A DNA stretch of 40,926 nt from Thermoleophilia bacterium (GTDB taxonomy: Bacteria; Actinomycetota; Thermoleophilia; Miltoncostaeales; Miltoncostaeaceae), in contig JADHKZ010000003.1 of the NCBI GenBank assembly GCA_016780995.1, positions 1 through 40,926 of the forward strand, read 5' to 3'. Of the stretch, positions 1 to 40,926 are shown in pieces. The notes below the pieces were generated by a model that saw only the letters and a list, made by a program, of their open reading frames with translations, was not told the DNA's origin and ran no database searches. Made by a program: the position numbers and the translations under genes. Position 1 is the stretch's first letter; each line of letters starts with the position of its first letter.

Positions 1-1367
1 AGCTCCTTGGCGGTGGACAGAAGCACCAGCCCGGCGCCCGCAGCCAGCGCGGGCAGCATGAGCGGCACCTCCACCCCGATGAACCTGCGCCATCGGCTGC
101 GGCCCAGGATGCGCGCGGCATCGTCCAGCCGCGCGGGCACCCCTGCAACGGCCGACTGCGCGGCCCCCAGGGCCAGCGCGCCGTGGTGCACCACGTACGC
201 CAGAACCAGCAGGGGGAGGGTCTGGTAGAGCGCACCCAGGGGCCCGGGCGCGGAGAGCGTGAAGAACACGAAGGCCAGCGCGGTCACCAGCCCGGGCAGC
301 GCGAACCCGCCCACCACGGTGCCGGCCAGCACCTCGCCAAGGCGCCCGGGCCGGCGCACGCTGCGATAGGCGATGGGCAGCACGATGACGATGGCCACCA
401 GGGCGCTTGCCACGCTCACCCCGGCCGTGCTGAGCAGCGGCTGCACGATGAGCCCGGGGTCGGCCAGCACCGATCCGGCATCGGCCGAGCCCTGCGCCAG
501 TCCGCGGATGGCCCAGAAGGCCAGCACGGCGATGGGGGCCACCAGCGAGAACCCGATGAGCAGCACCAGGAACCCATAGGCCACGAAGCGCCAGCCGCCC
601 ATGGGCACGGTGAGCGCCCGTCCGGCACGTGACTGGTCGCGCAGCCCCACGCGGGACGACCGCCGCTCCATGGCCACCACGGCCACCGCCAGGAGGCCCA
701 GCACCAGGCTGAGCGCGATGGAGGTGATGGGGTCCAGCAGGCGATCGGCGTAGATGGCGCGGGTGAGGGTGTCGTAGCGCAGCAGCTGCACCGCGCCGAA
801 GTCGCTGATGACGTAGAGGAACACCAGCAGCGCGCCCGCGGCGATGGCGGCCCGCGACTGCGGCAGCACCACCGTGCGGAACACCTCGACAGGGCGGCGG
901 CCCAGCAGGCGGGCGCTCTCCTCGAGAGACGGGGGCAGGCTGCGGAGCCGGGCGACCACCGGCAGGAACACATACGGGTAGGTGAGCAGCGTCAGCACGA
1001 TGAAGGCGCCGTTGAACCCCGCCACCTCAGGCAGCCAGCCGATGCCGAGCACCTGCTCCACCAGCCCACCGGGCGCGAACGCGGCGATGAGTGCCAGCGC
1101 GCCCACGAACGAGGGGATCACGAGGGGCAGGCACAGGAGCAGCGCCCACATGCGCCGGGCGCGCAGGTCGGTGCGGGCCACCAGCCACGCTGCGGCGGTG
1201 CCCAGCACCGCAGCGGCCAACGCCACCGAGATCCCCAGGGCCAGGCTGCGCAGCAGCGGGCCCAGCAGGCGGTCGTCCGAGATGGCCGACCAGAGGCCGG
1301 GGATGTCCTGCGCGTTCCTGACGACCAGGTAGGCGAACGGCAGGGCGAAGGGCACGGCGAGGGCCAC
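1..1367 (-). CDS. fbpB: Iron-type ABC transporter permease (FbpB-like), 3' end outside window
   Basis: This is the inner-membrane permease of a ferric-iron-type ABC importer. About 455 residues are visible. They are strongly hydrophobic, and there are two copies of the EAA-type loop that docks on the ATPase: one around PPSLEESARLLGR in the first half and one around ARLDDAARILGRSRWRR in the second, as expected for a fused two-unit FbpB permease. The reading frame runs off the left edge after LLSTAKEL, which in this family is shortly before the C-terminus, so little is missing. I chose GTG at 1367. An ATG at 1396-1398 is in another frame. The frame stays open a little further upstream without a standard start, so a start overlapping the previous gene cannot be excluded. 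It follows the binding-protein gene in the order ATPase, binding protein, permease. Confidence 0.85.
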   Translation of the reverse strand, partial: MALAVPFALPFAYLVVRNAQDIPGLWSAISDDRLLGPLLRSLALGISVALAAAVLGTAAAWLVARTDLRARRMWALLLCLPLVIPSFVGALALIAAFAPGGLVEQVLGIGWLPEVAGFNGAFIVLTLLTYPYVFLPVVARLRSLPPSLEESARLLGRRPVEVFRTVVLPQSRAAIAAGALLVFLYVISDFGAVQLLRYDTLTRAIYADRLLDPITSIALSLVLGLLAVAVVAMERRSSRVGLRDQSRAGRALTVPMGGWRFVAYGFLVLLIGFSLVAPIAVLAFWAIRGLAQGSADAGSVLADPGLIVQPLLSTAGVSVASALVAIVIVLPIAYRSVRRPGRLGEVLAGTVVGGFALPGLVTALAFVFFTLSAPGPLGALYQTLPLLVLAYVVHHGALALGAAQSAVAGVPARLDDAARILGRSRWRRFIGVEVPLMLPALAAGAGLVLLSTAKE

Positions 1368-1407
1368 CGCGACCGCGGTGGCCCCTCGCGCGCGCCATGG
1401 GCTGCCG

Positions 1408-2457
1408 CTATCCGGCGAGCCCGCTCTCCCTGATCTGCGTGGCCACGGCCTTCAGGTCGGCCTGGTTCGACAGGTCGTAGGCCGGGTAGTCGCTCTCGGC
1501 GAGCGACGGGGCGCCCTCGGCGGCCTTCACGCCCGGGACCGTGGGGTACTCGCCCTCACCGGCCACGATGAGCTCCTGCGCGCTGTCCGACAGCAGGAAC
1601 TTGACCAGCCCGTCGGCTTGCGCCTTGTCCGGCGTGGCCTGGGGCACCGATGCCGTGGCCACCAGGAACAGGCTGCCCGGGTCGGTGCCGGGGAAGCGGT
1701 GGGCGGCCACCGGCGCGTTCGGGTCGTCCTCCTTGGCCTCCAGCACGTAGTAATGATTGACCAGGCCCATGGGGATCTCGCCCCGGGCCACGGCCTCCAC
1801 GATGGCGCCGTTCTTGGCGTAGGCCTTGGCGCCATTGGCGGCCATGCCCTTGAGCCAGGCGTCGGTCTTCTCCTTGCCCACCAGCTGGTTGAGCGCGGCC
1901 ACGAAGTCCTGGAACGAGGCGTTTGACGGCGCCACCGCCACCTTGCCCTTGTAGGCGGCCTGGGTGAGGTCGGTGACCGACGCCGGCAGGTCGGACTCCT
2001 TCACCAGGTCGGTGTTGTACACCAGCACCCGTTGGCGGCCGGCGATGCCCACCCACGTGCCGTCCGCGGCGCGCAGCTTGGCCGGCACGCGGTCGAGCAC
2101 GTCCTGCGGGAGCTCGGACAGCAGGTCCTTCTGCCGCAGGTACGACTGCGAGATGGGGCTCTGGGCGATGAACACGTCGGCGGGGGTCCTGTCGCCTTCC
2201 TCGCCGATGAGCAGCGCCAGGTCGGTCGAGTCGCCATAGCGCACGTCCAGCGTGGTGCCGGTCTCCTCCTCGTACGCGTCGAACACCGGCTCCATGTACT
2301 CCTCCTCGCGGCCGGAGTACACGGTGAGTGCGCCGCCACCAGCGGCGGCCCCGGTGGTGGCGGCGGTGTCGGACGAGTTGCCGCATGCGGACAGCACCAG
2401 CACCGAGGCCAGGGTTGCGATGGAGGCGCCGACGATGGCGCGCGGACGGATGTTCAA
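1408..2457 (-). CDS. fbpA: Ferric-iron-type ABC transporter substrate-binding lipoprotein
   Basis: This 349-residue extracytoplasmic binding protein has a lipoprotein signal at residues 1-25: a hydrophobic stretch ending LVLSAC, with the lipobox Cys at 25. The mature part opens with LTVYSGREEEYMEPVFDAYE, a typical start for the FbpA/FutA group. The NHYYVLEAKED segment carries the adjacent tyrosines that bind Fe(III) in that group. The start is TTG at 2457, supported by a GAGGAG ribosome site five bases upstream; no ATG fits. It is flanked by the ATPase and permease genes. Iron as the substrate is inferred from the tyrosine pair and from family resemblance; thiamine or another small anion remains possible. 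Confidence 0.88.
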   Translation of the reverse strand: MNIRPRAIVGASIATLASVLVLSACGNSSDTAATTGAAAGGGALTVYSGREEEYMEPVFDAYEEETGTTLDVRYGDSTDLALLIGEEGDRTPADVFIAQSPISQSYLRQKDLLSELPQDVLDRVPAKLRAADGTWVGIAGRQRVLVYNTDLVKESDLPASVTDLTQAAYKGKVAVAPSNASFQDFVAALNQLVGKEKTDAWLKGMAANGAKAYAKNGAIVEAVARGEIPMGLVNHYYVLEAKEDDPNAPVAAHRFPGTDPGSLFLVATASVPQATPDKAQADGLVKFLLSDSAQELIVAGEGEYPTVPGVKAAEGAPSLAESDYPAYDLSNQADLKAVATQIRESGLAG

Positions 2458-2494
2458 GAGGTCTCCTCGTGGAATCGCCAGGTGGAACGTCGGC

Positions 2495-2527
2495 GACTCT
2501 ATAAGTAATGACCGTTAGATAAAACCC
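2495..2527 (-). promoter_or_regulatory. AT-rich promoter with internal palindrome before the binding-protein gene
   Basis: The 70-base gap between the ATPase stop and the binding-protein start holds the most AT-rich stretch of this region. Read on the minus strand, a TTTTAT hexamer (2524-2519) and a TAGAGT hexamer (2501-2496) are 17 bases apart. The imperfect palindrome TAATGACCGTTA (2506-2517) lies exactly in the spacer. This would let the binding protein be expressed separately from the ATPase and be blocked by a repressor. The promoter and operator roles are inferred. Confidence 0.4.
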
Positions 2528-3601
2528 CTAGGGCGAAAACGCCACGCTGGGCTCACCCACGTACTCAAGGCCGATGCGGTCTCCCGGGTCATACGGCGGG
2601 CGCCCCATCACCCGGCACCGCACGGGGCAGCCGCGGCTGCTGGTGACGATGACCGCATCGTGGCCGTAGTACTCGATGCGCTCCACGATGGCGTCATCCC
2701 CCTGGCACGCGGCGATGCACTCGGGCCGGATGACCACCTCCACGGTGCCGTGCGCCGGTCGCGCCAGTGGCACCTTGCCCACCGGGGTGTCTGCCATGTC
2801 CCCCGTGGCCTTGGCGGGCAGCAGGTTGGCATCGCCCACGAAGGTGGCCACCGCGCGGCTGGCGGGGCGCTCGTACAGGTCGGCCGGGGTGCCCACCTGA
2901 GCGATGCGGCCGTCCAGCATCAGCGCCACCTGGTCGCCGACGAGGAATGCCTCCTCCTGGTCGTGCGTGACGAACACCGCGGTGGCGCCGGCGGCGGCCA
3001 GCAGCCTGCGCACCTCGCCGCGCAACTCGGCCCGCAGCGGGGCGTCGAGCGCCGAGAAGGGCTCGTCCAGCAGGATGAGCGATGGCTCGGCCGCCAGGGC
3101 GCGGGCCAGCGACACCCGTTGCTGCTGCCCGCCCGACAGCGTGGACGGCAGGCGGTCCGCGGCCCCGCTGAGCCCCACCAGGGCCAGCGCGCGCTCCACG
3201 CGCGGGCCGCCGCGCTCGGAGCGGGGCAGGCCGTAGCCCACGTTGCCGCCCACGGTGCGGTTGGGGAAGAGGGCCGGCTCCTGGAACACCATTCCGATCC
3301 GGCGCTTCTCGGGCGGCACGAAGCACTCCGGGCCCGACACCGTGAAGTCGTCCACCACGATGAGCCCCGAGTCGGGGCGGTCGAGCCCCGCGATGCAGCG
3401 CAGCAGGGTGGTCTTGCCGCAGCCGGACGGGCCCAGTAGTGCCAGCACCGTGCCAGCCGGCACGTCGAGGTCGATGCCCTGCAGCACGGGGCGGCCGCCC
3501 AGCATGCGCTCCACGCCGTGCACCGTGAGCGCCGACCCGCGGGGGTCGCTGCGCGTGGGCACGGCCGGGCACAACTCGACGTGTGGCGGAAGTTTCTCCA
3601 T
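2528..3601 (-). CDS. fbpC: Iron-type ABC transporter ATP-binding protein
   Basis: This is the cytoplasmic ATPase of the ferric-iron-type importer, 357 residues long. Walker A is GPSGCGKTT near residue 58, the signature is LSGGQQQR, Walker B is LILLDEPF, the D-loop follows as SALD, and the switch His is in FVTHDQEEA. The last 110 residues look like the TOBE-type regulatory domain found in importer ATPases of the FbpC/PotA class (VEVVIRPECI and following). The ATG at 3601 starts the gene, with a TAGCGT hexamer 12 bases upstream. It is first in the operon and divergent from the MacB-like exporter operon. The assignment to iron rests on the neighbouring binding protein. Confidence 0.88.
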   Translation of the reverse strand: MEKLPPHVELCPAVPTRSDPRGSALTVHGVERMLGGRPVLQGIDLDVPAGTVLALLGPSGCGKTTLLRCIAGLDRPDSGLIVVDDFTVSGPECFVPPEKRRIGMVFQEPALFPNRTVGGNVGYGLPRSERGGPRVERALALVGLSGAADRLPSTLSGGQQQRVSLARALAAEPSLILLDEPFSALDAPLRAELRGEVRRLLAAAGATAVFVTHDQEEAFLVGDQVALMLDGRIAQVGTPADLYERPASRAVATFVGDANLLPAKATGDMADTPVGKVPLARPAHGTVEVVIRPECIAACQGDDAIVERIEYYGHDAVIVTSSRGCPVRCRVMGRPPYDPGDRIGLEYVGEPSVAFSP

Positions 3602-3613
3602 CGCGACACCACC

Positions 3614-3655
3614 ACGCTAGCGCCGCCCGGATGTATGGGCAATGACCATCGCCCA
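3614..3655 (-). promoter_or_regulatory. Promoter and palindromic operator candidate for the iron-type operon
   Basis: TAGCGT on the minus strand (3619-3614) is a plausible -10 element 12 bases before the ATPase start. A 20-base near-palindrome with TGGGC and GCCCA arms (3636-3640 and 3651-3655; 16 of 20 positions symmetric) covers the expected -35 region. Its centre contains AATGACC, also found in the palindrome before the binding-protein gene. Binding by an iron-responsive regulator is inferred only. Confidence 0.35.
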
Positions 3656-3677
3656 AATGCGGGACGTTCGGACGCGC

Positions 3678-3683
3678 TACCGT
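3678..3683 (+). promoter_or_regulatory. Leaderless-type -10 element of the MacB-like operon
   Basis: TACCGT is followed by eight bases and then the GTG start at 3692. No ribosome site is visible, so transcription probably begins at or next to the start codon. Confidence 0.4.
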
Positions 3684-3691
3684 GCGGACCC

Positions 3692-4449
<758 letters not shown>

Positions 4450-4453
<4 letters not shown>

Positions 4454-6999
4454 TCCGCCTCATCTTCGCCGGGCTGCGCCAGCGCAAGCTGCGCGCCGCG
4501 CTCACCGCCATCGCCATCCTGCTGGGCGTGGCGATGGTCACGGGCACCCTGGTGCTGACCAGCCAGATCACCCGGGCATTCGACGAGATCTTCCAGGCCG
4601 CCAACATCGGCGTGGACGTGCGCGTGTCGCCCCGCACCGACTTCGAGGGCGGCCTGCAGAGCGTGCCCACCCTGCCGGAGTCCCTGGTGGCGAAGGTCGC
4701 GCAGGTGGACGGCGTGCAGAAGGCCGCGCCCGAGCTGGCGGCGCTGGGGTCGCCCGTGGTGAACGGCGAGTACGTGCAGTCCACGGGCGCGCCGTCGTTC
4801 GTCTTCTCCCTCACGCCCGACCCCTTCCGGGCCACCCAGCTGGCGTCGGGCAGCTACCCCGCCCGCGACGGCGAGGTGGCGGTGAACGAGGGCCTGGCCT
4901 CCGCGCAGGGGCTGTCCCCGGGGTCGCGCCTTGGCATCGCCACGCGCACCGGCGTGAAGGAGGTGACCCTCACCGGCACCGTCACGTTCGCCAACGTGTC
5001 GTCCATCGGCGGCACCACCATCGTCATCGCCACCAAGGACGACGTGCAGCGGTGGTTCGGCCTGGAGGGCAAGGTCAACTCCATCGCGGTGCAGGCCGCG
5101 CCGGGGGTCACCCCGCAGGTGCTCGCCCGTCGCATCGCGGCCGCCATGCCCGCGAACGTCGAGGTGCGCACCGGCCAGCAGGACGCCGCCGACCAGGCGC
5201 AGCAGACCACCGAGGCCATCAACACCTTCCTGCGCCCCGCGCTTCTGGCGTTCGGGGTCATCGCGCTGTTCGTGGGCGCGTTCATCATCTTCAACACCTT
5301 CTCCATCACGGTGGCGCAGAGGCTGCGCGAACTGGGCCTGCTGCGCACCATCGGCGCCAGCCGTCGCCAGGTGATGACCTCCGTGGTGGGCGAGGCGTTC
5401 GTGATCGGCCTGGTGGCCGGCCTGGTGGGGCTTGCGGCGGGCTATGGGTTCGCCGCGCTCCTGGTATGGGTGTTCGACACCTTCCTGCCCGGGGGCATCC
5501 CGGTGGCGGGCGCGCAGCTGTCGTGGGGCATCGCGCTCACGGCGCTGCTGGTGGGTGTGCTGGTGAGCGTGGTGGCCGCGCTCATCCCGGCGCTCCGGGC
5601 GAGTCGCGTGCCGCCCGTGGCTGCCCTGCGCGAGGGCACCGAGATCCCGCGCGGGCGCCTGTCGCGGTTCACGCCGGTTTTCGCCGGCCTGCTCACCATC
5701 GGCGGCGTGGTGCTGATCGTGCTGGGGTTGAACAGCGAGGCCCAGGCCACGCAGCGCCTCCTGGTGATGGCGCTCGGCGCCCTGCTGGTGTTCTTCGCCA
5801 TCGGCGGCCTGCTGCGCTACCTGGTGCCGGGGCTGTCGCGGGTGATCGGCTGGCCGCTGGAGCGCCTGCCCGGGGCATCCGGCAGCCTGGCCCGCCAGAA
5901 CGCCACCCGCAATCCGTCGCGCACCGCCGCCACCGCGGCGGCCCTGATGATCGGCATCGGCCTGGTGTCGTTCGTGGCGGTGTTCGCACAGGGGCTCAAG
6001 GCGTCGGTCACCGGGGCCATCGACACCACCCTGCGGGGCGACCTGATCGTGTCGGGCAAGAGCTTCCAGCCCATCCCCGAGGCCAGCGTGGCCGCCGTGC
6101 GCGCCACCCCCGGGGTGTCGGACGTGGTGTCGGTGCTCACCGACGGCGCGCGGACGCCGGGTGGCGGCAGGGCCACGGTGTTCGGCCTCGACCCCCAGGC
6201 GGCCGCGCGCGGCCTGGCGTTCGAATGGGTGGATGGATCGCAGGACGCCCTGCGCGACCTGGCGCCGGGGCAGGCGGTGGTCGAGCAGGACCTGGCCGAC
6301 CAGGAGGGCGTGGGGGTGGGCGGCACTGTGCGCGTGCGCACGTCCACCGGAGACACCGCGGCCTACCGCGTGGCGGGGGTGTTCCGCGATCGCATCCTGT
6401 TCGAGGGCGGGGCCATCGTGTCGCAGGCCGGGTTCGCGCAGGCGTTCACCGCGCGCGATCCCATCTTCGTGCTGGCCACCGTGCAGCCGGGGCAGGATCC
6501 GGTGGCGGTGAAGGACGCCGTGGCCACGGCGCTCACGCCCTTCCCCGTGGCCGAGGTGCGCACAAACGCCGAGTACCGCGACGAGATCAGCAGCAGGGTG
6601 GACTCCATCCTGTACCTGCTCTACGTGCTGCTGGCCATGAGCGTTGTCATCTCGCTGTTCGGCATCGTCAACACGCTGGTGCTCAGCATCACCGAGCGCA
6701 CGCGCGAGATCGGCATGCTGCGCGCCATCGGGCTCACCAGGTCCCAGTTGCGGCGCATGGTGCGCTACGAGAGCGTGATCACGTCGGGCATCGGCGGGGT
6801 GATCGGCGTGATCCTGGGCGTGGTGCTGGCGTGGGTGTTCTCGCTTGGGCTCCGGGACGAGGGCATCCTGTTCCGCATCCCGTGGACGCAGTTGGTGATC
6901 TTCGTGGTGGTGGCCGTGCTGGCGGGCGTGCTGGCCGCCGTGCTGCCCGCGCGCCGGGCGGCCAAGCTGGATCCGCTGGACGCCCTGCACTATGAGTAG
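4450..6999 (+). CDS. FtsX/MacB-family ABC transporter permease (two FtsX units)
   Basis: This 849-residue membrane protein has a membrane segment at about residues 17-37, an extracytoplasmic MacB-like domain to about 255, and three membrane segments between about 265 and 390 containing the FtsX motif LRELGLLRTIGASRRQV. A second unit begins around residue 475, with its own periplasmic domain, and ends in three further membrane segments around TREIGMLRAIGLTRSQLRR. The duplicated layout is that of the large MacB-like permeases of actinobacteria. The GTG start overlaps the ATPase stop, and the stop overlaps the lipoprotein start by eight bases. Lipids, peptides or cell-wall precursors are possible cargo; nothing here decides. 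Confidence 0.88.
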
Positions 7000-7912
7000 G
7001 CGGGCGGCCGGGCGCGCCCTGGCCGCCGCAGTGGCGCTGGTGGTGGGCGCCTCGGGCCTGGTGGCCGCCGGCTGCGAGCGCCGGTCGGAGGCTCCTGCGC
7101 CCGCCGAGGGGCAGCCGTCGGCCCGCGTGGTGGCCACCGATGCGTATGGGGCCCAGGTGCTGCTGGACCAGCGGGTGGCCCCGGGGCGCAGCGTTCTGGC
7201 GACGCTGCAGGGCGTGACCCCGGTGGACACCGCGTACGGCGGCGGGTTCGTCAACGGCATGCTGGGGCGTACCGCCGACGCATCGGTGCCGGCCGACTGG
7301 TTCTTCTACGTCAACGGGCTGGAGTCGGCCGTGGGCGCGCGGTCGGCGCGCCTGGCCGCGGGCGACGTGGCCTGGTGGGACTACCGCGCATGGGGCGGCG
7401 CGCAGAGCGTGCGCGGCGTGGTGGGCACATGGCCCGAGCCCTTCGTGCGGGGGGCGGGAGCAGGGCGCCCGGTGGTGGCGGCCGACCCCCCGCTGGCCGG
7501 GGCGCTACGCGCGGCCGGGGCCCGCGTGGGCACCGGAGATCGCCCGTTCCGCGTGCGCGTGGGCACCGATGCCTCGCTGGACGCCCGCGATGCCGCGTGG
7601 CGCTCCATCGGCGACGACCCCGGCGGCCGATCGCTGGCGGGAGGCATCGCGGGCGGCCGGGTGGTTCTGATCCCACCCGGTGGGGGGGCGCCGGCCCCGG
7701 TGGAGGGCGCCCGCGCGGTGGCGGTGCTGGTGCCGGGCGGCACGCGGCCGGCCAACGGCGCGCTGCTGGCGGTGGCGGGGCTGGACGATCGGGCCGCCCG
7801 GGCGGCCGCCGATGCGATCGCCGCCGACCCCGGCGTGCTGGACCTGCGCTATGCCGTGGCCTTTGATGCGGGGGGAGTCCCCATCCGCTCGGCGGGGAGG
7901 GAGGGTCCATGA
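6992..7912 (+). CDS. Putative lipoprotein with DUF4430-like (transcobalamin C-terminal-like) domain
   Basis: This 306-residue protein starts with a basic and hydrophobic signal ending LVAAGC, a lipobox with Cys at about residue 28. Residues 45-135 resemble the DUF4430 / transcobalamin-like C-terminal domain: a beta-rich segment with DWFFYVNGLES followed by LAAGDVAWWDYRAW. The second half has no match I recognise and is rich in Gly, Ala and Arg. It is encoded between the exporter permease and tadA with overlaps on both sides (eight and four bases), which suggests it may serve the exporter at the cell surface. That role is inferred; the domain call is by eye. Confidence 0.7.
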   Translation: MSRRAAGRALAAAVALVVGASGLVAAGCERRSEAPAPAEGQPSARVVATDAYGAQVLLDQRVAPGRSVLATLQGVTPVDTAYGGGFVNGMLGRTADASVPADWFFYVNGLESAVGARSARLAAGDVAWWDYRAWGGAQSVRGVVGTWPEPFVRGAGAGRPVVAADPPLAGALRAAGARVGTGDRPFRVRVGTDASLDARDAAWRSIGDDPGGRSLAGGIAGGRVVLIPPGGGAPAPVEGARAVAVLVPGGTRPANGALLAVAGLDDRAARAAADAIAADPGVLDLRYAVAFDAGGVPIRSAGREGP

Positions 7913-8370
7913 GCGTGGCCGATGACGAGCGCTGGATGCGCCGGGCGCTGGACGAGGCCCGCCGGGCGCCCGCGCACGACGACGTGCCGGTGGGCTGCGT
8001 GGTGGTGCGGGATGGCGAGGTGATCGCCGCGGCGCGCAACGAGCGCGAGTTGCGCCAGGACCCCACCGCGCATGCCGAGGTGCTGGCCATCCGGGATGCC
8101 GCCATCGCGCTGGGCGGCTGGCGCCTGGTGGGGGCAACCGTGTACGTCACCCTCGAGCCGTGCCCCATGTGCGCGGGCGCGCTGCTGCAGGCGCGCCCCG
8201 AGCGCGTGGTGTACGCCGCGCCCGAGCCCGTGTCGGGCGCGGCGGGCAGCGCACTCGACGTGTTCCGCGATCCGCGCCTGCCCACCCGCATCCCCGTGGA
8301 AGGGGGCGTGCTGGCCGTGGAGTCGGCCGATCTGCTCCGGGGGTTCTTCTCGGACCGCCGGGGGGCGTGA
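7909..8370 (+). CDS. tadA: tRNA-specific adenosine deaminase TadA
   Basis: This cytoplasmic zinc enzyme deaminates adenosine 34 to inosine in tRNA-Arg(ACG), allowing wobble reading. The 153-residue length fits the family. The zinc site is complete: HAE at residues 55-57 (His ligand and catalytic Glu) and PCPMC with Cys 85 and Cys 88. The C-terminal GSALDVFRDPRL is close to the usual GSLYNLLxDPRLNH stretch. The ATG at 7909 overlaps the lipoprotein stop by four bases. Other cytidine-deaminase-fold enzymes are less likely given the PCPMC and length. It is last in the operon and is probably a passenger of the exporter genes. Confidence 0.92.
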   Translation: MSVADDERWMRRALDEARRAPAHDDVPVGCVVVRDGEVIAAARNERELRQDPTAHAEVLAIRDAAIALGGWRLVGATVYVTLEPCPMCAGALLQARPERVVYAAPEPVSGAAGSALDVFRDPRLPTRIPVEGGVLAVESADLLRGFFSDRRGA

Positions 8371-8411
8371 CACCTCGGAACCCCGTCGGCAGGACCGCCC
8401 GCAACCATTGC

Positions 8412-8417
8412 TAGCCT
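8412..8417 (+). promoter_or_regulatory. -10-like element of the glycoside-hydrolase-like gene
   Basis: TAGCCT lies 29 bases before the ATG at 8447, giving a short leader with a weak CGGAG ribosome site. It is the same hexamer as in front of the SbtA-like gene. Confidence 0.3.
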
Positions 8418-8446
8418 CACCGCGTTCCTCGTATCCGACCCGGAGC

Positions 8447-9604
8447 ATGATCGTGAGAATCACCGCCCCGAAGGTGCTGGCCGCTGCCGCCGTGGCCGGT
8501 GCTGCGCTTCCCGCCATGGGCGCGGGCGCCGCCATCGGCCTGCAGGATGACCGCATGGCCGCCAGTCAGGCCGCGGAGATCCCGGGCCGCATCGCCCTGG
8601 CCGAGGCCACGGGCACCCAGGTGCTGCGCATCGACCTGTTCTGGGCCACGGCCGCGCCGACGAAGCCGGCCAACCCCACCGACCACCTCGATCCCGCGTA
8701 CGACTGGACGTGGGCCGACACCACCCTGTGCGGCGTGGTGAAGGCCGGCATGCAGCCCATCGTGTCCACGTGGAATGCCCCGGGGTGGGCCACCGGCGGC
8801 GCCAAGGGTACGCGCGGAGTGGTGTGGAACTCCAAGGCCCCGCGCAAGGCGCAGGACTACGCCGACTTCATGAGCGCGCTGGCTACCCGGTACAACGGGC
8901 GAACGGAGATCCCGGGGCAGGGCACCTGCAAGGTCAAGTTCTACGAGATCTGGAACGAGCCCAACCTCAGCCTGTACTTCGCACCTCAGTACTCGGGCCG
9001 GAAGGGCCGGAAGGTGGTGTCATCGCCCAAGTACGTGCAGATGGTCAACCGCGCCGTGCCCGCCATTCGGCGCGCCAACCGCAGCGCGGTGCCGATCGTG
9101 GGCGTCACGGGCCCCAAGGGCAAGTCCGACAAGACGGGCCGGGGCACGCTCGACTGGATCAAGGACATGCGCCGGTACGGCATCAAGCGGGGTCCGTGGC
9201 AGTACTCCCAGCACATCTACCCGGCCGTGGGCCCCACCAGCAAGCGCAGGGTGGTGCCTTCCTGGGGAACGCTGCCCGAGATCGCCTCGGCCGTGAACCA
9301 GTTGCCGGGCGGCAGGTCGAAGAAGATCTACATCACCGAGGCGTCGTACACGACCGCCAAGACCACGTACCGCAAGGTGGCCTTCACCACTGCCCAGCAG
9401 CGCACGTTCATGAAGCAGATCTTCCGCCTGCCGTTCGTGAAGAGCAGCCGCGTGCCGGTGGTCATCTGGTTCCAGCTGCAGGACAACCCCGACTGGCCGG
9501 GTGGGATCCGCACCTTCGCGGGCGGCCAGAAGCCGGCATACGCCACGTTCCAGCAGCTCACGAAGACCAACAGGCCCAAGGGCAACCTGCGCCCGGGTTC
9601 GTAG
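8447..9604 (+). CDS. Secreted glycoside-hydrolase-like TIM-barrel protein
   Basis: This 385-residue protein has a probable signal peptide (hydrophobic residues 8-29, ending AGAAI). It resembles clan-A glycoside hydrolases such as GH5 and GH39. The strand-4 motif YEIWNEPN places the likely acid/base Glu at residue 171, and YITEASYTT near residue 293 offers the nucleophile Glu. The first strands contain TQVLRIDLFW and MQPIVSTWN, as in barrels of this clan. The C-terminal third is rich in Lys and Arg. The ATG at 8447 keeps the signal peptide. The gene is monocistronic and convergent with the ABC-2 permease. Substrate is unknown, and loss of catalysis in favour of wall binding is possible. Confidence 0.75.
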   Translation: MIVRITAPKVLAAAAVAGAALPAMGAGAAIGLQDDRMAASQAAEIPGRIALAEATGTQVLRIDLFWATAAPTKPANPTDHLDPAYDWTWADTTLCGVVKAGMQPIVSTWNAPGWATGGAKGTRGVVWNSKAPRKAQDYADFMSALATRYNGRTEIPGQGTCKVKFYEIWNEPNLSLYFAPQYSGRKGRKVVSSPKYVQMVNRAVPAIRRANRSAVPIVGVTGPKGKSDKTGRGTLDWIKDMRRYGIKRGPWQYSQHIYPAVGPTSKRRVVPSWGTLPEIASAVNQLPGGRSKKIYITEASYTTAKTTYRKVAFTTAQQRTFMKQIFRLPFVKSSRVPVVIWFQLQDNPDWPGGIRTFAGGQKPAYATFQQLTKTNRPKGNLRPGS

Positions 9605-9659
9605 CGCCGCGCAGCGGCGGTCACCACACGGCGCCACCTCGCGCCGGGAGGTGACCGCC
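9605..9659. terminator. Nested hairpins between convergent genes
   Basis: Directly after the 9604 stop is CGCCGC-GCA-GCGGCG (9605-9619). Overlapping it, a perfect 10-base inverted repeat GGCGGTCACC (9616-9625) / GGTGACCGCC (9650-9659) encloses a second perfect stem CGGCGC / GCGCCG (9629-9634, 9641-9646). No T-run follows on either strand. A two-way terminator is the natural reading, since it lies where the two genes meet. Confidence 0.5.
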
Positions 9660-10420
9660 AGCGCGAGCGCCGTGGCCACCCCGGCCACGCCGATCAGTAC
9701 CGCCCATGTGGACGCGGGCACCGCGCCCGTGCCCAGGATGGAGGCGGGCCGGTACCAGTGCATCACCGACAGCGGCCCCAGCGGCTCGGCGACTCCCCAC
9801 ACCTGGGCCAGGTAGTCCAGGGCGTACGCCACGAGGGCGAAGGCCGTGCCCCAGCCGATGGCGCGCGCCCCGGTGCGCGAAAACGCGCCGGCCAGCATGG
9901 TGACCGCGCCGATGCCGAGGAACAGGATGAGCAGCGGGATGGCGGTAAGCAGCAGGTGGGCGGGGGAGACCGGGGCCAGGGCGTCCACGGTGGTGATGGC
10001 GATGAGGGCGCCGATGAAGCCCATGGTGGCCACGATGACCAGCTGGATGACCATGGCCACGATCTCTGCGCCCAGCCAGGACGCCCGCGTGAGCGGGCGC
10101 GAGAGCATGAGCTCGGCCACGCCGGTCTCCACGTCACGGGCGGGCGCGGCTCCGGCGGCGATGGCCGTGGCCGCCATGATGGAGAGCGTGATGGGATGGA
10201 TGAAGGTGGATCCCAAGTAGCCCGCGGGGCTGGCGATGTCGGAACCCTTGACGAATGCCTGGAGGGCGGGCGGGAGCGACTCCACCAGGCTGCGGATCTG
10301 GTTCTCGTCCACCGAGGAGTAGGACAGGCCCACCAGGAACAGGAAGGCGCCCAGGGCCACTCCCAGCATGAGGGTGCGGCGGATGGAGCGGCGCAGCGCA
10401 AGTGAGAGCACCACGCCCAT
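9621..10420 (-). CDS. ABC-2-type exporter permease, probable frameshift at the 3' end
   Basis: This is the membrane subunit of a two-gene exporter. From ATG 10420 it gives about 265 residues with six hydrophobic segments (for example LMLGVALGAFLFLVGLSY near 16-33 and VIQLVIVATMGFIGALIAIT near 120) and the soluble stretch TGVAELMLSRPLTRASWL common in ABC-2 permeases. The family-like part ends near TSRRE (about 9650). In the given sequence the frame does not stop there; it stays open to 9020, antisense to the hydrolase gene. A TGA in another frame at 9623-9621 would give the normal short tail, so I place the end there and suspect a small insertion or a sequencing error. Its ATG shares a base with the ATPase stop. 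Confidence 0.7.
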
Positions 10421-11325
10421 CAGGCGTCGTCCCCCAGGTAGAGGGCACGGAAAACGTCCTCCAGGCGCGCGGCCTCGATGGTGATGTCGCGTGGGGCAAG
10501 GGCACCCAGCCGTGCCAGCAGCGGGCCGGGGTCGCCGGACAGGGTGAAGTGGTGCACATGGCCCTCCACCCGCACCTCGCCCATGCCGTCCACGCGGTAG
10601 GTGCCGGGGTCCACATGGCGGTCGAACAGCACCTCCACGGTGCGCATGCGTGCGCGGCGCAGCTCGTCCACGTCGCGCACCAGCAGCAGCTTGCCCCCGC
10701 GCACCATGGCCACGCGGTCGCACAGCTCGTCCACCTCGCCCAGTACGTGGCTGGAGAAGAACACGGTGCGGCCCTCGCGGGCGCGTTCGTCGAGCATGGC
10801 CAGCAGGCGGGCCTGCATCACGGGATCCAGCCCCGACGTGGGCTCATCGAGGATGATCACCGGGGGGTCGTGCTGCAGCGCCGCCACCAGCCCCAGCTTC
10901 TGGCGCATGCCGGTGGAATAGTCGCGGATGCGCTTGGCCAGTGCGGCGGGGTCGAGCTCCAGGGCGGCCAGCAGGCGGTCCTGCAGCACCGGCGGGCGCG
11001 GATGCAGGCGGGCCAGGGCATCGAGCATGCGGCGCCCGGTGACCTGCTTGATCATCCCCAGGTCGCCCGGCACGTATCCCACCTGGGCCAGCGCCGCCAT
11101 GCGGTCGGCGCCCACGTCGTGGCCCAGGATGGCCACCGATCCGGCCGTGGGGCGCAGCACGCCCAGCGCGCAGCGGATGAACGTGGTCTTGCCGGCGCCG
11201 TTTGGCCCCAGGAAGCCGATGCGCTCCCCCTGCGCCACCTCGAGGTCCACGCCGTCGAGCGCCGGGGGGCCGGATCCGTAGGTCTTCCCGAGCCCGTCGG
11301 CCCGGATGGCGGCGAGGTCTCCCAC
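10420..11325 (-). CDS. ABC-2-type exporter ATP-binding protein
   Basis: This 301-residue ATPase belongs to the DrrA/CcmA-like class. Walker A is GPNGAGKTTF near residue 42, the signature is YSTGMRQKLGL, Walker B is VIILDEPTSGLDPV, and the switch His is in FFSSHVLGEV. After residue 220 there is a beta-rich tail ending LEDVFRALYLGDDA, as in ATPases with a DUF4162-type domain. The frame is open to 11421, but GTG at 11325 is the better start: a TACCCT hexamer lies eight bases upstream and the residues before it (Cys/Arg/Ala-rich) are not conserved-looking. It is coupled to the ABC-2 permease and divergent from the ATP-grasp operon. Drug or lipid export is typical; cargo is unknown. Confidence 0.88.
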   Translation of the reverse strand: MGDLAAIRADGLGKTYGSGPPALDGVDLEVAQGERIGFLGPNGAGKTTFIRCALGVLRPTAGSVAILGHDVGADRMAALAQVGYVPGDLGMIKQVTGRRMLDALARLHPRPPVLQDRLLAALELDPAALAKRIRDYSTGMRQKLGLVAALQHDPPVIILDEPTSGLDPVMQARLLAMLDERAREGRTVFFSSHVLGEVDELCDRVAMVRGGKLLLVRDVDELRRARMRTVEVLFDRHVDPGTYRVDGMGEVRVEGHVHHFTLSGDPGPLLARLGALAPRDITIEAARLEDVFRALYLGDDA

Positions 11326-11333
11326 TGGTGCAC

Positions 11334-11339
11334 AGGGTA
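11334..11339 (-). promoter_or_regulatory. Leaderless-type -10 element of the ABC-2 exporter
   Basis: TACCCT on the minus strand is followed by eight bases and then the GTG at 11325. This favours the short form of the ATPase. Confidence 0.45.
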
Positions 11340-11407
11340 GGCGCCGGGCGCATGCACAGGGGGCGCGAACTGTGCCTGGGGCCAAGGCGTGCCCGGCTCC
11401 ACGGCAA

Positions 11408-11413
11408 TACGTT
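11408..11413 (+). promoter_or_regulatory. Leaderless-type -10 element of the ATP-grasp operon
   Basis: TACGTT is followed by six bases and then ATG 11420, with no ribosome site between. It is in the 80-base gap divergent from the ABC-2 exporter. Confidence 0.35.
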
Positions 11414-11419
11414 TGGCGC

Positions 11420-12868
11420 ATGCTCTTCGAGGGGTACGAGCCCGCGGGGTTCTACGACGAGATGTTCTCCCTGCGCGGGCGCCCCCGCGCCCACTACGCG
11501 CGCCTGTACCGCGGGCTGAGCGCCCTGGCGCCGCCGCCGTTCCAGGCCAAGGCCGCGCGCATTGACGAGCACTACCGCGCCCAGGGGATCACCTTCGACC
11601 ACCACGGGCGCGAGCACACCTTCCCGTTCGACCTGCTGCCGCGCGTGATCCCGGTCGACGAATGGGCCCACCTGGAATCGGGGCTCTGTCAGCGCGTGCG
11701 GGCGCTCGACATGTTCGCCGCCGACATCTACGGCGAGCGCCGGGCCATCACCGACGGGGTGGTGGGCGCGGGCCTGCTGGCCACCTCATCGGGCTATCGG
11801 CGCGAGGCCCATGCGGTGCGCCCGCCGCTGGACCGCTGGATCCAGATGTCGGGCATCGACCTCGTGCGTGGCGACGACGGCGTGTGGCGCGTGCTGGAGG
11901 ACAACGCCCGCGTGCCGTCGGGGCTGTCGTACGTGGTGCAGAACCGGGCGTTCATGCGGCGCATCTTCAGCGAGGCGTTCGAGCGCTACCCCATCCAATC
12001 GGTGGACCACGCGCCCCAGATGCTGCGCGAGGCCCTGGCCGCGTGCGCGCCGGAGGGCGTGGACGATCCGCGCATCGCACTCCTCACTCCCGGCCCCTTC
12101 AACGCGGCGTACTACGAGCACTCGTTCCTGGCCCAGCAGATGGGCGTGGACCTGGTGGAGGGACCGGACCTCATCGTGCGCGATCGCCGCCTGTGGGTGG
12201 CAACCACGGCCGGCCGCCGGCCCATCGACGTGATCTACCGCCGCATCGACGACGACTTCCTCGATCCCGTCACCTTCCGCAGCGACTCGCTGCTGGGGGT
12301 GCCCGGTCTGATGGAGTGCGTGCGCGCCGGCACCCTCTCGCTGTGCAACGCCGTGGGCGTGGGGGTGGTGGACGACAAGTCGGTGTACTGCGACATCCCC
12401 GACCTCATCCGGTACTACCTGCATGAGGACCCAATCCTGGAGCAGGTGCCCACCTACCGGCCGGACCGGCCGGACGACCTCCAGATGGTGCTAGACAGGA
12501 TGGAGCACCTGGTGGTGAAGGCCGTCGACGGGGCGGGCGGGCACGGGATGCTCATCGGGCCCGCCAGCACGGCGCCCGAGCGCGATGAGTTCGCGCGGCG
12601 CGTGCGCCAGAACCCCCGTGGGTACATCGCGCAGGAGACCATCGCGCTGTCGCGCGCGCCGGTGTTCCTGGACGGCCGCTTCCGGCCACGCCACGTGGAC
12701 CTGCGTCCGTTCGTGATGTACGGCCACGAGCCCAAGGTGGTGCCGGGTGGGCTCACGCGCGTGGCGCTGGAGGAGGGGTCGCTGGTGGTCAACTCCTCCC
12801 AGGGGGGCGGCAGCAAGGACACCTGGGTGCTGGCCGGCGCCGGCACGGCCACTGGGGGTACCCGCTGA
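11420..12868 (+). CDS. Circularly permuted ATP-grasp protein (DUF404/DUF407 type)
   Basis: This 482-residue protein belongs to the circularly permuted ATP-grasp group, predicted amidoligases. Family-typical stretches are the N-terminal YEPAGFYDEMF, the middle GLCQRVRALDMFAADIYGER, GYRREAHAVRP, the LEDNARVPSGLSYV segment, and the C-terminal VVKAVDGAGGHGMLIGP and FVMYGHEPKVVPGGLTRVA, which should contribute the nucleotide- and metal-binding parts. It probably ligates an amine to a carboxylate using ATP; the substrate is not known for the family. I chose ATG 11420 because the frame upstream overlaps the divergent promoter. It shares one base of stop/start with the alpha-E gene, the invariant partner of this group. 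Confidence 0.9.
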   Translation: MLFEGYEPAGFYDEMFSLRGRPRAHYARLYRGLSALAPPPFQAKAARIDEHYRAQGITFDHHGREHTFPFDLLPRVIPVDEWAHLESGLCQRVRALDMFAADIYGERRAITDGVVGAGLLATSSGYRREAHAVRPPLDRWIQMSGIDLVRGDDGVWRVLEDNARVPSGLSYVVQNRAFMRRIFSEAFERYPIQSVDHAPQMLREALAACAPEGVDDPRIALLTPGPFNAAYYEHSFLAQQMGVDLVEGPDLIVRDRRLWVATTAGRRPIDVIYRRIDDDFLDPVTFRSDSLLGVPGLMECVRAGTLSLCNAVGVGVVDDKSVYCDIPDLIRYYLHEDPILEQVPTYRPDRPDDLQMVLDRMEHLVVKAVDGAGGHGMLIGPASTAPERDEFARRVRQNPRGYIAQETIALSRAPVFLDGRFRPRHVDLRPFVMYGHEPKVVPGGLTRVALEEGSLVVNSSQGGGSKDTWVLAGAGTATGGTR

Positions 12869-13878
12869 TGCTGGCGCGCGTGGCCGAGTCGCTCTACTGG
12901 ACGTCGCGCAACCTCGAGCGCGCCGACAACGTGGGCCGCATGCTGGAGATGAGCCATGCCTTCTCGCTGGACGCGGCGGGCGACCCCGCGGGACCTGCGG
13001 TGTGGATGCCGGTGGTCATCGCGAGTGGTGACGCCAAGTTGTTCGAGGAGAATCACCTCCGGGCATCCGAGCGGAGCGTGGTGTGGTTCCTCACCTTCAG
13101 TGAGATCAACGACAACTCCCTGCGGGCGTGCATCGACCGCGCCCGCCGCAACGCCCGGGGGGTGCGCGATGCCCTCCCGCCCGACGTGTGGGAGGAGATC
13201 TCGGCCCTGGCCCGTGGCGTGGCCCAGTGGACGCCACGTCGCCTGGCCCGGGACGGGGTGTTCCCCCTCTGCCGGTCGGTGCGCCGCGGGCTCCACCTGG
13301 TGGAGGGGTCCATCGACGCCGAGATGATGCGGGGCGCCGCGTGGCACTTCCTGCGCATCGGGCGCTTCCTGGAGCGCGCGTCCACGGCCGCCCGCATGCT
13401 GGAGGCGCGGTGGAGGATCGCCGGAACGCACGCGGTGGAGCGGCACCACGAGGTGCCGCCCGACGAGTGGCGGGCCCTGGTGGGCGCGGCGGTCACCCCG
13501 TCGCTGCTCATGTCCGCGGCGCCCGGCGCGCTCACGGCGCAGGCGGCCGTGCGGCTGCTGGTGCAGGACGAGCGGTTCCCGCGGTCGGTTCGCTACTCGC
13601 TGGACCGGGTGGAGGACTCCCTGCTGGAGCTCGAGGCCATGGGGGCGTGCGGGCGCGGCACCCGGGCCCGTGACCTGGTGGCCGAGGCGCGCCACCGCAT
13701 CTACATGCTCGACCTCCTGCCGCTGGGACCCGAGCTCACCGACCTGCTGGACGAGATCCAGGAGCGCTGCAACGTGATCGGCACCGACATCTCGGCGTCG
13801 TTCTTCGACTACCCACACACGGACCCGACGGGAAATGACAGGCAACGGCCTCAGGCTGCGCGTCAAGCACAGAACTGA
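12868..13878 (+). CDS. Alpha-E domain protein (DUF403)
   Basis: This 336-residue, largely helical protein opens with MLARVAESLYWTSRNLERAD, the hallmark start of the alpha-E family. Another family stretch, FLRIGRFLERASTAARMLEA, sits near residue 165. No catalytic motif is evident. Alpha-E genes nearly always accompany permuted ATP-grasp and transglutaminase-like genes, and comparative work has proposed that they act in a peptide-synthesis or tagging system. The last 20 residues are polar and lie in a 44-base overlap with the next gene, which suggests the C-terminus is under little constraint. The exact molecular role is unknown. Confidence 0.9.
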   Translation: MLARVAESLYWTSRNLERADNVGRMLEMSHAFSLDAAGDPAGPAVWMPVVIASGDAKLFEENHLRASERSVVWFLTFSEINDNSLRACIDRARRNARGVRDALPPDVWEEISALARGVAQWTPRRLARDGVFPLCRSVRRGLHLVEGSIDAEMMRGAAWHFLRIGRFLERASTAARMLEARWRIAGTHAVERHHEVPPDEWRALVGAAVTPSLLMSAAPGALTAQAAVRLLVQDERFPRSVRYSLDRVEDSLLELEAMGACGRGTRARDLVAEARHRIYMLDLLPLGPELTDLLDEIQERCNVIGTDISASFFDYPHTDPTGNDRQRPQAARQAQN

Positions 13879-14695
13879 ACTGGTGTACGCGGGCCTCGCG
13901 CGCGAGAGCGTGAACGAGGGCCGCCTGCTCCCGGTGGACGGACCGCGCACCGTGGTGTCCGGCGCGCGCCTGCACGTGGAACCTGCCACGCCGGTGCACA
14001 TGCACCACGACGTGTTCGGCAACCGGGTGGCGTGGTTCCAGGTGCCCCAGCCCCATGAGCGCCTGGTGGTGGAGGCGCGCGGCGACGTGCAGTCATTCGA
14101 CCAGCCACCCCGCGAGAGCCCGCTCGGGGCCCGGGGTGAGTGGGCGGCCCTGGCCGACCCGGCGTTCCGCGATCACCACATGCAGTACCTGGTGCGCTCT
14201 CCCCATGCCGCGTGGGGCCCCCGGGTGGCGGCCCTGGCCGACACCCTCCCGGCCCCTGATGCGCTGGGGGTGGGCGAGTGGGTGGAGGACATGGTGGAGG
14301 CCGTGCACATGGCCGTGTCGTACACGCCCGGCGCCACGATGGTGGACACCCCCGTGGAGGTGGTCGCAGCCGAGCGCCATGGCGTGTGCCAGGACCTGGC
14401 CCACCTGGCCATCGCGCTCTTCCGGCGCGAGGGCGTGCCGGCCCGCTACGTGAGCGGGTGGCTGCACGACCCGGCGCGCGGCGTGCCGGGCGAGAGCCAC
14501 GCATGGGTGGAGGTGAACATCCCGGGCGTGGGGTGGTACGAGTTGGACCCCACCCACCCCGAGCCCATCACGGCCCGCTGGGTGCGCGTGGCCACGGGTC
14601 GCGACTACTCCGACGTGCCCCCGCTGCGCGGCACCTACCTGGGCGACCCCACCAAGAGCATGGTGGTGACGGTGGACACCGAGGAGGAGGCCTGA
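13835..14695 (+). CDS. Transglutaminase-like cysteine peptidase family protein
   Basis: This 286-residue protein has an N-terminal beta domain (LRVKHRTELVYAGLARESVN, as in the bacterial transglutaminase-like N-terminal family) and a C-terminal transglutaminase core. The triad is visible: Cys in HGVCQDLAH (about 188), His in GESHAWVEVN (about 229) and Asp in YELDPTHPEP (about 245). Such proteins probably hydrolyse or transfer peptide bonds made by the linked ATP-grasp enzyme. There is no signal peptide, so it acts in the cytoplasm. The ATG at 13835 lies 44 bases inside the alpha-E gene; no later start would keep the N-terminal domain. A strong hairpin follows the stop, closing the operon. Confidence 0.9.
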   Translation: MTGNGLRLRVKHRTELVYAGLARESVNEGRLLPVDGPRTVVSGARLHVEPATPVHMHHDVFGNRVAWFQVPQPHERLVVEARGDVQSFDQPPRESPLGARGEWAALADPAFRDHHMQYLVRSPHAAWGPRVAALADTLPAPDALGVGEWVEDMVEAVHMAVSYTPGATMVDTPVEVVAAERHGVCQDLAHLAIALFRREGVPARYVSGWLHDPARGVPGESHAWVEVNIPGVGWYELDPTHPEPITARWVRVATGRDYSDVPPLRGTYLGDPTKSMVVTVDTEEEA

Positions 14696-14725
14696 GGGGA
14701 CAGTCCCGCCCCGGGGACTGTCCCC
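14696..14725. terminator. Perfect hairpin between convergent operons
   Basis: GGGGACAGTCCC (14696-14707) and GGGACTGTCCCC (14714-14725) form a perfect 12-base stem around a six-base loop, starting immediately after the TGA of the transglutaminase-like gene and ending eight bases before the clpP stop. There is no clear T-run on the plus strand. Each arm is itself nearly palindromic, so it may also be a repeated element. Confidence 0.65.
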
Positions 14726-14733
14726 CCTCTGGG

Positions 14734-15318
14734 CTAGTGGCTCTCGATCACCCGGTCGACCAGGCCGTACTCAGCGGCCTCGGCGGCGGTGAAGAACCGG
14801 TCGCGCTCGGAGTCGATGTGGATCTGCTCCTCGGTCTTGCCCGTGTGCTGCGCCAGGATCTGGTCCAGGCGGGCGCGCAGGTTCAGGGTCTCGCGCGCGT
14901 GGATCTCGATGTCGGTGGCCTGGCCCTGGAAGCCCGACAGCACCTGGTGGATCAGGATGCGGCTGTTGGGCAGCGCCATGCGCTTGCCCGCGGCGCCTCC
15001 GGCCAGCAGCAGCGCGCCCATGCTCATCGCGATGCCGCAGCAGATGGTCTGCACGTCGGGCTTGATGAAGTTCATGGTGTCGTAGATGGCCAGGCCGGCG
15101 TACACCGAGCCGCCCGGGGAGTTGATGTACAGCGAGATGTCCTTGTCGGGGTCCTCGCTCTCGAGGTGCAGCAGCTGGGCCACGATGAGGTTGGCGATCT
15201 GGTCATCCACCGGGGTACCCAGGAAGATGATGCGCTCGTTCAGCAGGCGCGAATAGATGTCGAACGAGCGCTCGCCGCGGGCGGTCTGCTCGATGACCAT
15301 CGGGATGAGCGGGCTCAT
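14734..15318 (-). CDS. clpP: ATP-dependent Clp protease proteolytic subunit ClpP
   Basis: This 194-residue serine peptidase forms the tetradecameric barrel that degrades proteins fed by ClpX or ClpC. The triad is complete: Ser 99 in GIAMSMGA, His 124 in ILIHQ and Asp 173 in [18 protein letters not shown]. The oligomer-forming [14 protein letters not shown] and the handle region are intact. The ATG at 15318 has an AAGGAG site and overlaps the stop of the regulator gene by four bases, so the two are cotranscribed. Actinobacteria often carry a clpP1-clpP2 pair; only one copy is here, and no clpX or trigger-factor gene is adjacent. Confidence 0.95.
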
Positions 15319-15752
15319 GCGGTGGTGACTCCTTGGTCTGTGGTGGGATTCTGGGATGCGAGGAAGGCCCCGAAGGCGGCGAACGCCCGGAGGTCCTCCT
15401 GGTGCAGGCGGCCTGCGGCCCAGTCGATCTCGTCACGCGGGTCGGGTGCGAACCCGAGCGGGCGACGGTGCGGCCGGGGAGGCGCCGCGCCGAGCGCGAT
15501 GGCCAGGTCGAGGAACACCTCGCCGGCCCCCACGCCGATGGCATCGGCGATGCGCGCCAGGGCCCCGAACGATGGCTCCTTCAGCCCCCGTTCCACCTCC
15601 GAGAGGTGCGCCGGGCTCATGCCGGCGCGCTCGGCGGCCGCCCGGAGCGACAACCCGGACTCCTCGCGGTGCGTGCGAAGCGCGTCCCCGAGGAGGTGTC
15701 CGATCGACTGTTCGCTCTCAGCGTACATCTGCACGCTGAGAGCGTATCGCAC
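15315..15752 (-). CDS. clgR: XRE-family regulator, ClgR-like
   Basis: This 145-residue DNA-binding protein has a helix-turn-helix at about residues 20-75 ([40 protein letters not shown]). The LSEVERGxKEPS recognition segment is close to that of ClgR, the activator of clp genes in Corynebacterium and Streptomyces. Its position just before clpP, with a four-base overlap, supports this. The C-terminal 65 residues are not recognisable. GTG 15752 begins right after the previous stop; ATG 15728 is equally possible and would lie between the two operator sites. Proteolytic control through a C-terminal tag, known for ClgR elsewhere, may apply: the end is ...VTTA rather than AA. Confidence 0.75.
15710..15744. 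promoter_or_regulatory. Paired ClgR-box-like sites in an inverted repeat
   Basis: A perfect 12-base inverted repeat (15713-15724 and 15733-15744, eight-base spacer) overlaps the start of the clgR-like gene. Read on the minus strand, 15727-15710 matches the corynebacterial ClgR consensus WNNWCGCYNANRGCGWWS at all defined positions; the second copy, CGCTGAGAGCG at 15734-15744, matches its core. Autoregulation and control of clpP are the likely roles. Confidence 0.6.
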
Positions 15753-16097
15753 CTACTTCTGGACCTGGCTCCGTACGTCCCTCAGGAAGCGGCCCACCGT
15801 CGACTGGTACTCGCGGGGCGGCGGGGGTCGGTAGCCGTAGCGCCCCTTGGCCGCGGCGCGCGGCCCCAGCCAGTAGTGCTCCATGATGATCATGCACATC
15901 ACCGCGGCAAGCGTGGCGATGGTCAGCGACACGATGGCGCCGGTGTCGAACACCTCGGGCACCATCACCAGCGCGGGGAACCACACGATGGCGAAGGCGA
16001 ACATGCCCCGGGCCACCTTGCGCGTGAGGCGCTCCTGCTGCGCGTAGACGTCGTGGACGTCCGCCTCGGTGATGGGATCGTGGTAATCGCGTGCCAC
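15753..16097 (-). CDS. Small membrane protein with two predicted helices, unknown function
   Basis: This 114-residue protein begins at GTG 16097 and has a polar N-terminus (about 30 residues), a hydrophobic pair at about 33-50 (GMFAFAIVWFPALVMV) and 55-75 (IVSLTIATLAAVMCMIIM), then a Pro/Arg-rich tail (YRPPPPREY). I do not recognise the family. The start is supported by a TAGGAT hexamer eight bases upstream, which would give it its own leaderless transcript in addition to read-through from the upstream operon. Its stop touches the clgR-like GTG, so it may lead the clgR-clpP unit. Confidence 0.75.
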   Translation of the reverse strand: MARDYHDPITEADVHDVYAQQERLTRKVARGMFAFAIVWFPALVMVPEVFDTGAIVSLTIATLAAVMCMIIMEHYWLGPRAAAKGRYGYRPPPPREYQSTVGRFLRDVRSQVQK

Positions 16098-16105
16098 GCC
16101 CCGGA

Positions 16106-16111
16106 ATCCTA
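16106..16111 (-). promoter_or_regulatory. Leaderless-type -10 element before the 114-residue membrane protein
   Basis: TAGGAT on the minus strand, eight bases before GTG 16097. It includes the stop codon of the preceding 56-residue gene. Confidence 0.4.
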
Positions 16112-16279
16112 GGGCGTGAGCGGCCCGATCATCCCGAGAAGCAGCGCGATGACCAGCAGCACCACGCCGGCCACCAACAGCCCCTTCGCCAACTTGGCGC
16201 CGGTGCGCAGCACGAACCGCAGCAGGATGAGCACGATGCCCACCAACAGGAACCCGGTGGCGATGTTGATGAGGATCAC
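16109..16279 (-). CDS. 56-residue membrane protein, unknown function
   Basis: GTG 16279 overlaps the IMPase-like stop by four bases (GTGA), which argues that this short frame is translated. The product has a hydrophobic segment at about 1-20 (VILINIATGFLLVGIVLILL), a short basic loop (RTGAKLAKG) and a second segment at about 33-52 (LLVAGVVLLVIALLLGMIG), a helical hairpin. No family is recognised. Position between a phosphatase gene and the clgR-clpP genes gives no clear hint. Confidence 0.65.
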   Translation of the reverse strand: MILINIATGFLLVGIVLILLRFVLRTGAKLAKGLLVAGVVLLVIALLLGMIGPLTP

Positions 16280-17079
16280 CGGCGGCCCGCCTCCAGCCCC
16301 GCGCGCACGGCGGCGGTGAGCGCGGGGACATCGTCGGGCACGCGTGCCACCGCCAGCGCACCGCGCCAGTCCATGTCGCACGGGCCGTCCAGGGGCATGC
16401 CGTGCTCGTCGGTGATGATGACCCCGGCCTCGCGGGCGATGAGCGTGGCCGCCGCGATGTCCACGATGCGCCCGGGCCGCAGCACCGCCAGGCCGTCCAG
16501 TCGGCCCAGCGCCACGTAGGCCATCGACAGCGCGAGCGACCCCAGGCTGCGGATGCGACTGGCATGCGCCAGGGGCTCCATGGCGGCCGTCAGCCGGCGT
16601 GGCGAGGCGCCCTCCACCACGACCAGCCACAGGCCGCGGTACTCCCGCGTGCGCATGGGCGCGCCGTTCACCTGCACGCCCTCGCCGCGCACCGCCGTTA
16701 TGGTCTCGCCGGTGCCCAGGTGCCGCAACAGCCCCACGCGCACGTCCGAGAGGCGCGGGCCGTCGGTGACCGCCAGCGACACCGCGAACTCCGGAAGCCC
16801 CCGGCGCGCATTGCGGCTGCCGTCGATGGGATCCACCACCACCAGCGCGCCGCCGCCGCCGAATGAGCGCTCACCCACCTCCTCGGAGATGAGGTCGAAC
16901 CGCATGCCGCCCGCGTGCGCCTGCTCCAGCACGCCGATGATGGCGGCCTCGGCGTCGCGGTCGATGACCAGCGTGGTGTCGCCGCCCTGGCCGCGGCCCA
17001 CCTCGGTACCGCGCTCATGCGGTGCGATGGCGGCCACGGCATCGCCCGCTCGATCGGCCGCGCGGGTGAGAACCTCCAC
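16276..17079 (-). CDS. Inositol monophosphatase family protein
   Basis: This 267-residue enzyme belongs to the metal-dependent, lithium-sensitive phosphatase family. The metal site is present: Glu in LISEEVGE (about 72), the VDPIDGSRNARRG motif (about 84-97, with the two Asp ligands) and Asp in IVDIAAATLIAREAG (about 213). In most family members the last motif is WD; here it is VD. Substrates could be inositol phosphate, histidinol phosphate, fructose bisphosphate or PAP. I chose GTG 17079, about 20 bases after the DUF1015 stop, the first standard start after the frame opens; the frame is open further upstream but overlaps the previous gene. Confidence 0.85.
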   Translation of the reverse strand: MEVLTRAADRAGDAVAAIAPHERGTEVGRGQGGDTTLVIDRDAEAAIIGVLEQAHAGGMRFDLISEEVGERSFGGGGALVVVDPIDGSRNARRGLPEFAVSLAVTDGPRLSDVRVGLLRHLGTGETITAVRGEGVQVNGAPMRTREYRGLWLVVVEGASPRRLTAAMEPLAHASRIRSLGSLALSMAYVALGRLDGLAVLRPGRIVDIAAATLIAREAGVIITDEHGMPLDGPCDMDWRGALAVARVPDDVPALTAAVRAGLEAGRR

Positions 17080-17098
17080 CCATGCCGCGGCGTCGGCG

Positions 17099-18340
17099 TC
17101 AGTCGGCCAGCGGCTGGAACGCAACGCCCGAGAGGAGCTTGGGGAAGAAGTAGGTGGACTTCTGGGGCATGACGCCGCCCTCCTCGGCCACGGCCGCCAC
17201 CTGGTCGGTGGGGATGTGGCGCACCACCAGCGCGGCGGCGGCGCGGCCGGATCGCACGGTGTCCCATGCGTCGCGGGCGTCCTTGGTGTAGGTGAGCAGG
17301 CCCTCATGCGCCAGATGCGCCTGGTCGCCGCCGAGCGCCGGCATCAGCAGGTCGCGCTCCAGCACGGCCAGGTCCAGCCGCTCGGCCGCGGTGGTGCCCG
17401 AGCGCTCGGCGGTGAGCAGCAGCGCGCGATCGGGCAGCACCAGGCCGGCCGCCACCTGACCTGCGGGCGCGCCGGCCAGCGCGGCCTCCAGCGCATCCAG
17501 CGAATCGTCCAGCGGGGTCACGTCCAGGTGATCCTCCGCGCCCGCGGGCCACTCCTTCAGCACGCGGTGGGTGGGCAGCACCACCAGCCCGTCGTCATCC
17601 AGCGAGGTCAGGCCCATCAGCACGAAGTCGTAGGGCTGCTCGCCGTCCGCCCCGCCGTCCTCTGCCCGCCGCTCATCGCGGTAGGCCAGCGCGGTCTCGT
17701 AGCGGTGATGGCCGTCGGCGATCAGGATCCAGCGCCCTGCCAGGGCCTGCTCCACCGCCTGCAGCCGCGCCGGGTCCGTGATGGTCCAGAGGCGGTGCAC
17801 GGTGCCGTCGTCATCGGTGATCACCGCGTCGGGCTCACCGTCGACTGCCGCCGCCGCCCAGGCCTCGCCCGCGGGGTCGGGGTACAGCCCGAACACCGGC
17901 GAGAGCTGGACCCTGGTGGCGTTCATCAGTCGCAGGCGCTCCTCCTTGGGCCCTGCGTGCGTGCGCTCATGCGGCCGCACCACCCGGGCCTCGTACGGCT
18001 CGGCGCCCACCACGGCCATGAGGGTCTTGCGGGTGCGGTGGCTGCCGTCGGGCAGGTCGAACTCCTGCGTCCAGGCGATCATCACCGGCTGGTCGTGCCG
18101 CTTCAGCACGCCCCTCGAGGTCCAGTCGGCGATGGTGGCCGCCACGGTCTCGTAGGGGATCGAGGGCAGGTCGATGCCCACCACGTTCCACTGGTTGCGC
18201 GACGCCAACTCGTCCCGGTACTCGGGCCCGATCACGTCGTATGGGGGCGCCACGAGGGTCTGCATGTCGCCGGCGACGGCGGGGTCGAAGACCAGGGCTC
18301 GGAAGGGGCGCACGCGGGCGCCGCGGAAGTCATCACTCAC
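17099..18340 (-). CDS. DUF1015 family protein
   Basis: This protein of 413 residues is a DUF1015 member. It shows the family start VRPFRALVFDP, VAPPYDVIGPEYRDEL, the central ILIADGHHRYETALAYRDE (the most conserved stretch) and the end MPQKSTYFFPKLLSGVAFQP. DUF1015 genes are often near serine or central metabolism genes in other bacteria, and the biochemical function is not settled to my knowledge. A longer frame starts at ATG 18388, but those residues (MPGTGV...) come from a repeated palindrome. GTG 18340, eight bases after a TAGGGT hexamer, is the better start. It is first of the operon that continues to the IMPase-like gene. Confidence 0.88.
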   Translation of the reverse strand: MSDDFRGARVRPFRALVFDPAVAGDMQTLVAPPYDVIGPEYRDELASRNQWNVVGIDLPSIPYETVAATIADWTSRGVLKRHDQPVMIAWTQEFDLPDGSHRTRKTLMAVVGAEPYEARVVRPHERTHAGPKEERLRLMNATRVQLSPVFGLYPDPAGEAWAAAAVDGEPDAVITDDDGTVHRLWTITDPARLQAVEQALAGRWILIADGHHRYETALAYRDERRAEDGGADGEQPYDFVLMGLTSLDDDGLVVLPTHRVLKEWPAGAEDHLDVTPLDDSLDALEAALAGAPAGQVAAGLVLPDRALLLTAERSGTTAAERLDLAVLERDLLMPALGGDQAHLAHEGLLTYTKDARDAWDTVRSGRAAAALVVRHIPTDQVAAVAEEGGVMPQKSTYFFPKLLSGVAFQPLAD

Positions 18341-18348
18341 GTGGCGGG

Positions 18349-18354
18349 ACCCTA
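18349..18354 (-). promoter_or_regulatory. Leaderless-type -10 element of the DUF1015 operon
   Basis: TAGGGT on the minus strand, eight bases before GTG 18340. It lies just outside the palindromic element and supports the shorter gene. Confidence 0.45.
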
Positions 18355-18369
18355 CCAGCGCGCCAGCCT

Positions 18370-18450
18370 CCACCCCGGTGCCAGGCACGCAACCGGCTGA
18401 GCAGGCGAAATGACATCCGCCACTCGGTTACGTGCCTGGCACCGGGGTGG
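18370..18450. repeat. REP-like long palindrome in a divergent gap
   Basis: Two perfect 20-base arms, 18370-18389 and 18431-18450, each carrying the palindromic core GTGCCTGGCAC, face each other across 41 bases. The inner sequence continues to pair imperfectly (AACCG with CGGTT, then GGCG with CGCC). The same core forms the two 31-base hairpins inside the thyX-like gene. The element covers the region between the divergent DUF1015 and helicase genes and supplies false ATG starts to both reading frames. Confidence 0.8.
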
Positions 18451-18473
18451 GGGCGTCCGCCGGGCGGCTTAGC

Positions 18474-21437
18474 ATGAGCTGTCCTTTGGTCGAGGACCTC
18501 ACACCTCAGCAGGCGGATGCGGTCACCCATGCAGGTGGGCCCCTGCTGGTGCTGGCCGGCGCCGGGGCGGGCAAGACCCGCGTGCTGTGCAACCGCCTGG
18601 CCTGGCTGGTGAACGGCGGCGCCGACCCGGCGGAGGTGCTGGCGCTCACCTTCAGCGCCAAGGCCGCCGCCGAGCTGCGCGAGCGCGCCGAGGAGATGAT
18701 CCCCGGTAGCCACGAGACGCTGCGGGTGACCACCTTCCACTCCTACGCCCTCGACCTGGTGCGCGCGCTGGGCACCGACCGCGACCTGGCGCCGGTGCTC
18801 CAGCCCGTGGGCACCGAGGAGCGCGTGCTGGTGCTGCTGGATCGCCTGGCGGAGCTGGAGCTGGTGGACCGCGACCACGACCTGCGCACCAATCCGGTGC
18901 AGGTGGTGCGCGGGTTCGTGGACCGCATCGACCGCTGCCGCGACGAGCGGGTGGACCCGCGCCGATATGAGTCGTGGGCCCAGGCGGCGCTTGACGGCGC
19001 GCGCAGCAGCCGCGACGCCGCAGATGCCCGGCGCGAGGTGGAGTTCGCGCGGGTGTTCCGGCTGCACGACGCCTGGCTGGCAGATCTGGGCCTGGAGGAC
19101 TTCGGCCGGCAGATCACCCGGGCCATCGACCTGCTGGCTGAGCATGCCGACCTGCTCGACATCGCGCGGTCTCGCGCGCGCCACGTGCTGGTGGACGAGT
19201 TCCAGGACACCAACCATGCGCAGGCCGAGCTTCTCTACATGGTGAGCCAGCGCAGCGACTCACTGGTGGTGGTGGGCGATGATGACCAGGGCATCTATCG
19301 CTTCCGCGGTGCGTCGGCCAAGAACATGGCCGACTTCCGCCTGAAGTTCCCCGACGCCCCGGTGGTGAGGCTGGAGCTCAACCATCGCTCCACGCAGAGC
19401 ATCCTCGACGCCGCGCACGCGGTGGTGGAGCCCATTGTGGCCCGCGAGCCCAAGGTGCTGAAGGCGCTGCCGGACGCCACCGGGCCCATGCCGGAGTTCT
19501 GGATGTCGCCCGACCCCGCGGGGCAGGCCCGCGCCGTGGCCGCCGAGATACTGCGCCTGGCCGAGGAGGGCACGCCATATGAGGAGATGGCGGTGCTGAT
19601 GAAGGCCGTGCGCACCGAGGGGCGCTCGATCGTGGCCGAACTGGAGCAGGCGGGCATTCCCCACCAGGTGCACGGCGGCACCGACCTGTTCGACCGGCGC
19701 GAGGTGCGCCTGGCGCTGGCCTGGATGCGCGCCGCCACCGACCCCACCGACAGCATCGCGCACCTGCGCGTGGCGGCCGATCCCGCGCTGGGGCTGCCGT
19801 GGGCGCCGGCGGCGCAGGTGGTGAGCGAGGCCGCGGCCGCGGGCACGCATATCACCGGTCCGCTTGCCGACCTGGCCGAGGGGCCTGCGGCGCGCGAGTT
19901 GCTGGAGGACCTGGGGCGCACGGCGGCGCTGGGCGCTCCGCTCGACCTGGTGCGCCAGGTGCTCGACCGCACGGGCATCCGGGTGCGGGTGCTTGCGCTG
20001 GGCGGCGCGGAGGGCGCTGCGCGCCTCGCCGACCTGGCGTCACTCGAGCGGCTGGCACGCGAGATCGTGGAATCGACGCCGGGCATCGACGCGCCCGCGC
20101 TGGTGCGTCGCCTGGACGGGTTGGCCGGCGTGGGCTTCCGGGCATCCGGCGGCGCACCCGAGCGCCTGGGCGTGCAGGTGATGACCATCCATCAGTCCAA
20201 GGGGCTGGAGTTCGACGCCGTGTGGGTGCTGGGCCTGGTGCACTTCAACTTCCCGGGTCGCGATCGGGGCCGCACGGACATTCCGGACGCCCTGCTGCCC
20301 GAGGCCCTGCCCCGTGGCAAGGATGCCCACGAGGCCGAGCAGCGGCGCCTGGCCTACGTGGCCATGACGCGCGCGCGGCGGCACCTGTACCTGTCGGCCT
20401 ACCGCGCCGGCGACAACGGCATGGGGCAGAGGCCCTCCGCCTTCTACGAGTCCGCGCGAGCGGCAGTGGGGGACCCGCCGTACCTGGAGGTGGGGGCCGC
20501 ACCCGACCGCGCGGTGCTGGACGCCGTGGCAGCGGCCCGTGCCCGGTTGGAGGATGCCGTCAACCGCGCCGCCGAGGCCGGCGCCGAGGGCGATGCCGCC
20601 ACACCCGCGCTGGTGGAGGATGCCGCCGACGCCGCGCGCGCGCTGGTGGCCGCCCGGGCCGAGGTGCTGGCCGGCCCCGTGGCGGCCGACCCGCCTGCAC
20701 CCGAGCCCCGTGTTCCGCGACCCGGCCTGCAGCTCAGTCCCACCGACATCGCGCGCTACATGGGCTGTCCGCTGGCCTATCGGTTTGCATCGGTGGATCG
20801 CGTTCCGCCGAAGTGGGATCCCAACCGGGCGATCGGCAACTCCATCCACGCGGCGCTGGAGGCGTGCTTCCGCGAGGGAGTGCCCGAGGACGGTGCCGAC
20901 AGGGTGATCGCCCGCTTCGCCGTGGAGATGAAGCGCCGCGGCGCGGCTGAGACCGCGGTGGGCCAGCAGGCCATGGACCGCGTGCGCCAGCACGTGCCCA
21001 CGTACCTCGACCGCGTGAGGAAGAGCGGCGTGCGGCCCGTGGGCGTGGAGCGGGCGTTCAGCCTGAGGGTGGGCCCGCACGTGGTGCACGGACGCATCGA
21101 CCGCATCGACTCCCACCCGCAGGGCGGGCACCAGCTGGTGGACTACAAGAGCGGGCGGGCACCCTTCCGCGAGACCGAGTCCGGGCGCCTGGTGCTCATC
21201 ACCTACATCGAGGGGGCGCGCGATGCGTGGAGCATCGAGCCGCGCGGCGCGGTGCTGGAGTACGTGCTGGACGGCGAGACCCGCCCGGTGAGCCCCGACG
21301 GCCAGGAGCGTGCCGAGGCCATGGAGATGGTGCGCGAGGTGGCCGATTCCATCTCGGCCGGCCGGTTCGACCCCACTCCGGGGTGGGCGTGCCGCACGTG
21401 CGACTTCAACATGATCTGCCCCGCGCAGGACCGTTAG
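18474..21437 (+). CDS. UvrD/Rep-type helicase with C-terminal Fe-S RecB-like nuclease
   Basis: This 987-residue protein joins a superfamily 1 motor to a PD-(D/E)XK nuclease. Motor motifs in order: GAGAGKTRVL (Walker A, near residue 28), VDEFQDTNHAQ (Walker B), VVGDDDQGIYRFRGA, LNHRSTQ, VQVMTIHQSKGLEFD and YVAMTRARRHLYL. From about residue 750 the nuclease follows, with HGRIDRIDS and HQLVDYKSG active-site stretches. A Cys in YMGCPLAYRF plus C-x2-C-x5-C near the end (CRTCDFNMIC) match the Fe-S staple of AddB/RecB-like nucleases. DNA end processing, as in AdnAB or AddAB, is likely, but no second motor subunit is adjacent. The frame opens at 18432; ATG 18474 avoids residues from the palindrome. 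Confidence 0.9.
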   Translation: MSCPLVEDLTPQQADAVTHAGGPLLVLAGAGAGKTRVLCNRLAWLVNGGADPAEVLALTFSAKAAAELRERAEEMIPGSHETLRVTTFHSYALDLVRALGTDRDLAPVLQPVGTEERVLVLLDRLAELELVDRDHDLRTNPVQVVRGFVDRIDRCRDERVDPRRYESWAQAALDGARSSRDAADARREVEFARVFRLHDAWLADLGLEDFGRQITRAIDLLAEHADLLDIARSRARHVLVDEFQDTNHAQAELLYMVSQRSDSLVVVGDDDQGIYRFRGASAKNMADFRLKFPDAPVVRLELNHRSTQSILDAAHAVVEPIVAREPKVLKALPDATGPMPEFWMSPDPAGQARAVAAEILRLAEEGTPYEEMAVLMKAVRTEGRSIVAELEQAGIPHQVHGGTDLFDRREVRLALAWMRAATDPTDSIAHLRVAADPALGLPWAPAAQVVSEAAAAGTHITGPLADLAEGPAARELLEDLGRTAALGAPLDLVRQVLDRTGIRVRVLALGGAEGAARLADLASLERLAREIVESTPGIDAPALVRRLDGLAGVGFRASGGAPERLGVQVMTIHQSKGLEFDAVWVLGLVHFNFPGRDRGRTDIPDALLPEALPRGKDAHEAEQRRLAYVAMTRARRHLYLSAYRAGDNGMGQRPSAFYESARAAVGDPPYLEVGAAPDRAVLDAVAAARARLEDAVNRAAEAGAEGDAATPALVEDAADAARALVAARAEVLAGPVAADPPAPEPRVPRPGLQLSPTDIARYMGCPLAYRFASVDRVPPKWDPNRAIGNSIHAALEACFREGVPEDGADRVIARFAVEMKRRGAAETAVGQQAMDRVRQHVPTYLDRVRKSGVRPVGVERAFSLRVGPHVVHGRIDRIDSHPQGGHQLVDYKSGRAPFRETESGRLVLITYIEGARDAWSIEPRGAVLEYVLDGETRPVSPDGQERAEAMEMVREVADSISAGRFDPTPGWACRTCDFNMICPAQDR

Positions 21438-21440
21438 GGT
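21435..21440 (+). promoter_or_regulatory. Leaderless-type -10 element before the OB-HD gene
   Basis: TAGGGT overlaps the helicase stop codon and lies seven bases before ATG 21448. It could give the OB-HD gene its own transcript. Confidence 0.35.
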
Positions 21441-21447
21441 CACGGCC

Positions 21448-22317
21448 ATGGCCACCCTCGAGCCCGGGCGCCCCGTGGAGGGCGTGTTCGCCGTCCGCCG
21501 CAAGGAGCGGCGCATGAGCCGCAAGGGCGCGCCATACCTGGCGCTCACCCTGGGCGACGCCACCGGCACCATCCCGGCCGTCGTCTTCGACGAGCCCGAC
21601 TGGTTCGCGGGGCAGTTCGAGGAGGGCGACCGGGTGCGGGTTACCGGGGAGGTCACTGATCGCGGCGGCCGCACCGTATTGCGCGTGCGGTCGCTGCGCC
21701 CGGCCGAGGCCGCGGATGCCGAGGTGGAGCTGATCCCGCGCAGCCACCGCGACCCCGAGGACATGTGGGGGTTCGTGCTGGGTCTGGCCGACGAGGTGCA
21801 CGACCCGGGCCTCCGCGCGCTGCTGGACGCCATGACCGGCGACCCCGCGCTGGCCGACGCCTGGCGCACGGTGCCGTGCACCCGCTCGGGCCACCACGCC
21901 TACCTGGGCGGCCTGGTGGAGCACACGGTGGGCGTGGCCATGCTGTGCCAGAGCCTCAGCACCTGGCACCCGCGGCTGGATGCCGACCTGCTGGTGGCCG
22001 CAGCGCTCCTGCACGACGTCGGCCACACCCGCAACTGGCAGGTGGGCCCGGCCACGGTGGAGCAGACCGACGAGGGAAGGGCGCTCGGCCACCTGGCCAT
22101 CGGCCTGCAGATGGTCGACCAGGCCGCGCGCGACTCGGGCCTCGACGACGATCGCCGCCTGGCCCTGCTGCATGCCATCGCGTGGCACCACGGCCCGCCG
22201 GCCGGCCAGCACGTGGGCCAGGCATCTGCCGAGGCTGTCGCGCTCTGGCGGGCCAACGCGATGGAGGCGGGCGTCAAGGCCCGCATGGAGGGCTCCAGCG
22301 CCCTCGACGACAGCTGA
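21448..22317 (+). CDS. OB-fold plus HD-domain protein (YhaM-like 3'-5' exoribonuclease)
   Basis: This 289-residue protein has an OB-fold at residues 5-95 (YLALTLGDATGTIPAVVFDE) and an HD phosphohydrolase domain at about 120-265. Metal-ligand motifs are HHAYLGGLVEHTVGV, LLHDVGHT (the HD pair) and AIAWHHGPP. This architecture is that of YhaM/CBF1-type exonucleases, which trim RNA or single-stranded DNA. It starts ten bases after the helicase-nuclease stop, consistent with a shared role in nucleic-acid processing. It is shorter than B. subtilis YhaM by about 25 residues, with no missing motif that I can see. Confidence 0.85.
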   Translation: MATLEPGRPVEGVFAVRRKERRMSRKGAPYLALTLGDATGTIPAVVFDEPDWFAGQFEEGDRVRVTGEVTDRGGRTVLRVRSLRPAEAADAEVELIPRSHRDPEDMWGFVLGLADEVHDPGLRALLDAMTGDPALADAWRTVPCTRSGHHAYLGGLVEHTVGVAMLCQSLSTWHPRLDADLLVAAALLHDVGHTRNWQVGPATVEQTDEGRALGHLAIGLQMVDQAARDSGLDDDRRLALLHAIAWHHGPPAGQHVGQASAEAVALWRANAMEAGVKARMEGSSALDDS

Positions 22318-22341
22318 CGGCGCGCCGCGCGCGGGAGTTTC

Positions 22342-23397
22342 CTATCTGGCCGCAGCCAGCCTGGCGCGGGTGACAGTGGCAAGGTTGGCAGGCAGCGGGG
22401 CGTACCCGAGCCCCTGCAGCCTGCGCTGCGCCGCCGGGCTCAGGAAGTAGCGCAGCGTGCGGAGCGTCAACCGATTGATGGGCCGGTCGCTGCGCGTCAC
22501 CGCGTAGGCCTCGGTGGTGATGGGGTACGCCCCTGGCACCGGGCTGTTCAGCAGGTCGAGGGTGGGGGCGCTGGTGGCACGCGCGGTGCTCATCCGACCC
22601 GCCTTGGCGATGGCCGTACCGGTGGGGTGGGTGAACACGTTGCGCACCACCGTCCGTGCTGACACGCCCTTTCCATGTGTAACCCGTTCGCGCTTGCCCA
22701 CCGCCACCACATGGCTGGTGAGGCCCTCGCGCATGGCGTCGGCAATGGGGAGGAAGGTGATGGCACCGCGATTGGCCTGCATGCAATCGCCCACCGCTGT
22801 CATGCGTGGCGTGCGCACGATCTTCGGGGCCCGCCACTTGGGCCTCGGTGATGCGCCGCCCACCTGCCGGCGGAAGATGGCGCTCACGCGTGCCAGGTAC
22901 TCGCTGAAGTCCCACGATTCACCCGACGGGCGCGCGGGGACGCACAGGGTGATGGGCAGGTTTCGCGGGAGGGGGTGGTGCAGGTTGGTCTGCCGGATGC
23001 GCTTGTCGTTCCAGTTGCGGATGGTGCCGGAGAAGATCTCCGCGATGGTGGTGCCGCGGAGATCGACGTTGTGCCCCTGTATGCCGGGGACGTTGACCGC
23101 CACGGCGATGCCGCCCAGCATCATCGGGTAGTAGGCCACCGGGCCGCCAGCGCGCCGGGCCTGCGCCCGCGTGAACCGATCGTCAGCGCCCGCCCACCTC
23201 GCGCCCCCGCGCCGGAGGGAGGAGGCACCGGCGTCCCCGGTCGGCACGTAGGTGCACAGCGACGACGCCGAGCACCACGCCTGGAAGGCCCGTGCCGGCA
23301 GTTCGGCCCCGGCACCCCGGGATGCCGGGGCCGCGGCGGCCGGGAGGGCCAGGGCGCCGATCAGCGCGGACACGGCGACGAGCGCACGGACGATCAC
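22342..23397 (-). CDS. Divergent PstS-like secreted substrate-binding protein
   Basis: This 351-residue protein has a signal peptide (residues 1-25, ending PAAAAPA) and a PstS-like fold: AYYPMMLGGIAVAVNVPG, LRGTTIAEIFSGTIRNWND and PGAYPITTEAYAV correspond to conserved PstS stretches. The ligand loops differ. Where PstS has SGTT the protein has RPSGESWDFSEYL, and the early SDAPL-type loop reads AGADDRFT. It is therefore doubtful that it binds phosphate. GTG 23397 overlaps the upstream stop by four bases (GTGA), so it is coupled to the repeat-rich secreted protein. No transporter permease or ATPase is adjacent. A surface or extracellular binding role is inferred. Confidence 0.75.
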   Translation of the reverse strand: MIVRALVAVSALIGALALPAAAAPASRGAGAELPARAFQAWCSASSLCTYVPTGDAGASSLRRGGARWAGADDRFTRAQARRAGGPVAYYPMMLGGIAVAVNVPGIQGHNVDLRGTTIAEIFSGTIRNWNDKRIRQTNLHHPLPRNLPITLCVPARPSGESWDFSEYLARVSAIFRRQVGGASPRPKWRAPKIVRTPRMTAVGDCMQANRGAITFLPIADAMREGLTSHVVAVGKRERVTHGKGVSARTVVRNVFTHPTGTAIAKAGRMSTARATSAPTLDLLNSPVPGAYPITTEAYAVTRSDRPINRLTLRTLRYFLSPAAQRRLQGLGYAPLPANLATVTRARLAAAR

Positions 23398-25526
23398 AGG
23401 TTGTCCCAGGTGTGCGTGTAGTTCCCGGCCCAGCTCGGGTTGTACTTGACCTTCCCGCTGCACGAGAAGTCGACGCTCGGAGCGGCCTCGAACGCGCAGG
23501 AGACATCCCCGGATACCCGGTCGGCGTCGAAGTACCCCATGACGTCGACGACGGTCGTCCACGCCGCGCCGGTTGTTGCCTGATAGGCGGCCAGGCTGAA
23601 GCCCAGCCCGACCTCGATGTCCTTCGAGAAGGTCCTGTCGTCGACCTCCTCCGAGAAGCTCCGCTTGTAGCTCAGGTCCACCGAGCCGAAGAAGCCGTCC
23701 ACGTACGAGTACTGCGGGCCCTTGAACTGCCCCTTGGAACCGAATGTCTGCTGGTAGGGCGAGTCGGTGCCGTCACCGAACCAGTTCACCTCGAGCGTCA
23801 CGGTCTGCGTCTTGCCCCCGCCGTCGTTCGTGAAGCTCGGCGTGTGGGTGACCTGGAGGTCGAATACGAACTTCGTCAGCGTGGAGCAACTGACCCCGAT
23901 CTCGGCGTCCTGCAGGTCGTAGGTGTTGTTGCCCATCACCACCTCGCCGGTCACGGCCACGTCAAGGGTCGTGCAGCCCGTTGCCGGAACGTCCGAGGTC
24001 CAGGTGAACCCGAACTGGGTGATCTTGAAGTCGTCGGTCCCGGCGTCGAGGTCGGCGCCGCTCGCCGAGATGGTGAGGTCGTAGCCGCCCCCGGGCAGCG
24101 TGGCCGCGCTCATGGCCACGTCGAACGAGCCCGCGTCGGTCTTGAGCGCGGCGGTGATGGATGCCGCCGGGTTGATCGTGTCGATGGTGATGCTGGCTGA
24201 CTCCAGCGTGAAGCCGCCGATCGTGAGGTCGTTCGCCACGGCGCTGGCCTGGAATCCCTGCGGCGTGATGGTGGCCGTCATGTCGAAGGTGGCGTCGCCC
24301 ACGGTCACGCCGGTCACGACGAGGCTCGTGGACAGCCCGGCCGTGGTCATGCTGATGGTGCCGCTGAGGGAGTTGAAGCTCGCCCCGCCGTAGCCGAACC
24401 CGCCATTCGACTCGCCCTGGCTGTCGTCGGCGATGGAGATGTCCCACTGGCTGGCGCTGTAGTAGTCGGCCGATGCCGTCACCGTGGAGGTACCGACAGC
24501 GAAGGTTCCGGAAAGACTGGCCGACCTGGTGAGCGATGACACGGTCACCGTGCCGGTGGTGAGCGTGACGTTGGTGGCGTCACCCCGCCCCTCCGACCAT
24601 CCGCTGATGCTCACGTCGGCCACCGTGCCGGTGGCCGAGATCCCGGCGGGGGTGAGGGTTGCCGACATGCCCACGGACGCATCGCCGATCTGCGCGGTCA
24701 CGCTCAGCGTCGCGCTGGGCACACCGCCCGACTTGCCCACGCTGCCTGAGACGGTGGCCGGGTACGTAGCCGTCGGGAGCGAGGTGCCGCCGGGGACGGA
24801 CGCGGTCCAGTTGTCGGCGTCGGTGTAGTCGAGGGTCACGGGGATGAGCAGGCCCGTTCCCAGCTGCAGGGCAAAGCTCGGTGGCGCGCTGTTCGACACC
24901 GTCACCACGAGGCTGCCGGCAGGCGCGCCCGTGGGGGCGATGAGCGTGCTCAGTGCAAGGGTTGCGGTGATGCCCGAGGCCGTGATGTCCGCGGTGCCCG
25001 AGAGCGTCCGGCCGTCATAGGTGACGCCGGCCACCGCGAGATCCACGGATTCCACGCCGTCCGCCATGGAGATGGTGCCGCTCACCTGATTCAGGTCGAC
25101 GGGCGCCCCGCCGGGCGGCGCGTAGGAGGCCCCGGCGGCCCCCGCAGCGATCGTGATGGTCCAGTCGTCGTCACCCTCGTAGTCGATGGTGAACGCGAGC
25201 GGGGTCCGGTCGGTGCCCACCAGCAACTGGCCGGACGCCTGGACCGAGCGCGTGCAGTCGCGGGGTTGGTTGAATCCCTGCACGCACGTGGTGGTGGCCG
25301 AGGTGATCGTGATTCCCGCCCCCTGGAGCTCCGACGCGATCATCCGGGCGGACGGCACGGTGCTGCCGGCCAGCACCGTGCTGCCGAAGAAGGTGGCCCC
25401 GGAGGAGGTGGTGGTGACGGGCTTCGAGGTCACCGCGAGCCCCGCGGGGACGGGGAGGCAGGCCATCGCCGCCACCATGGCCACAAGGGCGGCCAGGAAT
25501 GGCCGAAGTCGTCCGATGCCCGTCAT
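23394..25526 (-). CDS. Large secreted beta-rich repeat protein, unknown function
   Basis: This 710-residue protein has a signal peptide (residues 5-31, basic then hydrophobic, ending PVPAGLA). Residues 108-460 hold three degenerate repeats of about 118-121 residues, each starting with a DY...W element (TIDYEGDDDWTITIA, TLDYTDADNWTASV, SADYYSASQWDISIA), followed by SGTIS-like and TITPxGIxA-like strands. The last 230 residues are unrelated and aromatic, ending YNPSWAGNYTHTWDNL. Composition is Thr/Ser/Gly/Val-rich with few charges, typical of surface beta-sandwiches. There is no sortase motif or C-terminal anchor. ATG 25526 has a GAAGGA ribosome site; a TTG at 25601 would add 25 residues before the signal and is rejected. 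It is coupled to the PstS-like gene. Confidence 0.8.
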   Translation of the reverse strand: MTGIGRLRPFLAALVAMVAAMACLPVPAGLAVTSKPVTTTSSGATFFGSTVLAGSTVPSARMIASELQGAGITITSATTTCVQGFNQPRDCTRSVQASGQLLVGTDRTPLAFTIDYEGDDDWTITIAAGAAGASYAPPGGAPVDLNQVSGTISMADGVESVDLAVAGVTYDGRTLSGTADITASGITATLALSTLIAPTGAPAGSLVVTVSNSAPPSFALQLGTGLLIPVTLDYTDADNWTASVPGGTSLPTATYPATVSGSVGKSGGVPSATLSVTAQIGDASVGMSATLTPAGISATGTVADVSISGWSEGRGDATNVTLTTGTVTVSSLTRSASLSGTFAVGTSTVTASADYYSASQWDISIADDSQGESNGGFGYGGASFNSLSGTISMTTAGLSTSLVVTGVTVGDATFDMTATITPQGFQASAVANDLTIGGFTLESASITIDTINPAASITAALKTDAGSFDVAMSAATLPGGGYDLTISASGADLDAGTDDFKITQFGFTWTSDVPATGCTTLDVAVTGEVVMGNNTYDLQDAEIGVSCSTLTKFVFDLQVTHTPSFTNDGGGKTQTVTLEVNWFGDGTDSPYQQTFGSKGQFKGPQYSYVDGFFGSVDLSYKRSFSEEVDDRTFSKDIEVGLGFSLAAYQATTGAAWTTVVDVMGYFDADRVSGDVSCAFEAAPSVDFSCSGKVKYNPSWAGNYTHTWDNL

Positions 25527-25604
25527 CTGCGGTCCTTCGTCGTCGAGGACGCCGCGGGGCCCGGGGCACGAGGCGCGATGGCCACCCTCACGGTGACCCA
25601 AGGG

Positions 25605-25610
25605 ACCCTA
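25605..25610 (-). promoter_or_regulatory. -10-like element of the secreted repeat-protein operon
   Basis: TAGGGT on the minus strand, 78 bases before ATG 25526. The leader carries a GAAGGA ribosome site, so this pair is not leaderless. Confidence 0.3.
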
Positions 25611-25632
25611 GCCCCCCGGCCGGTCCACGGTG

Positions 25633-25646
25633 TGGGGTTATCCCCA
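25633..25646 (-). terminator. Short hairpin after ychF
   Basis: TGGGG (25633-25637) and CCCCA (25642-25646) form a five-base stem with a four-base loop, 12 bases past the ychF stop, extendable by two G-T pairs. It is weak but is the only hairpin in this gap. Confidence 0.25.
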
Positions 25647-25657
25647 TGCCCGGATGG

Positions 25658-26737
25658 CTACACGTTGAAGCGGATCTGCATCACATCGCCTTCCTGCACG
25701 ATGTAGTCCTTGCCCTCCATGCGGGCCAGCGCCACGTCACGCGCCTTCGAGAACGATCCGCATTCCACCAGCTTGTCCCAGGGCACCACCTCGGCGCGGA
25801 TGAAGCCCCGCTCCATGTCGCTGTGGATCTTGCCGGCGGCCTTGTCGGCCGGGGTGCCCCTGGGGATGGGCCACGCACGCGCCTCGGGCGGGCCCGAGCC
25901 GGTGAAGAAGGTGATCAGGTCCAGCAGGCGGTACCCGGCCTGGATCACGGCATCGGCGCCGCGGGTGGTTCCCAGGCCCATCTCCTCGGCGAACTCCGCG
26001 GCCTCGTCGGGGTCCATCTGCGCCAGCTCCAGCTCCACGCCCACTGGCAGCGCCAGGGCCTGCGCGCCCTGCTCGGCGGCGTACTCGGCCACATCCACCG
26101 GTGGATCGCCGGGGTCGTCGGTGTTCACCAGGTACAGCACGGGCTTGGCGGTGAGCAGCCCCATGCCCTGCGCCACGGCGATGGCGTCATCATCGGCCAT
26201 GGTGCGCACGGGAAGGCCATCGGCCAGTTGCGCGGTGATGGCCTCCAGTGCCGCGGCCTCGGCCTTGGCCTCGGCGTCGCCGGCACGCACGCCCTTCTGC
26301 ACCTTCTCCATGCGGCGCTCCACCTGGCCCGCGTCGGCCAGGATGAGCTCCTCGTCCACCGCGCGGGCGTCGGCCAGGGGATCCACCTCGCGCTCCAGCG
26401 GGTGCGGCACCTCGGCATTGGCGAACCCGCGGAGCACATGCACCATGGCCTCCAGCTCGCGGATGCGCCCCAGCGCCTGGCCTCCCAGCCCCTCGCCCTG
26501 GCCCGCGCCCTCGCTGAGGCCGGCGATGTCCACCACCTCCACCTTGGCGGTGACCCGGTTGGGGATGTCCTGCGCGTCGGCGATGGCGTCGATGCGCGGG
26601 TCGGGCACCGACGCCACCCCCACGTTGGGGTCGCGCGTGGTGAACGGGTACGGCGCCACCTCCGCCTCGCCCCCGGTGACGAGGTTGAAGAGGGCGGTCT
26701 TGCCGGAGTTGGTGAGTCCTACGAGCCCGAGTTGCAG
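25658..26737 (-). CDS. ychF: YchF/OLA1-type P-loop NTPase with TGS domain
   Basis: This is a ribosome-associated NTPase of the Obg superfamily, 359 residues. The P-loop GLTNSGKTA is at about residues 7-15, followed by PYPFTTRDPNVG and the G3 motif VVDIAGLSEGAGQGEG. The C-terminal TGS domain is clear (IHSDMERGFIRAEVV, then GKDYIVQEGDVMQIRFNV). The usual G4 NKxD position reads LVNTDD, near the ATP-preferring NxxE type. No ATG, GTG or TTG lies between the upstream in-frame stop (26770) and the P-loop. CTG 26737 (Leu-Gln-Leu-Gly...) gives the expected N-terminus. GTG 26659 would delete the P-loop. It follows a 72-residue gene with one base between. Confidence 0.85.
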   Translation of the reverse strand: MQLGLVGLTNSGKTALFNLVTGGEAEVAPYPFTTRDPNVGVASVPDPRIDAIADAQDIPNRVTAKVEVVDIAGLSEGAGQGEGLGGQALGRIRELEAMVHVLRGFANAEVPHPLEREVDPLADARAVDEELILADAGQVERRMEKVQKGVRAGDAEAKAEAAALEAITAQLADGLPVRTMADDDAIAVAQGMGLLTAKPVLYLVNTDDPGDPPVDVAEYAAEQGAQALALPVGVELELAQMDPDEAAEFAEEMGLGTTRGADAVIQAGYRLLDLITFFTGSGPPEARAWPIPRGTPADKAAGKIHSDMERGFIRAEVVPWDKLVECGSFSKARDVALARMEGKDYIVQEGDVMQIRFNV

Positions 26738-26738
26738 C

Positions 26739-26957
26739 TCAGGCCCCGCTGAAACCGATCCGCCCGGTCACCTCGCCGGGCAGCACGCGCAGGTAGATGA
26801 CCTTCGCCAGGTCCACGGCGTGGTCGCCCTCCTCGGACGCCACGTCGTGGAAGCCCGAGCCACCGAGGGCGCCCCGGAGGGCGGTGACGTGGTCGTCCTC
26901 GACGGTGAGGAGGAGCACGCCGCCGCCCTCGAGGCCCAGCTCGATGCGTCGGCTCAC
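26739..26957 (-). CDS. 72-residue protein, unknown
   Basis: GTG 26957 overlaps the radical SAM stop by four bases (GTGA), and the frame ends directly before ychF. The product looks like a small mixed alpha/beta protein: RRIELGLEGGGVLLLTVEDD, an acidic middle (VASEEGDHAVDLAKV) and IYLRVLPGEVTGRIGFSG. There is no membrane segment or Cys. The tight packing and balanced composition argue that it is real; no family is recognised. Confidence 0.65.
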   Translation of the reverse strand: MSRRIELGLEGGGVLLLTVEDDHVTALRGALGGSGFHDVASEEGDHAVDLAKVIYLRVLPGEVTGRIGFSGA

Positions 26958-28600
26958 GAGAGGACCTTGAGCGAGGGCGACTCCTGCCCCTGCACCTCGT
27001 CGGTGGGCTCGTTGGGCGGGGTCCAGGCCGGCAGGCGGCGGATCTCATCCAGGTGCACCATCGACTCGGGCTGGTCCGTGAACTTGAGCAGCTGCTTGCG
27101 GCCGTAGGCACGGAAGATGGCCACGCCCAGCGTCTCGTAGATGGTGCGCATGCCGCGCCGCGAGATGGTGGTTCGGATGAGCTTGAAGCTCTCCGACGGT
27201 CGGTTGGTGAGCCACAGGCGCACGGCCTTGGGCAGGTTCTTCATGAACTTCACCTCGGTGAGGAGGCGGAGGAACTGCCACAGGTTGGCGCGGATCTCCT
27301 TGCGGCCGAGCTCCCACGGCGTCTTCTTGGAGTAGAAGCGCAGCATGTTCTTCCACGTCTCCATTTGGAGCTCGTAGGGAGTCATGAGCTTGGGCTGGAT
27401 GATGCAGTGGTGCCCGTCATACAGCGAGTAGTCGTCGGTGAGCACCCGGCCCTCGGCGCGCATCTGGGCGTCGAACGCGGTGCCCGGGAGGGTGGTGAGC
27501 ATCATCATCTGCAGGGTGTCCACGCCGTGCTCGATGGCGAAGTCCACCGTGGCGCGCACGGTCTCGGGCGTGTCGGTGTCGGCGCCCACCACGAACATCC
27601 CGTGCACGCGGATGCCGTAGTCGTGGAGCAGCTTGATGGAGGTGGTGATGTGCTCCACCTTCTGCTTCTTGTTGTAGGCGTCCAGGCCCTCCTGCGTGAT
27701 GCTCTCGAACCCGATGTACACCATGTAGCAGCCGGAGTCGCGCATGAGCGCCAGCAGCTCGTGGTCGGGCTCCAGGGTCTGCTTGCTCTTGTAGATGGAG
27801 TCGGCGCGGATCTGCGCGGTCCACTGGGGCGTGATGCCCTCGTCGATCATCGCGGTGAACAGGCTCTTGGCCTGCTTCTTGTCGACGATGAAGATGTCGT
27901 CGTAGAAGAAGACGCGCTCCGGGTTGACCCCCCGCAGCTCCTCCATCATGTTCTCCACCGAGCGCGTGCGCAGCTTGCGGCCGAACATCTTGATGACGCT
28001 GCAGAACGAGCAGTCGTACGGGCAGCCCCACTTCATCATGATGGGGTGCGTGACCATGCGCTCGTGGCCCTCGAGCAGGTCGAGCGCCGGGAAGGGCAGG
28101 TTGTCCAGGTCCTCGCCCGAGGCCATGGGGGCCTCGGGGTTGTCCACCTGCTGGCCGTTCTCGATGAACGACAGGCCCATGATCTCGTGCAGGCCGGCCG
28201 GGTCACGGTCGCCCCGGAGCCACTCCATGAACTGCGCGAAGCCCACGTGGCCCTCGCGGCGGATCACGTAGTCGGCGTGCTGCAGGGCCTCATGCGCCAT
28301 GAAGGTCACGTGCGAGCCGCCGAACAGCACGGGAATGCCGGCGGCGCGGCAGCGGTCGGCGTAGCGGTAGCCCTCGAGCGTGGTGTTGGTGGTGGTGGAG
28401 ATGCACACCAGGTCGGCGGTGAGCACGTCGTCCCAGTCCACTTCCACGCCGCGGATGAGCTCGCAGTAGATGTGCTGGTCCACGTCGTCGTAGGTGTTGC
28501 GGGCGATCGCGGCAAGCAGGGGAAGCCCCAGCTTGGGCAGGTTGGCGATCTCGTAGATCGTCGCACCCCTGGGCTTCGGCTCGATGTAACGGATCTTCAC
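26954..28600 (-). CDS. B12-binding-domain radical SAM protein
   Basis: This 548-residue protein has an N-terminal cobalamin-binding-like domain (about 1-140; ADLVCISTTTNTTLEGYRYA, IPVLFGGSHVTF) and a radical SAM core with the cluster motif C-x3-C-x2-C (CPYDCSFCS, about residue 192). GFESITQEGLDAYNKKQ and MFVVGADTDTPETV fit the class B/BchE-like group that includes HpnJ-type and methylating enzymes. The N-terminal domain lacks a clear DxHxxG, so cobalamin may not be bound. The GTG start at 28600 has a GGAGG site. Substrate is unknown; hopanoid, lipid or cofactor modification are typical for the group. It lies between an epimerase and a small gene in a minus-strand operon. Confidence 0.88.
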   Translation of the reverse strand: MKIRYIEPKPRGATIYEIANLPKLGLPLLAAIARNTYDDVDQHIYCELIRGVEVDWDDVLTADLVCISTTTNTTLEGYRYADRCRAAGIPVLFGGSHVTFMAHEALQHADYVIRREGHVGFAQFMEWLRGDRDPAGLHEIMGLSFIENGQQVDNPEAPMASGEDLDNLPFPALDLLEGHERMVTHPIMMKWGCPYDCSFCSVIKMFGRKLRTRSVENMMEELRGVNPERVFFYDDIFIVDKKQAKSLFTAMIDEGITPQWTAQIRADSIYKSKQTLEPDHELLALMRDSGCYMVYIGFESITQEGLDAYNKKQKVEHITTSIKLLHDYGIRVHGMFVVGADTDTPETVRATVDFAIEHGVDTLQMMMLTTLPGTAFDAQMRAEGRVLTDDYSLYDGHHCIIQPKLMTPYELQMETWKNMLRFYSKKTPWELGRKEIRANLWQFLRLLTEVKFMKNLPKAVRLWLTNRPSESFKLIRTTISRRGMRTIYETLGVAIFRAYGRKQLLKFTDQPESMVHLDEIRRLPAWTPPNEPTDEVQGQESPSLKVLS

Positions 28601-28632
28601 GCGTCAGGCCTCCGACGTATTGGTCACTGCAG

Positions 28633-29037
28633 TCAATGCTCTTCGACGAGTTCGGTGAGTACCCCGCCCGTCGACCGGGGATGCAGGAAGGCCACCATGT
28701 GCCCGCCCAGCCCGCGCCGGGGCGCGGAGTCGATCAGTTCGACGCCCTTTGCCTCGAGTTCACCCAGGGTGCGCTCGAGTTCCGGCACGGCGAATGCCAC
28801 ATGATGCATGCCCGGGCCCCTCTTGGCTAGGAACCGGGCCACGCCGGTGTCGTCCGCCACGGGGGCGATGAGCTCCACATAGGAGGGGCCGGCGCCCAGC
28901 AGCACCGCCTCCACGCCCTGGTCGGGCATGACCTCGCGCACCACCTGGGGCATGCCGAGCACATCCCGATACGCGGGAATCTCCGCGTCGAGGTCGGCGA
29001 CCACGTAGCCCACGTGGTGGATGAGGCCCAACTGCAT
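28633..29037 (-). CDS. Methylmalonyl-CoA epimerase-like VOC protein
   Basis: This 134-residue member of the vicinal-oxygen-chelate fold would interconvert the (R) and (S) forms of methylmalonyl-CoA in propionate metabolism. The metal ligands sit as expected: His in LIHHVGYVV, Glu in SYVELIAPV, His in MHHVAFAV and Glu in LTELVEEH. RGLGGHMVAFLHPRSTGGVL is a family hallmark. The ATG starts 11 bases after the NAPRTase stop. No mutase or propionyl-CoA carboxylase is in this window; those genes would be expected elsewhere on the genome. Confidence 0.88.
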   Translation of the reverse strand: MQLGLIHHVGYVVADLDAEIPAYRDVLGMPQVVREVMPDQGVEAVLLGAGPSYVELIAPVADDTGVARFLAKRGPGMHHVAFAVPELERTLGELEAKGVELIDSAPRRGLGGHMVAFLHPRSTGGVLTELVEEH

Positions 29038-29048
29038 CCCGGTAGAGG

Positions 29049-30164
29049 CTACTGCAGCAGCAGGTCGGACAGGTCCACGGGCTCCAAGCGGGGGTTGGGG
29101 CTCTCAGCGCGGCCCACCTTGGCGCACGGTCGGCCGTCCACGCGCACCACGTCGGCCGTGAAGTCGTTGCTGCCCAGCAGCAGGCTCGACCCCACCCCAT
29201 AGGCATCCACCGGCACGCCCGCGCGCTCGAAGGCGTCGATCTTGGCGGCGTCGAACCCGCCGGACGCCACGATGCGCACGCGCCCGTGGCCCGCGTGGTC
29301 AAGGGCATCACGCACCTTGGCCACGAGCTCCGGCACCACGCCGGTGGGGGTGAACCGCCCCATCTCCTGCCACAGGCTGCGGTCCACCATGGTGCTGGAG
29401 GTGTCCAGGCGCACCCCCCACAGGTCGTCGCCCAGGGCGTCGGCTACCTCCAGGGCGGTGCGGACCGAGTCGTTCTCGTAGTCCACCAGCACGATCACGT
29501 TCAGGTCGCGGGCGAACCGGTCGGCGAACTTCCGCGCGGCCATCACGGTGTCGCCCCCGTACGCGGCGATGAGCCCGTGCGGCACGGTGCCCATGCCGCG
29601 CCCGCCCCACCACGATGCCTGGGCGTCGGTGCTCACGCCGATGGCCCCGGCCACATGGGCCGCCCAGCCGTCGCCGGTCTGCACCTGCCAGTGGTCGAAG
29701 CGCGCGGGGAAGTACAGGATGGGCTTGCCCCGGGCGGCGTCCACCACGGACCGCACGTTGCGGCTGATGAGCGTGCGCCGCCCAAGCACGCCCAGCACCA
29801 GCGTCTCCAGGTGGGCGAACAGCGAGTAGTCGCCCTCGATCGACAGCACGGTCTCCCAGGGGGCGATCTCATCGCCGTCGCGAAGGGCCAGCACCTGCAG
29901 GTCTCCGTGCCCCTCCTCCCAGGCGTCGCCGTGGCGCCGACCGGAGCACAGCGCAAGGATGGCCAGCGCCTCGTCCACCCCGCCCAGCACGGCGTCCTCG
30001 CGCTGGAACACCTGCATCAGCACGCGCGGGTGGTGGTGGTCACTCTCCAGAACCTCGCGCGTGAACGTGAAGTAGGCGTCGCTGTAGTACCCGTCGCGCA
30101 TGCGCTCCACGGGCAACTGGAAGGTGGAGGGCGCCAGGCGCGGCCGGTCGCCACCGTCGGTCAT
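29049..30164 (-). CDS. pncB: Nicotinate phosphoribosyltransferase
   Basis: This 371-residue enzyme would make nicotinate mononucleotide from nicotinate and PRPP in NAD salvage. Family stretches are MRDGYYSDAYF near residue 22, the substrate-site segment ISRNVRSVVDAARGKP, VDYENDSVRTALEVADAL, GVRLDTSS and RIVASGGFDAAKIDAFE, then a phosphate-binding-like YGVGSSLL. The N-terminal His-Arg part is like archaeal and actinobacterial short NAPRTases rather than the long E. coli form. ATG 30164 overlaps the YcnI stop by four bases. Nicotinamide as substrate cannot be fully excluded. Confidence 0.85.
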   Translation of the reverse strand: MTDGGDRPRLAPSTFQLPVERMRDGYYSDAYFTFTREVLESDHHHPRVLMQVFQREDAVLGGVDEALAILALCSGRRHGDAWEEGHGDLQVLALRDGDEIAPWETVLSIEGDYSLFAHLETLVLGVLGRRTLISRNVRSVVDAARGKPILYFPARFDHWQVQTGDGWAAHVAGAIGVSTDAQASWWGGRGMGTVPHGLIAAYGGDTVMAARKFADRFARDLNVIVLVDYENDSVRTALEVADALGDDLWGVRLDTSSTMVDRSLWQEMGRFTPTGVVPELVAKVRDALDHAGHGRVRIVASGGFDAAKIDAFERAGVPVDAYGVGSSLLLGSNDFTADVVRVDGRPCAKVGRAESPNPRLEPVDLSDLLLQ

Positions 30165-30811
30165 CGGCCGGGCCCGTCCTCCGGGCCGTCCGGGGGGAGA
30201 TCCACCGGGCGCGACGACCACAGCAGCCCCAGCCCCGCCAGGGCCAGCACGCCCAGGCCGATGCCGATGATGCCCAGCCACATGGCGCCGGTGTCGCCGC
30301 CGCCCGACGCGGCCGCTGCCACCGGCTCGGCGGTGATCTCCACGGCCCAGGCGGGGCCGGGGGCGTCGGGCCCGGTCTCGGGGGCCACCTGGTCCCCGGT
30401 CTCCGGCGGCCCGGTCCACTTCTTGAGCTTGCCGTTGGTGGTGCCCTGTTCGCTGCGCCACACGCTGGTGCCCTCCTCGAAGGGCGTGCCCAGCACCGTG
30501 AAGGTGGCGTACTGGTCAGGCGGTATGCGCCCGCCGGTCCATTCCACGCCGCGCAGCCGGCCATCGGGGCGCTTGAGCACGGTGGTGGTCCAACCCGGGG
30601 CGTCCGCCACGGCGTACACGCTCACCTGGGCGGGGAACAGCACCCGCACCAGGTTGGTGGTGAGGCCCCCCTCTGCGGGGACGGTGATGGTGAACTCGGT
30701 CGACTCGCGCAGCACGGCCTGCTCGGGCGACACCGAGATGTGCGCCGATGCCTGCCCGGCGATCACGGCTCCGGCGGCCAGCACCAGCGCGGTGGCGGAG
30801 CGGAGGGTCAT
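30161..30811 (-). CDS. YcnI-like (DUF1775) copper-associated membrane protein
   Basis: This 216-residue protein has a signal peptide ending at ASA, leaving His 24 as the first mature residue (HISVSPEQA). A Trp-containing core (APGWTTTVL, VEWTGGRIPP, FTVLGTPF) follows, and a C-terminal membrane helix sits at about 174-197. In Bacillus YcnI the mature N-terminal His and a Trp form a copper(II) site, and the same residues appear here. The partner copper genes usually linked to ycnI (copC/D, sco) are absent from the window. The ATG overlaps the DUF1385 stop by four bases. Confidence 0.85.
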   Translation of the reverse strand: MTLRSATALVLAAGAVIAGQASAHISVSPEQAVLRESTEFTITVPAEGGLTTNLVRVLFPAQVSVYAVADAPGWTTTVLKRPDGRLRGVEWTGGRIPPDQYATFTVLGTPFEEGTSVWRSEQGTTNGKLKKWTGPPETGDQVAPETGPDAPGPAWAVEITAEPVAAAASGGGDTGAMWLGIIGIGLGVLALAGLGLLWSSRPVDLPPDGPEDGPGR

Positions 30812-31632
30812 GCGGCCACCGCCGCGCGCTCGGCGCGCAGGATCTCGTGCATGGCAGCCCGGCCCACTGCCAGCTGGCGCTCGTCGGGCTCACGGGTGAC
30901 GAAGCCGGCCTGTATCGCGTGGCCGGCGCCATGGATGGCACGGCTCACGGGATGGCCGGGCCGGCGCTCGGCGAACGCGAACGCCTCCACCGCGGCGCCC
31001 ACGGCCACGGCCGTGGTGGTGATGCGGCCGATCAGGCGGGCGCGGCGGGTGGGCAGGCGCCGGGCCAGCAGGTTGCCTGCCGCCGACGCCAGCATCATCG
31101 GCAGGACCAGGTTGCTCCCGCAGCGGTCGTGTTCCTTGGGGTCACGGGCGTTGTCGGCGATGCCCTCCTCGCCCGCGCGCTCGTATGCCGCGATGCTCTT
31201 GTGCTCCACGGCATGCCAGGCAGCCGCGTCGGACGCGCGCAGGGCCAGCAGCGGGGGCGCCAGGGCCAGCGCGGCGGCGACCGCCTCCTGGCCCGTGGCC
31301 GACCGGATGATGCGGCGCGATGCCGCGGTGGCCGCCATGGCCCCGGCCATGATGGGCGCCAGGGGGCCGTCCTCCATGGCCAGCCGGGCCTCGGGCACGC
31401 CCTTGCGCGCGGCGGGCACCACCATGAGCATCTCTGCCATGCGCGCCAGTCCGCGCGCCAGCGGCACCTTGTCGAGCGGGCCCATGTCGATGCGCGGGCG
31501 CGGGCCCGATCGCACGATGACGCGTCCCTGGTCGTCCACCACGGCGGCCGCCCAGTGGCCCGGCCCGTGCACCAGCAGGCCGTTGGCCAGTGCCATGCCT
31601 CCCAGGCGCATGCGTGCGGTGTCCGGGGCCAT
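30808..31632 (-). CDS. DUF1385 family membrane protein (YqhQ-like)
   Basis: This 274-residue protein begins LGGMALANGLLVHGPGHWAAAV, the family start. The conserved core is WHAVEHKSIAAYERAG followed by EHDRCGSNLVLP (family pattern HxAEHKxIxAYE...HxRCGT), where His, Glu and Cys suggest a metal site. Hydrophobic stretches surround it, with several possible membrane helices (such as AAVAAALALAPPLLAL and LPMMLASAAGNLLA). Function is unknown in any species. The ATG shares one base with the ThyX-like stop. In many Firmicutes and actinobacteria the gene is near rpmE/prfA; here it is not. Confidence 0.82.
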   Translation of the reverse strand: MAPDTARMRLGGMALANGLLVHGPGHWAAAVVDDQGRVIVRSGPRPRIDMGPLDKVPLARGLARMAEMLMVVPAARKGVPEARLAMEDGPLAPIMAGAMAATAASRRIIRSATGQEAVAAALALAPPLLALRASDAAAWHAVEHKSIAAYERAGEEGIADNARDPKEHDRCGSNLVLPMMLASAAGNLLARRLPTRRARLIGRITTTAVAVGAAVEAFAFAERRPGHPVSRAIHGAGHAIQAGFVTREPDERQLAVGRAAMHEILRAERAAVAA

Positions 31633-33305
31633 CAGGAATCCACGGTATCAGCGGCGCGCCGTGCCTCCGTGCGGCGCTCCTGCGCCAGGCGATCGCCGTC
31701 GCCGGACATGTCGGCGAAGCCCATGAGCGCGGCCACGCCGGGCTGCCGGGCGTCGTCGCGGATGGCCACCAGCATCTCCTGCGCCACGCGGCGGTATGCG
31801 GCATGCCCCTGGGGCTGGCTGCGGAGCTCGATCAGGTGCATGGCCTCGCGCGCGTTCATGCGCATGAGGAACCGGATGCGGTGCGCCATGGTGATGGCGT
31901 AGGGGGCCTCGGCCGGCACGCGGTCCCGCACCTCGCGCCACAGCGCCGCCGATGCCCGCTGCACCCGGTCGAACTCGTCGTGCAGTCCGCATGCGGCCAC
32001 GTCGGGCGAGGGCTCGAACCCCAGGTCGGCGCCCAGCGGCTGGGCCTCCAGGGTGAGGATGCGATGGCGCTGAAGATCGCGATAGGCGCCGTAGTCGCAG
32101 GTGACCTCGAACAGGTACGAGGTGGCCTCCAGCGCGCGGCCGGGGCGCTCGCGGCGGTCGGCCCGCCCATCCGCCCAGCGGGCCAGCGCGGCGCGCACGT
32201 CGCCGTCGCCCATGTCGTCCACGCGTGCCCGCACCTGGTCCAGCGGTACGCCGGACGCAGGCCAGAGCGCATGCGCGAGCACGCGCCGCTCGCCATCGGG
32301 GTCGTGCTCGAGGAGGCGGATGGGCGCCGGGGAATGGACCCCCGTGCCTGGCACCGTTCCGGTGCCAGGCACGCCCTCCGCGGATCCTGCGAGGTCCTCC
32401 CACATCTCGGCCGCGCGCTCCTCGGTGGCCATGCGGTAGGCGCCCATGCGCTCGCCGCGGTCTGCGCGGTCGGTGCGGGTGAGGAAGTCGGGGATCACCC
32501 GGCGCAGCGCCGCCAGCACCTGGTCGCCCACCTCGCGGGCCTCCGCCAGGGGATGCGACCGAAGGCGAATGACCATCTGCTCCCATGCCTGCCCCGATGC
32601 GTACACGCCCAGGTTGGCCGTGGTGGCAGCCGGCAGCAGCCCCCGCACGGCGTCAAGCGCCCGGGCGCGCAGCGTGCGCAGCACCGCGGGGTCGTCCCCT
32701 GCGCCCTCCTGCTGCACCAGGTGGGCCATCACCGCGTCGTACAGCCGGGCGTAGGTGGCGAAGGCGTCATCCAGCACCTGCTCGTAGCGCGCCAGCAGGT
32801 CGGGGTGCGCGGCGATGCCCGGCGGGCGCACGTACTTCCAGCGCCCGTCCTGCATCTCGGTGTAGGGCACGTAGCGGGTCGACTGTTCCAGGTACGACGC
32901 CAGCCGCCCCCACTCGATGACCTTGGTGAGCACGTTGCTCACGCCCTCGATGGCCACGTGGGCCCCGCCCAGCTGCGCCACCGAGTCGTCGCCGTAGTCG
33001 GCGAGCACGCGCTGGAAGAACTCGCGCGCGCGCTGCTCGCCGACTGCCGAACCGGCGGCGCTTGGATCGGTTACGTCAACCGCCGTGTCAGGCACCGTTT
33101 CGGTGCCTGACACGCTCTCCGCGCCCACGAACTCGTCGAGGAGGATCCGGCGGACCGAGTTCGCGCTCCTCGAGTAGCGCGCGAAGAGGGCTCCCTTCAC
33201 CGCCTCGGGCAGGCCGAGCAACGCGAACACCGGGCCCTCGGGGTCGGTGACGTACGGCGCCACGCGTGCGCGCTCGTCCGGCGTGAGGTCGCCCGTCCCC
33301 GCCAC
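31632..33305 (-). CDS. Tandem ThyX-like protein (two degenerate FAD-dependent thymidylate synthase domains)
   Basis: This 557-residue protein appears to hold two ThyX-type halves. The first (about 1-300) has SANSVRRILLDEF and EWGRLASYLEQSTRYVPY, where the ThyX signature RHRxxSxxExSxRY is recognisable but its first Arg-His is changed. The second (about 320-557) has QRHRILTLEAQPL, where RHR is kept but the Ser and Arg are altered, and MAHRIRFLMRMNAREAMHLIELRSQPQGH, close to the ThyX C-terminal part. Thymidylate synthesis is uncertain given the split signature. Two palindromic repeats are translated within it, near residues 64-76 and 311-324. GTG 33305 starts four bases after the upstream stop. 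Confidence 0.8.
   Translation of the reverse strand: MAGTGDLTPDERARVAPYVTDPEGPVFALLGLPEAVKGALFARYSRSANSVRRILLDEFVGAESVSGTETVPDTAVDVTDPSAAGSAVGEQRAREFFQRVLADYGDDSVAQLGGAHVAIEGVSNVLTKVIEWGRLASYLEQSTRYVPYTEMQDGRWKYVRPPGIAAHPDLLARYEQVLDDAFATYARLYDAVMAHLVQQEGAGDDPAVLRTLRARALDAVRGLLPAATTANLGVYASGQAWEQMVIRLRSHPLAEAREVGDQVLAALRRVIPDFLTRTDRADRGERMGAYRMATEERAAEMWEDLAGSAEGVPGTGTVPGTGVHSPAPIRLLEHDPDGERRVLAHALWPASGVPLDQVRARVDDMGDGDVRAALARWADGRADRRERPGRALEATSYLFEVTCDYGAYRDLQRHRILTLEAQPLGADLGFEPSPDVAACGLHDEFDRVQRASAALWREVRDRVPAEAPYAITMAHRIRFLMRMNAREAMHLIELRSQPQGHAAYRRVAQEMLVAIRDDARQPGVAALMGFADMSGDGDRLAQERRTEARRAADTVDS
32343..32373. repeat. REP-like hairpin inside the ThyX-like gene, copy 1
   Basis: CGTGCCTGGCACCG and its exact complement form a 14-base stem with a three-base loop. 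In the gene it encodes VPGTGTVPGTGV, in the linker between the two ThyX-like halves. Confidence 0.85.
33084..33114. repeat. REP-like hairpin inside the ThyX-like gene, copy 2
   Basis: CGTGTCAGGCACCG and its exact complement form the same 14-base stem with a three-base loop. It encodes VSGTETVPDTAV, in the same frame as copy 1, in a loop of the first ThyX-like half. Confidence 0.85.
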
Positions 33306-33309
33306 AGGA

Positions 33310-33978
33310 TCAGCCCAGGTCGTCGGGCTCGAGCGGCACGCCCAGCTCGCGGCGGCCCGCGAACAGGTCGTTCAGGCGATCGCGCAGCTCCAGGTCGCCG
33401 TGGTAGCGCGCCACCAGCGCCCACTCGTCGGCCAGCAGCAGGGGCACGCCGCCCACCTCGCGCTCGTCGTCGGCGATGTCGTCGTCCACGTCGAGGGGGA
33501 TCTCGGTCATGTGGTGCCCGGTGGCGTCCACGAAGAAGTAGTCGTTGAGCCGGTCGCGCACGTCCATGTCGGGGCAGGTGACCGCCATCTCGGCCCACGC
33601 CGCCGCCAGCAGGGCCACGTGGCCCTGCCGCGTGCGCACCACCGCACGCTCGTGGTCGTGGTCACCGTGCGTGTGCCACGACACCTCCTCGGTGAGGCCG
33701 CCGTCCAGTTGCTGCTCGAGGCGGTGCGACACCCCCTCGCGGATGAGCGATGCCCGGATGGCGAACACCTCCTCGTCGGCGTCGTCCGGAAGGGCCACCC
33801 GGAACACCTCCTCGCCCGCGGCCGTGCCGCCGTGGCGGACGATGATCTCGGCCACCGTGCGCAGGGGATCCTCGGCCTTGCCCTGGGCGCGATCGCCCGA
33901 CGACTCGGCCTCCGCGTAGCGGAACAGCCGCCGGAACTCGCCCGCCGACATGGGCCCCACCTGCACCTCGATGCTCAC
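33310..33978 (-). CDS. Acidic 222-residue protein with internal repeat, unknown function
   Basis: I do not recognise this family. It is strongly acidic, has no membrane segment, and contains a His/Asp-rich WHTHGDHDHER stretch near residue 101 that could bind metal. About 40 residues are repeated: 128-166 and 183-220, with the shared RDRLND(Y/L)F followed by PLDVDD or PLEPDD. The GTG start at 33978 overlaps the RarA stop by four bases and the stop is four bases before the ThyX-like gene, so it is an operon member. A role with RarA or the ThyX-like protein is only suggested by position. Confidence 0.75.
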   Translation of the reverse strand: MSIEVQVGPMSAGEFRRLFRYAEAESSGDRAQGKAEDPLRTVAEIIVRHGGTAAGEEVFRVALPDDADEEVFAIRASLIREGVSHRLEQQLDGGLTEEVSWHTHGDHDHERAVVRTRQGHVALLAAAWAEMAVTCPDMDVRDRLNDYFFVDATGHHMTEIPLDVDDDIADDEREVGGVPLLLADEWALVARYHGDLELRDRLNDLFAGRRELGVPLEPDDLG

Positions 33979-35342
33979 CCGTGATCCTCCGTATCGCCTG
34001 ACGGCGCCATCGTGTCAGACCCCGCGGCGCCGCGGGCACGCGTGCGCAGCGCGGCCAGGCGCGCCGCAAGCTCGCCCTCGGCACCCATGCCGCCGGGCGC
34101 GAAGAAGGTCACGTCCTCCATGCCCTCGGGCATGCACGAGTCGCCCGTCACGCGGCCCGGAGCCCCATGCGGATTGGCGTATCCCGTGCCGTGCCCCAGG
34201 TTGTCGCGGTTGGCCGGGCTGGCGTCGCGCAGCGCCAGCGGGGGCACCCGCGCGCCCTCGTGGCGCACGTGCGCCAGGGCGGCGTCGATGCCCCGGTAGG
34301 AGGCGTCGCTCTTGGGCGCCAGTGCAAGGTACGTGGCAGCCTGGGCCAGGTTGATCCGCGCCTCGGGCAGGCCCACGAACTCCAGCGCCCTGGCCGCCGC
34401 CACGGCCACCTCGAGTGCCTGTGGGTCGGCGTTGCCCACGTCCTCGCTGGCCGCCACGATCATCCGCCGCGCGATGAACTTGGGGTCCTCGCCCCCCTCC
34501 AGCATCACGGCCATCCAGTAGAGCGCGGCGTCGGGGTCGCTGCCGCGGAGCGACTTGATGAACGCCGACGCCACGTTGTAGTGCTGGTCGCCGTCCTTGT
34601 CGTACACCACCGCCCGCCCGCCGGCCGCGCGCTCCACCACCTCGGGGGTGACCGGCGCGTCGCCCGCCAGGCCCGCGGACGCCTCCAGCAGGTTCAGGGC
34701 GTAGCGCGCATCGCCGCCCGCCATGCGCACGACGGCCGCCCGCGCCTCGGGAACCACCACCACCTCGCCCGCCAGGCCGCGCTCATCCGCCACCGCGCGG
34801 TCCACCAGCGCCGACACCTCATCGGGGCCCAGCGCGTGAAGCTGCAGCACCCGCATGCGCGACACCAACGCGGCGTTCACCTCGTAGAAGGGGTTCTCGG
34901 TGGTGGCGCCGATCAGCACCACCAGCCCGTCCTCCACCGCTGGCAGCAGGGCGTCCTGCTGGCTCTTGGTGAACCGGTGGATCTCGTCGATGAACAGCAC
35001 GGTGCGCGTGCCCGCGACCAGCCGGTCGCGCGCCCGCTGCATGACGGCCCGCACGTCGGCCAGCCCCGCCGACACCGCGGACAACTCCTCGAACTCCGCG
35101 CGCGTGGCGGTGGCCACCAGCCGGGCCAGGGTGGTCTTGCCGGTGCCCGGCGGTCCGTAGAGCACCAGCGATGGCACCTCGTCGGCGGCGATCGCACGCC
35201 GCAGGAATCCCTCGGGGCCCAGTTGATCGGCATGGCCCGCCACCTCGTCCAGCGTGCGCGGCCGCATGCGGGCCGCCAGCGGCCGCGCGCCCTGCAGGCC
35301 GCGCTCCACGGCGTCGCCGAACAGGTCGGGCGGCTGGGTCAC
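33975..35342 (-). CDS. rarA: Replication-associated recombination protein A (RarA/MgsA)
   Basis: This 455-residue AAA+ ATPase acts at stalled replication forks together with SSB. Motifs: RPRTLDEVAGHADQLG at the N-terminus, Walker A YGPPGTGKTTLA (about 57), Walker B TVLFIDEIHRFTKSQQD, sensor 1 IGATTENPFYEVN, and the C-terminal YNVASAFIKSLRGSDPDAALYWMAVMLEGGEDPKF region (continuous in the protein), typical of the MgsA/WRNIP1 tetramerisation domain. The GTG at 35342 overlaps the zinc-ribbon stop (GTGA). Length and motif set are normal for the family. Confidence 0.93.
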   Translation of the reverse strand: MTQPPDLFGDAVERGLQGARPLAARMRPRTLDEVAGHADQLGPEGFLRRAIAADEVPSLVLYGPPGTGKTTLARLVATATRAEFEELSAVSAGLADVRAVMQRARDRLVAGTRTVLFIDEIHRFTKSQQDALLPAVEDGLVVLIGATTENPFYEVNAALVSRMRVLQLHALGPDEVSALVDRAVADERGLAGEVVVVPEARAAVVRMAGGDARYALNLLEASAGLAGDAPVTPEVVERAAGGRAVVYDKDGDQHYNVASAFIKSLRGSDPDAALYWMAVMLEGGEDPKFIARRMIVAASEDVGNADPQALEVAVAAARALEFVGLPEARINLAQAATYLALAPKSDASYRGIDAALAHVRHEGARVPPLALRDASPANRDNLGHGTGYANPHGAPGRVTGDSCMPEGMEDVTFFAPGGMGAEGELAARLAALRTRARGAAGSDTMAPSGDTEDHG

Positions 35343-35623
35343 TCGGTGTCGTCCGGCCGGGGCAGGTCGTCGGGCAGCGGCTCCCCGGGGTTGGCACGGA
35401 TCCACGACACCTTCAGGTACAGGTCGCGATCGGAGATGTCGGGATCGAGGTCGAACCCGGTCATGCATAGCGGGCAGAGGGTGGCATTGGAGAACTCGGG
35501 GATGCCGTCGGCATCGGTGTTGCCGGTGGGGAAGAGCACGAGGTCGCCCCAGCACTCGGGCGTGGGGCACCTGACCCGGGCATCGGGGTTCACGAACGCG
35601 CTCTTGGGAATGTGATCGGCCAT
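35339..35623 (-). CDS. Small zinc-ribbon-like protein, unknown function
   Basis: This 94-residue protein has four Cys in a C-x4-C...C-x2-C layout (Cys 19, 24, 50, 53), a probable zinc ribbon, followed by an acidic tail. The ATG at 35623 has a GGAGG site. It starts the long minus-strand run that includes rarA. No family is recognised; a nucleic-acid or protein-binding adaptor is the usual use of such ribbons. Confidence 0.75.
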   Translation of the reverse strand: MADHIPKSAFVNPDARVRCPTPECWGDLVLFPTGNTDADGIPEFSNATLCPLCMTGFDLDPDISDRDLYLKVSWIRANPGEPLPDDLPRPDDTE

Positions 35624-35723
35624 GCCGTACGCGCCTCCACCGGTGCGGGCCGCCCGCTATGGTCGGACGCCAGCCGTCCGGGGTCCGAGGTTACGCACCC
35701 GCGGCGCATCGCGGTCTAATTGG

Positions 35724-35774
35724 TACTATTGCCACCGGATTTACCGGGAAACAAGTAACGAGGCGAGAAACCCG
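35724..35774 (+). promoter_or_regulatory. Promoter and leader of the cysteine operon
   Basis: The 150-base divergent gap holds an AT-rich core. TACTAT (35724-35729) is a good -10 candidate, 45 bases before ATG 35775. The leader includes CCGG-ATTTA-CCGG (35736-35748), a short self-complementary element that could be a regulator site, and a GAGGCGAG ribosome site. No good -35 is seen. Confidence 0.35.
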
Positions 35775-36965
35775 ATGTCCCCGAGCTACCAGGACCTGCT
35801 GGCTGCGGCCCGCGAGGCGATCCCCGAGGTGGAGCCCTCCGACGTGGCCCCGCGCGTGGAGGCCGGCGATGGCCCCCTCATCATCGACGTTCGCGAGACC
35901 GGCGAGTGGGATCAGGGCCACCTGCCCGGCTCCGTGCATATCCCGCGTGGCTTCCTGGAGAGCCGCATCGGCACCGTGGCACCCGACCACGACCGGGAGC
36001 TGCTCATCTCGTGCGCCAGCGGGCAGCGGTCGCTGCTGGCCGCCGTGACCCTGCGCGACATGGGATTCACCAACGTGTCCAACCTTGCCGGTGGCTTCGC
36101 CCGCTGGAAGCAGAACAACTACCCCGTGCAGGTGCCGCGCATCCTCACGCCCGCCCAGCGCTCGCGCTACTCGCGCCACATCCTCATCCCCGAGGTGGGC
36201 GAGGAGGGCCAGCTCAAGCTGCTCGACAGCAAGGCGCTCCTCATCGGCGCAGGTGGCCTGGGTTCCCCCGCGGCCTACTACCTGGCGGCCGCGGGCGTGG
36301 GCACCATCGGCCTGGTGGACGACGACGTGGTGGACGAGAGCAACCTGCAGCGGCAGATCATCCACACCACCGACCGCGTGGGCGTGAACAAGGGCGAGAG
36401 CGCCGAGGAGGCCATCCGCGCGCTCAACCCCGGGGTGCAGGTGAACGTGCACCCGTTCCGCGTGAATCGCGACAACGTGCTGGACCTGCTGTCGGAGTAC
36501 GACGTGGTGGTGGACGGCGCCGACAACTTCCCCACCCGCTACCTGCTGGCCGATGCCGCGCTGATGACCAACACGCCGCTGGTGCACGCCAGCATCCTGC
36601 GGTTCGAGGGCCACGCGTCGGTGTTCCAGCCCTACGACGGCCCCTGCTACCGGTGCCTGTTCCCCGAGCCCCCGCCGCCCGACCTGGCCCCCTCGTGCGG
36701 CGAGGCCGGCGTGCTGGGCGTGCTGTGCGGCGTGATGGGGAACATCCAGGCCACCGAGGCCATCAAGGTGCTGCTGGGGATCGGCGACACCCTGTCGGGC
36801 CGCCTGCTCATCTACGACGCCCTGGGCATGACCTTCACGGAGCTGAAGGTGCGGCGCGACCCCGACTGCCCCTCGTGCGGCCCCAACGCCGACCTGCAGC
36901 TGCGCGACTACGAGGCCTGGTGCGCGGGCGTGGGCAGCCACGACCACGCGGGGGCCACCGCGTGA
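35775..36965 (+). CDS. moeZ: Rhodanese / MoeB-type E1-like activating enzyme fusion (MoeZ-like)
   Basis: This 396-residue enzyme would adenylylate the C-terminal Gly of the carrier protein CysO and transfer sulfur to it as thiocarboxylate. A rhodanese domain fills residues 5-118, with the persulfide Cys 80 in ISCASGQRS. The E1 domain follows from about 130: IPEVGEEGQLKLLDSKALLI, GAGGLGSPAAYYLAAAGVG (nucleotide loop), DESNLQRQIIH, and zinc pairs CYRC and CPSC. The usual MoeZ order is E1 then rhodanese; here it is reversed. ATG 35775 has a ribosome site. The gene leads an operon with CysO, CysM and Mec. Confidence 0.92.
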   Translation: MSPSYQDLLAAAREAIPEVEPSDVAPRVEAGDGPLIIDVRETGEWDQGHLPGSVHIPRGFLESRIGTVAPDHDRELLISCASGQRSLLAAVTLRDMGFTNVSNLAGGFARWKQNNYPVQVPRILTPAQRSRYSRHILIPEVGEEGQLKLLDSKALLIGAGGLGSPAAYYLAAAGVGTIGLVDDDVVDESNLQRQIIHTTDRVGVNKGESAEEAIRALNPGVQVNVHPFRVNRDNVLDLLSEYDVVVDGADNFPTRYLLADAALMTNTPLVHASILRFEGHASVFQPYDGPCYRCLFPEPPPPDLAPSCGEAGVLGVLCGVMGNIQATEAIKVLLGIGDTLSGRLLIYDALGMTFTELKVRRDPDCPSCGPNADLQLRDYEAWCAGVGSHDHAGATA

Positions 36966-37240
36966 GCACGGTGAAGATCCCGCCGGTGCTGCGGCAGGCC
37001 GTGGGCGGCGAGCGCACGGTGGAGGTAGGGGGCTCCACCATGGGCGAGGTGCTGGAGGCGCTGTGCGCCCAGTACCCGGCGGTGGGCGGGCAGATCCTCA
37101 CGGCCGACGGCGAGCTCCACAAGTACGTGAACGTGTACGTGAACGATGAGGACGCACGCCTGCTGCAGTGGATCGATACCCCGGTGGGCGACGCCGACAC
37201 CGTGATGATCCTGCCGGCCATGGCGGGGGGCGCCCGATGA
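36962..37240 (+). CDS. cysO: CysO/MoaD-like sulfur-carrier protein with two residues after Gly-Gly
   Basis: This 92-residue ubiquitin-fold carrier delivers sulfide to O-phosphoserine bound in CysM. Fold-typical parts are KIPPVLRQAVGG, VLEALCAQYPAVGG, HKYVNVYVNDEDARLL and the end VMILPAMAGG. Unlike M. tuberculosis CysO, which ends in Gly-Gly, it continues with Ala-Arg, so Gly 90 is not the free C-terminus. Removal of the last two residues, perhaps by Mec, would be needed before activation. GTG 36962 overlaps the E1 stop and its stop overlaps the cysM ATG, both by four bases. Confidence 0.9.
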   Translation: MSTVKIPPVLRQAVGGERTVEVGGSTMGEVLEALCAQYPAVGGQILTADGELHKYVNVYVNDEDARLLQWIDTPVGDADTVMILPAMAGGAR

Positions 37241-38202
37241 GCCGGTCGGGCCTCGAGGCCCCGCCCCTCGCGGTGTCGGAGGACATCGTGGCCTCCATCG
37301 GCGATACCCCGCTCATCGACGTGTCGGGTCTCTCGCCCAACCCCGACGTGCGCATCCTGGCGAAGATGGAGAGCCACAACCCCACGGGCTCGATCAAGGA
37401 CCGCACGGCCAAGGGCCTGATCGACGATGCCGAGGCGCGCGGCGTGCTGCGCCCCGGCGACACCATCATGGAGCCCACCTCCGGGAACACCGGCATCTCG
37501 CTGGCAATGATCGCCCGGGTGCGCGGCTACAAGCTGGTGGCGGTGATGCCCGACAACGTCACCGAGGAGCGCCGCCGCCTGCTGCAGATCTACGGCGCCG
37601 AGATCGTCGAGAGCCCCGGCGAGACCGGCTCCAACGGATCGGTGGAGATGGCGCGGCGCCTGTCGGAGGACGAGGGCATCCCCATGCTCTTCCAGTACGG
37701 CAACCCGGCCAACCCCCGCGCGCACTACGAGGGCACCGCCGCGGAGATCCTGCGCGACTGCCCCGAGCTCGACGTCTTCGTGGCCGGGCTTGGCACAGGC
37801 GGCACCCTCATGGGGTGCTCACGGCGCCTGAAGGAGCACCGGGCCGACATCCAGGTGATCGCCTGCGAGCCCATGCAGGGCGACCCCGTGAGCGGCCTCC
37901 GCAGCCTGGACGACGGCTTCATCCCCCCCATCCTCGACCTGTCGCGGCTCGACCGGAAGTTGCTGGTGGAGAACATGGACGCCATCGTCATGACCCGGCG
38001 CCTGGCCAGCGAGCACGGCATCTTCGCGGGGGTGTCCAGCGGCGCGGTCATGCACACCTGTGCGCGCGTGGCGCAGGGCATGGACCACGGCACCATCGTG
38101 GGCATCATCTGCGATGGCGGCTGGAAGTACCTGTCAGCAGGCATCTGGACCGACGAGATCGAGTCGGTGGAGGAGACGCTCGACAACGGCGTCTTCTGGT
38201 AG
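37237..38202 (+). CDS. cysM: Cysteine synthase CysM (CysO-dependent type)
   Basis: This PLP enzyme of 321 residues joins sulfide from CysO thiocarboxylate to an activated serine. The PLP Lys is 54 in NPTGSIKDRTAKG; the TSGNTG loop (81-86) and GLGTGGTLMG phosphate loop are intact. In M. tuberculosis CysM the acceptor is O-phosphoserine, and the C-terminal segment closes the active site; here the end is EIESVEETLDNGVFW. The flanking cysO and mec genes indicate the CysO-dependent type rather than CysK. The ATG overlaps the cysO stop by four bases. Confidence 0.93.
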   Translation: MSRSGLEAPPLAVSEDIVASIGDTPLIDVSGLSPNPDVRILAKMESHNPTGSIKDRTAKGLIDDAEARGVLRPGDTIMEPTSGNTGISLAMIARVRGYKLVAVMPDNVTEERRRLLQIYGAEIVESPGETGSNGSVEMARRLSEDEGIPMLFQYGNPANPRAHYEGTAAEILRDCPELDVFVAGLGTGGTLMGCSRRLKEHRADIQVIACEPMQGDPVSGLRSLDDGFIPPILDLSRLDRKLLVENMDAIVMTRRLASEHGIFAGVSSGAVMHTCARVAQGMDHGTIVGIICDGGWKYLSAGIWTDEIESVEETLDNGVFW

Positions 38203-38215
38203 CGCGGGTCCCGGG

Positions 38216-38626
38216 GTGCGGATCACGCGGGCGCAGGCCGACGCCCTCATCGCGCATGCACGCGGGGAGTTCCCCAATGAGTGCTGTGGCCTGATCGCGG
38301 GCCGCGACGGGGCGGCCACCCGCGTGCTGCCGGCAACCAATGCCGAGGGCACGCCGTTCATGTACGTCATGGACCCGCACGAGCAGATGCAGCTCATGGA
38401 CGACATCGACGATGCCGGCGAGGACCTGCTGGCCATCTATCACTCGCACACCCGCTCGGCGGCCTATCCCTCGCGCACCGACGTGGACCTGGCCTTCTTC
38501 GCCGAGCCGCTCTACGTGATCGTGTCGCTGCAGGACGCCGACCAGCCGCTCATCCGGGCCTTCCGCCTCGACCGCACCGCCGCCGAGGGCGAGCAGATCG
38601 CCGAGGAGCCGGTGGAGGTCTCCTAG
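38216..38626 (+). CDS. mec: Mec-type JAMM metalloprotease
   Basis: This 136-residue zinc protease would release cysteine from the CysO-cysteine adduct. The JAMM motif is complete: Glu 22 in NECCGL, then HSHTRSAAYPSRTD with His 76, His 78, Ser 86 and Asp 89 (H-x-H-x7-S-x2-D). GTG 38216, 13 bases after the cysM stop, is the first sensible start. With the three upstream genes it completes the pathway first described in M. tuberculosis. It may also trim the Ala-Arg end of this CysO; that is inferred. Confidence 0.92.
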   Translation: MRITRAQADALIAHARGEFPNECCGLIAGRDGAATRVLPATNAEGTPFMYVMDPHEQMQLMDDIDDAGEDLLAIYHSHTRSAAYPSRTDVDLAFFAEPLYVIVSLQDADQPLIRAFRLDRTAAEGEQIAEEPVEVS

Positions 38627-38635
38627 GCCTCCACC
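38611..38635. terminator. Two-way terminator over overlapping stop codons
   Basis: GGTGGAGGTC (38611-38620) pairs with GGCCTCCACC (38626-38635), ten base pairs with one G-T, and a five-base loop. The loop and adjacent base contain CTAG, whose two strands supply the stops of mec and the carbonic anhydrase. Confidence 0.6.
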
Positions 38636-39129
38636 TCGTCCAGCCGACCGGTGGTCACGTCGTACACGAACCCCCGCACCTGGTCGGTGTAGGGGATGAA
38701 CCGGCTCGTGCGCACGCGGCGCATGGACATGCGCAGGTCCTCCTCGGTGTCGGCGAAGGTCTCCACCGCCCAGGTGGGCCGGATGCCCGTCTCGTTGTGC
38801 AGCGAGCGCAGCAGCTCGTCGTCGGTGAACCGGAGCATCCCGCAGTCGGTGTGGTGGATGAGGATGATCTCCCGGGTGCCCAGGAACCGCTGCGAGATGC
38901 ACAGCGAGCGGATCATGTCGTCGGTCACCGTGCCGCCGGCGTTGCGCATGTAGTGCGCCTCGCCCGGTCGCAGCCCCAGCAGGGCCTGGGGGTTGAGGCG
39001 CGAGTCCATGCACGCCACCACGGCCAGCTTGAGCGTGGGCTCCACGCCCAGGTCGCCCTGGGTGAACGAGGCCGCCCACTCCTTGGAGTAATGGAGGAGA
39101 TCGTCTGTCGCGCTCATCCGCTGAATCAT
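38623..39129 (-). CDS. Beta-carbonic anhydrase
   Basis: This 168-residue zinc enzyme interconverts CO2 and bicarbonate. The zinc ligands are Cys 40 in ACMDSR, His 93 and Cys 96 in HHTDC, and the Asp 42-Arg 44 dyad is present. GEAHYMRNAGGTVTDDMIRS is typical of the smaller type of beta enzyme found in actinobacteria and mycobacteria. The ATG at 39129 is the first start; a second ATG at 39117 (MSATDDLLHYSKEW) is equally likely. It is 22 bases after the SbtA-like gene, and its stop overlaps the mec stop by four bases on the other strand. Confidence 0.92.
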   Translation of the reverse strand: MIQRMSATDDLLHYSKEWAASFTQGDLGVEPTLKLAVVACMDSRLNPQALLGLRPGEAHYMRNAGGTVTDDMIRSLCISQRFLGTREIILIHHTDCGMLRFTDDELLRSLHNETGIRPTWAVETFADTEEDLRMSMRRVRTSRFIPYTDQVRGFVYDVTTGRLDEVEA

Positions 39130-39150
39130 GCCCGGTGGCGCGGGCGCCGC

Positions 39151-40119
39151 CTAGCCGCCGATCGCCCCGGCCATCCAGAAGAAGAGGGGTATGCCGGCGA
39201 TGAGGTTGAACGGGAAGGTGATGCCCAGCGCCGCGGTGAGGTACAGCGCGGGGTTGGCATCGGGCAGCGCGATGCGCACGGCGGCGGGCGCGGCGATGTA
39301 CGACGCGCTGGCGGCCATCACGCCCACGATCGTTGCCCCGCCTACGGAGAGCCCCGACATGGTGGCCAGGGTCACGCCCAGCGTGCCGTTCACCAGCGGG
39401 ATGGCCACGCCCATCACCACCAGGCGCGCGCCGAACGCCCGCAGGCTCGACGCCCGCTTGGCCACCGTCACGCCGAGCTCGATCAGGAAGAGCGTGAGCG
39501 CGCCGTAGAACAGGCCGTTGAACAGTGGGTCCACGAGTTCCATGCGCTGCGGGCCGGCGATCCAACCGATGAAGAGGCCGCCGGCCAGCAGCACGATGCT
39601 GCGGCCCAGGATGGCTTCCTTCAGGGCTTCCTTCCAGCCGCCGCCCTCACCGCCCACTTCCGACGACGCCAGGGTGAGCGCCACGACGATCCCGGGGATC
39701 TCCAGCAGCGCCAGCAGGGCGGGGGCGAAGCCCTCCACGAACACCCCGCTGTCGCCCAGCACGGTGAGCGCCGCGGCGAAGGTGACCGCGCTCACCGAGC
39801 CGTAGTGGGCGGCCAGTGCGCAGGCGTCGACCTTGCCGATGGGCAGGATGCGCTTGGCCATCACGTAGGCCACCAGCGGCGTGATGATGCCGAGCCCGAT
39901 CGTCACCAGCAGCGGCACCAGGATGTCGCCCACCTGCTCCTGGGCCAGCGCGGTGCCGCCCTTGAAGCCGATGGCCAGCAGCAGGTAGATGGAAAGGCTG
40001 GTGGACAGCGCCTTGGGGAGGCGCAGGTCGCTGCCGAGGGCCGTGGCGAGCACCGCGAGGATGAACGCCAGGATCATCGGCGACGCGAGTGTGTTGACCA
40101 GAAGGTCGGCCGCGGGCAC
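39151..40119 (-). CDS. sbtA: SbtA-like sodium-dependent bicarbonate transporter
   Basis: This 322-residue membrane protein has about ten hydrophobic segments in two inverted halves. Family-like stretches are LRLPKALSTSLSIYLLLAIGFKGG, here in the first half, HYGSVSAVTFAAAL, and LFYGALTLFLIELGVTVA with MAASASYIAAPAAVRIALP in the second. SbtA takes up bicarbonate with sodium in cyanobacteria. No SbtB-type PII regulator is adjacent. GTG 40119 has a TAGCCT hexamer six bases upstream. The next gene downstream, with a 21-base gap, is a carbonic anhydrase, which supports bicarbonate as the substrate. Confidence 0.88.
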   Translation of the reverse strand: MPAADLLVNTLASPMILAFILAVLATALGSDLRLPKALSTSLSIYLLLAIGFKGGTALAQEQVGDILVPLLVTIGLGIITPLVAYVMAKRILPIGKVDACALAAHYGSVSAVTFAAALTVLGDSGVFVEGFAPALLALLEIPGIVVALTLASSEVGGEGGGWKEALKEAILGRSIVLLAGGLFIGWIAGPQRMELVDPLFNGLFYGALTLFLIELGVTVAKRASSLRAFGARLVVMGVAIPLVNGTLGVTLATMSGLSVGGATIVGVMAASASYIAAPAAVRIALPDANPALYLTAALGITFPFNLIAGIPLFFWMAGAIGG

Positions 40120-40125
40120 GGGGGC

Positions 40126-40131
40126 AGGCTA
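40126..40131 (-). promoter_or_regulatory. Leaderless-type -10 element of the sbtA operon
   Basis: TAGCCT on the minus strand, six bases before GTG 40119. No ribosome site is seen. Confidence 0.45.
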
Positions 40132-40164
40132 GCCGCGCGACGCGGCGCCCACCCGGGAACGGTT

Positions 40165-40193
40165 GGCGGCGGGGCGCGCCCTGCCCCGCCGCC
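40165..40193 (-). terminator. GC-rich hairpin after the charged-tail gene
   Basis: GGCGGCGGGGC (40165-40175) and GCCCCGCCGCC (40183-40193) form a perfect 11-base stem with a seven-base loop, ten bases after the stop at 40203. CCCGGG on each side can extend the structure. It separates the gene from the sbtA operon. Confidence 0.6.
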
Positions 40194-40202
40194 GCCCGGG
40201 AG

Positions 40203-40926
40203 CTACTCCTCGGTGGCCTCGGCCTCCTCGGCCTTCTTGCGCGTGGTGCGCCTGCGGGGCTTGGGCTTCTCCTCCTCCGCGGCGGCCTCCTCGGTGGCCT
40301 CGGCCTCCTCGGCCTTCTTGCGCGTGGTGCGCCTGCGGGGCTTGGGCTTCTCCTCCTCCGCGGGGGCCTCCTCGGCGGCGGCCTCCGTGGCCTCCTCCGC
40401 CACCTTCTTCTTGGCGGGAGCCCGACGGCGCTTGGGCTTCTCCTCCGCGCCGGGCGCCTCCTCGGCGGCCTCCGCGGGGGCCTCTGCCGCCGCCTCGGCC
40501 TCCTCGGCCTTCTTGGCAGCGCTGCTGCGGCGCACGCGGCGACGCGGAGCCGGCTTCTCCTCCTCGGCGGGGGGCGCCTCGGCCTGCACCTGCTCCTCGT
40601 CCGTGGGCGTCTCGCCCACCTCGGCCAGGCCCACCTCGGTGGCGTCCTCCGCGGCGGCGTCCTCGTCGGCGATGGCCTCGAGGTCGTCGGGCGTGGGCTC
40701 CGACTCGGTGTCGGCATCGGCCGACGCGCGACGACGGCGACGACGCGTGCTGCGCGCCGGCGGCGCGTCGGGGTCGTCCTCCTCCACGCCCGCGGCGGCC
40801 ACCTCGGCCTCCACCTCGGGAGTGAGCAGCACCATGTCCTCGTAGGTGATGGGCTCATCCAGGGACGGCAGCTGGCCCAGGTCGGGGTCGGGCGTGGGGG
40901 TGACGAACACCTCGAAGACGTCAGAC
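40203..40926 (-). CDS. Protein with repetitive Lys/Arg/Glu/Ala tail, probably 5'-partial
   Basis: About 240 codons are visible and the frame is open to the right edge (a GTG at 40910 is possible but the residues before it, SDVFE, also read as protein). After an acidic region (SLDEPITYEDMVLLTPEVEA) come basic clusters (STRRRRRRA, KPAPRRRVRR, KPKRRRAPAKKK) alternating with Glu/Ala stretches. The last 54 codons are two copies of a 27-residue unit (EEEKPKPRRRTTRKKAEEAE plus ATEEAAA). Such tails are disordered and common on nucleic-acid-binding proteins of actinobacteria. The family of the main domain, which must lie outside, is unknown. Confidence 0.65.
   Translation of the reverse strand, partial: SDVFEVFVTPTPDPDLGQLPSLDEPITYEDMVLLTPEVEAEVAAAGVEEDDPDAPPARSTRRRRRRASADADTESEPTPDDLEAIADEDAAAEDATEVGLAEVGETPTDEEQVQAEAPPAEEEKPAPRRRVRRSSAAKKAEEAEAAAEAPAEAAEEAPGAEEKPKRRRAPAKKKVAEEATEAAAEEAPAEEEKPKPRRRTTRKKAEEAEATEEAAAEEEKPKPRRRTTRKKAEEAEATEE
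40206..40367. repeat. 81-base direct repeat, two copies
   Basis: 40206-40286 and 40287-40367 are head-to-tail copies that differ at one base by eye. The length is 27 codons, so the frame is kept. A third, degraded copy may begin just beyond. Confidence 0.85.

Follow-up and report, generated by a model that had tools for sequence, protein, structure and literature searches.

A secreted paralogue of the phosphate-binding protein PstS, in which most phosphate contacts have been lost, is encoded together with a repeat-rich exported beta protein in seven species of one genus of Thermoleophilia. We read the two genes as a co-transmitted, translationally coupled cassette of two exported proteins, whose products, a repurposed PstS and a beta stalk, would form an extracellular or surface complex with a probable role in recognition or adhesion; for this reading, taken as a whole, we consider the evidence evenly balanced. 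The pair was recognized in a stretch of 40,926 nucleotides (hereafter the window), which is contig C6 of a Thermoleophilia MAG near Miltoncostaeales (1.67 Mb, 96% complete).

The features of the pair are listed in Table 1. Both reading frames lie on the minus strand and share a GTGA overlap, and the N-termini of both proteins, judged by eye, are hydrophobic and of the signal-peptide type, in agreement with the initial annotation. The pair is located between ychF and an HD/OB gene, with a UvrD gene also in the neighbourhood. The earlier remark that no transporter gene is adjacent was borne out as well: in window coordinates, the nearest ABC-type genes are found at 1-7 kb and at 10.4 kb, and no pstC, pstA, or pstB was found beside the pair. 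The two pst clusters of the host are intact and sit away from the pair on another contig, C67. By sequence inspection, one consists of PstS, PstB, and next to them a 662-aa protein that resembles fused PstC and PstA (L052, 12664-14652); the other comprises a lipoprotein PstS and PstC, after which the contig ends within the first part of another permease gene. No upstream regulatory element common to the pairs was visible across six species, and no sigma-70-type promoter-like site was present in the region.

Table 1. Features of the gene pair (positions in the window)
Feature	Position	Strand	Size and evidence
Repeat protein gene	23394..25526	-	710 aa; ORF and translation; orthologues in 6 further species
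Repeat 1 (~residues 96-196, DY-x5-W at 115)	24939..25241	-	Profile match, E 2.8e-18
Repeat 2 (~residues 220-342, DY-x5-W at 233)	24501..24869	-	Profile match, E 3.4e-8
Repeat 3 (~residues 335-455, DY-x5-W at 354; bounds approximate)	24162..24524	-	Alignment
Conserved C-terminal domain (~residues 480-710), ends NPSWAG-x-Y	23397..24089	-	Alignments; present in other Actinomycetota
GTGA overlap of the two genes	23394..23397	-	Read from sequence
PstS-like gene	22342..23397	-	351 aa; PF12849, E 2.4e-15; PstS fold
E32-L33, aligned with E. coli PstS T10-F11	23299..23304	-	Alignment
VPARPSGESWD (residues 153-163), at the R135-T141 loop position	22909..22941	-	Alignment

As a separate observation, the ychF frame (start at window 26735-26741, minus strand) contains no ATG, GTG, or TTG ahead of the P-loop. 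In all six species read (the window and L128, L129, L044, L132, and L130), a CTG stands one base after the TGA that ends a 72-aa gene lying upstream (TGAgCTG, TGAtCTG, or TGAcCTG). This arrangement suggests that ychF has a conserved CTG start with termination-reinitiation coupling.

The repeat protein had been described as carrying three repeats of about 120 residues marked by DY-x(4,5)-W. Three repeats of ~110-120 residues were indeed found; the motif occurs exactly three times, each time with a spacing of five. When the last repeat and the C-terminus were combined into a profile, it recovered copies 1 and 2, and their E values (Table 1) indicate that the repeats exceed chance. The number of repeats differs between species, being three or one. 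In alignments, the C-terminal domain has conserved cysteines at 518/547 and 677/689. The protein is acidic (net charge about -40), and its AlphaFold model is all-beta, a near-unbroken series of strands of ~10 residues each, with moderate confidence (pLDDT 74, pTM 0.54). No match at or near cut-off was obtained in Pfam, NCBIfam, and PHROG, and neither a PDB sequence search nor a fold search of PDB and BFVD gave a significant match, so that the earlier view of a protein outside the characterised families stands for these collections. Among the curated families and solved structures searched, no adhesin family matched the repeat protein, and neither a sorting signal nor a surface anchor was found in it; together with the moderate confidence of the beta model, these points count against a surface complex. 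Two giant exported proteins of ~2,300-2,400 aa (L113, 5679-12671; L114, 3314-10486) weakly match the repeat profile (E ~1e-5), and the repeat may thus belong to a wider set of surface proteins.

The PstS-like protein keeps the PstS framework, as had been proposed. It matched Pfam PBP_like_2 (PF12849), its AlphaFold model (pLDDT 86) has the two-lobed PstS fold, and PstS structures are its top matches in PDB, in sequence as well as in fold (TM about 0.75). However, with TIGR00975, the PstS equivalog, it scored 100 bits and failed the cut-off of 205, whereas the pst-linked PstS of the host passed with 222.8. A lipobox is absent. In the E. coli PstS, phosphate is contacted by T10, F11, S38, D56, R135, S139, G140, and T141 (PMC10846223). 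Three of these eight contacts (D56, S139, and G140) are retained in the window protein and in the paired PstS. In all seven paired PstS, T10 is replaced by E and R135 by P, and D137 is lost; in addition, S38 is lost or displaced, F11 is replaced by L or M, and T141 is replaced by E in five of the seven. At the same positions ([TS]F, D, R, and SGT), the 33 unpaired PstS compared, a set which includes close relatives and is not independent, were intact wherever readable. That the paralogue would be unable to bind phosphate in the known way is supported by this pattern of residues. The replacement of SGT by SGESW, which the initial annotation had emphasized, was confirmed in the window protein; nevertheless, SGESW alone is not diagnostic, because two of the seven orthologues still have SGTS. 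The loop change was rejected as the decisive feature, the constant losses being T10, R135, and D137.

The seven paired PstS form one clade with support 1.0, whose stem measures 0.86 substitutions per site, and they descend from a PstS of this order with a single origin. This clear PstS ancestry, together with an identity of about 40% between the window protein and the host's own pst-linked PstS, is what would be expected of an ordinary phosphate scavenger serving the Pst transporter, with the altered loops being neutral. We consider such a scavenger highly improbable, since T10, R135, and D137 are lost in every paired protein and S38 and T141 in most, the protein fails TIGR00975, and no pst gene is adjacent. 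Moreover, even the natural T10/S10 difference between two PstS1 proteins is accompanied by an about tenfold different affinity (PMC10846223), which counts against neutrality of the altered loops. The capture of an unknown anion, another early suggestion, gained little support, since an acidic residue has appeared at the T10 position and arginine 135 has been lost in all seven proteins.

The substituted pocket residues E32, P154, W162, and D163 are conserved in the clade, so that the site looks rebuilt rather than merely decayed. Such a rebuilt site, in an intact PstS fold with D56, S139, and G140 retained, could belong to a solute receptor of new specificity, which would be tethered or concentrated by the repeat protein and pass a captured small molecule to a transporter encoded elsewhere (possibly the resident PstCA) or report it to a sensor. 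However, the pair travels without a transporter or sensor gene, a lipobox that could hold the protein at the membrane is missing, and in Streptomyces lividans uptake is not fed by the secreted PstS (PMC2605767); a receptor of this kind is therefore unlikely in our judgement, though it deserves more credit than the phosphate scavenger. Arginine and histidine were also seen to be abundant in the paired PstS (27-47 R+H), whereas the unpaired PstS of the genus have 4-10 in those counted and use lysine instead.

Among the 42 genomes of the host order, the repeat protein occurs in seven species of one genus, and the PstS-like orthologue in the same seven species only (630-662 bits, any other PstS reaching at most 315). 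The two genes are adjacent in all seven. In six of these species the reading frames overlap by 1-4 nt, and in G003 they start within a dozen nt. The conserved secreted two-gene unit seen in the window is thus a feature of the genus. The G003 repeat gene (L048, 8592-10744) is frameshifted, with two in-frame TGA in the matched stretch; this is due to an error in sequencing or assembly, or else the gene was inactivated recently.

The slot between ychF and the HD gene is variable in the sister species. In a tally that leaves out four genomes, it is empty or nearly so in G005, G002, G017, G019, and G008, contains a different exported protein in G013 and G011 and signalling genes in G010, and holds a 52-codon remnant of the PstS-like gene (62% identity) in G018. 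G003 and G015 are far apart on the flanking-gene tree, yet their pairs are 91% identical in DNA over ~3,066 bp, and the dS of the pair is 0.17-0.38 compared with 0.60-0.74 for the flanking ychF and HD gene. The opposite was seen for G000 and G001, whose pairs are more diverged than the flanks. The low dS of the G003/G015 pair and the empty, replaced, and remnant slots show that species have lost the cassette and exchanged it among themselves. Purifying selection acts on both of its genes (dN/dS 0.16-0.36). Carriage by phages or plasmids was considered and rejected, as the cassette was not found in the viral contigs or plasmids searched. In other species, a different small exported protein occupying or flanking the same ychF slot was noted at L129 (2797-3504), L136 (198-935), and L046 (~4284-5024), the last with a collagen-like stretch.

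Homologues of the repeat protein were also found beyond the genus. Profiles detected the C-terminal domain in other Thermoleophilia (G161, G232, and G120) and in another class of Actinomycetota (G482 and G955; more weakly G999, G958, and G1011). No PstS gene was present in the 12-19 kb around the standalone homologues of G161, G120, G482, and G955; in G232, the contig stops directly after the homologue gene. These standalone proteins share the homologous C-terminal domain with the window protein, and those of G161 and G120 the repeat as well; unlike it, they have near-neutral C-termini, and some are ~970-1070 aa long with a different N-terminal part. Obligate pairing across the whole repeat-protein family was therefore rejected, since at least four other Actinomycetota genomes carry a standalone form, and pairing is a trait of one genus and not of the family. 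The initial annotation had set as its test that the homologues always be paired with a PstS-like gene; this holds within the order (seven of seven among the 42 genomes) but fails outside the genus, so that of the proposed two-protein extracellular system the conserved secreted unit stands and the strong claim of an obligate partnership does not. The PstS partner was thus recruited once, in the host's genus.

A repeat protein that can work without PstS argues against a joint complex. The pair might instead travel together without its products interacting, the linkage reflecting a common insertion slot for surface genes; the presence of other secreted proteins in the ychF-HD slot of other species, and of the repeat family without PstS elsewhere, agrees with this. 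We hold such joint travel to be improbable, more so than a new receptor, since the reading frames overlap or almost touch, the co-occurrence is strict in seven species and several lineages, and the two proteins co-vary in charge. In the seven pairs, the C-terminal 230 residues of the repeat protein have charges of -19, -19, 0, -4, -7, -9, and -19, and that of the PstS-like partner, in the same order, is +29, +30, +5, +5, +19, +16, and +28. The correlation is r = -0.96 for seven pairs from three lineages, the correlation over lineage means being not significant. Because there are three lineages only and the ordinary PstS of the host genome and genus are basic too, the charge co-variation is taken as a lead only.

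In the surface complex that we favour, the two exported proteins would act jointly outside the membrane. The repeat protein, an elongated acidic beta protein of one to three repeats followed by the paired-cysteine domain, may serve as a stalk or platform. The PstS paralogue, with its two-lobed fold kept and most of the phosphate site gone, would be the basic partner, perhaps a recognition or cap subunit. The complex would be placed on the cell surface or close to it, and its target may be a surface, a polymer, or another cell. A role of this sort agrees with the fast divergence of the pair, its varying number of repeats, its losses, and its exchange between species, and adhesion or sensing, as first suggested for the pair, are possible functions. 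We put forward only tentatively, and with somewhat more doubt than belief, that a PstS duplicate, formerly a nutrient receptor, has become a dedicated structural or recognition subunit of an exchanged extracellular complex, its charge co-evolving with that of the beta-repeat protein, which would be a new type of bacterial surface complex.

Compared with the PstS of PstSCAB (PF12849; TIGR00975), the PstS-like protein shares the fold, the ancestry, the overall length, the conserved cysteines of the genus's PstS, and the D56/S139/G140 positions, but it differs in the replaced key contacts, a score below the equivalog cut-off, the lack of adjacent pstCAB, and a fixed linkage to a secreted beta protein. 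An extracellular PstS is found outside the membrane in S. lividans (PMC2605767), and the PstS-1 of M. tuberculosis has been reported as an adhesin (Esparza 2015, as cited in PMC6339365). Both parallel the window's PstS in that they act or accumulate beyond the membrane and do not feed uptake there; however, they are ordinary phosphate-binding pst lipoproteins, whereas the window's PstS has an altered site and a dedicated partner gene. The open-licence literature yielded no account of a pair like this one, and within the libraries and open papers covered, both the pair and the domain appear to be undescribed. Their components, a solute-binding fold and a beta-repeat exported protein, belong to known types.

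The pair offers a clean example from nature of how a solute-binding protein has departed from transport, with one origin, key phosphate contacts lost, and a fixed new gene partner, and the same order supplies unpaired PstS as controls. With the pair comes an extracellular domain, spread through Actinomycetota, that is uncatalogued. In an uncultured genus, the two-gene cassette has been lost and exchanged, as expected for genes facing phages, grazers, or neighbours.
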